Assembly (NCBI RefSeq): GCF_003473485.1
Contig: NC_053048.1
Span: 23,801,255-23,865,254, forward strand
Source: Medicago truncatula
Lineage: Eukaryota > Streptophyta > Magnoliopsida > Fabales > Fabaceae
DNA: 64,000 bases
Direction: 5' to 3'
The notes under the pieces are model-generated. The model did no database searches. It was not told where the DNA came from and saw only the letters and a program-made list of their open reading frames with translations. This document shows positions 1 through 64,000 of the stretch, in pieces. The translations under genes were made by a program, and so were the position numbers. The first letter of the stretch is position 1; each line of letters opens with the position of its first letter.

Positions 1-738
1 TGGAATAGACGTTTATTGGTCAATTTTATCCTTCAGTCCACTTAAGAAGTAACTGATCATAATTGCATGGACTAACCCAAAACTAAAATACCAAAATATA
101 TCGTTAATACATTATTCAAACTTTATATGCAAATGAGAGTACGTAATTTTGTTTAACCCACTTAGATTAGTATGTTGGTGTTGGTTTGGCACTTTGGAGT
201 ATGCTCCTCTCAAAATCTCAAATTCAATTCTTCCCGGTATTAATTTTGATGAGCTATTTTAGCTTCATAAAAAAAAGTGTAATTTTGTTTGAACTTGGTA
301 GTATTTTGTCCCAATTCTATTGCGATTCTTGAGTCCCATTCTTTCCTTCAAGTGAGATATATAGACAAGGGAAAGTAGCTTTCTCTCCCCCATAATTTAT
401 TCATTAGTTTAAAATAAAATAAAAAAATTGAGGCCTCAGACAAAGGCCTAGTTAGCCTATAGCTTGTGCCGGCCCTGCATGGCGATGGCTTTCTATATCA
501 CAAATAGGTCCAATAATATCTAACAAACTCATATGGTTAGTTACATTTATAGCAAGTAACTTCTCTTAGTTACTTGCATTGCAAGTAACTATTTTAAAAA
601 CTAAATAGCTAAAAATAAAATCACTGAAGTAGCAAATGCTTCAGATTAGCATTTTAATTCAGATATATAGATTAAAAAGAAGGTCTGCATTTGCTTACAA
701 AAATAAAGCTAAGACTTAAATATGAGAACATAAAAAAA
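1..738. other. Non-genic AT-rich stretch with a SINE-like fragment
   Basis: No supportable reading frame. Positions 160-275 look like a degraded tRNA-derived SINE on the plus strand: a run resembling TTGGTTTGGCACTTTGGAG, a B-box-like aaattcaattctt near 220-232, and a trailing A-rich end near 270. A similar 3' part occurs at 5478-5618. Nothing else in this stretch could be assigned. Confidence 0.45.
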
Positions 739-1314
739 CTACCAGGACTTGCCTATAATGATCTTATACATACTCTCAAGCTCATTCAATTGAGCCTCAA
801 GAAAATCAATTTCATTTTGCTGGTCGTTCTCATCAAGCAAATTTGTGGCGATTGCAATTGCAGTGTTGATCTTATTGCTTTCTTCTGAAGAGAGCTTTAA
901 ATTAATGTCCTTCTCCTTCAACAGATTTTTCATTTTGTAAACACAGTGGTCTAGTGAATTCATTATTTCTGCCTTTCTTAAGAATTTCTTATCATCGATA
1001 CAGTAAGCCGCAGCTTCTTGAATCAATCTTTGAATTTCTTCTGTCGACAACCTTCCTTTGTCTTTAGTTATTTTAATCTCATTTGTACTGCCAGTAGACT
1101 TATCGATAGCAGATACTGTTAAGATGCCATTTTGATCGACGTCAAAGCAAACCTCGTAAGGATAGCCACGAGGAGCAGGGAGTAAGCCAAAAAGAGTGAA
1201 AGAACCAAGAAGATGATTGTCACTTGCTCTTGGTCTCTCACCCTCATAGACATTAATGAAGACACTAGTTTGATAATCTTTAACAGTAACAACATAGATG
1301 TCACTTGTTGCCAT
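739..1314 (-). pseudogene. HSP70 C-terminal fragment (substrate-binding domain only)
   Basis: An open stretch of 191 codons reads as the substrate-binding half of a cytosolic-type HSP70 chaperone. Early residues TVKDYQTSVFINVYEGER and the following LLGSF match the start of the beta-sandwich. GILTVSAIDKSTG and DKGRLSTEEIQRLIQEA match its end and the hinge into the helical lid. The remainder (about residues 105-190) has the spacing of the lid helices. The ATPase domain of roughly 380 residues is absent, and the protein ends in ESMYKIIIGKSW, without the EEVD tail that binds TPR co-chaperones. The first codons (ATSDIYVV) are not HSP70 and come from the joined upstream sequence. A functional chaperone is therefore unlikely. 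It is probably a duplicated or captured fragment. A much smaller HSP70 remnant lies at 22845-22915. Confidence 0.85.
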
Positions 1315-1539
1315 TCCTCAGTCCCTTTCGGCACCAGACCACTTCTCATCACAACATAGATGTCGTCTCTGATGCGGCTCATCCTTCCGCTAAGCTGTAA
1401 GTAGGCAAGGTCTCCATCCTCCTGAGCAGCTTGCGCATCAGGATCTCACTTTATGGTAGTTTCAAAAATATCAACATCATTTTCACACAGATTAACATTA
1501 ATAAAGTGAATTTAAAGTGACTTTAACATTAATAAATAC

Positions 1540-2004
1540 CTCGCCATCAGCCGCCTTCCTGGAAACGTGCACATGGTACTTCCACAGCAGGTCAGTCTCG
1601 TGTGGGCCACCGGGATAGTCATCTAATGGCTCAGGGTCCACCACCTTCTCCTTCTTCTTTCACCTTTGTCGTGGCTCGGCATCTTCCATTTCCTCGTCCA
1701 TAGCATGCAACTCCTCCTCAAGCTCCTGCTCCTCCATGTGCTGCAAGCCCACATCAGGCTGCTCTTGCTGCAAGTCCATATACTCTTGCTGCTCCGGCTG
1801 ATGCTCGACACCAGGTTCGACATCAGCACGGCGTCCTCTAGCACCCCTACGCCTTGGAGGAACACCACTTTCATCCTCCAGCCGTTGGCTACGCGCTCTC
1901 CTACCTGAAGCATGCCCTGCCTCCCTTACGCGTCGAGTATTAGATGTTGAACCTTCTATAACATTCAAATTAGGGTCATCAATCATCACAATCAAACTGC
2001 ACAT
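1540..2004 (-). pseudogene. Plant mobile domain (MAIN-like) protein, N-terminal fragment
   Basis: Read on the minus strand, the 3' part of this stretch encodes LDDYPGGPHETDLLWKYHVHV. The YPGGP-x-(D/E)-T-x-LL motif is typical of the start of the plant mobile domain found in MAIN/MAIL proteins and in transposon-borne relatives. The preceding codons are low-complexity, Arg-rich then Glu/Gln-rich, as in many transposon-associated members. The coding stretch ends just after ADGE at a donor-like GAG/GTATTT near 1538. A leader exon ending in GGAAG/GTAAGTTC near 2159 and an acceptor-like TTATGTGCAG near 1996 suggest the remains of a spliced transcript. Most of the domain is missing. A further short stretch at 1315-1440, same strand, reads DAQAAQEDGDLAYLQLSGR and runs into the HSP70 fragment; its family is unclear. 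Confidence 0.55.
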
Positions 2005-2439
2005 AACAGAAACAAAAAAACATTCTGGGTTCGTCCAGATTTCAAATTCCGGACATCAACAATTCAGTCCGGAAACGAGAATCCGGATTGCACCCGACCA
2101 GAATTCCAAAATAAAAACTACCAAATTAACCATGCAAATGTACAGAAATCGAACTTACCTTCCATGCTGGTTGACAAGGGTTGAAATGCGGTGCTTTTGA
2201 GCAACAAAACTCCAAATTTGGACAAGTTTTGTGGTGTTCGGAATTTGGGATAATGTAGAGAGAGTGAATGATGAATGTGAAACTGTAAAACTGTAAAAAT
2301 GGGGGGTGAAGTCACTTTATACTTCACAGTTGTCTGGAATTGATTATAAAATCTGAAGGGCATTTTCGTAATTTGGATAGGGCATGCGAGAAGGTCATAG
2401 GATGGGAAAAGTAATAGTCCTCTTAAAATTGATATTTAC

Positions 2440-2500
2440 AAGCCGTTGGTAGGGACATGTATTGTTATATGTAGGGTTCGGAATTTGAACCTCGTACATC
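2440..2500 (+). repeat. SINE fragment (tRNA-derived)
   Basis: The run ttggtagggacatg followed about 25 bases later by gggttcggaatttgaacct resembles the A-box and B-box of the tRNA-like head of a legume SINE. It is short and has no clear tail. Between 2171 and 2950 I see no other feature. Confidence 0.55.
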
Positions 2501-2950
2501 TCACATGCTGTGTTTCTTTTTCCACCTCAGCTTTTCTCAAATCCTTATTGTAATCCTTATTTTTAAGGTTTCTTGGAATATTATAATGTTAAACCAAACA
2601 TCTTTTTTCTAAATATCTTGGAATAAAATTTACATCTATATATTCCAAGGAATGTTATTCCTAGAAATAAATTTTGTAAAATTGAAACAAACACACCCTT
2701 AGAGAAATAATGAAGTGGGAAAAGAATTTACTTTTTTTTATAAACCAATTTTAGGTCTTATCTCTATTCTATGTGAGATTTGAACTTTTCACAATCACTA
2801 CCTCGCACCAAGCTAAAAGGGCTTGAAGAGTGGCCCTTAATTGATAGACTCTAATATCATATTAGTAATTTTATATTAAGTCTAACTTATCTTTACAAAA
2901 TCGACTAGTGAGGTGAATGGTGTCACTCTATACACTTTAAAAAATACTTC

Positions 2951-4204
2951 GGTACCGTTTGGCCCGGCTTTTTTTCAGCTTTTCTAAGTTTTTAAGGAGA
3001 AGCTAGGCCAAACACAATATCAATAAAGTACCTTCGAAAAAAAGTACTTTTTTTAGAATGCATAAAATTGAATGGAATGAGCTTTAACCAAAAGTTGTTG
3101 AATGCTACTTCAAAAAACTATTTCTCCCCAATTTATTTCACAAGCACCTCTCTTCAATTCCCGCCGGCAACCTTTTGTTTTATTTTTTCAATATGCTTTT
3201 TTCTTCCATTTTATTTTATTTTATTTTTTTAACCGGTCCATTTAATTTTTTAATGAGGTTCCATTTAAGTTTATTATCTATTTTTTTAAGGAATTTTATT
3301 ATCTTTTTATCACTTATATATTAATTTCAATATCTTTTGATCATCACAACCTTGCAAATATTTGTATTCACGCTGTCAATGAATGACACCGAATATTTTT
3401 ATTCCCTTTCTTCAACCACGGAAATACACACACACGTTAGCGTTTAGAGTAATACTTTATGTTCTTCTTTCTGTTTTTTTTTTTTGTTATGCTAATGCGT
3501 ATAATTTTTGTTAGTGTTGTGTAATGCGTATAATTATTTTTATAAAATTTTGATTTTAATTAAAAGTACAAGTGTAGTTGCCTAAAAAAATTATACTTAT
3601 ATATAATTTACACATTTGTATTGTAAGAAACTATGCATATCTTTTTCTTATTAAAAAAACTAAACATATCTTTTTCAATGACACCAACAATGTAACAAAT
3701 ATAATATTATATAATATAAATTCTTATCTTTTTGACCAACACTAAAAATATGGTATTCTTATAACAAAATTTGTTATAGAGTATAATTGGAAAAGATACT
3801 GTACAAATTTGTATTCATGTTACACAAAATAAACGTCATTGAGTAAATATAGTATTGGTAAAAATATATCTTTTATATTTTAAACATTTTTTCCCTCCAA
3901 AAAATATTTTAGACATTTTTTTATTTATTATGTTAATTCATAATGAATTCAAAGTTTTTTTATTTATAGACAATGCATAAATATATGCAAGGTCCCGGGT
4001 TCGAACCCCAGACACCACCAAAAAATAATAAATTCAAAGTTTTGTACAATATTTTGCCAAACAGCTTTTAACTCAAAAATAACTTTAGAACTAAAAAAAA
4101 AAAAAAAAAAATCAAACAGCTTTGGCCTTTTTCTTAAAGAGCTTTATTTCAACTTTGTTTTAAAGTAGCTTTTAGACCGAAAAAAAGTCTGGTCAAACGG
4201 TACC
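2951..4204. mobile_element. Fold-back element with GGTACCGTTTG ends, no coding capacity
   Basis: The ends are inverted: the left end begins GGTACCGTTTGGCC and the reverse complement of the right end begins GGTACCGTTTGACC. Similarity runs through CTTTTTTTC into an AGCTTTT/TAAAAGCT-rich subterminal region on both sides. The element is flanked by a possible 3-bp duplication TTC (2948-2950 and 4205-4207). A 3-bp duplication with GG-starting ends would fit a PIF/Harbinger-type MITE, but TTC is not the usual TWA target. The interior is A/T-rich without a convincing frame and contains a SINE fragment. Confidence 0.6.
3967..4020 (+). repeat. SINE fragment with intact B-box
   Basis: The run tagacaatgcataaatatat is followed by ggtcccgggttcgaacccc. 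The B-box core GGTTCGAACCC is complete, and the string matches the tRNA-like head of legume SINEs. It sits inside the GGTACCG fold-back element and so probably inserted later or was carried along. Confidence 0.65.
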
Positions 4205-4263
4205 TTCATCTTTATTCTATTCTATGTAGGACTTGAATTTTTATTACACTTTGTTATTTTATA

Positions 4264-5371
4264 GGCTTAAATGCGTTTTTGGTCCCTTAACTATTTATTT
4301 GGTATCACTTTGGTCCCTTAACTAAAAAAAAGAATGTTTGAGTACTTTATCTTCATCTCCGTTACCTGTTTTGATCCCTTCCGTTAAAAAAATTCAAAAA
4401 AACGTTAGGCATTGTATTATTCATCTTCTTCCTTCTCTTTCCATCCTCTTCTTCACGATCTTCATCATCAACAACACACCAATCCAAATTTTTTTTTTTT
4501 TTCCTTTTCATCATCTTCAACAAATATATAAACATAATCAATTTCATAACTTAATCAATAACCAATTTTTTCATTCATAAACATCTCTTTCAATCTAAAC
4601 AACACAATTTCTCAATCTCCCTAAAGCAAATCAACCAAAATCTTCATATCTATTTCCTAATTTATTTTTTTTCCAGATTCAATAACAATGGGAAAATCAA
4701 TCAAAATCTTCAAAACATCCACAACAACTACAACTACCGGTTGAAAAAATCCAGCAATAAAAATCCAAAAATTAATTATCAAGAAAAGTGACTATGGTGT
4801 TAAATCCAATTTGGTTAACTAGCACAACACCCAATTGAATCCAAGGTTGAAGAACAGCACCAATTTCCAAAAAAAATTCTGAGGTAGATTGAGTGTTGTT
4901 GGTGTTTTTGAGATGATGAATTTGAGTTTTTAAATGTTTTATATTTTAGGTTTGAATATGAATGAAGGTGTTGAAGATGATTTGATTTTGTTTGGAGATT
5001 TGTCTTTCTTTTTTCTTTGTTGTTGTTGCTGCTTATTGGGTTGTTGTTATTGTTTGTTCTTGTTGTTGGTGTTGTTCTTTTTTTCTTTTTTTTTTTCATG
5101 AAAGTGTTGTTGGTGGTGTTCTTATTTTCCAGAAAATGGGGGAAGAAGATGAAGAATTTAAGTGGAGAAGATGAAGAAAATAAATTAAGTTTTTCAGCCA
5201 ATGTCAAAATGACACGTGGATAGCAGTTAACGTTTTTTGATTAAAACTAACGGAAATGACCAAAACATGTAATAGAGATAAAGATAAAGTACCAAAACAA
5301 TCTTTTTTTTTACTTAAAGGACCAAAGCGATACCAAATAATAACTTAAGGGATGAAAAGAGCAATTAAACC
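4264..5371. mobile_element. Mutator-type non-autonomous element, 1108 bp, 9-bp TSD
   Basis: A perfect 9-bp direct repeat TATTTTATA (4255-4263 and 5372-5380) flanks inverted ends. The left end reads GGCTTAAATGCGTTTTTGGT; the right end, reverse-complemented, reads GGTTTAATTGCTCTTTTCAT, and both continue through TTTGGTATC-(A/G)-CTTTGGTCC. The inverted repeats extend about 120 bp and include CCGTTA motifs. The interior holds TTCATCATC and GAAGATGAAG low-complexity arms. Frames inside are Asn/Thr/Lys runs and are not credible genes. A 9-bp AT-rich duplication is the Mutator-superfamily signature. Confidence 0.85.
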
Positions 5372-5477
5372 TATTTTATAAGTTATTTTATAATGAGTAA
5401 ATCATCATTGTAGTCCTTCAAGCAATTTAGTCATTAAAAATTACTAAATAAAAAAGTTGTTTCTAATATTTGTTTCT

Positions 5478-5618
5478 AATAGGCAGGTTCGATTCCCTTT
5501 GGTGTCAATTTCAATAGGCAAGTCCATACAAAGCTCCCCGCAAACGGACGGTGGGATTGGTCCCCTCAAATTAGTCGGTCTTTGGATCGGATACCGAGTT
5601 TTCAAAAGAAAAAAAAAA
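5478..5618 (+). repeat. SINE 3' portion with A-rich tail
   Basis: It contains a B-box-like aggttcgattccc, then a body including ccgcaaacggacggtggg and ggatcggataccgagttt, and ends in an A-rich tail near 5618. The A-box half is missing. The body matches a legume SINE family as I recall it. From 5619 to 6195 I see only AT-rich sequence without a feature. Confidence 0.6.
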
Positions 5619-6195
5619 ACTTCACCTTAGGAACGTATGAAATTTCGGATTGCAATAAGAATGAAATTGACGGATTTTGGTGGTTGAACTCGGCTCAATA
5701 TCAAATTACCATCACAATTATTGTAGGTCTATCAATTATAGTTTAGAATTATAAAATTAGATGCACAATATATAAATTTAAAGTAATAAAATACACAAAA
5801 TTTTAAGCTATCCCGCGCATCATGTGGGTCTAATTCTAGTCATTAGTTAATTTGGTACCACGGCACGACCACATCAAATGTAGCAAATTTAAACAACTAG
5901 GGTTCTTATGACCCTCGCCCCTAATGTGAAATCCAAATCAAGGTATGAGCTGAGACTGAGACGAATTAGCAAAATATAATAGAAGGATCATACCGACAAC
6001 TACTCATTATTACGAGCAAATGCATTCTAAAATCCAGACATGAAGTCACCCAGACGTCCTTGGCGATAACCGAATAAATTAGAACCTCACCTACTTATAA
6101 TTTTAACCTATCATAGTAATCAATACACGATAACCAAATAAATTCATGTACAAGGGCAGCACCAAGGAAAACAAATTGAAGTATAAAGAATACTA

Positions 6196-9100
6196 TCATA
6201 ATGAGAAAGGTTTTCTATACACGTCGAATGCTTCGCAAGCTGTTAACTGCGGTTCCTGTTGAAACAAAAGGGAAGGACAAGGGAAAACAATAAGTAGCAA
6301 AAGTCAGATCAAAATTAAGAACCTTATACTCACAAAACTTGTAAAGAACTGTAAGTGGTGAACTAATGAGCGATGATCATTGAACATTTCATAGAAAGGA
6401 AACAGCTCAAACTTTGGGTCTGCAAAATGATCAGACAAATTAAACTGTATATTTACCTGTCTTAGCCCACCAGTGGTAAGACTACCTCCGGTCAAAAGCA
6501 TGGAAACAAGAGATGTTACCACATCGCCGCCCCCACTACCACCGCTACCAGCATTTTTTATGGCACTTCGCATTGAAGTAAGAATGGTGCCATATGTGGC
6601 CCCTGGACCAGAGCGCTCTACAGCTTGGATGAAGCAAAACGTCATGGCTCCAGTTGATGTAATTTTTGATAGTGCCTGTTTATGGTAATAGCAATCATAT
6701 TGTCAGACAACATGTCTCTGATTTGTATAAATAAGATATTTAAGCAAAAGGATAAATACAGATAAATAACAGCACAAATAAAGGTATCACGAGCAAGTAT
6801 GGATTTCCAAAATCAGTTGCACTTGTAGAAGTGTGGAGACTCTCCACACAAGTTAAGAGACATGCATGAGTGTGAATAATTTAGAAATTCGCGTCATCCC
6901 AAGTCATTCACCACAATGTAGGAATTCCTAATATTTGGTTCCCAGGTGATCTTTATGTCTCAATCGATCCCACATTTCTATGCAAAATATAGCTCATGCA
7001 TTGGCTACATACCTGCCAATGCTATGCAGTTGAGTTACATGGGTCAACCTCCCATTATTAGAGAGAAGCGGGGTAAGTATTCACTCTCTCGCCACTCAGC
7101 GTACAACATTTTATGAAAAAGAGACTAACACAACTTTTATTTGTCTCGTTTATCAATTATTGGAAAGTTGACAGTGCATGCAAGAGGCAAAAATGCATAA
7201 CCAAAAAATCGTAATGACACTAATGTGTGCAAAAAAACTATCTTATAGACCACAACAACTATCAGTATAGTGAAATTCATCATCTCCTTGGTTAAGGTGT
7301 GAAGTGGGCAGACACTCAAGAGTTTTCAAAAAGCTTGAGTTGTAGCGACAGAAACTGGCCTTCAAGGAATATCTTTATGTATTCCCATTTGATGGAGAAG
7401 ATATAGAGCTTGGAATCAAATGGTTAGAGAATCTTGGGAATATGAAGAAAAGTTCAAATACAAAATCAAGGGGATCCCGCTTTATGCAAAGGAAATATTT
7501 CAACAAGGACAACCATTAAGGAACTGCAAGACGAGGAAAGAGATTCAGAGGAGGTCAAGTAACTAAGGAAGTCCAAGTGAGTTTGCAAGAAATTGATGTG
7601 TTTTAAGGATAGCAACGCCTACCTCAGAGAAGGTAAGATTATACTATTGTATTAAAGGGAGGGAGCTACAAATCCAAATGTATAGTACCGTAAGAATCTT
7701 CATTTTATTTAGGATAGTGAAATTGAGAAACTAGTTGTGATATGCTGAAAGGGGGCATAATAAGGCCTAGCAATAGTCCAAATTCCAGTCTCATTATTTT
7801 GGTGGAGAAAAAGGACAACAATTGGAGGTTTTGTGGTTTATAGGGATTTAAACATAATTTAAGTCTCTAATAAATTCCCCATTCCTTCAATCAATGAGGC
7901 ATTCGGTGAATTGGTTCGTGCAGTGACCTTTTCCAAGCTATAATTAAGATAGAAATAGGGGTATCATCAAATTTGTATGGAAGTGGAGGATATTCCTGAG
8001 ACAGCTTCTCGCACACACGAGGACCATCACAAGTTTTTGGAATGCGCAACCAACTTCTCAATTATTAATGAATGAGAGAAAAGAAAGCTATTTTAAACTT
8101 TTTCATGTCCAAATGCAAATCTTGTATGGATTTGTGTATGTGCCGACAAAATGGCCAGTTGATCTGGAAAATGCACACATGTCTAAACTACATTTATTTG
8201 CATTGCTATTTGTCTGTGTTAAGCCTTTTGCAGAAGTCTTAAATTTATTATTTTTACACATCAAATCCTAAACTTACAGATGTATCTGCAGAAGTTTGAT
8301 GATCATCACATCCACTAAAGCATATAACTTCTCCACCATTTGATCCCTTCCACACACCTGACCGAGGGCGATGGTCCTCCCATACATATTGTCCACGACT
8401 GTTAGAAAGAAGATTGAAACAGAGTGAATACACGATATCAGGAGAACTATATGAATTCTATGTAAATATAGACTACAACATAAATTTAATGGTCAAATGA
8501 AGCAAAACTATAATTACGAGATAACTAGAATAAAAAATAAAACAATGTAAAATGTTTATTAAAATTTCCTCTATTTTTGAATGAACAAATGCAGATATAG
8601 CAAATAAGAAAAATTAGAACAATTCATGAGCATATCCCTCAGTCACATAGCTCAATCGACACTATCTGTATCAGATCTTATTATGAACTTGTATTCCCAT
8701 AACTTTAGAATATAATCCTACAGACACAACTAGTTTGCATTACCCACAAAGGCAGGCATATATTGAAGAATTGGCGTTGGGACATGCAAATTGAGAAGGT
8801 ACAGACATAATCAACACTTGGTGCAAACCATTGTTCCAGCTCTTTTGTTAAATATTATGAGCCAATACATCAATTGTTATCCAACATCATATATACTCTT
8901 TAGTGGTCAAGCATATATAATTTAAACCCGTTTCTTTGGTAGGATTTTCCCCATGTCAGATTACATGCACCAAGGTAGTTAAAATCAAAATCTTGCCTAG
9001 GATGAGAAATGGGAATAAAATTGTAAATCATGAGATTATAATACGGACTGTAAGACCCTACACACACACGGACGAAATAGCATAAATAAGAAGGAAAAAA

Positions 9101-11526
9101 CCTTTAAATCACTACACACTAAATTAAAATAATAACTTTAATATGACAAACTGTGAAACACTACCACAAAAGAGTCAGAGTGACTGTTTTTGTTGTGAAG
9201 AAATGCTTCAAATAGGGTTGAAGGTCCTAAAACATCATTTAGGATCAAGAGAAACATAGTTTTCATGTTTCAACAACTGGGACGAATATCCCACTTTTGG
9301 TTAGGCGTATTGGGACCATGCAACCAGTGTGATCTCACCATATTGCATTCCAGAGTATGATTGAGATCGCCAAGGGATCCAAAAATTGTAGCATTATCTT
9401 TCATGATAAGCACAATTATGCTTGACTGCTTGTATTTAGCTTTATAATCAGCTTTGGAAGTGGTATCAGGTTACAGCTTAGCTTTAATAACATTGTTAAT
9501 CAGAATGAATTAGAATGTAGGTGGGGGCAATAAAAGATAGTTGCATTAAGGTCAGACTACAAATGTAAGAAACCTATGTCAGAGTTAATCAGGATGAACA
9601 ATCCAAACTCAGATAACACACTTTTGTCTCTTACTCTGCACTCATATGCTTCACTACATTTTCTTTCAGTTTCTTTGGTTTTCTAAGAACCTTTGGACAC
9701 TACTACTATCCCGTTAACTTTCTTGGTTCCCTGCCATTGATGTTTTATTTCATTATGTATCTTTCCACCCAAACCTGCAATATGCCATTGCATGTTTGAT
9801 CCTCTTGGCATTATTAAACTTCAAAGGTGAAAAGGGTGTATTGATAAATAACAACGTTATCATGAGGTAACAGTTTGGTTAATGGATCAAACATGGGAAC
9901 GATTCAGCAAACATAAATCACTACATTTTTTAGTTAAATATTTATTTTTTCTGTTAGATCCAGTGTTAACGTCTAATCAAAAATTGTTTATCAAACATCA
10001 TGGTGCTAAAGTCAACAAAACAAAATCTTAACTATTAAGCCATACAATTAGAAACTAGACACTGTCTGAAGAAGGTAACCTGGTCATTCTGCAAAGAAAT
10101 GGCAAATCCATGACAGTGCCACTATGACAGGCATCAATTAGTGCATGCAGCCTAACCCCATGAGGAAGAGGTCTTACAAGCGTTGCATTGATCTCATCAT
10201 CAACTATCATACCCTGTGTTTCAAAATCCAGAGGACATATAGTTTCATCAAAACCATCAGCTTCTTCACCATTATAGTTCCTTTGCTGGGATCCATGACC
10301 AGAATAATGAAAAACAAGGGAGTCTCCAGGTTGACATCCTTGTGCAAGCCAAAACATTGCCATCCTGATGTTGTGCTTATTTGGAAATTTGGGGCCATGA
10401 GGGTCTTCTTCTTCTGCATTTTGAAATTCAAAAGAGGATAAAAAAATTGCCATCTAACCCTCATGTTACAAACTAAAAGGGTAAATATTCATTTTAGTCT
10501 CTTATAAAAAATGTGGAATCTAGTTTAGTCCTCCAGAATAAAGACCACAAATAGTTTCTCAGAATTACATAGTAATTACATAATCAAGACACATTAATCT
10601 ACCTGCCATTGATTGTTTTGGGTGTTTAAATTTATGTTAGGAATAAATGTGTCCTAAGTGGGTAATTTTGATGGGTCTATTTGTAAACATTTTGTCTGAG
10701 GGATTATATTCAGTTGCAACTTTTCTTACAAACTAAAATGGGTATTTACTCAAACAAAATGTTTCAATTTTGTTATAGAACAAATAGATATGGTCCTCGT
10801 GAGCTTAGCCCAATTGGTAGGGACAATGCTCAGTAACACTCAAGCATAAGTAACTTAATTTTAAACTCAACTGTAACGTGTAAAGCATAGAGGTAGACAT
10901 GCACACCGGACACAACACATACACTAACAAGTCAACACCAATAATAATTTGAGAGAATGATATAATTCAATTTAATCACATGTGTCTGTGTCAGACATTA
11001 ACGCGTGTCAGACACACAGGACATGCATTTCGATCACAAGTGTCAATGCTAGCAGATCCCAAACACACAATTAACCTAAACGAAACTAACCACAAAAATT
11101 ACAAAAAAAAAAAAAAAAAGTGATTACTTTCTTGAGAAGTCATCGATGAAAGAAGATATGGAGCTTACCAGTGAGCATAATAATGGAAGAATCAGGAAAA
11201 TTGTATTTATTGATAAGAAGATAACGCATGCATTTAGCGTCATTGATGCAACCCTTAAGTTCATGACGAGAGAATTTATACGAGATTCCGACGATCACGG
11301 CCTTTTTACGGCCGTGAACGTTAGGTAAAGGACCAGGCGGGGCATGATTGTAAGGGGAAGGAGGCGGAGGCGCGTGAGGGGAGGATGCGGGTTGAGGAGG
11401 GAGAGCGCGTGGGTCGGCGACGAGAGTGATGGCTTGACAAAGTGCGCAGCGGATTGATGCGGCGCCGGGAGGGAGTTGGAGAGGGGTGTGGCAGTTGGAG
11501 CAGTTAACGAGGATGTTGCTGTACAT
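6196..11526 (-). CDS. MC1: Type I metacaspase with LSD1 zinc finger (AtMC1-like)
   Basis: Five minus-strand exons join in frame: 11526-11169, 10413-10080, 8398-8278, 6675-6457 and 6255-6196, giving 363 residues (AtMC1 has 367). Every intron has GT-AG borders. An LSD1-type zinc finger sits at residues 9-30 (C9, C12, C27, C30), then a Pro-rich linker, then the caspase-like domain from about residue 72 ([12 protein letters not shown]). The catalytic dyad is visible: His159 in HYSGHG and Cys215 in DACHSG, with the [15 protein letters not shown] and [17 protein letters not shown] blocks. The protein ends in [19 protein letters not shown]. Type I metacaspases are Ca-dependent Arg/Lys-specific cysteine proteases; AtMC1 promotes hypersensitive cell death and acts with LSD1. 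Introns 2 and 3 are each about 1.6-1.7 kb, and intron 3 holds a Ty3/gypsy fossil. The start is the first ATG before the zinc finger. No disabling change is seen. Confidence 0.95.
7350..8050 (+). mobile_element. Ty3/gypsy pol fossil (protease to reverse transcriptase)
   Basis: Conceptual translation shows pieces resembling a gypsy protease end (GIKWLENLG) and a reverse transcriptase start ([38 protein letters not shown]). It lies antisense within intron 3 of the metacaspase gene. No LTRs are seen, and it is an old, heavily broken internal fragment. Confidence 0.75.
10796..11060 (+). repeat. SINE head followed by GACAC-rich MITE-like remnant
   Basis: Positions 10796-10880 carry an A-box-like tagcccaattggtaggg, as in legume SINE heads. 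Positions 10890-11060 are rich in gacac/gtgtc (for example tgtgtctgtgtcagacat) and resemble the GACAC-rich element at 33770-33940, but diverged and without clear ends. Both lie in intron 1 of the metacaspase gene. Confidence 0.4.
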
Positions 11527-11660
11527 CGTTGAAGGGTAGAATTGGAATTTTGTTGACGGAGTGAATGATGAATTGAGGAGAAGGGATTGAGTTGTTGGGT
11601 GAAGTTGAAGAAAGATGGATGAGACGCGGAATATTGAATATTGATTGATTGCTTAACGCG

Positions 11661-11697
<37 letters not shown>

Positions 11698-11955
11698 GTA
11701 CGCTTTTAAGTTTTAAGGGACTTTGACCTTCAGGTAGACGGCCGGCCCCAACTTAACATAATCACAGTTTAGGCTTTTTGGAGATTAATTTGAGTCAAAA
11801 CCAGATTTATTATTATTTTTACATTCTAGGAATCAAAATTTGAATAGTTTTGCATTGTATCTTTTTATAAAAAATTTATATATGTTTTCATAAGATTATA
11901 ACAAATTATAGATTCTCGGATCGGATCGGAGTTCAAATTTTAGATTCTTTATTTA

Positions 11956-12046
<91 letters not shown>

Positions 12047-12429
12047 TGAATTTATAGTTATTAAGTTATTTGAAGAAGAAAAAAAATTATAACAAATTTT
12101 GTGAAAAATAGTCTTTCAGAATGGTTAAGTGTAAGAATGCTTAAGTGTGTTTGGTTCCAGCAAGGCAAGAATTGATCTAAATGAATTGATTTTGTTGGTT
12201 AGAGCTAAAACTAAGTTGAATTTTAAGTGGTTTATTTTAGGATATATTTGGTTTTTTTTTAGATTACCCTCTCTTGTTTAGAGGGTATTTACCCTCTCAT
12301 GATATCAATCAATCAAAATGTAATATACATTGGCAACATTAAATATCACAAATGAGTCAATTTTTTTCTAAAAAAAGAATCAATTATAATCATAAGGTAA
12401 CTTTTAATACTTTTAATTTATTTAATTAT
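11527..12429. other. Metacaspase upstream region with TTA and AT microsatellites
   Basis: The 5' leader and promoter of the minus-strand metacaspase gene should lie here. A (TTA)n run of about ten units occupies roughly 11665-11695, and an uninterrupted (AT) run of about 40 units occupies 11959-12038. No unambiguous TATA box can be chosen in such AT-rich sequence. Confidence 0.6.
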
Positions 12430-12995
12430 AGACATGATTACATTAGAGGTCCTTTATCTTATTTATTTGTTACACTTGGGTCCTTTATCTTTATTTTTTT
12501 CTGTTTATAAAAGCACATATACATCATTTTTCTCATTTCTTTTATTAAAAAAATACATAATTTTATTTTTTAAAATATATTTTTATTAAAAATGAAACAA
12601 ATCCAGAAATATGATGAAGATGTTCATCATCTTCATCTTCTTCCTTTGAATCTTCATTGAATCAAAAAAAATTCTACACAAATATATCTCCAAATATCAT
12701 GAATTAATGTTATATTCACCTCAAATCTTCTTTTAAACACAAAAATCAAAACCCTATAGAGAAAGAGATTTAGTTTCATCACAAAAAAAAAAAAAAAAAA
12801 ATTAGTTATATAAATTGTCACGCTGTATATTATTATTATTATTATTATTTTCTAACTCAATATTCAAGCCCGGCATAAAAATAACCCCAAAATTAAGAGC
12901 AGTTTTGCACATCGAAATTTACATAATAATGTATAAAAAGTATCTTACATTTTGTTTAAAGGTTAAAAAAATAAGAAATGCAAACTTAAAATATT
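12430..12995. other. Probable one-ended Mutator-like fragment, poly-A and TAT repeats
   Basis: The left part (ggtcctttatcttatttatt, then gggtcctttatc) looks like one end of the GGTCC family seen elsewhere in the window, followed by TCATCTTCATC low-complexity sequence as in the interiors of those elements. I find no matching right end. An A-run lies at about 12782-12800 and a TAT repeat at about 12825-12850. Confidence 0.35.
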
Positions 12996-14265
12996 GGCTT
13001 AATACACTTTAGTCCCTTAACTTATTATTAGATTTCAATTTGGTCCCCTAACTTTAAACTGTTTCAATTTGGTCCCCTAAGTATACAGCCGTTACCCATA
13101 TTGGTCCTCTTGGTTAGTTTTTAACTCTAAATATCTACAGTGGATCAATATTGTATGTGGTCTATCATAGACCTTATTAGATTTAAATTTTAACCCTTTG
13201 ATTGTGGAAAAAAAAAAAGGAAAATAAGTTGGATGACGGAGCTTTATTATATCTTACCATGAACCAACAATACCTAATCATTTTCCCCTTTTCTTCATCT
13301 TCTTCCTTTTTCTTCTCTTCATCATCATCAACATCATATCATATATTCATATAAACCCAGAAAAATGTTCGACATCTTTTCTGTCTAAACTCAAATCGAA
13401 CTCTACAAACACACACATTCCAGTTTTACCTTCAACTAATACCGAAAGCTTCAATTTTTCTTTCTAAAACAAAATCCCAAATTTTCAAAGCTCAAAAATA
13501 TTGTTCCCTTTGTCCATATCGTTCAACCCAAAAACATAAATCGTTAACTTTTTATTCTTCTTCTTTGTAATCAATGACATATAGCAAGTATATGTTATAT
13601 TTCTCCATCAATTTTCCTTGTAATGGATTCTAGAATAAGGATTTTCGCTTATTCTCTAAAGTAATAATATAGGGTTTGTATCTTTACCTTTTTAACTATT
13701 GATTTGCGTAGAAGAATTATAATTTTGATGATTTTACATGTTCTTTTAAAAGAGGGGTTAAGTTATCAATTAATCTATTGTTAAAATTAAATTGAATCCT
13801 CGTTGAGATTCTTTGATGAAGTGAGTAAATTCCTTGTTAAGAAATTGAATCTTGGTACTTTTCTCAAGCAAAGAAGATGTGGTTATATAAACTGAAGCGA
13901 ACTAAAAATTTGCACACCCTTAGAGATGATGATGATAGTTTTATTATTGATTGTTGTTGATGATTTCTGGAATTTTTTGAATTTTGTATAAAGATTGATG
14001 AAGCTGATGTTGAAGATGATGAAAAAGATGAAGATATGAGGAAGGAGAAGAGAGAAGATGATGAAAAGTGGAAAAAAAATTAGGTGCTGACGGTTCACTA
14101 TTAAATACAATGGACATGCAATCAAATAGTTAAAATCATATCAAAAAATTTAGACATTAAAAAACTAACGGAGGAAGACTTATGGGACCAAATTGAGACA
14201 CTTTATAGTTAGGGGACCAAAATTAAAACAAAAAATAAGTTAAGGGACCAAACGATGTTTAAGCC
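12996..14265. mobile_element. Mutator-type non-autonomous element, 1270 bp, 9-bp TSD
   Basis: The perfect 9-bp duplication TAAAATATT flanks it (12987-12995 and 14266-14274). The left end reads GGCTTAATACACTTTAGTCC and the reverse-complemented right end reads GGCTTAAACATCGTTTGGTC. Both continue with CCTTAACTTATT, CAATTTGGTCCC and a CCGTTA/TAACGG motif for roughly 130 bp. The interior has TCATCTTCTTCC on the left and GAAGATGATGA on the right, so even the inner part is partly inverted. No credible coding frame. Confidence 0.88.
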
Positions 14266-16150
14266 TAAAATATTTGTTTGGCATAAGTTTACAAAGATTA
14301 TGTTACGAATTATTTATTTTTAGAATAAAATTAACATATACTTTTTTTTACATTCTTGATCATTCTTATAATGGAAGATGAAAATCTTTTATTCTCATCG
14401 AATTGAAAATACCTAATTTTCCACAGTTTATTTTTAACCAAATAATTTTTTAGGATATGGAAAAGCTAAGTTGTAAAAATTGGAAAAAGATAGAGTTATA
14501 AATAGTAGCGTCTCAAATTAAAAGTTGTTTTGACCATTTTACAAATATTAAGAAATGTAATTAATTTTGTATGAAAATGAAATTGTCAGTTGTCTTACAA
14601 AATTATACTTAATAAATTATATAAGAAATATAAATTAAAAAATTGAAAGAAAAGAGTAATAAATAGTTGAAGATATACTAGAAAAAACAACATTAATATT
14701 TTATTGGTACGATAAAACGAATAACAATTTGAGAATTTTTTCCCAAAGTGACACGGTCGAATTCGAATAGGATCAAACTCCAAAATTTAGATGGAGGAAC
14801 TAGGGATAAAAGAATGAGAAATTGATTATATTTTCATTCACATTCATAATAGACAATACGGTCCTTATGTAAACAATAAGATAATTATAACGATTATACA
14901 AAATCTACTTACATAATAACTACTTGGTAACTAATTAATATAATATACATAAAATACCCTTATATAATAAACTATCTTAATCATTATTTTATTATTATCA
15001 TGAATCCTATCATCTACCCCTTCGAGATCAACCTTGTCCTCAAGGTTTTGTAAAAATGTCTATGGGATAAATTTTTATGGATCCCATTACTTGATTTGAG
15101 AGGACCAATATGCTGAAATCTTGATCGAATCACAGTCTTCAAAATGGACATAGAAAATTTGAAACTGATCAGATATGAATGTTTGCCCCACCTCGGATAA
15201 CATATTTTAGTTTGTGTGAGAGTCATCAAGATCGCCGTCATTGTCAACTTGGTTCACATGAGAAAACACCAGGGCTCTGTTTGAGAATTTTGAGGGGGAG
15301 ATGAGGGAAGAGTTTGTAAATAAAGGATGAAAGAAGTAGAAAAAATGAAGAGATATGAGAATGAAGGAATTTGAAGGGTTTAGCTTTCTTCATAATACAA
15401 ATACCCCATGATTTGGGGGAATCAAAAAATTGTATTAAAAGAGGAGTTTGAAGGTTTTGGGAGGTTTGAGTAATTTTATCAAATCCAATCTATCTTGTTA
15501 TAATACTTTCAAATATTTTTTTTACATTACTTTCAAAGTTTATAATATATTAATCATAAGTATTATTTTAACACTTCCCACGAGACCACTCTCTAAATTT
15601 TTACAAAAGATTTCTCTATTTTTTCCGTCTAATCTCATACCTCCAAAACTCTCTCCTCCAAACTCCCAAACAAAGTCTAAGCAAATGGAATACGAAGAAG
15701 CTTGGACAAACTTCAATGCCCCCAATGGCTTGTAACACCCTATACTGAAGGGTGCATAATTGAAATAAGCCTAGCCATGAATCATTGATATCCATAATAG
15801 AGAGAACACCACCAAGGTGATTCAAGGGAGAAATATTTATGAACATACTTTGTTGAATGCACCTTGGTTGTCACAATGTACCTTGATACCATTTCACATT
15901 CTTGTGCAAATCCATAGCAATACTAGACTTGAGAAACCAAAAATGGTTGCGATGTAGACACTAATAGAGGTAACAGTAACCAAAAGTTGAATAGCAAAGT
16001 GAACTCAATCCAAACCCCAACGCCCATGAAGTTGTCACAGTACTGAGTGATGGAACTTTGAAAATCCAAAAGGTGAACTTCAAGTGGCTCCATTGAAATA
16101 ATTAGACACAGGTAAAGTTCAAGTACATCACTCTAAAACATCAGTGTTGT
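14266..16150. other. Intergenic, with possible retroelement scraps
   Basis: AT-rich sequence without a gene. The string accttgtcctcaaggt near 15030 resembles the LEDKV-type codons found near the 3' end of some Ty3/gypsy polyproteins on the minus strand, but the support is one short motif. Around 15830-15890 the minus strand reads VHCDNQGAF, suggestive of a retroelement RNase H. Neither is enough for a firm call. Confidence 0.3.
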
Positions 16151-16153
16151 CAA

Positions 16154-17600
16154 TTGATATTTATGTTGTTACAAATCCTAAATGAACGTGACATCTTTGT
16201 TTCTTTGCTATGTCCTCCAATGGATGGAAATTTACAAGATGTATATATGATCATCCCTCAAAGAGTGACTACCACACAACCTAATAAAGTATGGAAGCTT
16301 TTGAAGTCCTTAAATGCCTTAAATCGGCTATTCGAAAATGTGTGAAAATCTTACACTTCTCTTATTACAGCAAGGCTACTAACAAGCTAATTTTGACCAT
16401 TCATCGTTTACCAAGTTCGCCAATGATTCCTTCACAACACTCCTTGCCTATGTAGATGATGTCGTATTGGCAGGGAATTCCATGACAAAACTTTCTCAAA
16501 TCAAGTCTGTTTTGGACACCAAGTTTCGCATCAAGGAATTGGGGTTTTGAAGTACTTCCTTGGATTGGAAGTTACATATTCTCATTTAGGAATTTCCATT
16601 TGCATTGATCTTGTTTCCAATTCATTACTTGGCTTAAATCCGCTCTCTACCCATATGGATGCATTTGTTAAACTCTATCATGATAAGAGTAAACCTAATG
16701 AAGACATCCCATCTTATAGACGCCTCGTTGGATGCTTGTTGTGCCTCATGACAACCCAACATGATATCATTTTGTGGTTCGACAATTAAGTAAATTTCTT
16801 GTTCCACCTTCAAAAGTAAACTTCCATGCTGCTACTCGTGTTCTCCGATACCTTAAATGCTACTCAGGCAAGTGTTTGTTCTTCTCCAAATCTTCTCCAT
16901 TAAGTATATCAGGGTTTTTTGATGCTGATTAGCCGGTTGTATCGACACTCTACGCTCCATTGTTAGATTATGTTTCTTCCTTAGATCTTCTTTCATTTCT
17001 TAGTGTACTAAGAAAAAAAAACACAATGTCCCGATCCTCTAGTGAAGCTGATCATTGTGCACTTGCATCTGCTGCCTACGAAATACAGTGGTTCGTACAT
17101 TGTACTGTTACAACGAGGGCTCAATCCGATGCTCTTCTTCTTCTTCTACTTATTTCTTAACAAGAATAGGAGGATGATTTCTTTACTAAAGCCTTGTACC
17201 CTAAACCTTTCACCAATCTAGCTTCCAAGCTGAACTTGATATACATTTACCAAGCTTCATCTTGTGGGGGATGTTTAAGTTATCAGATCGAGCTCAACAT
17301 TTCAACTCATCACGATTAGATGGGACCTAGTTAGTGATGTAACAGAATCAGTTAGTGAGGAAACCGAATTAGTTAGCTAGTATTTTAATCCCTCTTAATT
17401 TGTGATTGTTTCTCCGCAAGTATATAAGGACAAGCATGTGTAATAACTCATTCATACAGGTTATCAATGAATCTTCTATCTCAATTCTCTGAGTTAGAGC
17501 TTTTCTTTCAGTTTCATCTTCATCGTTGATTTCCTCGACTGCTTCATTGTTCTTAATATGCAGTATAGTCCATATCAGAAGTAGATGTTGTGAATCCATC
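16154..17600 (+). mobile_element. Ty1/copia fossil, 3' part of pol plus a candidate 3' LTR
   Basis: Translations show reverse transcriptase and RNase H pieces of copia type in order: MKYFLGLEVTYSHLGISI, then SYRRLVGCLLCLMTTQHDI, then SSSEADHCALASAAYEIQW. A purine-rich tract TGTGGGGGA at 17262-17270 precedes a TG at 17272 that may begin the 3' LTR, which contains a TATA-like tatataagga near 17420. No 5' LTR or gag was identified. It is truncated and broken in several places, clearly an old copy. Confidence 0.85.
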
Positions 17601-18337
17601 TACAATAAGTTGAGCTCAGTTATACTATAAAGATCCATTGCACAGATTTTTAAGAGTTTAAGTATTGTGAAAATTGACGTCGAGGCAACCGGTATGGGAA
17701 AAGAGGAACACATTCTCAGCATTTAAAAAATAAAATGAAACGGTGTTTCATATGGTAAGTAGCTCATTCATTTTAAAAAATAACTTTAATAATTTAAATA
17801 CAATCATACCCAAACTCTTTATTAATTAAAACATATATGGTGGAGTATAAAAGAAATTCCAACACACATTGGTCTTTGTTTCTTAGTTAAAGGACCAGAG
17901 CTAGAATTAGTCTTTCAAAAAAACCATCACACATCATGTTGAGTAATATTTTTCTTCTAAACAACAATTAATAATTTAATACACATACATTCAATAAATA
18001 CAAATATGATTAAGATAATAATTAATATACAGACTCACAATATGCTACGGTTGTTGAAAAGAAACAATGATAACAATGACTGCAAATTAATGTTGCGATA
18101 TCGTTGTTTCTGAGTTCCACCAGCGGTAGTTCGAGTGGCAGATTTGATTAGCAATTGTACCATCTATCCCACAACCTTGATGGGTGTTTCTCATATTGCA
18201 ACAATGTTTTATCTATGGTCTATTCAATAGGTTACTATTGTGCAGAAGCCAAAAATCTATAGTACACTAAAATAATGCAGCAAATCCCTGTTGCAACAAT
18301 ACTAAAAAAGAAAATTAAATTAAACATCATAACATTG
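17601..18337. other. Intergenic, downstream of the ankyrin gene
   Basis: AT-rich sequence between the copia remnant and the stop codon of the minus-strand ankyrin gene. It should contain that gene's 3' UTR. No coding frame, RNA gene or clear repeat was recognised. Confidence 0.4.
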
Positions 18338-20301
18338 TCATGTGTAGGGGTTATCCTCCATAGAGAGAAGGTATAACAAGATAAACCAAACCACTGGACC
18401 GGCCACGACTAGAGAGCCTACCCTCCCTCTTGGGGTCAGAATTAGTATTGCTATAGTTGATAGGAAAAATGAAATCATATTCATATATGAAAACAAAAAG
18501 AAATCAACTTTTGACAAGACCGATTTCCCAACATTTTTTGGGGTAGAAATTGTAGAATTGAAGGAAGTGTTGTTCACATTATTGTCACTAGTACTAACCT
18601 GATAAACACCACCAACGGGAGTTAGCGTTGATTGATAGGTGGCTGTTGCAACAAGAGTCGCAATTATCAACCAAGTGTTGCGTTGCTTCTCCGATATATT
18701 TCTTTCAATGCGACGTATGTAAATCAACATTTTATCCACAATAGTGGTCTTTGATCTTAGTTTATGTGCAAGTGTGGGAGCATCCATGACTTCTAAGCTA
18801 GGTTTTGATCCAGCACTAAATAAGATACTCTTGTTCTCTAGAGTGGCGGCAATGTCTAATGCTGTTTTGTTCTCCAAATTCTTCGCCTTCAAATTTATCC
18901 CAGTACTTACCAACAATCGAAGCGCCTGTGCTACATAGTAATTCATGAACGATACAATTGTTAAAGATCATTCATATTAGCAACTAAAATATTCACAAGT
19001 AGTGAACTGGATTCAAACTACCTATCATGGTTTAATTAGATTGCGGCCTGCAACCGCAGTTGTGACCTCAATACAAAGGACTTAGAGGTCACCGCAACGA
19101 CATTGCAATCACAATTTTGACCGCATCGAACACATTTTCTTGCAATATAAAGGTTCTCATCATAACAACAATTCAAAATTGTGCAACCTATGTCCTTTAT
19201 ATAGATATATGCGTGTCTTGTCTTTCATGTTTTCTCGATAAAATTACAACAATTAAAAAACATGTTATATCATTTACAAGATGAGATATGTTTTATGATT
19301 TGTTATCTATTTTTTATTAAGAGGACGACAAAGAAATAATATGAAAGGGAACATGAGATAGCAACCACTACATAGTTAACTAGTCCATGAGTTGTTGGAT
19401 TTGGATTGCACACAGATGAAATTCTATGCATTTATACGGTTCGCACATCGCTATTCTTACGATTAAGAGTGAACATTGCAAGAAACATACAGATTTTATT
19501 TTTTAAATATCGAAATCTTGGTTCCTCAATCTTGCTCGTGCTGACTACATAAATGCATAGAATTCCGAGCAATATAAATCTTGAGTTGTCAATTCGGTGA
19601 GTTTGACCTTATAACTTAAGAGGTGAAGTTTAAATATGCTCGAATATAATTTACTCGTAAGAGAAACTTCTAAATATACGACAGGAGGTTACCTGTGGCT
19701 CGATACATAGCGCGGAAATGTGCAAAATGGTGTTGTCATCCTCATCCTTGTGATTTAGTATGTTATATTCAAACTCTCTAGCACCTCTTTCGATATTTTT
19801 CCTAAGAAAGCAAACAAGGAGATGAAGAGCCTCAAAGTTTTTATTTTTCACCGCAATATGCAGTGCAGTTTCACCCCCCACAGTCACATCTTGAATGGAA
19901 TTCGGACAAGCAAAAAGTAATTTAGCTAAAAGTTCAACCTCACCAATTTGACTTGCAAAATGAAGAGGAGTTAAGCCTTCTCTCCCTTGAACTCGAACAA
20001 GGTCTTTATTAATGTCAACAAAGCGAGAAACCATCCTCTTTTGGTCATTTTGCATAGCGAGATGAATGGGGCAGAATCCTTGCGGATTTAGCTTCCAAGC
20101 AAATGAAGGTTTCAAATTCATAACCTCGATGGCAAACCGAAGATGCCCCCTAGATGCGGCGATATGCAAAGGAGTTTCAACAAACTGATTCGAATCTATA
20201 ATCTCTAGAATGGATGAATCAATTTGAATTACTGCATAAAGGATGTCTATATTACCCGCTTCAGCTGCAACTTTCAGTTTATCAAGATTGGTTGTGCTCA
20301 T
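18338..20301 (-). CDS. Ankyrin-repeat/PGG-domain membrane protein (BDA1-like)
   Basis: Two minus-strand exons, 20301-19693 and 18925-18338, join in phase 0 across a GTAACC...CACAG intron to give 398 residues. Ankyrin repeats occupy about residues 7-240; the TPLHIAA, CPIHLAM, TPLHFAS and TALHIAV signatures begin at residues 44, 78, 111 and 145. The C-terminal half is a PGG domain: a first hydrophobic segment at about 288-300 followed by TPVGGVYQ, then two more at about 344-366 and 372-392, ending in DNPYT. The whole-protein match I recall is Arabidopsis BDA1 (426 aa), a plasma-membrane defence regulator downstream of the receptor-like protein SNC2; ITN1 and ACD6 share the architecture. A defence role here is inferred from family only. 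The start is the first ATG in an open frame. No disabling change is seen. Confidence 0.93.
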
Positions 20302-20997
20302 GTTTGAAGTTGCAACTTTTCTGCATGAAAAATCTCTAGCTATTATTGCAAGTCACAATTCCTTTAGTTTCTTTTGGATCATACCTACCTCTCACAATAT
20401 AAAATCTTCATTACAACTGTATTAAACAAGGACCCGGGTGTTTAAAACAATATATTTTTTGTACGAAACACAACAAATACTATACTATACTATACTATAC
20501 TATACTACCAGTTAACAATTCAATACCCTAGGATTTTAAAATAATAATTTTGTACGTATATCATTAGAAAACTGTATTTGATTGTCTTGGTGTATCTATT
20601 CATATGCCATGTCTCTGATTTCTGCGCCTTGGGCAAAGTAATTTATTCTTAGTGAAAAGAATAGTGATTTCACATCTTTGGTCTCTTTCTTAAATCACTT
20701 AAATAAATGGAAATAAAAATGTAACTATTGTATCATATCGTATCATATCATATAAAGATAAATCTATTCAATTTGCTACCACACCATAAAAACAACACAA
20801 AAACTTCAACAAACAAGGACAAAGAGATCACTCGTAATAAAGACACGTTGGAACTTTCAGTCTCGCCAAAAACCAATGTCAAGATAAAACCTTCGTTTCA
20901 TCCACCAAATCTGCCACCTCCTTAACCCCTCATTTTTTAAATTATAAGGTTTCGCACATTCCAATAACTTTTCCGCAACTTTTCATTAGATGCTTCA
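20302..20997. other. Upstream of the ankyrin gene; CTATA pentanucleotide repeat
   Basis: This stretch should hold the promoter and leader of the minus-strand ankyrin gene. A short (CTATA)n tandem of about six units lies at roughly 20477-20506, and a TATCATATCG/TATCATATCA run near 20728-20755. No gene is apparent. Confidence 0.5.
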
Positions 20998-21216
20998 CTA
21001 CTCCAACATTACAAGTGCACAAACAAATTCAGAGGAGTTATAAACGAGAAATCCAAACACCTCCATTACCAAGTTCAACACCTTCCTTGTCACCTCACAA
21101 AACCAGAATAGGTGACAAGAGGTTTCTCCTTCCAAATCAAACAAAGGACAATTCACCGACTCGTTGGTAAATTGTATTTTTTTCAGCACAATGGTAAGTA
21201 TGCCAGTTTTTATCAA
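20998..21216 (-). mobile_element. LINE fragment, zinc-binding end of reverse transcriptase (zf-RVT)
   Basis: The minus strand reads SVNCPLFDLEGETSCHLFWF then CEVTRKVLNLVMEVFGF. This is the CxxC...E-x-(x)-HLFxxC pattern of the zinc-binding domain that follows the reverse transcriptase in plant L1-type LINEs. Only about 70 codons remain, so it is an isolated fragment. The neighbouring LINE piece at 21640 is on the opposite strand and is a separate insertion. Confidence 0.65.
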
Positions 21217-21639
21217 ACAAATATCGTATATCCACCATTCAGTTTCATGATCTCATACAATGTTAGTGTGGGCTGTGTCTAATGCTTACTGCAATCAGCA
21301 AGCATTGCCTTTGAACCTTTAAACACACATAACCACCCCAAGCTGTCTATTTCCATTTGTGACATCGTTCTTTAATTCAATTTTAAACATCTCTCAATAA
21401 GTCCCAATGAATGGATTTGTTTTCAATAGATCCGGAGTCAATGTAATTATGTAATGAATATAACATAGATCAGGTCATTGAAAGAAAGACTTCAGGCCTA
21501 AGTCCTCAGGTATACACTTTACTTTTGTACATTTGTGTAGTTTGAGATGTGAGAAAGCTCAAATAAAACAAAAATCAGTACTAGAAAATACTACTAATAG
21601 ATTGGATTGTATTGTATTGCATTGTAGGTAAACATATAG

Positions 21640-22530
21640 AAGTGCTTCGGCTCCCAGTAGTGTGCAGAACTTCTTATGGCGTCTTGCGAAGGACATCTTG
21701 CCTACAAGGAGCAATTTGGGTAAGAAAGGTACATTCTGGACATGAATTGTCCTCTCGGTCATGTTGAAATTGAGAAAAGAGACCATTTATTCATGTGTTG
21801 CCCTGCTGCTATGGCAGTTTGGTTTGCGTCTCCTCTTGGGATAATGTTCCGGAGCAGTTAGACTTATTAAGCTGGATGGAGAAGTGGTTGGCTGTCCCGG
21901 AGGTGCGTGTGAAACAACTTTTTGGAACCTCCCTGTGGCTGATTTGGAAGCACAGAAATCAAAAAGTCTTTAATAATGTTGATTTTGATCCGTTATTAGT
22001 GTCTCAGAAGGTGTCTGCACTCGTGGAGGAATTTTTGATTGCAAATCTGCCTCTAAAAAGGGGTCAGGTACGTGTTGTCCCTAGATGGCAGCCTCCCCCA
22101 ATTGGTACAATTAAAGTAAATGTTGATGCAGGGGGTTTCGGCGACGGGAGTACAGGGTGGGGCTTTATTGCTCGCAATTCTGCAGGTTTGGCTTTGTTTG
22201 CAGAAACCAAATATGATGGTATCCCCGTTTCTCCGCTGCTGGCTGAATGTATGGGTGTGAGATGGTACCTTGCATGGGTGCTGGAAAAACAGTTCTCAAA
22301 TGTCATTATTGAAACTGATGCTGAAATGGTGGTGACGAGACTGTATGGTGTTTCTGTTTGTAGCATTAGCAGAGATTGTAACAAAGTGGCTCATAGCCTT
22401 GTTCAATCATCAAAAGTTGCAGGTTGTAAGATGTGGAATGGATGTATTCCTGATAGGTGTTTATCAGTCTCCTGTAACGATTTGCCCTCTTTTTAATGCA
22501 AAAGCTTGGTTTATGTCAAAAAAAAAAAAA
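21640..22530 (+). mobile_element. LINE 3' end: zf-RVT remnant, RNase H and poly-A tail
   Basis: The 5' part resembles zf-RVT (FLWRLAKDILPTRSNLG, then RDHLFMCCPAAMAVWF) in shifted frames. A 233-codon frame from 21795 then holds an RNase H domain of the plant LINE type: GTIKVNVDAGGFGDGSTGWG, LLAECMGVRWYLAWV, VIIETDAEMVV, and the terminal DCNKVAHSLV. The stretch between the last two blocks is shorter than usual, suggesting an internal deletion of the domain. The frame ends at 22496 and an A-run at about 22517-22530 marks the 3' end. This is a 5'-truncated L1-type insertion, now non-functional. Confidence 0.85.
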
Positions 22531-23811
22531 ACATATAGGTCCAAATTTTATCATTATCTTCATAGTATAATGTCTTTGTGAACTCCAGCACCACTTATAA
22601 ACAGAACAAAGGATGACTTTATTATATTCTTTAGTTAAATGAATTTTTTTCTCTCAATATCTTCCCACATCTTAACAGCCCTGCACCTTTCAACTTATCT
22701 CTGTTCATTATAGTAGCATATGCTTCTCATGAACATTTTAATTCTGATAAATTTACTAATTTCTTTAAAATTACAATTGTTATTAACATGCTTGACTTGT
22801 TTCGAAAGGTAGAGCCCTGGAGCGAATAATGCAGAAAGCACAACTTCTTAAATCAATCTTTCATTTTCTTTGTTAGATAACTTACTGCTAGTGGATTTAT
22901 CCACAGCAGAAACAGTCCAAACTCACAGTTAACTAGTTGATATGCAAGGAACCTCAACTACCTAAGTGCGAGTTTTAAATAGTTTAAGATCACAATAATG
23001 CATACATAATGTGAAAACCCTTAGATGGGTTCAAATCAAATTTTAGTCACATTTAATTGCCAATTAAGTGTCATATTCTATGCCCTAAATTCTATCTAAA
23101 CAAATTAATGTGATAACAAAAGACCAACAATATTTAAAATAAATTATAAAAATAAAAAAAAATAAAAAAAAGCAAAACAGGATCTACAGATATGACAAAT
23201 GGGAAGGAAAAAAATGAAATGTATCTATCGAATTCTCTTGCTTAATCAATGTTGTGTCACATCAACCAAACTTCATCACAAGATTTCAGAAGCTTGGTAA
23301 TCAGCTTCAGAATTAAAGAAATGAAATACCGGATGATGTGACAAAACAATTGATTAAACTGAATAAAATGCAAGCAAGAAAGAAAAAAAAACAAGAATGT
23401 TAAATAACCTAAGCAATTTTTCAAATCTAAACTAGATTTAAAAATAACAGAATGATAATGTATGAGGCGTTTTCAAGAGCAAATAATAATAAAGAAATGG
23501 CCTCAGTGTGTGTAACAATCAGATCATTGATAAAAAAAATCTCACTGAAATCCGCTAAGATAAGTAAATTATCATCATAAGCCATACAAAAAATAACACT
23601 AATCTAAAAAAAATACAATGTAAATATGATAATCTAAAAAAAAAAAAAATGTAAATATGAACTATGCGTGCTCAGACAGCCAAGGGTTTGATAATCAATT
23701 TCTGGGTGAAGATTCCCAGATCAGAAACTCTAGTCCACATATTGTATCTTCACTGCACAATATTCAACAAAAAAAAAACTTATGAACTTTTGATTCACCT
23801 CGTAGACATCA
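22531..23811. other. Intergenic; includes a second HSP70 scrap
   Basis: At 22845-22915 the minus strand reads TVSAVDKSTSSKLSNKENER then LI and a stop, which aligns with the hinge of HSP70 (compare TVSAIDKSTGSTNEIKITKD at 739-1314). The rest is A-rich DNA with A-runs at about 23150-23170 and 23635-23650, and no gene was identified. Confidence 0.5.
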
Positions 23812-23939
23812 GCTTCAACAATGTAATGTTGTGTAATATTCATCCAACATCATCAAGAATTGTATAAACTTTTTAATGAGCTTATACAATTCAAGCAAAG
23901 GTTGGATGAAAGTTAAACAACACATTATGAGATTGAAGA
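23812..23939 (-). ncRNA. Candidate microRNA-type hairpin precursor
   Basis: About 58 bases at 23882-23939 and 23812-23869 form an imperfect inverted repeat with a short loop. Read on the minus strand, the terminal stem is a perfect GAATTGTATAA/TTATACAATTC pair. The stem continues through CATCCAAC/GTTGGATG and CTTCAA/TTGAAG at the base. A TATA box on the same strand lies at 24145-24150, about 200 bases upstream, as is common for plant MIR genes. The 3' arm contains TCTTGATGATGTTGGAT, which matches 15 of 17 bases of miR172 (TCTTGATGATGCTGCAT), and miR172 does lie on the 3' arm of its precursors. However, that stretch is poorly paired here, so a degenerate or unrelated hairpin, or a fold-back MITE, is quite possible. 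Confidence 0.4.
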
Positions 23940-24144
23940 GGTGTTGTAAGATAGTGAGGTTAGTTTTTTCTCATGGCTTTGGCAAGTAGGTACAACAAAA
24001 AACAATAGTTCTCCCTATTCAAGCAAAGATAAGGAATGTTGAAAATCAATCTCAGCAATTATTAACATAGCGATTAAAATGAAGAAGAAAAAACCATCAA
24101 AAATATTGAGAAACTCTTGAATGTAATAGCAGTGAAGGTTTGGA

Positions 24145-24150
24145 TATATA
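24145..24150 (-). promoter_or_regulatory. TATA box upstream of the hairpin
   Basis: On the minus strand the sequence is CCGCCTATATATCCAAACC, a good TATA box in GC-richer surroundings that stand out from the local AT background. It would place a transcription start near 24115 and the hairpin about 175 nt downstream. No protein frame follows, which favours a noncoding transcript. Confidence 0.45.
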
Positions 24151-24159
24151 GGCGGCGCA

Positions 24160-26183
24160 GTGAAGGGAAGATCACCAAATTAAGGTTTATGATGAGTGGG
24201 CGGAGTAGCAAAGAGTGGGCTAGATATTAAGCTGAAAATTGGAGGCCCATATAACAAGTATCATTTATGTATTTATTTTTTACTATTACTTTTCTCACTC
24301 TATGAGTTTCTAGTGCACCTATTTAGATTCTAAATTCCGAAATGTTTTAAAGTGTTTTTGAACATTTCTATAGGGTGTTTATGCCGTTTGGATTCTATAA
24401 TCTGAATTACATAGGACGCAATTAGTTATTTTTTTAATCTAATTGATTATGACAAAATAAGTGGATCAATAGTTTTCTCGTTTAAGGAGTAATACTTCTA
24501 TGAGAAAGTCCACAACCCCAAATCAAAATAATTTGGGCACACTCACAAAACATAAAAAAATAAAATAAAATAAATGAGCATAAAATTAAATGATATTAAT
24601 TAAAAATTAGTCATCTTATTTTAAAATTTGACAACTCTGATCTCTCTATCAAATATTTGGTCTAAAATATGAAGGTATGACATGTTTTGAATGAAGTTTG
24701 TAAGCAAGTTTTCTTACAATTTCATTGATATTGATTTTTAATCTCATCGATCATAAACCACGTTATTTAAAACACATCCATAACTAACTTTTAGTTCAAA
24801 AATATGATAGAGAAATCAGAACTTTCGAATTTTAAAATATAAGGACCAAAATTGCAATTAAGCCTGCTATATATATTTGTCGAGAAGTATTATACCATGT
24901 TAATTATGCGCTTCTTAGTCCTTATATGTTTGTGTGCCATTGGAAAGCATAATAAAACAGAAATACTTATGTTTTTTTTTAAGAAGGAATGAAAATACAC
25001 ACAGAAAATTTTGTTATTTCTTAAAATTTATGCTAATATAATACGCAATGGGTGAATCAAACTTGCTTATATAAATAAGCTTTCAACTGGTGAGAATGCT
25101 GTGTCGTGTCTCGTGTGTGAGCTACCAACAGCTGAAAACTGGTCTCAGCAATGTCAAAGCAAACGAACAGAAGGAAAGAACAAAGAATTTTGAGGGACAA
25201 GGAGGGGTTGTGTTTGCTGGCTACGTGACAACAGTTGTTAATTGTTATATTGACTTATCTTAGGAGTTCCACATTGTTAACTTCACTATCTAACATCTTA
25301 CTTTTAAGCCTTTCCATTGCATGTTAATTAACTTTTCGTTCATTATATCGAGCGTTCCATACATACGAGTGTTTCTTTTTCCACTATACTAATTTTCCAT
25401 GTGTCTTACTGATTTCGGATTATATAATCTGAAAAAGCATCGGAACACATTAAAAGAATCTCCACAACACATTAAAACACCCTTCTATTTTTTTTTTGGA
25501 TTTTATAATCTAAATAGCGTGTACCAAAAGGTTGGAGGGTTGAAAAAGAAACGGTCTTCATATATACGAACATAGTATTCGATACTGATATCACCATTCC
25601 TGAACCAACCTAATAAACTATGCGTAGTTTCATAAAAGAAACAAACAATAGCTAGTCCTGGAAAACAAAGGAAATGGCTTATACAGCTTTGGTAACAGTA
25701 TTATTTATCCCTCCAACTCTTTAAGATAAGTGTCTAACTAATAGCAATACATTTTTCCAATTAAATAAACTTACATCAGACCATTCCCAAGTCAATTCCA
25801 GCAAGTTAACTTGAAGTTGAGAAAAATTAAAATTATATTATATAATATATGTTTCTCTTCTTATTTCTTACCAAACCATAATAATACAACAGTAGCTGGT
25901 AGGTTTTACCTGCACACCAGCATTTACACCTATATAATTTTACAAAATTGTAGTAAAAGGGGGCAAAATTGAAAAAACTTATCTATAAATATGCTATCAC
26001 TCATCCTCCCTCTATACAAGGACCGTGGCAGATAGATAACAGATCTGCTTTCTTTCAAAGAAAGCATAATGCTAAAGAGAAGGTCGCAATGGTCATGAAG
26101 TTGTATGAACTAGTGTTGCTACCAACCCTCCTCTTCAACAATCTCAAACTTCTCTACTAATATAAACGCAGAAGTTAATAATG
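24160..26183. other. Intergenic and 3' flank of the MORN gene
   Basis: Two kilobases of AT-rich DNA with several short palindromes of the type ggattctataatctgaa (near 24397, 25416 and 25500), possibly scraps of one MITE family. No gene was recognised. The last part should hold the 3' UTR of the minus-strand MORN-repeat gene. Confidence 0.4.
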
Positions 26184-29100
26184 TTACATGACAGGAATTG
26201 GGAAACCTTCATTGTTGACATGATGATGCATTTGCTTTTGCACGGCTTTGACAGCAGCTACTCTAGCTGCATTGGCTGCTCTGTTAGCTGCTGATACTGC
26301 TCTGTTTACTCTTTCCTCTACCTTGCTCACATTATAGGCTTTCTCTGCTGCTCGTCTTGCTTCCTATTTGCGAAACAAATAAATATGATTAATTGCTGTA
26401 AATAACGTATATTTTACTATTATTTTTAATAACTGTACTCGACCCATCGATCCGACCCATTAGGTTTGGAATTGTTTATTTGAACAAATTCGTGTTTGTG
26501 GATATCCTATTTATACATCACATCTGAAACAAATCAGAAATACTTTATTCATTAATAATGAAAAATGAAAGGTAATTAAGTTTATAAGGTCGACTCGGTG
26601 GTTAGGGTGAGGGAGTTAATAAGTGGAGTGATAAGGACGAAGAGAATTCAGTTCCAATCCTCAACAAAATACTAACATGTATCATTTCAAAAATGAAAAT
26701 GAAAGATCGTAATGCAGTAAATTAATAATAATAATGTCTAACTGTCGGTAGTTTGTTTGGTTTATTTCCTCTTACAATATTGTGCTAATGTTTATGCGTA
26801 CACAATAAGATGTCCAAAATGGAGCCTGTACCCTAAGCTTTGATATAAATACAATCCTGTTTTCTTCCATTAACTTGTAAGCTCACTCAAATCACAACAA
26901 ATATTTAGCCAAGACCTACTTCAAGAAAAACATATGCTTACGGCAATAAATACTTAACTGACCTTGACCATAACCAATCCTCCCTCAAACTAAAATAAAG
27001 GGTTAAAAATATAAAAATGATGAAGTTTTACTAATAAAAAATTAAAACCAATAAGAGATAGCCAACAACGGAACTGGTCAACGCAATGGAATGAGTCATC
27101 AAAAACGATTAATAATAATACCACCTAAAGAAAGATAGAGCAAAATTGTTATAACGTTCAAAATAACCGATAATGACAAACTCATCCAGAGTCAGATCAT
27201 CTGATATATCAAGGACACTGTAGTGTAAGAGAACATATTCAACATTATTCATTATTCTTTACTTTATGTTCTAGCTGGGAAAATAACATTTAACAAGAAC
27301 TAAGCGAAATCATAAAACACAAAGAATGTACCTGCACGGCAGTGAGTACTTTGGAATGATTGACACCAACAGGAGAAACAGGGTAAGTGGTGTTCTGTGT
27401 GCTTGGAATGTCAAGCACTCCATTTTGCCAATGACCGGATTGGGTTTCACCATTTCTAAATGTATACATTCCAAGCCCTTGCCTTCTTCCCTCATGCCAT
27501 GCTCCTTCATATCGATGGCCATTTGCAAAACGATATACCCCAAATCCATGCATCCTGTCCGCGAAGTATTCCCCCGCGTATGTGTCTCCATTTCTGATTA
27601 AGTATAAGATTTTAGTTACAATGAAAAATCCAACATATTATGGCAAAGAGAAAGGTATCAAACAACTCTATTCATAAGTCAATTGAAATTCATTCCTATC
27701 CCACGACTTCACCACTATTTCAAAACCAAAAACTCACCTTGATTGTTTTCCTCCAATTATTTAAACCCTTTCATTTCTATTTTTCTTCTCTCAATTCTCA
27801 TCCTATTTCCATCTAACATACACCATTTTATAGGGGTCTGCTACAGTAGTCTCTCACTCTATCTGCTAATCATTTAAACTAAAGTCAGTTTGATTAAACT
27901 TCTCTGACAAAATTTGTGGAAGAAGAAATATTAGAAGAGTAAGTTGAAATTAGCATGTGCATCTCAATTATTTCAGAAATTCTCTCATTTAACTTTCCCA
28001 TAGAGAACATAGAAAGACCTTTTCGCAAGTGAATAACCATATAATTGACAAGCTCTATTAAGCTAGAAGCAATCCAAACCAGCCTGAGCCTATATTGACT
28101 AAAAGGATTTGAACAGACAAATGGAATACACAACATCTCAACCATTCCACAAGAGAGAAAAACGCCATCAGAGTTCTTTATACAACAACGTAAACACAAA
28201 GCAATCCAAGATGGACTGGGATAAGTAGTGATCAAGATTCATGACAACAACTTAAAAATAAAACAAAAATATCGTCACTCACATTGTATGACTTGTGCCT
28301 AGTGGTATAATATAGTTGTCAAGTTTGAAACAAATAAAATTTTAATGAAAGAAATATCATTTTTTTTTCACATGAATAGAATAACGAAAGTGAAAAAAAT
28401 CCTTAAAGATCATATGCATACTAGGCTACACTTTTTATTCAAAAAAAAAAATCAGTACATCATTTTGTCCATTTCAGTAGTTATATTCCTCTCACTCAAC
28501 CTACTCTCAATCCTTAATAAACACAACCCACCATGGCTTCTACAATCAATGCACAAATCTACCATATTGGAAGATTCAAATCCATCCAATTTTCTCCAAA
28601 GCCTACAAATGTTCTATAAAACTGAACATCCTCAAAACAACAATATCACAATTCGGATTTCAAATAACAATTGTGTTAAAGGTTGTGATCCTTGATATCG
28701 TTTGAAATTACGGTCAAAAGTGACCGATGCAGCCACAATAGACACGGCATTGACACATTAACACCAGCCATAAATTAAAAAAGGGTCTTGTTAACGAGTG
28801 CCCCCGGTACACTCTTTAAGCATTCCTAATAAAGAAATTATTATTTTAAAAAAAAGTAAACTTCAATTTCCAATGCAATAAATGCACAAACTTTCACAGA
28901 ATATTACCACTTTAGGTGCTTAAAGAGTGCCCTGGGGGCACTCGTTAACATTTTCCATTAAAAAACTGGAATAATTGAATGTAAATCACATGTGTCACCA
29001 TGGGCAGTTCTATGGCCTGGCGACCCCGGGCTCCGACCCAATTTTTTTGCAATTTCTTATGTAAATTCCTATGAATTTCTTATATAAACCCTTGTAAATT

Positions 29101-30367
29101 GGGCAATTTCTTTAGATTTTTTTTATTATTTGCTTGCAATTTCTTATGTAAACCACTATAAATGTGTTGCAATTTTTTTTTGCCCAGGCTTTACAATAAT
29201 TCTGGCTCAGCCAATGTGTGTCACCAGACACGACTTGAATTTTTAGTGTAAGTGCTACATAAGCCTCAATCGCGGTCACATAGCTATTTCAACAAAATCA
29301 AAAATACATCATATCACGGCCTAAATCGTGGGCACATAGCTTTATTTAAAACCCTAATAATCACAACAATATAAGACAATTCAGCACAACAAGAATTAAA
29401 CAAAGGGAAACATGAACATGAAAAGAAAAAGAAAAGAAAAAAACCTGAAATGATAATGACCAAGGCCATGTTTAACACCCCATTTAAATTCTCCAACATA
29501 TCTACTCCCATCTTCACAAGTATGAACACCGCACCCATGACTCTGTCCATTAGACCATTCTCCAGTATAAACATCCCCAGTATAAAACCTATAAACACCA
29601 AACCCATGTCTCAATCCTTGTCGATATTGCCCTCTATAACGACTTCCCCTTGCCCATGTCTCCACACCATACCCATCATACCTCCCATCAATCCAATCCC
29701 CTTCATACCTCCCACTCATACTATAATAATAAACACCACTCCCTGAACACTTCCCCTTATGAAACTCCCCCTCGTAAACGTCCCCGTTCCCGAATACCTG
29801 GACCCAGCACCCCGACCCAAGGCGTTTCTCTGACTTGGGTCGGGATCCTATGGTCCAGAAAACGGGAAGAGGAGGGGGAGATCGTGAATGAGACGACGAA
29901 GAGGAACGAATTTTATGCAAATTGAGATGAAGAGGAAAGGAACGTAGAGAAGGAAGAGCTATATTAAGAGAAAACAACAAAGCCGTTGAAAAAGCAAAAG
30001 CGGTGAGAAAATCAAGAAAGAAAGAACGTGAAGCGTGGAGGTAAAGGTAGATAAGAGGAAGAGAGATGAAGAGGATAGAACGGTGCTTCTTGAGACGGCG
30101 GATGATGCGAAAGGCGGTGGCGGCAGAGGCGGAGAGGGTGAGATGATGGAAGGCCGTATTTTGCGGCGGTTTGAAAGGCAGTTTGTTAGAAGGACGGGTG
30201 ATGATTTCTGTTGGGGAGATGTCGATGGAGTGATGACGTGGACAGAGGTGTTGACGTTGAGAGGTTTGTTGATGGTTGTGTTGAATTGGTGGTGTTGGGT
30301 TGAAATCGGAAGAGACGCCTACGCTTTCTTTTCCGATTTGCACCTCCGATTTCTTCTGATGCATCAC
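26184..30367 (-). CDS. MORN-repeat protein with N-terminal membrane region
   Basis: Three minus-strand exons, 30367-29445, 27593-27332 and 26363-26184, join in frame through GT-AG introns to give 454 residues. Residues 1-90 are polar and low in structure. Residues about 97-137 hold two adjoining hydrophobic segments (SILFISLPLIYLYL and FLTAFAFSTALLFSLNIAL). From residue 198 there are seven MORN repeats of about 23 residues (YEGEFHKGKCSGSGVY, YEGDWIDGRYDGYGV, and so on); the fifth is split by intron 1. An eighth is partial. The tail is an Ala/Arg-rich helix starting EARRAAEKAYNVSKVEERV. Related Arabidopsis genes such as At4g17080 are annotated as SET7/9-family, but there is no SET domain here. 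MORN repeats bind membranes or lipids, or scaffold other proteins; the exact function is unknown. The two introns contain repeats but the exons are intact. Confidence 0.92.
28783..28956. mobile_element. Mutator-type MITE, 174 bp, 9-bp TSD
   Basis: The perfect duplication ATTAAAAAA flanks it at 28774-28782 and 28957-28965. The inverted ends share TGTTAACGAGTGCCCCC and CACTCTTTAAGCA, about 37 bp in all. It sits in intron 1 of the MORN gene. The MITE at 59797-59980 is a relative, with GTTAA and GTGCCC in the same positions. Confidence 0.88.
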
Positions 30368-31361
30368 ATTACCGAATCGAAGCGATAAGGGCTGAATGAA
30401 TTTTTTAGTTTGAACATACGAGTTTCTTTCTATTTTTTGTGAAATTATGAGGAGGAATTGTGTTTGAAGAAAATGGATTATGGGTTTAGAGATTGTCTCT
30501 TTTTGTTGTTATTATTATCTTTTGAAATGGATGTGTTGATTTGTGTGCTTGAGAAAGAATAGGGGCGTGGGAGGAGTTTACGGTAATGATGATTGGAGAG
30601 CACACCATTGAGACATAAAAAGCAAAAAAGGAAAGTACATTTAAGAAACATGGGAGGGGTGTGTGTGTAAAATTATGATACAATAAATTGATGATTAATT
30701 AATAAAAGGATATTCCTTTTAGAAGTTGGGACTGTTTGTGAATTGTGACGTTAACTTCAAGGAAACATTTTGATTTGATGATTGGTGAGTTTGAAATTTG
30801 AAAGGCTTAGATGTAATTGTAGCTTGTGCGTGTTTGCCACGGATATATGAAATTTGAATTAGTCATTAACTCGATCGGAATCAGAATATTTAGTTGATAA
30901 CAAAATCCTAGAATTTAACCGGTAAAATGCCGAAATTGTTAGACCGGATGCTAACCCGATACCTCCACTTATGGATGTGAATTTTATAATGGCTTTGTAA
31001 CTTTGTCTATCTACCAAAAAAAAATTATTGTTAAGTTATTCAACTCATTGACTCAACCGATAAACATTGAGTAATTTGTATGATCCATAATGATTGATCT
31101 ATTTCGAGAATAAGATGAATTAGAGAAGTACTACTTTTTTTATTTTTTTAAGTGAATTAGAGAAGCACCGATATGGATATTTTCTTTTTGATATTATTTT
31201 AACGTCCATTTAATGATTGGGTGAAATTTATATTAAAATGATATTTTGAAAATAGATTTTATATAAAATAGTGAGACACAAAAAGATTAAACAAAAGAGT
31301 GTTTATAACATTACTTATATGAACTATTCATATAACATTCTGAACATTTATTCAAGCTTCG
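30368..31361. other. Upstream region of the MORN gene
   Basis: It should contain the MORN gene promoter and leader (minus strand). I see nothing else recognisable apart from AT-rich sequence. Confidence 0.4.
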
Positions 31362-31420
31362 GCCCTTGCATATAACAATGCATGTCCCTGCCAACTGAGC
31401 TATGCTCACGGAGACAGTTA
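31362..31420 (-). repeat. SINE head on the minus strand
   Basis: The minus strand reads GAGCATAGCTCAGTTGGCAG and then GGACATGCATTGTTATATGC, a near-perfect A-box region of a tRNA-derived legume SINE. The B-box half is degraded. Confidence 0.65.
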
Positions 31421-31427
31421 ACATATT

Positions 31428-31615
31428 TTTTTTTTGTTACAAAGGAAAAAAGGAAAGAAGAGCTAAGGTCTCATAAACCGACCATTACAATCAACAATTA
31501 AAAGGGGTCCTAAATCTGGAGGGGTTTCTACAAACTGTGAAGTCGACATTGTTTCTAGTACCCGTCTTTGCAAACCAGTCCGCACAAGAATTATCTTCGC
31601 GGTAGATAATTAGAT
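31428..31615 (-). mobile_element. LINE 3' terminal fragment with poly-A tail
   Basis: On the minus strand the sequence reads IYREDNSCADWFAKTGT followed by NPSRFRTPF and a stop. This matches the end of the RNase H domain of L1-type plant LINEs (the REGNxxADxLA motif). A T-run at about 31428-31437, the tail read on the plus strand, closes the element. Only the last 190 bp are present, the usual outcome of 5' truncation. Confidence 0.6.
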
Positions 31616-31687
31616 ATTTTTAGATTTATGGTTCCATGAATATTTCAAAATAACTTTTTATTTTATAATTTTTGTCAATAGATAATT

Positions 31688-31991
31688 GGCTAAACTTCAC
31701 TTTTCGTCCTCTAAGTTTCAAAATGTTGCGATTTTGGCCCCCTATTAAAAAAAAATGGCAAAAGTGACCCCTATGTTTAGGAAAATATGCTCTTTTGACC
31801 TCCTAACATAAGGGAAATATGCTTTTTGACCCCTTATTTTTACAAAAAGTTGTGATTATGACCCCCTTTTTTGGGACATGTGGCGTCTTCTCATCAATTT
31901 TGGGATGAAAGGGCCCAAAATTGTCATTTTTTTTAAAAAGGGGCCAAAATTGCAACATTTTAAAACATAGGGGCGAAAAATGCGGTTTAGC
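31688..31991. mobile_element. Mutator-type MITE, 304 bp, 9-bp TSD
   Basis: Flanked by TAGATAATT at 31679-31687 and 31992-32000. The left end is GGCTAAACTTCACTTTTCGT and the reverse-complemented right end is GCTAAACCGCATTTTTCGCC. Similarity continues through AAAATGTTGCAATTTTGGCCCC. The ends and the GGTCC/TGACCCC motifs resemble those of the element at 58348-59389. Confidence 0.88.
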
Positions 31992-32316
31992 TAGATAATT
32001 AAATATGTTAAAAGGACAAAAATCAACTATGTCATTAAACATGAGACATATAGAATTGTTATTTATAAGGTGATCAAACAACTATATTTAAAAGGATATT
32101 TTACTATAAAAAAAAAAAGCAACTATATCTAAAAATTAAAAATTGAATAGTTTAATATCTTATCATGTATGTGCCTGAACTCAAACATGACTTCATCTTA
32201 AATTTGATAAAATGAACAATGATGCGTATGAATATGAAGATGATAAAGAAAACGAAGAATATTGATATTTTTATTTTATTGTGCAAACATTGTTTATATT
32301 AATTGATCAATTTGTC

Positions 32317-32400
32317 TTCGTAAGTTTAACTCAGTTGGTAGAGACCGTGCATAATATATTCAAGGTCTCGGATTCACATTCCGACCACAATGATCAATTT
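32317..32400 (+). repeat. SINE head (A-box and B-box)
   Basis: The run tttaactcagttggtagag is an A-box region, followed by ggtctcggattcacattcc as a degenerate B-box at tRNA-like spacing, then aaatttatttaaaa. It is a tRNA-derived SINE copy without a clear target duplication. Confidence 0.65.
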
Positions 32401-32524
32401 ATTTAAAATTTAAGAAACTTAAATGGGTCAATTTGATAGAAAAACACTTGATTCCTCAAATCAACATCTCACATAAATTTCATAGATATGACACATTAAT
32501 CAATTATTAATAACTTTATATCAT

Positions 32525-32930
32525 GAGAACTTCTATGGTACACTCACAAAGTGAGATGTACCGGTACTCTCGCTTCATGATTTTACAAATTAACGATCAT
32601 TTTTCATGTAAGAAATAGCTATTTTTCAATATTTATATTTTATAGAACATCATTTCGTAAGAAAAACATCATTTCATTGTTTATAAGAATCATAGTAATT
32701 TTTTTACATATTATCGTAAAAAATAATCAATGTTCTTAACCATGAGTGATAAAAATTCAAAAAAAATAAATTTTATTTCGTTGACACTTTTGATGAATAA
32801 GATTTAATTATTATAATTATAAGTGATAAAAAAACAATATTTTTCTTCAAAAACAACTCATTTAACTATTAATTTAAAGAATAAGTATACCGATACACTC
32901 AAATATATTAGGTGTACCATAAAATTTGCC
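32525..32930. mobile_element. Mutator-type MITE, 406 bp, 9-bp TSD
   Basis: The perfect duplication TTATATCAT lies at 32516-32524 and 32931-32939. The left end reads GAGAACTTCTATGGTACAC and the reverse-complemented right end GGCAAATTTTATGGTACACC. Both are followed by a GTACCGGTA or GTATCGGTA palindrome. A single end of the same family occurs at 46265-46316. Confidence 0.87.
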
Positions 32931-33225
32931 TTATATCATTGTTTTTAATTTTTTCTTATTAAAAAAGTGTGACTTCTATTTAAGATTGAGAGTCTTAAAT
33001 AAATCTTATAAGATCCCATAGAACTTGAGGTTGGGATGGTCTGATACTCTGATCCAAGTTGAGTGATGCCACTGCTTAGATAAATAGTAAAGCAGAGTTT
33101 ATTCGAGCTTAGATTTCACACGTGTCCAAAATTATCAAAACAAAACATATATCAAATCAATCATACATAAACCCTAATTCCCCACCCCACACAGCAGCCA
33201 AACATCAACTGAAACAAACACAACA

Positions 33226-36200
33226 ATGTCGACCCACCACATTTATGCTAACAGCACAACATACCAATCTTCATCATCATTCACCAATACCAAACTCACC
33301 CATTTCAACAACAACAATCATTTCTCCCCAATTCTTCACTACCCTCGATCACTGCTCCCACCAACCGCATCCCTTAAAGTAGATGTTGGAGCACCAAACA
33401 CAATTGTAGAAGACAGTGTGAAGAAGACTAAAGAGGTGATTGATGAAGAAGCCAAGTACATAGTGGGTACTTATGCAAGAGCACCAATTGTGCTTGAGAA
33501 AGGGAAAGGTTGTAAAGTGTATGATGTTCAAGGGAATGAGTATTTGGATTGTAGTGGTGGGATTGCTGTTAATGCACTTGGTCATGGTGACGATGATTGG
33601 TTGAAAGCTGTTGTTGATCAAGCTGGGTTACTTACTCATGTTAGCAATATTTATCACTCTCTTCCTCAGGTAATTACAACAATATGCTCAGGGTTTTTAG
33701 TGTAAGATTCTTTCTGTTTTTGGTTTTTTAGGCTGTCTTTAATAGTAGAAATCAAGGTAGACCGGTAACCTATGAAGCACGGATACAGACACTGGATATG
33801 GCAAAAACACTGACACGCCGACAACGCTAATTTGAGAAAATAACATAATTCAGTGTAATTATATGTGTTGGTGTCGTGTCGGCATGTCTGACACTGAGAC
33901 ACGCCTAGTCCGAGAGTGTCCGTGGCTCCGTGCTTCATAGCCAGTAACATTTTGAGAAAATGGAAGTGATTTAATGTAACTGTATACCTCAATTTTGTAT
34001 CGGTGTTGGACAGTCATAGTGTTGGACACTGGAGTTGACACGTCTTCAATCTGAAGTGTCAGTGCTGCATTGACCAAAGTGAAGATTAAAAAAAAAAGTG
34101 ATTTTAAGATATAATTTGTGTTGTGGTTTTTGGGTGTCATAGAAGATTTTAGAGTGATATTATATTATGTTGTGTTCGTGATGATTTGTTTGAATTAAGA
34201 TAATGGCTTGTGTTAGAAAGAAGTTTAATTGTTGGGTTCTTTTCATAGTTGTTTATTGTAAATAATTGGAAGTTGCAAGCCTTTTTGCTTTTGTCTAATA
34301 ATAATAATAATGAAATCTCTCACAACTCTAGTGGGGAGTGGTGTAGGAAAGAGAGATAGAAAGGGAAAAGTGAAAATGAAGTGAAAAAGTGAGCATGTGA
34401 TGGGTGATGTGGTAGAAAAGAGAAAGAGAGGAAAGGGAGAGTAGTGTGTGAACTTTTTTAAGAGATCGGGACTGTTCTATAAACTGTGGACATGTGTAAG
34501 TATATATATTTTGAGTTTAATTAGTATGCTATGTCTGTGTATAGTTATTTTAAGGTCAGTAATGGTATGTGTGGTTGGAAAGGGTTTAAATTGTTATTCC
34601 TCTTTAGTCAGCATCTGGTGTTAGTGCTAATTTGCAGGGAGTTTGAAGTATTATTTTACAGACTTTTGGATTACCTTATAAGTCTTTTTGAAGGAACGGA
34701 TGGAAAAATTACGTGTGCTTAAATTTTGTTAAAAAGGTGTGTAAAAGGTGGTATTTTTATTATTTGAGTGCAAGAAAGTCTAAACTTGAGTGATCGAACT
34801 TGGTTCTAACTGTTGGTCTACAATAGCTTCTAAGTGAAGACAAATTTCAATATTGATTTCATAACGAACCATTTGCTCTGCAGTGAAACTCGGCGATCAA
34901 TCCTCATTATCAAACTTTTGTAAATCTGAAAGAGTATGAAGTGCTTACAAGAAATAACTTTATAAGTTCTAGTTTGTAAAACTTTAGTAGTGAGATGAGA
35001 AGAAATCCCGAACATAGTGCAAATTACGTTGTCCACACTCGGACTTTAAACAAGTAACTTGTCCATTACATTTGATGCTGTTAAAAGAGAGCCAGGGTCC
35101 AATTATGAAGCAATAATTTGTCAAGCAAAATTTTCAACCGACAGATTGAAACAATCAGTGTATGCAATTATGGGGTTCTTGCGCCTCATTGTTCTAATTT
35201 TGGAGATTGTCATCCTTTTCCAAGTTTTAAATGTGATGAACAGTCAGGTCAGCATAGTCCGAGGCATTTATTTCCCTAAGCATATGCTGTTGTTAAAAAC
35301 GCATGTGAAGCCCTTTATGACTGTAGAGCTCAATCCCCTAATTTTAGAAGGAATCAGCCAATGTTAAGTGCAGCTTGAAAGATTCATTGCAGGTACATGT
35401 GGAGATATAGTTGTACATCTGCATACGGCAAACTGCCAAATGAGGGCAGTTCCAAACAGTGTCTCTGTTCACACGGATGAAGCTGAAAATTGAAATCATT
35501 ATGATCATTGAAAGATGGTGATATGGTCGAGAGTTCAATGTGAAAGAGAGACATTGAAGCATTTAATATGATTTGCAGAGGTATCTAGAGTTCTTGAAGA
35601 TCAATATTGTCTTAAAAAGAGTGTATAATCTCAAATGAAGAGGTGGACATGTTATTATTTAATAAAGCGGACTGATTTGTTTCATGAAGGTTATTGAGGT
35701 CTGCATCCGATTGAGTTCTGGACGTCATAAGAAAGGTTGAGAAAGGTATTTTGATGTCGATGGTAAAGTATAGGTAGTGAAGTAGGTGTTTTGGCAATGA
35801 AGTGCCAAAGTTAATTAAATATTTACCTTAGTCTTTCAAATGCTGAAAAGCTTGTGTCCACATGACCCTTCTAATAATGCTCGTATTGAATAAGGAATTT
35901 TCCCTTGTCCACATGCGGAAAAGCAGATACCTTTTTGTCAAATTGAGATGACCCCAGAGGAGACAGTTCTATACATTATGTCATTCGGCAATGCAAGTTA
36001 ATTTTAGTTCCGAAACTCGCTTCTTCAGTTCTTTGTTCATTGGGTTAGAAGTTGGGTAAGGATGATAAGGTACTTTTAGATAGGGGAAATTGTCAGAAAA
36101 ATAAGGTGGAAGGGGAACTTCAAAATTAGCTGCCACTGAAAATTATGGAGAGGCATAAATGAAATCGAAGGCTCTAATAACTTTTTATTGAAGTTTTGAA

Positions 36201-38271
36201 ATTATCTTCTGTTCTGAAGGTTAAGAAAGAGTTGTTCTGTGCTTAATTTTTGTTTAGAAATTTTAGGTGGACATCATTTTTTTATTATGACAGAATGTAA
36301 GATTTCAAGTTCTGTTATCCCTACTTCACTCTTTGTATTTCCATTTATCGGAAGAAAAACTATAGTGCGGAAAAAGGCCTATTAAGAATCTTTGTGGTTC
36401 TATGCAGCTCATTTGAATATTTTCTCTAGCTGATACATTAATTTCTATGAGTTCATATCTTGGGTCTATGTTTTATGTTTCGTCATTGCTGCTTTAATAC
36501 ATTTTATCTGTATCTGTAATTTGTTTAGAACTGATGCAGGTAGAACTTGCAAAGCGTTTAGTAGCTTCTTCTTTTGCCAATCGTGTATTTTTTGCAAATT
36601 CTGGAACCGAAGCAAATGAAGCAGCTATTAAATTTTCCAGAAAATATCAGAAACACACATGTACTGACGGGAAAGTTCCAGCTACTGAGTTTTTAGCTTT
36701 TAGCAATTGCTTCCATGGGAGAACCCTGGGTGCACTTGCTTTGACAAGTAAAGTGCAGTACAGAACACCTTTTGAACCTGTTATGCCTGGAGTCACCTTT
36801 GTAGAGTATGGAAATGCACCGGCCGCTGTAGAGTTAATTCAGCAAGGCAAGATTGCTGCAGTTTTTGTAGAACCTATCCAAGGTGAAGGAGGAATATACA
36901 GTGCTACTAAAGAATTTCTACAGTCTCTGCGAAATGCTTGTGATGAAACTGGGGCACTTCTTGTGTTTGATGAGGTACGCGCTATCTAGTCTTCGTATCC
37001 GGTTGTACTCGTATGCCAGTAAATGAGTTCATCATGTCGTGTTTGTAAATTAAGAGAGAAAAAAAATTCAGAAATTTGCATATGTAATCAAAGCAGGCAT
37101 ACAGCAGAGGGTAATTTAAAAAAAAAAAAATTGAATTGAATGATTTTGTTAAGTAAACAAATTCTAATATCCCACTATTAAGTACATCAGAAATTGAAAT
37201 GGTTGGTGATGTGATTGTTTTTCTAAAGTTATCTTTCTTAACAGTTATTTGAAAGTGAATAATAATGAGAGTTGAAAATAATGTAGCACTGTGACTAACT
37301 AACTATAGTAAATCCACTCATGTCTTTTATCTGCTTGAATGATATTTCCTCTGTCTCATATGAAGTGTCACATTTAAAATATTTGTTGTCTCATATTATT
37401 TGTCATTTTTGAAAACAAGTGAAACTTTAATTACATTTTTCCACTAATATACCTTTATTTATTGTGTCTCAAGTCTCAACTTACTTAATTACTACACCGA
37501 GTACTATTAATAAAGGGTACTTTAGTACATTAAACTTATTTTATCATAGAAATTAGTGCACTCAATGGTTTTCTTAAGAAGTGCACATAACCTTAAACGA
37601 CACTTAATATGAGGTAGAGGGTGTAATATATAACCTACATAATTTTGAAGTGTGGTTATAGCTTTTCATATTTGCAATTGTTTCATTTGGCTATCTTTCT
37701 TTTAACAGGCATATATCATTTCTATATGATTTTGTAGGTTCAATGTGGTTTAGGTAGGTCAGGATTTCTTTGGGCTCATGAGGCTTTTGGAGTCTTCCCC
37801 GATATAATGACACTTGCCAAACCTCTTGCTGGAGGCCTACCTATTGGAGCTGTCCTCGTAACTGAGAAAGTCGCTTCTGCTATAAATTATGGCGACCACG
37901 GAAGTACTTTTGCAGGTGGTCCTCTTATTTGTAATGCTGCTCTTGCAGTTTTGAATAAAATATCCAAACCTACTTTCCTTTCTGATGTATCAAAGAAAGG
38001 TTTATACTTCAAAGAACTACTAAAACAGAAATTGGGCGGAAATCGACACGTGAAAGAGATTCGCGGTGTGGGGCTAATTATAGGAATTGATTTAGACGTG
38101 TCCGCAACACCTTTGGTAGACGCTTGCCGAGATTCTGGCCTTTTAGTATTGACAGCTGGAAAAGGTAATGTTGTTAGGCTTGTTCCACCATTGATTATAA
38201 CAGAACAGGAGATTGAACATGCAGCTGATATTCTAAGCCAAACTTTGCATGTTTTGGATGCCAATAATTAA
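33226..38271 (+). CDS. Acetylornithine aminotransferase, plastid (arginine synthesis)
   Basis: Three plus-strand exons, 33226-33669, 36540-36974 and 37738-38271, join in phase 0 through GT-AG introns to give 470 residues. The enzyme is a PLP-dependent class III aminotransferase that converts N-acetylglutamate semialdehyde and glutamate to N-acetylornithine and 2-oxoglutarate. The Schiff-base lysine is K321 in [10 protein letters not shown]. Other family marks are [43 protein letters not shown], the [15 protein letters not shown] junction across intron 2, and [14 protein letters not shown]. It matches Arabidopsis At1g80600 (WIN1) along its length. The first roughly 45 residues are rich in Ser, Thr, Asn and His and low in acidic residues, consistent with a chloroplast transit peptide. 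A polyadenylation-like AATAAA lies at 38397-38402. Intron 1 (2.9 kb) and intron 2 each carry a MITE; the exons are intact. Confidence 0.96.
33770..33940. mobile_element. hAT-like MITE, 171 bp, in intron 1 of the aminotransferase gene
   Basis: The inverted ends read CTATGAAGCACGGATACAGA on the left and CTATGAAGCACGGAGCCACG on the reverse-complemented right. The flanks are CCGGTAAC (33762-33769) and CCAGTAAC (33941-33948), an 8-bp duplication with one mismatch, as expected for the hAT superfamily. The body is rich in gacac/gtgtc. Related sequence continues at about 33970-34080. Confidence 0.7.
37345..37623. mobile_element. Stowaway-like MITE in intron 2 of the aminotransferase gene
   Basis: The left end TTTCCTCTGTCTCATATGAA and the reverse-complemented right end CACCCTCTACCTCATATTAA are imperfect inverted repeats of the CTCCCTCCGTCCC type. 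Both are followed by GTGTC, and TA dinucleotides flank them. It is an old, diverged copy of the Tc1/Mariner-derived Stowaway class. Confidence 0.6.
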
Positions 38272-38396
38272 AAGTAGGAGAAAGAGGCTTTCTTTCATGC
38301 TGGAAGTTGTCATGAAATAATCATGGACTTTCTTGCATGAAGATGTTGTGTTTGTTTTAAGAATATTGTTGCAAGGCTATGTAATATTTATTGTAT

Positions 38397-38402
38397 AATA
38401 AA
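38397..38402 (+). terminator. Polyadenylation signal of the aminotransferase gene
   Basis: AATAAA occurs 126 bases after the stop codon, preceded by T-rich sequence (tgtaatatttattgtat). This is a typical plant near-upstream element. Direct evidence is only the motif and its position. Confidence 0.5.
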
Positions 38403-40434
38403 TAAGTGGCAGATCAGATGATTTCTGTAGTTGCTTTCATTTTATGTCAGAAATGCATGTGGCTATTTTGCCATCTGAAGTGTAATAATAACTGGGAGCT
38501 TTCTTATTTTTCATGCTGTTTATCATTTATCAAAAGAAAAAAAAAGTTGAGAGCTGCTTTTATCCCCTCAACCTCTTCAAAAAACCGGATTCGTCTGGAT
38601 TCTGCAGTAAAATGACGTTTTATGCCCATTTGAAACGTTGAATCTGGATGGATTTGGTTTTTAGAAACAACAGAGGGAAGTAGCAGCTCTCAAAAAGTTT
38701 TGGACCTTATTATCGGTATGAAATATTTGAAAATCTTTTGGTTATATTTATAATTTTTCAGATAAGGTCTGTCACCATAATGAAAACTTGCTCTCAGTTG
38801 TAAGTATACCTCAATTCCATATAATATGATGAAATGTACTCCATATTTTTCACCTTAACAATGTTTTGAATCGATATTATTAACTTATATACTGTTTATA
38901 GTCACAGTGTATGCAAGAGTGTTTGAATGAGATAACACATGTCTTTTAATCAAAAAGCTTCATTCAAACTTTAGAAATGCAATAGCATAAAACTATGTTT
39001 ATAAACAGTTGTATTCAATCTGTTTGTAGTCTTCACTCCTTAGTACCATTCATCATATCCAATCATATAAAAAAAGAAGCTAACAATATAGATCAAAATA
39101 AAGGTCAGCCCCCAGGCAGCGGATTGACTAGTTTTTTTTTTTTTTTTTTGTCTTTTAATTTTCTCTTGATAAAATAAAAAACCGCAAGTGGAGAGCGTAT
39201 GAGTTGGCTAAATCTAAAGCAAGTTAGCAGACTTACGACAAACTAGTGGTAACTAGGATCCAAACATGGAATTGCTCCTAAAATAAGTTGTATACGAACA
39301 TGATGATGAATATGCCAGGTTTTCTACAATTGTGAACAATCAAGTTATCAAAGCAATGGAGGAGTCAATAAAATGTAAGAATCAGAGGGAGGATCAAATA
39401 AGATTTAAAACAAAATACAACATAGTCCTTGTTTCTATGATGTTTGTTATACAACATAGTCCTTATTTCAGTGATGTTTGTTGACAACCTATGTCTACTT
39501 CAACTAAGTGTGTTGGAAATTCTAAAAGTTGTTTTGGGTGTGCTGTACACTTTGAATGAAGGAATTAAAAAAATTGTGAGTCTCTTTAACTAAAAAAATA
39601 ATAATAAATGAAGTGAATTCTTGTCGTGAAGAATAAAGAAATTGTGAGCCTCTTGAAGAATAAAAAGGAGCAGTTGTGAGCCTCTTGAAGTGGATTCTTG
39701 TGAGCCTTTGTAAAAGCACAAAACTCTATTCTTTCACATTTGTGAATTCTTGATTTGTCTGTATGTTCATTTTTGTGTTTGTGAATACTCGTGAACATGG
39801 ATAAATGTGAGGAGATTAGTGGTAGATAGACAACCCCATGTGGCAGACCCCCACCATATGGCGAACCCCCATTATACACCTCATACATATTTTTATTAAG
39901 TATAATGGGGCAATTTTGTCCAACATACTAAGCAACTTTCTATCCTCTCTTCTATCTCTTCCTTCCCCCTCTCTCGTGACTTTTTCTCCCTCATCGGACA
40001 CCACCACCAAGTCACACCCTCCCACCATCGTCGCCCTCTGTCCTCAACCTTAAATCTCACCACCGCCACCACTGTCACCCTCAGATATAACCACCACCAT
40101 CGCCATCTCTTACACTCTCGTCTCACCATCACCACCATCCTCACCATCAGTTCTCACCACCATCGTCATTGTCGTCACTCTCAAATCTCACGACCACCAC
40201 CACCATCATTGTCACTCTCAGATCTAACAACCACTATCACCATCTCTCACACTCTCGTGTCGCCATCATCCCCATTGAGAAGATAGAGAGAGATTTAAAA
40301 CAAAATAACACACAAATGAGTATAATGGAGGTATGAAGAGGAACAAAAGGAAAAAGGTGTCTAAGAATAGTTACTCATGTGAGTAGTGAATACTCATGAA
40401 TGTAAGCACTCTTTCTGTGTTGTGAAAAAATAAA
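38403..40434. other. Intergenic; GAGCCTCTTGAAG repeats and a CACCATC-rich low-complexity tract
   Basis: No gene. Between about 39575 and 39710 the string ttgtgagcctcttgaag recurs. Between about 39930 and 40280 the DNA is a degenerate tandem of CACCACC/ATCGTC with recurrent ctcacactctcgt, period roughly 110-120 bp, which makes long but meaningless frames on both strands. A T-run of about 18 lies near 39131-39149. Confidence 0.5.
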
Positions 40435-41214
40435 GGGTTAATTAAGTTTTTGATCCCTATAAAAATAAATCACACTTTTTAGTCCCTACAAAATTTTCCG
40501 TTAGTGTTTCTAGTCCCTGTTAAATTAAAATTTGTTTAATTATGCTTAAAATTTTAAATTTTTTAACGATTTTTTACATACTTGTTTAAAACATTATAAA
40601 AGGTTCCGCCACAATAAATTAGCTCAAAATTTTATTTTTAGGTCCAAATTTTCGTTTGTTTTATCTTGAATTTTTCGCGTTTTAAAAAAATTATATTTAA
40701 TTCATTACATGTTAGAAAATTCTAATTTTTTATAAAAGAGATTATTATAATGTTCTTAACATGTCTGTTAAAAATCATTTAAAAATATAAAAGTTTAAGT
40801 ATAATTAAACAAATTTCAATTTAATAGGGATCAACACATACTTTTAGTCCTTGTAAAATTAAAATTTCCTTAATTGTGCTTAAACTTTTAAATTTGTAAC
40901 ATATTTTTCACATACTTACTGAGAATATTATACAAAGTTCCTCCGCAAAAAAAAAAACTTAAAATTTTATTATTAGGTCCAAATTTTCATTAATATAATC
41001 TTGAAAATTTGGCTTTTAGAAAAATTCATATTTAATTCATTACATGTTAAAAAACTAAATTTTTTTATAAAAGAGTGTCTTACGATGTTATGAACATGTA
41101 TATAAAAAATATTTCAAAAATTTAGAATTTTAAACATAATTAAACAAATTTAATTTAACAGGGACTAAAAACAAAACTGCAGATATTGATAGGGATCAAA
41201 AACTTAATTAACCC
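40435..41214. mobile_element. Mutator-type element, 780 bp, 9-bp TSD, internally duplicated
   Basis: Flanked by AAAAATAAA at 40426-40434 and 41215-41223. The ends are GGGTTAATTAAGTTTTTGAT on both sides (right end reverse-complemented), continuing CCCTAT. The sequence from about 40500 to 40830 is repeated in diverged form at about 40840-41160 (for example aatttaattcattacatgtta in both). No coding frame. Confidence 0.88.
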
Positions 41215-42538
41215 AAAAATAAATTGTTTGTGATTAACTAATTCATTAAAAAAATAGATTAATTAATTCTAGCATAAATTCTGTTAATTTTTTTTAATTC
41301 TAGCGTAAATAAATATTTCTGAATAATAGATTAATACTACTTATCTCTTATTTCTCAGAAAAATTACTACTCCATGCATTTTTCTTTTATAGCAACCGAT
41401 CATTTTTTCTGCGTGACTAAGGCTTAGGTGAATTTTTTAAGATGCTTTTTATATGGTTCTTGATGTTCTTAACTTCACAATTTTATCAAGATGGTTACAA
41501 TCACAAAAAATGTGTGTATTTTAAATTAGAAATCATAAGAAAAACATCTAAAAAATGACTTGGTTGGGGGGGGGGGGGGGGTGCTGGTGGCGTGGTGGTT
41601 GAACCAAAGACTTAAATATTGAACATATGCAACTGAAAATATTAGTTGGAGTAAGAGTAATTGACCTCTTTCTGTTTTTATTTTTTTGTCTAATAGCTTT
41701 GTGGTTAGAAATCTACTCTTCAATGACAAGTTTGAATTACCCCATTTAAAGGAAGACAATTGTTGTAGTTGGAATGCACCTTACCCTAACTAATGACGAT
41801 TTTATGGCGGAATCAAACTTTTGATGATATCTTAAGTTGATCTAAGCAACTTCATCCGCATACCAAACGTGTTCCACCATCGTTGTGTCTCTGAGCTTCT
41901 CCCCCGTTGAATTGCGTATGAACGTTGATCCACCCGGCCATTGTTTTAAATCTACACAATAAGAAACAAAAAACAATCAATAAAAAACTTATTCAAACAT
42001 TTTGTCAAACACTTGATGTGCACGTAATACATTGACTCTTAAATTCATAAAAATAACCCTAAAATTATAAATCATATAGTCTTCTTACTAAAATAAAAAA
42101 AAAATTAGTCATGTAAATCTACTCTAAAACTAACATCTATCCTAAAAATTAATTATAACATGTAAAACTAACATCTATCCTAAAAAAATTAGTCTTCTTA
42201 AAAGTTTATTTGTTTTTTTCATTATACGTTTCACTTCATCAAAATACTAAAAATCTTGAAGGAAAAAAAATCATATCTATCACACTAAACTTATTCACAC
42301 CTTGTAGAGTTTGTAGGTGTTCAAATTTTTGAGAGAGTATTCTTTCTTTCAAAAAAAAGGGAGTACTGCTTATAGAGTTTAGAGAGAAAGTATTTTGGCT
42401 AGAGTATTTTCTTCCACTAAAGTCTCAAAGGATGTGATTGAAACTATTTATAGAAATATTGTGCTAATATTTTCCAAAATGACATAAATAAATCATGACT
42501 TTATAATATAGGTTAAAGGTTTTTATTGATTGGATAGC
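41215..42538. other. Intergenic with a 16-base G run
   Basis: AT-rich sequence apart from an uninterrupted G16 at 41566-41581. At about 41800-41950 the minus strand reads MAGWINVHTQFNGGEAQRHN, a short unassigned frame. Nothing else was recognised. Confidence 0.35.
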
Positions 42539-42680
42539 ACATTCATTTGCTTTTTGAATGCTTTTCATGTTGGCATGCATATGTCTTTCAACTTCAATCT
42601 CAGAGATTCACATTCATTTGCTTTTTGAATGCTTTTCATGTTGGCATGCATATGTCTTTCAACTTCAATCTCAGAGATTC
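42539..42680. repeat. Perfect 71-bp tandem duplication
   Basis: The 71-base unit beginning acattcatttgctttttgaa and ending atctcagagattc occurs twice head to tail without a difference (42539-42609 and 42610-42680). The identity implies a recent duplication, or an assembly repeat. It lies just outside the left cluster of paired palindromes. Confidence 0.9.
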
Positions 42681-42818
42681 CATAAATTGGATGGTCCCTC
42701 ACTCAACCAATTTTTTAACAAACAGTACCCCACATGTGTTGTCCTATTGTCATTGGTAATATATATTAAAAACTTTAGATAAAAACAAAAAATAAAAAAA
42801 CATTGACCTGAAATTTAT

Positions 42819-42926
42819 GCACGGTCGTGCGTTCATATGACACGATCGTGCATATATTCACTGGAATCAAACGTTATAACTCCTGGTTATTAAACACGAT
42901 CGTGCATTAAAATGACACGATCGTGC
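42819..42926. promoter_or_regulatory. Left cluster of paired 12-bp near-palindromes (4 sites)
   Basis: Sites GCACGGTCGTGC (42819-42830), ACACGATCGTGC (42840-42851), ACACGATCGTGC (42894-42905) and ACACGATCGTGC (42915-42926) form two pairs. Within each pair the starts are exactly 21 bp apart, two turns of B-DNA. The intervening bases differ, so the spacing is conserved rather than the sequence. The same architecture recurs at 45943-46199 and 49797-49881. Confidence 0.85.
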
Positions 42927-42967
42927 CAAACATCAATGGTCCCCAAAATGAGAATTCCTGCGAAAAT

Positions 42968-43290
42968 AAAAAAGAATAATAAAAAAAAGGTTTTTGGTTG
43001 TGGGAATCAAACCCAACCCCTCCACCTCCTAAGGACATATTCGTTACCAATTAGCCACATGGAGCGCGTTCGTTAAGTTTTCAACTTCACCTGTCTATAT
43101 CCTTACAAAAGGAGACATCCTGTCAAAACGAAAAAGAATAACAAAAAAAAAGGAGGGGTTTTCGGTGGTGGGAATCAAACCCAAACCCTCCACCTCCTAA
43201 GGACACATTCTTTACCAATTAGCCACATGGGGCGCGTTCGATAATTTTTCAACTTCACATGTATATAACTTTTACTATGGCATCATTTAA
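42968..43290 (-). repeat. Two tandem tRNA-like (SINE-type) units, about 168-bp period
   Basis: Read on the minus strand, each unit contains TGTGGCTAATTGGTAA (A-box-like) and, about 30 bases later, GGGTTTGATTCCCAC (B-box-like), at tRNA-like spacing. The two copies share ggaatcaaaccc at 43003 and 43171, a 168-bp offset, and are roughly 85-90 percent alike by eye. The unit may be a tRNA-derived SINE or a tRNA-gene relic. The clover-leaf is too degraded to assign an isotype. Confidence 0.6.
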
Positions 43291-43294
43291 TATT

Positions 43295-43735
43295 GGGGTT
43301 TGCTAGAACACACCCACTTGTTTTTGTTAGAAGGTGTGTTATAGCAACATACACCTTAAGGTGTATTTATTACTCCTCCGTCCCTAATTATAAGATCCTT
43401 TTGAGAATTTTTTTTGTCCCTTTTTATAAGACCCCTTTGTTATTTCCAACTACATTAATTATTTCTTTACATACATGCCCCTATTTATTATACATCTTTT
43501 TCTTCAATCAACAATAAATAACATGTTGAAAACATAAATTAACCTTCTTTCTTAAAGGATAAAATTGTAAAAACAATAGTGATTACAAACAACCTTAATA
43601 CAAATATCCACTATCTTAATTCCCGTGATTTTGGCAAAATGGTCTTATATATAGGGACGGAGGGAGTAACTTTTTAGTTATAACTTGCTAAAATACTCCC
43701 ACATAAAAACGGTTGGGTGTGTTCTAGCAAATTCC
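43295..43735. mobile_element. Mutator-type MITE, 9-bp TSD, carrying a nested Stowaway
   Basis: Perfect duplication TTTAATATT at 43286-43294 and 43736-43744. The left end is GGGGTTTGCTAGAACACACC and the reverse-complemented right end GGAATTTGCTAGAACACACC. Without the nested insertion the element would be about 145 bp. Confidence 0.88.
43373..43666. mobile_element. Stowaway MITE nested in the Mutator-type MITE
   Basis: The left end is CTCCTCCGTCCCTAATTATA and the reverse-complemented right end CTCCCTCCGTCCCTATATAT. TA target duplications flank it (43371-43372 and 43667-43668). These are canonical Stowaway (Tc1/Mariner-type) termini. Confidence 0.88.
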
Positions 43736-44525
43736 TTTAATATTAATTTCATTTATAACATTTAACATTATAAATGAAATTATTGAATAAGAATCCTTTA
43801 TATTTAAACTTAATTAAGTTCATTTTTAATCATACCTAATCTCATTAAATATAATCAATTATAACAAAATAATTTAATCTGTTAATCATTAATGTTCTAA
43901 TCATTATATCATTAATGATTTCTCAACAACACACAAAACCACACCTTTCCCCCAAATCAATTTCACGTGTTCATTATTCTCAACCTTCTTGTTATTCTAC
44001 TTCATTCTTCTTCATCCAAGCACTAGCACTAGCATTCTCAACCTGTCCAGATCTACACTAAGTATAAGGTAATTAACCTCCATTTCTTCTATCTCTTTTA
44101 CTTAATTTCATGCATGCATTTGGATGCTATTTATTGAATGTTGAAATAGCTAAATTATTATATTCATAATGATTGTTGGCTTATTTTTGTTATAGTTATT
44201 CTTAAGAGTATGAATTAGTTTCTGATTTGTTGGGTGTTCTTTGTCCTGCATGTTTGTTAAATGGAAAAGGGGCTTCTCCTTAATTGCTATTAGGAAATGT
44301 AAAATACCACTATTTTGGTTTTTTTGGTTGCTTATCAATCTTGTGTTAGTATGTAAATGAACCCATAACCTTTACCATAGTCAAAATATAAGTGGGTTTT
44401 TAATTGTTGTTACTAATACTAATATATTTGTACAATTAATCCATGAAAATTGTTACTACTACCCTTTAGAATTTAACTAGTAATTTCGGTTTTTTTGTTT
44501 TCAACAGGAAGAGAAATTTTGAAAA

Positions 44526-45255
44526 ATGGCTTCTAAGGGAAAGGGTGTTCATGTTGGCGGCACTTCTTGCGGAACGAAGAAACAGGGTAAACTAAATGAG
44601 AGGGGACTTATTCTAAACAAATCTGAGAGGGAAAGGTACAAAATGCTTTTGAACAGAGACATTGTACCAAATAGGTATCCCGATTCAGCAACTTTACAGG
44701 CATTGGGTATAGACGACAATGTCACAACATTAATTAGTAACATTGGCTGGAAAGATTTCGTGGGGGAGACGCACTTCACCTTCGAAACGAGTACATTTGA
44801 ATTTTTGAGTACAGTCAATTTTAATCATGATACACACAATACCACACACCCAAACCACACTGTTTCATTTAGTTTGGGCAACGTGGAATACAACATGTCC
44901 CTCACCGAATTTAGTGACATAATGGGATTTGAAAGCACGGGGGTCATTCATGTATCCCGTAACCATGATGTCAGGCACCGAGGATATGACAAACATGGGT
45001 TTTGGTTTCAAATAACTGGCCGAAAACGTTATGAATGTAAAACTGCCAAGGCCAGCATGATACAAAACTCAGTTTTCCGATACTTGCATAGAGTAATGGC
45101 ATGCACCATTTTCGGTAGGCCGGAAACTGCAACAGTGAGGTCTGATGAGCTATTCCTTCTATGGGCTATGGTTCATAAATGTCCTGTAAACACGGGCTAT
45201 TACTTATTAGACCATCTGACATATGTGGCGGAACAACCCAAAGGTAAGATAGTGG

Positions 45256-45294
<39 letters not shown>

Positions 45295-45771
45295 GAAAGA
45301 GGAATTGATGGAAACTATACCATTGATATTGATTTATGTAAACAGATACATATGATAAGGGATCTAGATGGGAACAATATGAATTTTATATTGTTGGTAT
45401 TCGATGAAGATTCAATCTTGTTGCCATATACATCGAGAACTGACGTAACAATTCCGGAAAATTGGCTTTATATAGATTTAGATTCCCGGGTACCTAAAGA
45501 GGGGCCTGCCAAAGACGAAGAAATGGGTGATTACCGGGAGGATAAACAACCAACGGAGGGTTCAAAAGATGACAATGATTGGCGTCAAAGGATGGAGGCG
45601 AAGGTTGACAGAACGTATGAGGAGGTTGCACTCGTCAAACATATGCTTGCAGCAACAATGCGGCAACTCAACATCCAATATCCCCCCCCCCCCCCCCCCC
45701 CCCCCCCCCAAGTCCATGATAATAAAGTTACACCTATTCAACTTTATTGCTTTGTTTTGGCTGCATTTTGA
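44526..45771 (+). mobile_element. Athila-ORF1-like / putative plant transposon protein gene
   Basis: An open stretch from 44526 begins MASKGKGVHVGG and a Lys/Arg-rich N-terminus. A globular domain follows with RYPDSATLQALGIDDNV, ISNIGWKDFV, EFLSTVNF, VEYNMSLTEFSDIMGF and SDELFLLWAMVHKCPV. This is the pattern of proteins annotated in legumes as Arabidopsis retrotransposon ORF1 or putative plant transposon protein. A second open stretch (45352-45771) holds ENWLYIDLDSRVP and a coiled-coil-like tail. A leader donor-like AAG/GTAATT near 44069 and a pyrimidine-rich acceptor ending TTTTCAACAG near 44508 precede the ATG, giving a gene-like layout. No LTRs, pol or gag were found nearby, so membership of an LTR element is not established. 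The 36-kDa-scale protein may instead belong to the palindrome-flanked element proposed here. Confidence 0.6.
45257..45293 (+). repeat. Uninterrupted run of 37 G
   Basis: A G37 homopolymer begins 13 bases after a donor-like GTAAGA, between the two open stretches of the ORF1-like gene. A C28 run at 45682-45709 lies near the 3' end of the same gene. Such runs are hard to sequence, so the exact lengths are uncertain. Confidence 0.9.
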
Positions 45772-45942
45772 AAGTACTCCTTTAAGAGCTTTTCAAGTTT
45801 CCATAGGGTATGTTATGAACAATGATCCGATTATAATTATGGTGTAAATTATATTTGATCTTTAACTTGTTTGCATGTTAACATAACACATTGTTTTTTT
45901 TGTACTAATGATGGTTGTTGAAACTGGATAATGCCAGAAAAT

Positions 45943-46199
45943 ACATGACCGTGCCAAATTCACGCACGACCGTGCACGTAAGCAATACAGGAAAAAACCC
46001 TACCTGATAGATACACACGACCGTGCGTTTAACATGCACGGGCGTGGGTTTTTAAAAAGACATTTACATAACAAATTCCAGTAAGTTACGGCACGACCGT
46101 TTCAACTAATAGCACGGTCGTGCGTAACATCAATTATACTTCAAACCCAGGAATAACACACTTTAAGCACGACCTTTTCAAACCATAGCATAGTCGTGT
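45943..46199. promoter_or_regulatory. Central cluster of paired 12-bp near-palindromes (8 sites)
   Basis: Four pairs start at 45943/45964, 46015/46036, 46091/46112 and 46167/46188. Every pair has a 21-bp offset, and successive pairs are 72, 76 and 76 bp apart. Sites range from perfect (GCACGACCGTGC at 45964, GCACGGTCGTGC at 46112) to decayed (GCACGACCTTTT at 46167). The cluster lies between the 3' ends of the convergent ORF1-like and GRF genes. Confidence 0.85.
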
Positions 46200-46264
46200 T
46201 ACTACAAATCCTTCCTTTTAAAATTAATTAACAAAATACTTATTTCATTCAGTACAATACAAAA

Positions 46265-46316
46265 TTGGCAAATTCTATGGTACACCAATGAATTTGGGTG
46301 TATCGGTACACCCAAA
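46265..46316. repeat. Single MITE end of the GGCAAATT..ATGGTACAC family
   Basis: The run ggcaaattctatggtacacc followed by gtgtatcggtacaccc matches the reverse-complemented right terminus of the MITE at 32525-32930. No opposite end is evident nearby. The coiled-coil frame of the GRF gene reads into it on the minus strand. Confidence 0.6.
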
Positions 46317-46496
46317 TGAACTATTGGACCATCCTACCTCTTCCTTCAGCAAAGATACCTCATCATCTAGACTTTCTTTTACTAAAAACAACTCCTCCAT
46401 GGCAATCTTCTTACAAATGGCAATTTCCAGATCCACATTTTTTTTCACTTCAAGCAAATTTTCTTTGTTTTCCTCGTCGGCCAAATGCACTTGAGC

Positions 46497-46907
46497 TTAT
46501 AAGATTTTACTCATTTTTAAAATCTCCATCCCAAATTCCTTCTTCACAGTGTCGATCTCTTCCTCCATTACTTTTTTCATCTCAGCCAACTTACCTTCAA
46601 GTTCTTTCTTCATAGCATCAAACTTCAAAGCTTGATCAGCTAGTGCACCATCCAATTCATCATCAATCTCCATCATTCTACTATCCACCTTTTGTGTAGT
46701 TTCTGTTTCACATCCAATAGGTTCACACCATAGAAAAAATCCACAATTTTCTTCTGGTTTCTCGTGCTTGCAACGGTAAAACAACCGATTACGATTTTCC
46801 TCAGTCATTGCGACCTTAATAACAGCTACATTTCGACATAAGCAAAACTTCTTGGAATATCTAATCCAACCACCTTTGTTGCTTGATGAGGCCTTTGATC
46901 CATTCAT
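46497..46907 (-). CDS. GRF-type zinc-finger protein with coiled coil
   Basis: A 136-residue minus-strand frame. Residues 17-64 are a GRF-type zinc finger (RYSKKFCLCRNVAVIKV ... CGFFLWCEP) with likely ligands C22, C24, C46 and C55. Residues about 75-130 form a heptad-rich coiled coil (DGALADQALKFDAMKKELEG). A further coiled-coil stretch lies just downstream on the same strand at 46490-46275. GRF fingers bind single-stranded nucleic acid in animal APE2, TOP3A and NEIL3; the many short plant copies are of unknown function and often lie in repeats. The locus has a promoter-like layout: TATATAAAA at 47426-47418, a leader ending at a good donor (CAAC/GTAAGTGT, 47255) and an acceptor TTATCAG at 46914 just before the ATG. 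It converges with the ORF1-like gene and is bracketed by the paired palindromes. Confidence 0.7.
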   Translation of the reverse strand: MNGSKASSSNKGGWIRYSKKFCLCRNVAVIKVAMTEENRNRLFYRCKHEKPEENCGFFLWCEPIGCETETTQKVDSRMMEIDDELDGALADQALKFDAMKKELEGKLAEMKKVMEEEIDTVKKEFGMEILKMSKIL

Positions 46908-47416
46908 GGTTCACTGATAAAATCACATTTTCAGTTATCGGAATAACAAACCATCTCAAAAATAATTCAATTTCAGAAATAAGTATTATAATTAAAATTA
47001 AAGAACTTCATTATCAAACGCCATATTCATTACAAAACAACACATTAAAATAAACTGCAATTTAGAAAATTTACCCTTTTGTTTAGATTTGGGTTAAGGC
47101 AAAAATTCAATTGACACCAGATCAACAACATATATTCAAAGTAAACTTATGTAATTGAAATTGAAAGTGAAATTGAAATCGAAGAATCACCCAAATCGAA
47201 ATTGAAAAACAACTTGTATAACCTATAGAAATTGTGATTAAAAGGTACACTTACGTTGAAGAGAAGAACCTGCTGAAGCTCGGATGAAGAGAAGAAGTTG
47301 GTGAAGCTCGCGTGAGTAGCTTCAAGAAGAAGGTCAGGAAAGTTGAAGAAGAAGGTCTGGTAGTGGTTGTGGTTGGTGCAAAATCGTAAATAAAATAAAT
47401 GGAAAGTGGTTGAGGT

Positions 47417-47426
47417 ATTTTATATA
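47417..47426 (-). promoter_or_regulatory. TATA box of the GRF zinc-finger gene
   Basis: The minus strand reads GGTCTATATAAAATACC. About 30 bases downstream begins a pyrimidine-rich leader (CTTCTTCTTCAACTTTCC) that ends at the donor near 47255. The spacing fits a pol II core promoter. Confidence 0.5.
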
Positions 47427-47639
47427 GACCCTAACCCTTCTCATCTGTTTGGATTGTTAAAGTATAAGGTTGATGAAATAAATGGAAAGAAATTTATGTA
47501 AAAGAATGAAATAAGATCATTAAATGTTTGTTTGGTAGTTGATGGAAAAAAGGTTTATATGCTATGTTTGTTTATAAAGAATGTTTGGTTGAATAGAAAT
47601 TGGATAGATGTAAATATATTTTTTTACTTAAAATATTAA

Positions 47640-49500
47640 AATTGTGACTAATAAAACTATCTAACAACTAATCAAGCTTACATCTATAACCCTGATAACA
47701 ATTTTCTTATAACTAAACTAATCCAAAGATTTCAAAACGACTTGTCAAATGCACAACTGTTACCCTTACTTAAAGAATATTGGAATCAAAGTACTTTGAT
47801 GAACGTATTCAAAGTACTTGGATAACCGTCCAATCACTAATCAAACTATTGTTATCGACTAACTAACCTTACAAATCTATATCTACTAAAAACCCTAAAC
47901 CCTAATTATAATATTCTTCCACCTAAACTACTTCGAAGATTTCAAAACGAATAATCAAACTCAAAATTCTTGACCTAACTGAAAGAATATTGGAGTCAAA
48001 CTACCTGCATGAACGTTCAATGAGAAAACAAGCTTGCAGATCTAACTCTAATCACAAGATTCTTTGATCTAAACTACTTCAAAGATGTTAGAATAACTAA
48101 TCAAACTGAAATAATCTTGCAGCGAAAGTACTTGGAACATTCAATGACTAATCAATATCTTTACTGACTAATCAAACTCTTTACCGACTAATCAAGCTTA
48201 CAACTCTCAACCTAATAACAAGATTCTTCAACATAAACAACTTCCAAGATGTCATAACAACTAATCAAATTCACAACTCTTACTATAACTGAAAGATCTT
48301 GTAGACAAAGTACTTGGATGAATGTTCAATGACTAATCAAATTTTTCACCGACTAATCAAATTAACAACTCTCAACCTAATGACATGATTCTTTGTCCTA
48401 AACTATTTCCAAGATGTCATAACGACTGATTAAACTATTTCCAAGATGTCATTTTAAACTATTTCCTCCAAGTAAACTAGTTACTAAGTTGACTAGTTTA
48501 TGACGGGATACTTCGTCCAATCGACTTAGCTCCCGGAACTCGATATGAGAAATATCAAGTTTATATCTCCTTTTAGGTCTTAGAAGGTCATTTTGAACGG
48601 TCGGATTGATTGTACTTGTTGCTGTTCAGGTGATAGGCACGTTTAGGTCCTCCGAGTAAACTAGTTACTAAGTTGACTAGTTTATGACGGGATACTTCGT
48701 CCAATCGACTTAGCTCCCGGAACTCGATATGAGAAATATCAAGTTTATATCTCCTTTAAGGTCATTTTGAACGGTCGAATTGATTGTACTTGTTGCTGTT
48801 CAGGTGATAGGCACGTTTAGGTCATCCGAGTAAACTAGTTACTAAGTTGACTAGTTTATGACGCGATACTTCGTCCAATCGACTTAGCTCCGAAAACTCG
48901 ATATGAGAAATTCAAGTTTATATCTCCTTTAAGGTCTTAGAAGGTCATTTTGAACGGTCGGATTGATTGTACTTGTTGCTGTTCGGGTGATAGGCACGTT
49001 TAGGTCCTCCGAGTAAACTAGTTACTAACTTGACTACTTTATGAGGGGATAGTTCGTCCGATCAAGCTTGTAACTCTAACCCTAATGACAAGATTCTTCG
49101 ACCTAGACTACTTCTAAGATTTCAAAACGACTGATCAAACTCACAACTCTTACCCTAACTTAAAGAATATTGGAGTCAAAGTACGTTCATGAACGGCCAA
49201 CGACTAATCAAAGACTTTATCGATTAATCAGGCTTACAAGTATCACCCTAATGACAAATCTAACCCTAATTCCAAGATTCATTCACCTAAACTACTTCAA
49301 AGACTTCAAAACGACTGATCAAACTCACAACTCTAGCCTTAACTTCAAGAATCTTCAAGTCAGACTAATTGGATGAACGATCACTGACTAATCAAAGTCT
49401 TTATCGACTAACCAAGCCTTCAACTATAACCCTAATGACAAGTTTATTTGACCTAAACTAATTCAAAGATTTCAAAACGACTGATCACACTCTCGTCACC
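47640..49500. repeat. Degenerate tandem-repeat array, roughly 180-200 bp unit
   Basis: The phrases ctaatcaagcttacaactct, gatttcaaaacgactgatcaa, cttaaagaatattggagtcaa and ttggatgaacgttcaatgac recur in order many times from 47640 to 48470 and again from 49070 to 49500. They define a diverged tandem unit. A different, much more uniform array (48472-49075) interrupts it. No coding content. Confidence 0.8.
48472..49075. repeat. Tandem array, about 184-bp unit, three copies plus a partial
   Basis: Copies begin gtaaactagttactaagttg at 48472, 48656 and 48830, and a diverged one begins at 49013, so the periods are 184, 174 and 183 bp. The 174-bp unit lacks a 10-base ggtcttagaa segment. Shared phrases include gacgggatacttcgtccaat and ggtgataggcacgtttaggt. 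The copies are close to identical, so this array is younger than the flanking degenerate one. Confidence 0.9.
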
Positions 49501-49796
49501 AAAATAACCTAAACTTGACATTTTATATTTATTAATTAATTAATCTATGTAAACGAGGATTATCTAAAATGGTCATTTTAATTTAATTATGTAAGTCTAA
49601 TTAAAACAATAAAACAAAATCCAATTATTAACTAAATTTTCTCAGTTTACAACAAAAACTTCTAATAAATTTTTATTCTTTTTTTATTTAATGTATATTT
49701 GATTTATAAATATGATTTATCGTATATTTAATTTATATTATGAATTAAGAAAAATTGTAGAATTTTCTAATACCATTAATCCCAATACAAATCGAC

Positions 49797-49881
49797 ACAC
49801 GGTCGTGCACTACATCGACACGGTCGTGCTCGACCCTTGTTCTATTTGACCCGGTCGTGCTTAATGTTGGCGCGGTCGTGC
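49797..49881. promoter_or_regulatory. Right cluster of paired 12-bp near-palindromes (4 sites)
   Basis: Sites ACACGGTCGTGC (49797-49808), ACACGGTCGTGC (49818-49829), ACCCGGTCGTGC (49849-49860) and GCGCGGTCGTGC (49870-49881) form two pairs, each with a 21-bp offset, the pairs being 52 bp apart. The left cluster has a similar compact layout (75 bp between pairs). Confidence 0.85.
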
Positions 49882-50760
49882 CTGCGTTATGCACCTGATC
49901 CTGCTAAGCCCAATATAAAGCCCAATAGAATAATTGCCAAAAAAAACCATTTAAATAATCAAATTTAATCCACGCGTGGGACCCGCCTGCACAAAAACAA
50001 CTTGATGGCAGCAGGTCAACTTTCCAGTTTTTCCAACAAATCCTGACCATTCGAATAAAATAATAATAAATCAATGGTTCAGATTTGCTTTCAGGTTGAA
50101 AATGCACAATTTGTGCATGGTGCACAAATTGTATGTTTGTCCATACCAAAAGGTACCGTAATGCAATGTCACTACTATCTAAGTGAAGCTCACATGACCC
50201 CTTTTTTTTTCTTCTTCTTTTTGTCTTAGGTTAACTTTGTCTATTTAAATATATGACTTTACTTTTGTCAAAAAAAAAAAAAAAAAAGTATAACTCTACA
50301 CTTGATTTCCCTTACGTGGTCACACTCAATTTTACTTTGTTCGTACATTTTCATTTTTTTATGCATTTTTCACGGTTTTATTAGTTTTTAATAATATGTT
50401 ATCCTTAGAAACTGAAATAAATTTTGTCATAGAATTTTTACATCCATCCAAAATTTTGCCTTTTCAAAAGAATATAGACAAGCAACTGTCTGGAAATTGC
50501 TTGATGGAAACTAAAATTCAGATATAGAAGTAGACAAATTGTTTTTGAGCTATCCCATTTAAGTTAAGAATATAAGTATTCATATATCAAACAAGTTGAG
50601 CAATAAATATAACAAAATTGTTTTTACAAGTTAATAAAAAAGAAGGAAAAAAAAATAGTCATGTGCAAATTTAAGAAGCACAAATGCAGCATGTAAGCCA
50701 AATTGAAGGCTCTCGAGCCAATTGAATCATCTCCAGTTAATTTCCAAGAAACTTGTTGAT
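49882..50760. other. Intergenic; A-run that may be a retroposon tail
   Basis: A palindrome, tgcacaatttgtgcatggtg then cacaaattgt, lies near 50103-50130. The sequence tttacttttgtc followed by an A17-18 run near 50270-50287 resembles a LINE or SINE 3' end, but no body could be recognised. No gene. Confidence 0.35.
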
Positions 50761-53411
50761 CTACAAATTTATTCTGAGATCAACTCGGGAACCCTGTTTT
50801 AAATGTGAAAGTACAGAAAAATTTGACTTGTTACATACATCGGTGTGCTTTAAAATACCCGAAAGCAATATTTGTTGATCTTTACTCAGCCCAAAGAACC
50901 ACTTCCTCAAAGTTTCAACATTGTCTAAAACAGACTTAGAATATGTTGAAATATAGATGTTAGTATGAAAAAGGGTTTCAAGACCAAGAGGAAGAAGGAC
51001 AAAGAGTGTATTGGCAGTGGTAATTTGAAGACGAAAGCCTGCTTTCCTGGAAGATATGCGGCATAAATATGCAAACAAATTACGTCTCAGTTTCTCAACT
51101 CCCTGATCTTCATATCCACCCCGTTATCAACTCCAATCCTGAAATTTATAAAAATTTACCATACTGTTATAACGTAAACAAAAAGGCATGTGAAAGCATC
51201 ATTGTGTGTTAAATCAGATGATATTTTTTGTGGACATGTATCTATAGCCTGCTGCCTTGTTCATATATTGTACTTGCAGTGAGTACAATAATTGTATCTA
51301 GGGTTTAGACTGTTTATGAGATGCCTTGGGAATGATCCCAAGAGGGATATTTATAGCCTTTTTGTGGGCTTGCTTAGTGTGACTTTAGCCCCACGTGAGC
51401 TGGTTTTTAGTCTTTTAGCCTGGCTCTAGATGCTTCCAGAAGCCCGTTAAGGCGGCGCCTAGGCTTCGGGGACCCTTCTGGAGGGCGCCTTAGCCTTTTC
51501 TGGAGGGCTCCCAGGTCCTTCTGGAGGGGTCCTGTACCCTTAGGAATATATTGATGGTCCATATATGTATGATGTATATCTGACTCGAGCTCAACTAGTA
51601 ATACTGGACTACATATGCCTCACAAAAAAAGGTTGGTCATGTTTCTAAAAGAAACGAAGGTACTATCAGCAGAATTCCATAGAACAAGCATATTTTAACT
51701 CAATTCTCATCGTTGAGGAGATATATCATATGATAGAAATATAGTTTTTACATTATTGATTTTTTGTATAACCGGTCATTTAGATACCAAGTATGTCACT
51801 TGACAAAATGGTCATCACACAGCTGTAAATGACTATCAATCTTCAGTAAAGATGATCCAAAGATCACATATTGCCCCTCATGTGAAATTGTTCCATTATT
51901 TAAAAATAAAACTTTACTTCATTAAAGGATATTGTATCATTAAAGGGTATTGTAGGAATTATAGCATTGGATATGATAGAGTAAGTTAAATTTTGCTTAT
52001 AATTGAGACTACAAAACGTGATTTTTTGTTGCTTCTATTCAAAACCAGAACCAGAGGGAGTAATTGTTCATTGCTTTCAGAAGATTCTTAAGATTACCAT
52101 TTTCCCAAGGCAAAATAACCTTTCAGTGTTACTGCTGAGACGTTTATAAACCCAAAAGGTCCAATAATTTACAACACAACCAACTTCACAATCACTAATA
52201 CATGACATAGATAGCTAGTCCTATACCTTAATCATGTAAGTATGGCAGAGTGAGACATCGGCTTCTAAAGATAAGATCATGATGCTTATTTCAAAAATAG
52301 AATCCACAATCCTAGCTCATATGTGTTTGTGTATGTGCAAGCTTTTGACATGAGTGGATAGAAAGTAGATAAAACAACTAAAACATTATATACAAATGAA
52401 AACAATTCATCAGTGAAACCAACCTTTGTTTGGTCTTGTATACTTCCTGAAACAGGCAAAAAGGATTCATCGAGTACATCAAAGTGACGTAGAAGCTGAA
52501 TGAAACCAATCTTTCGACAACCTAATTTGTGATGTAAAATACTGTAACGACTTGCTTCTAACTTGTATTTTAGCTTGTTATGCCTTGCTCTTAACTTTTC
52601 AACGTTCAGATTGTTTTTCAAATGTTTCACTTTAGAACATTGACTACTTTTAGTTTTCTTTCTGATGTCAGTAGCCATTTCAGTTTGATTTCTCAGGGAT
52701 GAGAGCTCATGCATCTTCCGCTTCAAATCCTCAACTGTCCTCTCAACTTCTTCTAGCTGCTGAGACATCTGATCAGCGTGACATTTCTCTTCCACAAACT
52801 TGTTCCAGTTATCTTTTGCAAACGCCTTCTGCTCCTCTAATTTAACCATTTCAATGGCTTTGTGCTTTTCAACCTCCTCCAACTTTTTGTTAGCTTTTGC
52901 CATTCCTAACCCGGCTTTTCTTTTCGCTGCAAATAACCAGCGCTTTTTTAAATCAGACCTTCTGGTCACCACTTTAAATGCAGACGTCTCAGATTTCAAT
53001 TTTTGTTTTGCTTCGCTAAATTGTTTCTCCAATTGACCAATCTGAACCATGTACCCCTCAGCCTTCTCCACTTTAATTTTTGCAATTTGCGCCCTTATTC
53101 TTTTATTGTTCCAGTAACTTCCATGTTTCGGCAACTCTCTTCCTCTTAGAATCAGCCCTTCTCTTTTCACTCCCCAAAAGCTCCTTCGATCTACATAATT
53201 CCTTGTCCCTCTCAGCTATACAAGCTCGTAAACCTAATACCTTCGCATTCTCGTTCCCATCCCGAGCATCCCTGTTACATCCCCAATGAGCATAATTAAT
53301 AGTCTGAAACTTGAAGCTACTGAGTCCATTATTCATCGCCGGCACCCCAGGATTAAATTTCAATAAGGATGCAGACATGCAGTATATCTTAATGAAGACT
53401 TGCTTCAACAA
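50761..53411 (-). pseudogene. Coiled-coil gene resembling EMB1611/MEE22, fragmentary
   Basis: Minus-strand exon-like pieces share a long coiled-coil character. The piece at 53411-53103 ends IAERDKELCRSKELLGSEKR and RADSKRKRVAETWKLL. The main stretch at about 53110-52425 (IRAQIAKIKVEKAEGY ... HADQMSQQLEEVERTVEDLK) ends SGSIQDQTK at a donor-like AAG/GTTGGT. A piece at 51110-50761 reads NVETLRKWFFGLSKDQQILL. The order and wording recall the large plant protein EMB1611/MEE22, needed for embryo development and shoot meristem maintenance (about 1240 aa in Arabidopsis). That is recalled resemblance, not a search result. The first two pieces are in different frames with no intron signal between them, so a frameshift near 53105 is likely, and much of the full protein is absent. 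A partial pseudogene is the best call; unrelated coiled-coil proteins remain possible. Confidence 0.45.
51250..51620. mobile_element. Possible solo LTR (GC-rich insertion)
   Basis: A compact GC-rich island with a TATA-like tatttatagcc near 51348 and repeated ttctggagggcgcc-type units near 51475-51535 interrupts AT-rich sequence between exon-like pieces of the coiled-coil gene. This resembles an LTR of a plant retroelement. The ends and a target duplication were not found, so the call is tentative. Confidence 0.3.
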
Positions 53412-53477
53412 TCAATGAAACAATGAATAAATATGTTACAAATTTGGCACGAATAGCAACCGGTATATGGCAACTTA

Positions 53478-53670
53478 CTGCCTGGAACACACCTAGAAGA
53501 AGAATATCATTCTCTCTGTCGAAAAGTACAAGCTGCCAGCCTGATATCTGAGTCTTAGGGTCCTCTAGTTGGCCTACAAGGCCAATTAAGCAAGCCCGCT
53601 CAATAGCCTGATCTCTGAACTTAGAAATGTCCAGTATCCTCCCAATGGACCCTGACTTGTGAACCTCTCA
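53478..53670 (-). other. Unassigned exon-like open stretch
   Basis: Between an acceptor-like TTTTGTTTTGAGAG and a good donor (GGCA/GTAAGTTG) the minus strand is open and reads GSIGRILDISKFRDQAIERA followed by CLIGLVGQLEDPKTQISGWQ and LVLFDRENDILLLGVFQA. The composition looks like a real globular protein. I do not recognise the family. It lies directly upstream of the coiled-coil pieces and may be an earlier exon of that gene or a separate captured exon. Confidence 0.4.
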
Positions 53671-54325
53671 AAACAAAATGACTTCGGTGAACAAATGAAG
53701 TTGATCTAGTATTCCTAAATAGTAGATAACATCAGCATTTCCATGATATGTTTCAGCATTTCCTCTCAAAACGAATTGAATATCTATGTCAGATATTAAT
53801 GTTCAATATTGTAACATATAAGCTCTAATGTACAGTCCAACGCCAAGTAAAAAAGCATATCATGGAAATGGTAAATCTAGTAGCAGCTATATCAGAAATG
53901 TTGTCAACAGTTCGAAATCTTGCAAGGAAGCATGGCTACCTCTTACTTGCTTTAAAAATAAATGTATGTTTAAGCCAGTGTTATCAATGATGGATGGTGG
54001 ATAGCTAAAAATTTACACACAAATATGGCAATGCACCCTTTGGATGAAATGTGGCGGATTATGGAGGCTAGTAAAAGTCCTGATTTGCCATGAGAATAGT
54101 AAATTGATCATAAGTGAGATTCGGAATTAGCTCAGAATCAGAATACTATCAGACAATTCAAAGCAAGGATTAACATAAAGTGAGCTAGATAGAAGATATT
54201 GGCTTCATAGAGAGAAGAAGCTCAACGTTCCATGGAATCTGCTATAGCAGGAGCTATAAAACACCAAATTGGCCTTCTAATATGAAAACGCTCTCCATTC
54301 CACCAAATAAACATAGAAGAAGGTC
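53671..54325. other. Short intergenic stretch downstream of the PPR pseudogene
   Basis: No gene or recognised repeat. It should include the former 3' UTR of the minus-strand PPR gene. Confidence 0.35.
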
Positions 54326-56564
54326 TTACTCCCTTTGATACTTTTTTACAAAACAATTTATCAATATTGACCAAGTGATTTCGTTAGGTATGAAACCATT
54401 ACTAACACCTTTGAATAAAAGCAGACACGCATCATTAAACAAATCCTCATAGCAGAAGCTACTGATCAATGTGTTATACGTAACAGCATTAGGGCACATT
54501 CCTTCGGTTTGTAGCCTGTTAAAAAGGTTCAAAGCCTCCTGAATACGACCATTTTTGCAAAGACCATTAATCAAGCTGTTATAAGTGACTATATCTGGTG
54601 TCAAACCACGATGGATCATATCTCGAAGAAACCGAAGAGCGTCATTTACTTTTCCAATACTACAGAAGGAATTGCTCAGAATGTTACAAGAGTTAATACT
54701 AGGAAAAATCCCTTTCCCAAACATTTCCTCAATCAATCCCAAACCTTTCTCTATTGCCCCAGTTTTACAGAGAGCTTTAATAAGGCCATTATAAGTAATA
54801 TTATCAAGGGGACACCCTCGAAATAGCATTTCATTAACAAGCTTATACGCTTGTTGAATCGAATCTCCCCTAAGAAATGCGTGAATTAACGTATTGTATG
54901 TTATAGTGTTAGCAATAACACCCTCCAAGAACATGTCATGATACAAACCCAACGTTTCTTCCATCTTATCATTCTTGCATAGTCCAGTTTTACAGAGAGC
55001 TTTAATAAGGCCATTATAAGTAATATTATCAAGGGGAGACCCTCGAAATAGCATTTCATTAACAAGCTTATACGCTTGTTGAATCGAATCTCCCCTAAGA
55101 AATGCGTGAATTAACGTATTGTATGTTATAGTGTTAGCAATAACACCCTCCAAGAACGTGTCATGATACAAACCCAACGCTTCTTCCATCTTATCATTCT
55201 TGCATAGTCCATATATTAATGAATTGAATGTGTAAATGTCAGGTTTACATCCTTTGCTAGACATTTCACCATACATCTGGAAGGCATCTTGAATCTTTCC
55301 ATCTTTACAGAAACCATTTATCAATATAGTGTATGTGATCACATTTGGCTCAAAACCTTTCTCTACCATCTCATTTAAGAATTCAAGAGCAGAGACCAAA
55401 TACCCCTTCTTGCAAAGTCCATCGATCATTATGTTAAACATGAAGGCATCAGGCTCAAAGCCGGCAATTACCATGTTTTGGTACAGAAGATCCTTGGCTT
55501 CTTCAAACCTTCCACTAGCAACATATCCATTAATCAATGTATTATAAAGCACAGTATTAGGGTTAGGAATCTTGCTTAACAAAACCCTCGCTTCATCAAC
55601 TTGCCCCATCCTACACAAACCGGGCATCAAACAACCATAAATTAGAGCATCAGTGGTGAAACCATGAAGCAGCATTCGATCAAGCAACTTCGCTGCCTCA
55701 TGAATCCGACCGGCCTTACAAAGTCCATGAATAACATCATTGAAAGTCTGAACATCCGGTTCACAACCCAACCCATCAAAAACATTTCCTCCAGTAACTT
55801 CATCGCTTCATTCACTCTGTTGTTTTCAGAAAGCGCGTGAATCAATGTTTGGTAAATAATCGAATTCGGAACACAACCATGCTTTGTCATATCCCTTAAA
55901 AGCGAACACGCCGAATCAACCCGTTAACCATACAAAACGCTTTCATAACAATACCAAACGTATGAACAGTCGGCGAAATACCTCTACTCAACATATCATA
56001 AAAAACATTCGGCGCCACCTTAGGACAATTTCCAGAAACAAGAATCTCCAATACAACATTATATGATTTAAACGTCGGTTCAAAACAATAAACACCCCAC
56101 ATATCCAACAAAAGCCTAGTTGCTTGACCCGGTAACCCCGCCTTCCCATAATACCTCAAAATCAAAATAAAAAGTGATTCTTTAAAAACACAACCTTCAT
56201 CTTTCATTTGTTTCAACAACTTATCAATCATCTTAAACTCACCAACATGACCAAGCTTATCAATTAAAAGATAATAAACATGAAAAGAGTGGATATACCC
56301 TCTTTGCAAACCAGCTTTTTCAAATAAGTCCATTGAAGTGGGAAAATCAAGAGGGAGTTCCAACAATTTACAAAGCTGTGATGGGGTTATTGGATTGAGT
56401 GATCTTTGAAGGTGTTTGAGATCATAGGGTTTGAACAAATTTTCCCATTCTTTGCCATTGTTTTTTACAAGTGATGTTGTTGTGCATTGTGAAAAAGATT
56501 GGATTTTTATGCAAAGTAGAATAGTTCTACTTAGCCCAATTGAAGATTTGAATGTTTTCAACAT
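54326..56564 (-). pseudogene. P-class PPR protein gene (At5g64320-like) with two frameshifts
   Basis: Three minus-strand frames together cover one P-class PPR protein: 56564-55896 (MLKTFKSS to MKAFCMVNG), 55890 to about 55780 (MTKHGCVPNSIIYQTLIHAL), and 55771-54326 (MGCEPDVQTFNDVIHGLCKA to the end). The combined text follows Arabidopsis At5g64320 (MTL1, reported as needed for mitochondrial nad7 translation) closely, including SYNVVLEILVSGNC and the final EITWSILINCFVKK. The Arg/Ser-rich start fits a mitochondrial presequence. The gene is intronless, as usual. Near 55919-55921 one G appears missing from a run (AACGGG before TTGATTCG); at about 55773-55782 GGGTT is duplicated. The two changes do not restore the frame. 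The last frame also carries an in-frame 225-bp tandem duplication. Either this is a recent pseudogene or the single-base change is a sequencing error and only the 5-bp change is real. Confidence 0.9.
54761..55210 (-). repeat. 225-bp in-frame tandem duplication within the PPR pseudogene
   Basis: 54761-54985 and 54986-55210 differ at only three positions (gacaccc/gagaccc, aacatg/aacgtg, acgttt/acgctt). Each encodes 75 residues, two PPR motifs plus five residues. The join reads ALCKTGLCKNDKMEE, which puts the second copy five residues out of the 35-residue PPR phase. Confidence 0.95.
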
Positions 56565-58347
56565 GAAGGTGAGATTTTTGAGTTAGGAAAGTATCCCTAA
56601 TTGAGAAAATATGAATTGGGTGGTGATGATGATAATTGACAGAGTAAAGAATGCTGCAATGATATCAAACTACAATTTCCGGCGATGAGTTTGAAATACG
56701 GCGGTGGGAGGAGGTGGTGGGTGGTGAGTATTTCAAAGTGGTGTTAGGAAATCTGGAATTCTCAGCTTCGCCATTTTGATAACAACAGCAACCTTTAATG
56801 GAACTTGTAATGTAGGTGCATTGTCTATGAAAGTTGCTCAAAAGGAACATCAATTTTGCTTTTGATTTGATCGTAACTCCTATGCCCTGATTTTGTGTAA
56901 AATTTGATTGAGTTGCAATTTTATATGATACTAGCTTCTATTTTATTTATAGGAGAAAGTTGATTTGTTAGATACATTGAATAATTTATGTATCTACTCA
57001 AGAATCTAAATAAATACATAAATTATTTAACGTATCTAAAAAATTAATTGTCTCTTTTAAATAGGACCGGATGGAGTATTTTTTTTTCAATCAAGTGAGC
57101 AATTTTCAAGGTAGTACTACCTCCGTTCACATTTTGACATTTTACACAAATCAAGATAATCAATAAATGTAACTCTCTCTGTTACTTTATATGTGTCGCT
57201 TTTGCCCAATTTGCTACAACCAAGACAGAGCATATCTAGCTCTCGTTTTCCCTTTCTACCCTTAATACTATCATTAGTGTAACTTTTCCTTGGTACTCCA
57301 CGTTCAATAGAGATGTTACTCCAAATGCATTGCTTTTATCAATCAGCCGTTGAGCATAAATGCATGGCTCACCTTTTTTTGACAAAAGCATGGGAAGCCC
57401 AAAAGTTACTCTAATTTTTTTTTTGTTTTTGAATTTTTAAAAGGTAATCACGTACTCCAATTTTTTCCATTTTTTTTCTTCTTTTGTTTTTGAATTTTTA
57501 AAGGAGTAAGAAATAAACCTTGCCTCCAACTTAATTTTTGGTTTGAATTTCCCTCCAAATTTTTTAATCAAAATTTATCCCTCCCACCAAAACAAAAGTA
57601 AAATCACCAATTGTTGAAGTATATAAATGGCAGTTTGCAGATTTTATAACTCATCAAATATGGCATCAAACATTAGTAGATTTTCAAAATGTGATATAGA
57701 TTTAAATGTTGAATTTACACCTTTGCTAGATCTTAATTTTGATGTAGAAGAAATCTTTTCTCATGAAGAGGCCGAAGAGTTCAACAATGATATTGGTATT
57801 GTATTTGTTCATTTATGTGCATTTAGCTTTGTCACCTTTGTTACACTACTAAAGTTTTCTTATTCTTCATTTTTCTTTAACGTGTATGAGTACTAAGACA
57901 AAGTCTTTAGTCATGACTTCTTCCTCATTGTCTTCCACTATTTCTTTTTCATTGTTGTCCAAAGAGTCTTCCACTATTTCTTCTTCTATGCTACCCAATG
58001 AATTTTCCACTGTTTTTTCTCCATTGTAGTTCAATGATCCTTCCACTGTTTTTTCTTCATTGTTGTACAATGAACCTTCCACCTTTTTTCCTTCATTGTT
58101 GTGCAAAACAATTTCTTGTTTCATGGATATTTCCTTTTTCATGTTCATACGTTGGGTGTTTTTCTTTTCTTGGAATAACATAAACATGGTTAGTGTACTG
58201 TACATATTTGAAGTGAAATAGTTGTGGAGCTATATGTATTGGAACAATGAAGAGTGGGTTTATTACATTTATTAGAAGAAAGAATTTTTGTAGCCTCGGT
58301 AAAAATGTGTCTGATGGAGTAGAGGAATTGGATTAGGCTAAATAATA
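56565..58347. other. Intergenic with Stowaway-like ends, a small frame and a 36-bp minisatellite
   Basis: CTCCGTT-type MITE end sequences occur at about 57117 and 57175 without clear partners. A plus-strand frame at 57627-57896 begins MAVCRFYNSSNMASNISRFS and contains DLNVEFTPLLDLNF. It is preceded by tatataaatg and I cannot assign a family. From about 57925 to 58105 a 36-bp unit (cttccactgttttttcttca and variants) is repeated about five times; on the minus strand it encodes 12-residue repeats such as GSLYNNEEKTVE. Neither frame is strongly supported as a gene. Confidence 0.4.
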
Positions 58348-59389
58348 GGCTTAAACACACTTTTTATCCCCTAAGTTTGCAAAAGTTGTAATTTTGGCGC
58401 CCTATTAAAAAAATGGTAAAAGTGACCCCTCATGTTTACCCCCTTTTGCAAAACTCCAATTTTGACTTGGTCAACGCCATGTGTCAAGCGACTCAACATG
58501 AAAAGCTGCCAGCTGTATATTTTTGTATTTAAGAAAAATAAAAAATCCACATATTTACCAATTGAATTAAAAAAAATGAAAAAGGAAAAGAATCAAAAGG
58601 TAACGGCACGTGAAAAAAAAAGGAAATGAAGGTAGTGAACACACACTAGCAGCTCTCTCTCTCACTCTGATGTCTCACTCATATTCATCCTTCTTCTTCA
58701 AGCTTACATAATCATTTTTTATCATCATCAATTCAAGCAAAACCCATAAATCAATATCTAACTCAAAAACACCCAGAATCTTCAATATTCATAAAATCAT
58801 CAATTCCAGATATCTAACACACCCAGAATCTTCAATCTTCATTAATTAAATCATCAATTCAAATAGAAAAACAAGCAAAAACAAGGACCAAACACGTTAA
58901 AGCAAAACCTAAATTCGTTTACCCCAAAATCATTAAACCCAAATTCAAGTTCGGTTAGATTATGTGGGAATTCGAAGGATGATGCAGTGGTTATGGTGGT
59001 GGATGAGAAGCGTTTTGCGGTTGATTAGGGATTTTTGGTGACGTTGCTGGGTTTGATGAATTGTGGGGGTAAGAAGATGAAGGAGGGAAGAGATTGATGA
59101 AGAAAGAAGGGAGAGAAAGAAGGGTTGGATTCTCACGTGTGCCCCCTTCCAATTCCTTTTTTATTTTTTATTTTTTAATTCATAAAAAAAATTTCTTTTA
59201 TTTTTAATTTAAAAATTACACATGTGGCACCCAATTCACTCAAGTGAAGTGCCACATAAGCGTTGACCAGTCAAAATTGGAGTTTTGCAAAAGGGGGTAA
59301 ACATGAGGGGTCACTTTTGCCATTTTTTTTAATAGGGGGCCAAAATTGTAACTTTTGCAAACTTAGAGAGTAAAAAGTACGTTTAAGCC
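58348..59389. mobile_element. Mutator-type non-autonomous element, 1042 bp, 9-bp TSD
   Basis: Perfect duplication TAAATAATA at 58339-58347 and 59390-59398. The left end is GGCTTAAACACACTTTTTAT and the reverse-complemented right end GGCTTAAACGTACTTTTTAC. Inverted similarity runs about 150 bp, including GTGACCCCTCATGTTTACCC. The interior has a CTCTCTCTCACTCTGATGTC leader-like stretch and GAAGATGAAGG sequence, but no credible frame. Confidence 0.9.
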
Positions 59390-59796
59390 TAAATAATACT
59401 ATGCAATTAATGTGTCAGATTTAGTAATTGAGAGGTTAAGGGTATAATTGACATATTACCATCTTAAACTCTAAATGTGACACTTAAATAGGAACAATTT
59501 TTTTTAGCAAATGTGACACTTAAAAAGGAATGTGAGAGTAATACTTTTGATACAATTGTTTTTACTTTTCTTATAATGACCTTATTAATTTAATATTTCA
59601 TTTCATATGTTTCTCTTTTCGCAATATATATCTAAGGGTAATATTCGTAAAACAACATTTAATGTTGCATTGAACTTTGAAAGTGACAGTTAAATATGAA
59701 CATATTTTTTCTCTAAAAGTGACAATTATAAAGGAACGGAGAGGGTATTAAGTAAACATTGTTGTTTATACCATATACTATCTCCGTTATAAATTA
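59390..59796. other. Diverged Stowaway-like repeat scraps
   Basis: Strings such as aatgtgacacttaaaaaggaa (about 59510) and acaattataaaggaacggag (about 59730) resemble right ends of CTCCGTTCC-type MITEs. No complete element or gene was found. Confidence 0.4.
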
Positions 59797-59980
59797 GGGA
59801 AATGTTAATTTATGCCCTCAAGGCACACGTTAATGATTTAAATATGGAATTATTTATTGGAATGTGGGCATATCATTTAATCTTTAACTTTTTAATCAAT
59901 TAAATGCATAAAATTTTATAGAATATTTCTTCTTTTGGGTTTCTTAACATGTGCCCTAAGGGCACAAGTTAACACTACCC
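59797..59980. mobile_element. Mutator-type MITE, 184 bp, 9-bp TSD
   Basis: Perfect duplication TATAAATTA at 59788-59796 and 59981-59989. The left end is GGGAAATGTTAATTTATGCC and the reverse-complemented right end GGGTAGTGTTAACTTGTGCC. It is related to the MITE at 28783-28956. Confidence 0.9.
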
Positions 59981-59991
59981 TATAAATTAAT

Positions 59992-60168
59992 GAGAAATGC
60001 TAGCAACACTCTCTTTTGGCACTCACTTTTTTATTGGGTAAAATCAATGTAGGACCTACACTTTGGAAATAGAACCCACATAAAGTGGTGGGACATACAT
60101 TGATTTCATCCAATAAAAGAATGAGTGTTAGAGAGAGTGCTCAAAAAAGAGTGTTGCTAGCATTCCTC
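59992..60168. mobile_element. Second MITE, 177 bp, 9-bp TSD, inserted beside the first
   Basis: Perfect duplication TAAATTAAT at 59983-59991 and 60169-60177. The ends are GAGAAATGCTAGCAACACTC and, reverse-complemented, GAGGAATGCTAGCAACACTC. Its target overlaps the right-hand target duplication of the preceding MITE. Confidence 0.9.
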
Positions 60169-60249
60169 TAAATTAATATATTTCACATATATTGAAAAAT
60201 ACAATTAATTTTGTATTTTTCCGCTGAATCAGGAGAAAGACAGACATCA

Positions 60250-60890
60250 AGGGGAAGCAACAACATCCCAACTAGGTTAGCACCCTGACGAGCTCCATCT
60301 TATACCGCCAAACTCAACAATATTATTAAAAAAGAGATAACCTGAATACCAAGACAGCGAGCATTTTCAAATGATTCCTAAGTAAAACCGGAATCAACGA
60401 CGGATTTTTGAACCAAAGATTTCTCCACCCATGAAGGGCGGCATACTCCAAAGCCAGGATAAAGGCATGAACTTCAGCAGTAAAAACAGAACAAGTTCCC
60501 AAGTTACAAGTGAAGGCGCCTAAAAAAGAGTCTAAATGATCACGAAATAAACTCCCACAAGCGTCGTTAATTCCAATGACATAGCCATTTGTATTTACCT
60601 TCAACCAAGGGGCTGAAGGCGCCTTCCACTTTACTGACAAAACTTCTCGAATCTGACGACGATGAGAGGAAACCGAAAATGAATCAAGAAGAGGAAAACT
60701 CATGCAACACACTTACCCAATGAGAGATTACCAGACATACCAAATTAAGGAATGTACCCTCACCTTAGCAGCGTGTAGAGAGGCCTTATTCGAGGAGAAT
60801 CAAAGAGTGTTCCGAGACAACCAAAACGCATGAAGCGTGTGAATCACTGTAGCTGTATAAATGTCCCGCATTTCTATTGAAAATAGTAGT
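60250..60890 (-). mobile_element. LINE fragment with RNase H remnant
   Basis: The minus strand first reads RDIYTATVIHTLHAFWLSRN and KASLHAAKVRVHSLI, the linker typical of plant L1-type LINEs. A 128-codon frame (60712-60326) follows with VKWKAPSAPWLKVNTNGYVI, ACGSLFRDHLDSFLGAF and FTAEVHAFILALEYAALHGW. This is the first half of a LINE-type RNase H domain. The usual catalytic Asp of VNTDG is Asn here, and the domain is cut short. Stops between the two parts confirm it is decayed. Confidence 0.75.
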
Positions 60891-62059
60891 TATGAGTTAT
60901 TTTACAAAATTATTCTTTATTAATAGTATGAAAAGTATAAATTAAAATAATCGAAGAAAGGTCAAGTGATAAATAGTAAATGTTATAATAAAAAATTAAA
61001 CATTAATTATTCATTGATATTGTATAATGACATATAATTTGGAACAATTTTTTGGTTGCCAAAATAACATATAATTTGAAACGGGGAGTAATACTTTCTT
61101 TTATTTTATTTAGTGAGTGATTCAGAAATTGTAATGTATTAGGTCAAGGATTCCATAAAAGAAAAATTCATCTTGAAAATACAAGTTGTTATTTTTGTCG
61201 GAGTAATAATTACATCTAAAAAAGTGATGGACATCTTCATCATGAACCTCTTCTTCTTCATATTTTCATCATCTTAAACCCTCTATATCCTTGATTCATA
61301 TTTGTTTTTTGGGCTTATGTTTCTTGATTTTCTTTTAAGAAAGAACAAGATCTTGTATTGGTATGGCTACCATTACAAATCTTATGGGTCTTATCTTTCA
61401 TTTCTTGATCAATTGTCGTGAATCGTTGATTAGATCGAACTAATTTTTTTTTTTTTTTTTTTTTTTATATCTTTTAGGGTTTGTTGTGATGCTTGTGTTA
61501 TATGTTTTTGCTAGAATTTTATTATTGAAATTGATTTTATTGAGTTAAATCAATATTTTGGGATTTTGGAGATTTTGTTGATTTGTATTATTGTGTGCTT
61601 CATGCGAACTTCGATTTCGTGATTTGTTGTTTTTCTTCACCTTCTTGTTTGTACAAAAGCAGCATAATTGTTTTGGATTTTTCATGAAAAATTATTCTAA
61701 ATTCATATGATTATGAGAGTAAAAACATATGATTGAATGCTCTTGTGGAGTTTTGAATCGGAATCATGGATAGAGAGGGTTTAAGATGATGAACATCTGA
61801 TAAATATATGAAGAAGAAAGCTGATTTTTATGGTTTTTTTTTTTGGTTGAAGAAAGAGGGGTTGATAATGCACATGTTAATCACTTTTTGGGTTTTATTT
61901 TTTCAATTTAAAAATATAGGATTATCATATGTGTCGTGAAAACTTAGCGTTTTTTGAATAAAAAATGAAAAAAAGATTTATTTGTGCACTTTTTGAAAGA
62001 TAAAGTATTTGAATGGGAAAAAATAAAAATAAAAGATTAAAGTGTTACAAATATAAATA
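60891..62059. other. Intergenic, low-complexity
   Basis: A T-run of about 20 lies near 61447-61467. Stretches such as ttcatcatgaacctcttctt and the GATGAAC sequence near 61785 resemble the low-complexity interiors of the Mutator-type elements, but no paired ends were found here. No gene. Confidence 0.35.
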
Positions 62060-62475
62060 GGTTTAAATGTGTCATTGGTCCCTACACTTTCATCAAATTT
62101 TGACATTGGTCCCTGCATTTTTTTTGTTTGACATTGGTCCCTGCACTTTGTAAAAATATTGGTATTGGTCCTTCTGCTAACTTTCTGTTAAAAAAAACAC
62201 AAAACTAACAGAGTGCCACGTGGCCCAATCATTTCACGCCACGTGGCACCAATATCAATATTTTTACAAAGTGCAGGGACCAATATCAATATTTTTACAA
62301 AGTGCAGGGACCAATACCAATAGTTTTGTATTTTTTTTTTTTAACAGAAGGTTAACAGAGGGATCAATACCAATATTTTTACAAAGTGCAGGGACTAATT
62401 CCAAACAAAAAAACAAGTGTAGGGATCAATGCCAAAATCTGATGAAAGTGCAGGAACTAAAGACATATTTAAGCT
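62060..62475. mobile_element. Mutator-type element, 416 bp, 9-bp TSD
   Basis: Perfect duplication ATATAAATA at 62051-62059 and 62476-62484. The left end is GGTTTAAATGTGTCATTGGT and the reverse-complemented right end AGCTTAAATATGTCTTTAGT. The unit caatatttttacaaagtgcagggacca is present three times in the right half (about 62250, 62290, 62370). Two CCACGTGGC palindromes lie in the centre. Confidence 0.85.
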
Positions 62476-63459
62476 ATATAAATAAGATAAAAGACTGCTG
62501 AAATAACTTTTCTAAACCAAAACATCATTCAACAAAAAACAACATAAAGAATTATAAAAATAATCTTTATTAACAAAAAAAAGGAGAGATAAATTAAATT
62601 CCACAACATACAATTCATGAAACATTGATTCTTAAAATATAACAAAAAAAGAAAAATTGGATAAAATACCAACAAAAAATGACAGAAATGAATGAAAGTA
62701 AGAACGTCTTTCTCGAATTTGTCAATTTTGAGAAGGTAGACCTAGAATGAAAAGAGACACATAGAAGAAAAATAATCAGTGCAAAACAGAGATATACAAC
62801 AAGGTTCAAGAGAGTTTCCCTCAGTAAAAAAAAAAAAAAAAAGATCGTGGAGAGTTGCAAGAATTTGAGTATCTTTCAAGTTCCTAATAATAATATAGAA
62901 GACAAGCTTATTTTTTAGATGACCTACTTCGATTATTGGTTATCTTCTATTTTTTAGATGACCTCATTTTATGTCTTGATTAGTTTCTATTATGATATGA
63001 AGAGCCACACGAAAGAATGATGGGGAGAGAGATAAAGAGAGATAGATAGATAGATATAGAGAGAGATCCAAATATAAGTAAATATAAAAATAATATATTC
63101 ATAGTTTTTTTTTTTTTTTTTTTATATTGACAATACGTAGGACAGACTATTATTTATTTTCTGAGAAAAGCAACCAAATGTCCATCCAATTGAAGTTTTA
63201 TTTTCTCCATGACTCATGCCTCATATAGTAGCTTAAGGAATTCTGCCAACATTAAAATAAAAAAATATCAATATATTATACATTATAAAAACTAAACGAA
63301 TGAAAATGATAAAGATTATACTTATATCGTATTAACTATTTCTGACAAATTAAAAAAGATTTTGTCGGTTCTTTGATGGTATATATATTATGAAAAATAC
63401 ATCTTAGTTTCAGAAGGGAAAAAAAATGAAAGTGTTTTTATTATTAGTATTATTAAATA
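62476..63459. other. Intergenic
   Basis: A-runs near 62825-62843, a (GATA)n/GAGA run near 63025-63070 and a T-run near 63105-63123. No gene was recognised. Confidence 0.4.
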
Positions 63460-63745
63460 GGGTTAATAGTGTTTTTCACCCTTGTAATATATGTCATTTT
63501 CGATTTTCGCCCCTATAAAATTTTTGGTTTGATTTGCACCCTCGTGAAATTTTTATTTTCTGGAAAACACCCCTAATAGGCCATTTTCAGAATTTTTTTT
63601 CAAGAAATTTTGGTTTTTGAATGGCCTATTAAGGGTGTTTTCCGGAAAATAAAAATTTTACGAGGGTGAAAATCAAACCGAAAATTTTATAGAGGTAAAA
63701 ACCGGAAATGACATATATTACAGGGGTGAAAAACACTATTAACCC
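63460..63745. mobile_element. Mutator-type MITE, 286 bp, almost fully palindromic, 9-bp TSD
   Basis: Perfect duplication TATTAAATA at 63451-63459 and 63746-63754. Both ends read GGGTTAATAGTGTTTTTCAC (right end reverse-complemented). The arms match over nearly their whole length of about 130 bp, leaving only a short loop, so a transcript would form a long near-perfect hairpin. The sequence from 63755 to 64000 is AT-rich without a feature. Confidence 0.92.
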
Positions 63746-64000
63746 TATTAAATATTACATGAAATATTTTATTTGAATGTGTATATAGATAAGTGATGAT
63801 ATAAAAAAAAAATTAACTTTAAAACAAATTTTTTTAATTTTAATTGAGAATATTATATATGGTTGTGTATTTTCTTATATTATATTTTCTTTCATATTAA
63901 ACAAAAATGATTCCAAACTTTAATTCATTTAATTAAATTTTAAAATTTCCTATAATAAATATTTACTTATCATTAAAAAAATTCTTTAAAAGTAGACTTA

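Follow-up and report, generated by a model that had tools for sequence, protein, structure and literature searches.

The question raised by this locus is why a short near-palindromic sequence should recur in non-coding DNA around two transposon-type genes, always in pairs of the same spacing. A preliminary description had placed sixteen such 12-bp sites in eight pairs within the window (the whole 64-kb stretch of DNA that was analysed), and all 16 were found at the starts given there (Table 1). The offset of 21 bp reported for every pair was likewise found in eight of eight, leaving a 9-bp spacer in each, and it persists in the most decayed pair (pair 6), as had been claimed for decayed sites. 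The linkers between pairs vary (42, 39, 43, 43 and 19 bp); the spacer is constant. All three clusters lie outside both recognised gene frames.

Compared with RCACGRYCGTGY, nine of the 16 sites were exact, four had one mismatch and three had two. Over the whole window, 33 strand-matches with at most two mismatches to the consensus of the preliminary description were counted, against 3.63 expected, and 33 was reached in none of 100 shuffles. The spacing also held against random sequence, as no 21-bp pair occurred in 200 Markov-simulated windows. In a pair scan of the 64 kb, whose matrix was derived from the same 16 sites that the scan then recovers, the weakest of the eight pairs scored 22.9 and the best candidate without reused sites 3.8. 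A score of 18.7 was recorded at 49828, where the first site of pair 8 is reused. The term near-palindrome required some qualification: the CACG-NN-CGTG arms are symmetric, with 26 of 32 CACG/CGTG half-sites intact, but the sites are mostly not self-complementary because of their central dinucleotide (GT in seven sites, AC in five, AT in three and GG in one).

Table 1. Coordinates of the paired sites and of the recognised coding sequences (positions in the window).
Feature	Location	Coordinates	Strand	Details
Pair 1	Cluster 1	42819..42851	none	GCACGGTCGTGC-N9-ACACGATCGTGC; pair score 44.6
Pair 2	Cluster 1	42894..42926	none	ACACGATCGTGC at both sites; pair score 42.2
Pair 3	Cluster 2	45943..45975	none	pair score 40.5
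Pair 4	Cluster 2	46015..46047	none	pair score 38.1
Pair 5	Cluster 2	46091..46123	none	inner half of first site altered; pair score 40.5
Pair 6	Cluster 2	46167..46199	none	most decayed, both inner halves altered, spacing intact; pair score 22.9
Pair 7	Cluster 3	49797..49829	none	pair score 43.3
Pair 8	Cluster 3	49849..49881	none	pair score 37.8
ATHILA ORF-1-family gene	between clusters 1 and 2	44526..45254	+	open frame, 243 aa; PF03078, E 7.7e-26
Probable 3' coding part of ATHILA ORF-1-family gene		45301..45771	+	open frame after 37-base G run
GRF zinc-finger and coiled-coil-like gene		46500..46907	-	PF06839, E 8.1e-10; 136 aa to in-frame stop

The cores were far more alike than their surroundings. 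Core identity between units was 0.78 within clusters (8 comparisons) and 0.74 between clusters (20 comparisons); the spacers, whose letters had been said to differ, gave 0.36 and 0.28, and the flanks 0.26-0.30, against a background of 0.28. Column conservation over the eight units was not significant in the left flank, the spacer or the right flank (fraction of null values at or above the observed one: 0.44, 0.29 and 0.24, respectively). When cluster 3 was left out, the right flank of the remaining six units was borderline (0.06; left flank 0.29, spacer 0.12). Among 56 flank comparisons, 42819 versus 46015 reached 0.47, and 42819 versus 42894 lay at the 99th percentile (0.434). Post hoc, the three pairs at 42819, 42894 and 46015 were seen to share a CCTG 8 bp ahead of them. 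Conservation was similar in the two half-sites, at 59 and 61 of 64 letters. The inner halves are lost, and the outer ones retained, in pairs 5 and 6. The sites retain 29 of 32 CpGs, and the surrounding region minus the sites has a CpG observed/expected ratio of 0.68, but this ratio is locally uneven (0.14 upstream, up to 0.95 in nearby tandem repeats), so that in places little weight can be put on the retained CpGs.

The constant spacing might simply have been inherited. Pair starts were separated by 75 bp in cluster 1, by 72, 76 and 76 bp in cluster 2 and by 52 bp in cluster 3; the 72-76 bp found in four of the five intervals suggests that the pairs descend from a tandem unit of approximately 75 bp, and this period and the shared CCTG point to common ancestry of the units. 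As such a duplicated unit is likely, the eight spacings do not represent eight independent events. If the unit were an old minisatellite carrying the palindromic pair, duplicated and scattered in one element and functionless, descent would account for the spacing. We regard this as possible but doubtful. It is concordant with the 70% ungapped identity between 42815-42885 and 42890-42960, with the weak likeness of some units' flanks, and with the tandem-repeat arrays described, in the available text of PMC6317226, as frequent in the largest non-chromovirus gypsy elements. However, none of the 19 rows returned by Tandem Repeats Finder at score 30 covered any of the three clusters, and neither this output nor the background-level flanks revealed a head-to-tail array of similar full units. 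Moreover, cores 74-78% identical stand between flanks at background, and 29 of 32 CpGs survive although, in methylated DNA, the CpG-rich cores would be expected to erode soonest. Since the evidence comes from one locus without relatives, shared ancestry of the units, or gene conversion between them, is not cleanly separable from selection.

A structural role was considered very unlikely. Each 33-bp pair could form a hairpin or cruciform with a 12-bp stem and a 9-base loop, in RNA or single-stranded DNA, as a small-RNA source or a transposition structure. All eight pairs folded as hairpins, with z below -3 in five; the outer halves that remain in pairs 5 and 6 are complementary, and stem-loops of repeated motifs are reported for soybean CACTA ends in the text available for PMC2613891. 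Any two near-palindromes would fold likewise, however, and three of the eight pairs barely beat their shuffles (z -1.3 to -1.9). Pairing was found in 83.3% of cells, versus 84.2% with shuffled partners, and there was no excess covariation, the observed values being reached in 446 and 440 of 500 shuffles. No Rfam family was detected at gathering threshold in 42000-50700. Pairing within sites showed no covariation among the sites either. As neither the hairpin nor the within-site pairing covaries, fixed letters rather than base-pairing appear to be kept, and recognition by a protein is favoured over structure. It is equally improbable that the element exploits a host regulator of CACG half-sites (of NAC, FAR1 or G-box type): CACG is a core motif of several plant transcription factors and two-turn spacing fits cooperative binding, but the strings CACGNNCGTG and CACGRYCGTG were absent from the publications listed for them.

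The best explanation, to which we would give about an even chance, is a decayed array of putative sites where a sequence-specific and probably dimeric protein would bind, or would once have bound, DNA on behalf of a transposon-derived locus. The putative reader of the pairs is probably transposon-encoded. Each 12-bp site would comprise two opposed CACG half-sites, and a unit of two sites, two helical turns apart, would thus offer four; such putative units recur at intervals of approximately 75 bp in the non-coding DNA that flanks the ATHILA ORF-1-like gene on either side. The units may have originated by tandem duplication, with selection for protein binding maintaining the sites, and dimers may bind on one face of the DNA, perhaps cooperatively as the preliminary description proposed. 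The role might be regulation or anti-silencing of the element, by analogy with VANC or TnpA target arrays. The interpretation given in the preliminary description is partly sustained: the pairs are non-random, their letters and spacing are conserved where flanks and linkers have diverged, two genes of transposon type are situated between clusters, and no covariation favours a hairpin.

Both transposon-type genes are situated between clusters and are convergent; the recognised gene nearest to cluster 3 is 2.9 kb away. Of the two local products, the ATHILA ORF-1-like one is the more plausible candidate reader, its gene being flanked by clusters 1 and 2. The GRF product is the poorer candidate, since GRF fingers are not known to bind double-stranded DNA sequence-specifically. 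The PF03078 alignment joined residues 35-212 of the protein to positions 49-225 of the 458 in the profile. The downstream frame, which stops 171 bp before cluster 2 and gave no family above cut-off in the Pfam scan, is probably part of the same gene. The predicted structure of the ATHILA ORF-1-like piece was unusable (mean pLDDT 33.8), and its sole PDB match had an E value of 0.59. No relative was confirmed among 18 and 20 pattern stretches from IMG/VR and GTDB, respectively, in a single-protein query that reaches close relatives only. The GRF product resembles Endonuclease 8-like 3 (chain 7omk_A, E 1.9e-4), with a confident helix predicted at approximately residues 81-130 and pLDDT below 50 in the finger itself.

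Given an in-frame stop in the GRF frame and homopolymer runs in the ATHILA ORF-1-like gene, the locus may be a relic. Pfam recognised no transposase family in 18 ORF pieces. The 13 of these that lie at the locus, out of 38 frames of at least 55 aa there (41200-51200), gave neither a gag nor a pol domain. Two RVT_3 (RNase H-like) frames were both far from the locus (21.8 and 60.3 kb). Self-comparison of the window gave no direct repeat bracketing the locus as LTRs would, and the best direct match between the outer ends of the region scored 35, versus a null maximum of 37. The best inverted match between these ends scored 37 (null maximum 35) and was an AT-rich stretch. By eye, none of the 26 candidate 20-bp terminal inverted repeats (left end 41200-42999, right end 46900-51599) was convincing, whether for being AT-rich or for other reasons; an 8-bp duplication accompanied two of them. 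A MULE/MITE-like end at 46267 matched those of a MITE located at about 32525-32930; no right end to go with it was found. A 9-bp repeat, CAATACAAA, of the length of a VANDAL (Mutator-like) target duplication, occurs at 46255-46263 and 49783-49791, one of at least four such 9/9 matches over seven registers in a post hoc scan; the putative ends beside it have no common inverted repeat, and the MITE-like end begins 3 bp off.

Some plant gypsy elements, such as those of cotton, have GC-rich palindromes with CACG/CGTG arms. In other sequence collections, the exact pair pattern gave one match in IMG/VR (L001), which was judged unrelated: a coding repeat inside a long ORF, on a contig of phage-like appearance by eye. 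In GTDB it matched 37 loci of GC content 0.61-0.75, with one pair in 36 and two overlapping pairs in the other (L006). These were attributed to chance in GC-rich bacterial DNA; in the one locus inspected (L019) the pair lay, by eye, inside a bacterial GST-like gene. Judged by title and start of abstract, no publication listed as containing the core strings concerned the motif in plant transposons. The paired motif was not described among the literature matches listed for the motif type or the gene combination, nor in the available text of PMC6317226, PMC11963269 and PMC10342631.

Among known systems, CACTA elements carry TnpA-type subterminal motif arrays, as in soybean. Like the TnpA/TNP1 repeats of soybean Tgmt* and maize En/Spm, the present sites form arrays of a short motif with pairs capable of stem-loops; the CACTA motifs have a recognised or presumed element-encoded reader, and that of En-1 is also 12 bp (PMC2613891, available text). 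In Tgmt* the motifs are confined to the terminal 159 and 732 bp (same source), whereas one cluster here is placed between the two genes. Among 143 pairs of possible CACTA ends, none combined terminal inverted repeats with a 3-bp duplication: the best pair matched at 10 of 13 positions without a duplication, and the sole pair with a 3-bp match scored 5 of 13.

The locus resembles Athila elements in encoding an ATHILA ORF-1 protein (PF03078), an extra ORF present in only 16% of them. The extra ORFs of Athila and Retand are embedded in long stretches of non-coding DNA that is often rich in repeats, and the available text of the same sources makes no mention of paired palindromes (PMC6317226, PMC11963269). 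Retand has antisense ORFs and tandem repeats, and DNA binding is predicted for its TRP28 domain (PMC11963269, available text). Unlike in these elements, no gag, pol or LTR was recognised here (13 scanned frames; window self-comparison). The function of such extra ORFs is called 'rather speculative' in the text available for PMC6317226. That an ATHILA ORF-1-family protein encoded by the transposon recognises palindromes paired at two helical turns, in a regulatory or anti-silencing system outside VANDAL, is unlikely; if true, it would give the puzzling extra ORFs of plant retroelements a function, their products regulating the non-coding DNA of the same elements by binding it at specific sequences. 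The defined 33-bp target beside the gene would permit a direct binding test.

The parallel drawn in the preliminary description with Arabidopsis VANDAL/VANC holds for the clustered short motif in non-coding DNA but does little to place the locus in that group, as the scanned ORF pieces yielded no recognisable transposase of MURA type; the likeness is one of functional analogy only. In both cases, short clustered motifs arising with tandem repeats lie in non-coding transposon DNA, beside accessory genes that the element encodes (PMC5735166, PMC10398659, available text). The VANC21 and VANC6 motifs (YAGTATTAY and AGTTGTCC/AGTTGTAC; 9 and 8 bp) are not palindromic, and the words palindrom- and spacing are absent from the text available for PMC5735166. 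VANC motifs are not described as fixed-spacing pairs in what is available of PMC5735166 and PMC10398659, in contrast to the palindromic 21-bp pairs here. The present locus also differs in that neither a transposase nor a VANC-like gene was recognised in the Pfam scan, where the local genes matched PF03078 and PF06839. Sites of fixed spacing would suggest that VANC-like motif-array systems arose more than once.

Sixteen near-palindromic sites of 12 bp (CACG-NN-CGTG, two opposed half-sites) were present in three clusters, arranged as eight pairs with an offset of 21 bp in each pair, as reported in the preliminary description. The sequence RCACGRYCGTGY was matched exactly by nine of the sixteen sites, with one mismatch in four sites and two in the remaining three. 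When scored with a two-site weight matrix (sites 21 bp apart) derived from these same sixteen sites, the eight pairs ranged from 44.6 to 22.9 and the next candidate in the 64 kb reached 3.8; a score of 18.7 at 49828 shares the first site of pair 8. Simulating the window 200 times with a first-order Markov model produced no such pair. CACG-N2-CGTG occurred ten times in the window, always within the sixteen sites, and CACG/CGTG with gaps of 0, 1 or 3 to 8 gave four matches in total, including one at 45961 that shares bases with a site of cluster 2. The central two bases were GT in seven sites, AC in five, AT in three and GG in one. The paired sites are real and improbable by chance. No description of the paired motif was found in the open literature searched by string and topic, judged mostly from titles and the starts of abstracts, and within that literature the motif is undescribed. 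Exact pair matches in viral and prokaryotic collections were judged unrelated.

Each of the eight pairs can be folded into a hairpin, because the sites are near-palindromic. Across the eight units, hairpin pairing gave 83.3% standard pairs, compared with 84.2% with shuffled partners; covariation was not in excess, and pairing inside each site (79.2%) was below the shuffled value (83.4%). The property conserved is the letters, not the base-pairing. Conservation was much the same in the two half-sites, at 59 and 61 of 64 letters, a balance that would be expected if a symmetric protein reads them, and 26 of 32 half-sites were wholly intact.

The start-to-start distances of neighbouring pairs (75 bp in cluster 1; 72, 76 and 76 bp in cluster 2; 52 bp in cluster 3) suggest that the pairs stem from a duplicated unit. 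A CCTG eight bases upstream, spotted post hoc, is common to the pairs at 42819, 42894 and 46015. The cores, the 24 site letters of a pair, were 0.78 identical in the 8 comparisons made inside a cluster and 0.74 identical in the 20 made across clusters, and identity of spacers and flanks between units was 0.26-0.36, near the background of 0.28. Among 56 flank comparisons, 42819/46015 (0.47) was clearly above the 99th percentile and 42819/42894 was at that percentile. Outside the sites, columns showed no significant conservation when all eight units were taken together (fractions of the null at least as high: 0.44 for the left flank, 0.29 for the spacer and 0.24 for the right flank), and borderline conservation (0.06) on the right side when only the six units in clusters 1 and 2 were used. 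The linkers between neighbouring pairs differ in length (42, 39, 43, 43 and 19 bp), and the spacer is constant at 9 bp. Given diverged surroundings, a constant spacer and similar cores, the 21-bp spacing was probably inherited from an ancestral unit, with the cores probably kept by selection or gene conversion as the remaining sequence turned over. In methylated plant repeats CpGs are expected to disappear first, and the retention of 29 of 32 CpGs in the sites therefore fits constraint. Local CpG observed/expected, however, varied along the region, between 0.14 (upstream of cluster 1) and 0.95 (in the nearby tandem repeats).

The interval between clusters 1 and 2 holds an open frame assigned to the ATHILA ORF-1 family (PF03078, E 7.7e-26), and a second frame downstream of it, past a run of 37 G, stops before cluster 2. 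In 16% of Athila retrotransposons PF03078 is known as an additional ORF (PMC6317226). The G run (45257-45293) and a run of 28 C (45682-45709) flank 388 bp of open frame inside this gene, and 16 G occur at 41566-41581; an intron or low complexity, a replication oddity and an assembly artefact are candidate origins. Single-sequence structure modelling of the ATHILA ORF-1-like piece gave no usable model, and no relatives of the protein were found in scans of viral and prokaryotic collections. Past cluster 2 and convergent with the ATHILA ORF-1-like gene is a gene with a GRF zinc finger (PF06839, E 8.1e-10), related in sequence to the GRF region of Endonuclease 8-like 3. It has an in-frame stop, after which the open frame continues, and in the protein model a poorly modelled finger is followed by a long confident helix.

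Neither gag-pol nor a transposase, an LTR or a TIR could be recognised here, at a locus where 13 of the 38 frames of at least 55 aa at 41200-51200 were scanned. A lone end at 46267 matches the ends of a MITE at about 32525-32930, and for this reason the GRF gene may lie in a separate, Mutator-like insertion starting between it and cluster 2. If CAATACAAA, found at 46255-46263 and at 49783-49791 just before cluster 3, had arisen as a target duplication, clusters 2 and 3 would be one former array split by that insertion. This was not relied on: the same scan gave at least three further 9/9 matches in different registers, no inverted repeat is common to the putative ends, and the MITE-like end is out of register by 3 bp. 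A second MITE-like repeat, with CTCCGTCCC ends, is nested inside the insertion at 43295-43735, upstream of the ATHILA ORF-1-like gene. The tandem copies adjoining cluster 1 appear by eye tRNA-like (SINE head, minus strand); ARAGORN calls no tRNA in them.

Repeats and insertions in the window
Feature	Position	Remarks
MITE	~32525-32930	ends like AAATTCTATGGTACACC; 9-bp duplication TTATATCAT
Perfect 71-bp tandem duplication	42538-42680	just upstream of cluster 1
Two copies in tandem, 85% similar	42961-43104, 43129-43272	directly adjoining cluster 1
Insertion	43295-43735	inverted ends; 9-bp duplication TTTAATATT; between cluster 1 and ATHILA ORF-1-like gene
Long degenerate tandem repeats	47645-49492	spacings ~165-210 bp; between GRF gene and cluster 3
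Inner 174-bp array	48464-49063	91% matches; within the 47645-49492 repeats
228-bp tandem duplication	54759-55211	recent, 98.7% identical; inside PPR-type gene (assigned by eye from translation)
312-bp stretch	63447-63758	85% identical to own reverse complement; close to window end

The most likely reading of the paired sites is a decayed array of protein sites in a transposon-derived locus; the favoured binder would be a dimeric protein with sequence specificity, working on the non-coding DNA of the element. The candidate array would resemble three known plant systems in the way it works, as a functional parallel only. VANC proteins, the anti-silencing proteins of VANDAL transposons, bind to short motifs within non-coding DNA that is rich in tandem repeats and bring about methylation loss (PMC5735166, PMC10398659), and such motifs in non-coding DNA are a precedent for the paired-site array. 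A further precedent is found in the subterminal motif arrays on which TnpA-like proteins act; in one soybean element these motifs are able to form stem-loops by pairing (PMC2613891). A third precedent is provided by Retand elements, in which tandem repeats accompany antisense ORFs with predicted DNA binding (PMC11963269).
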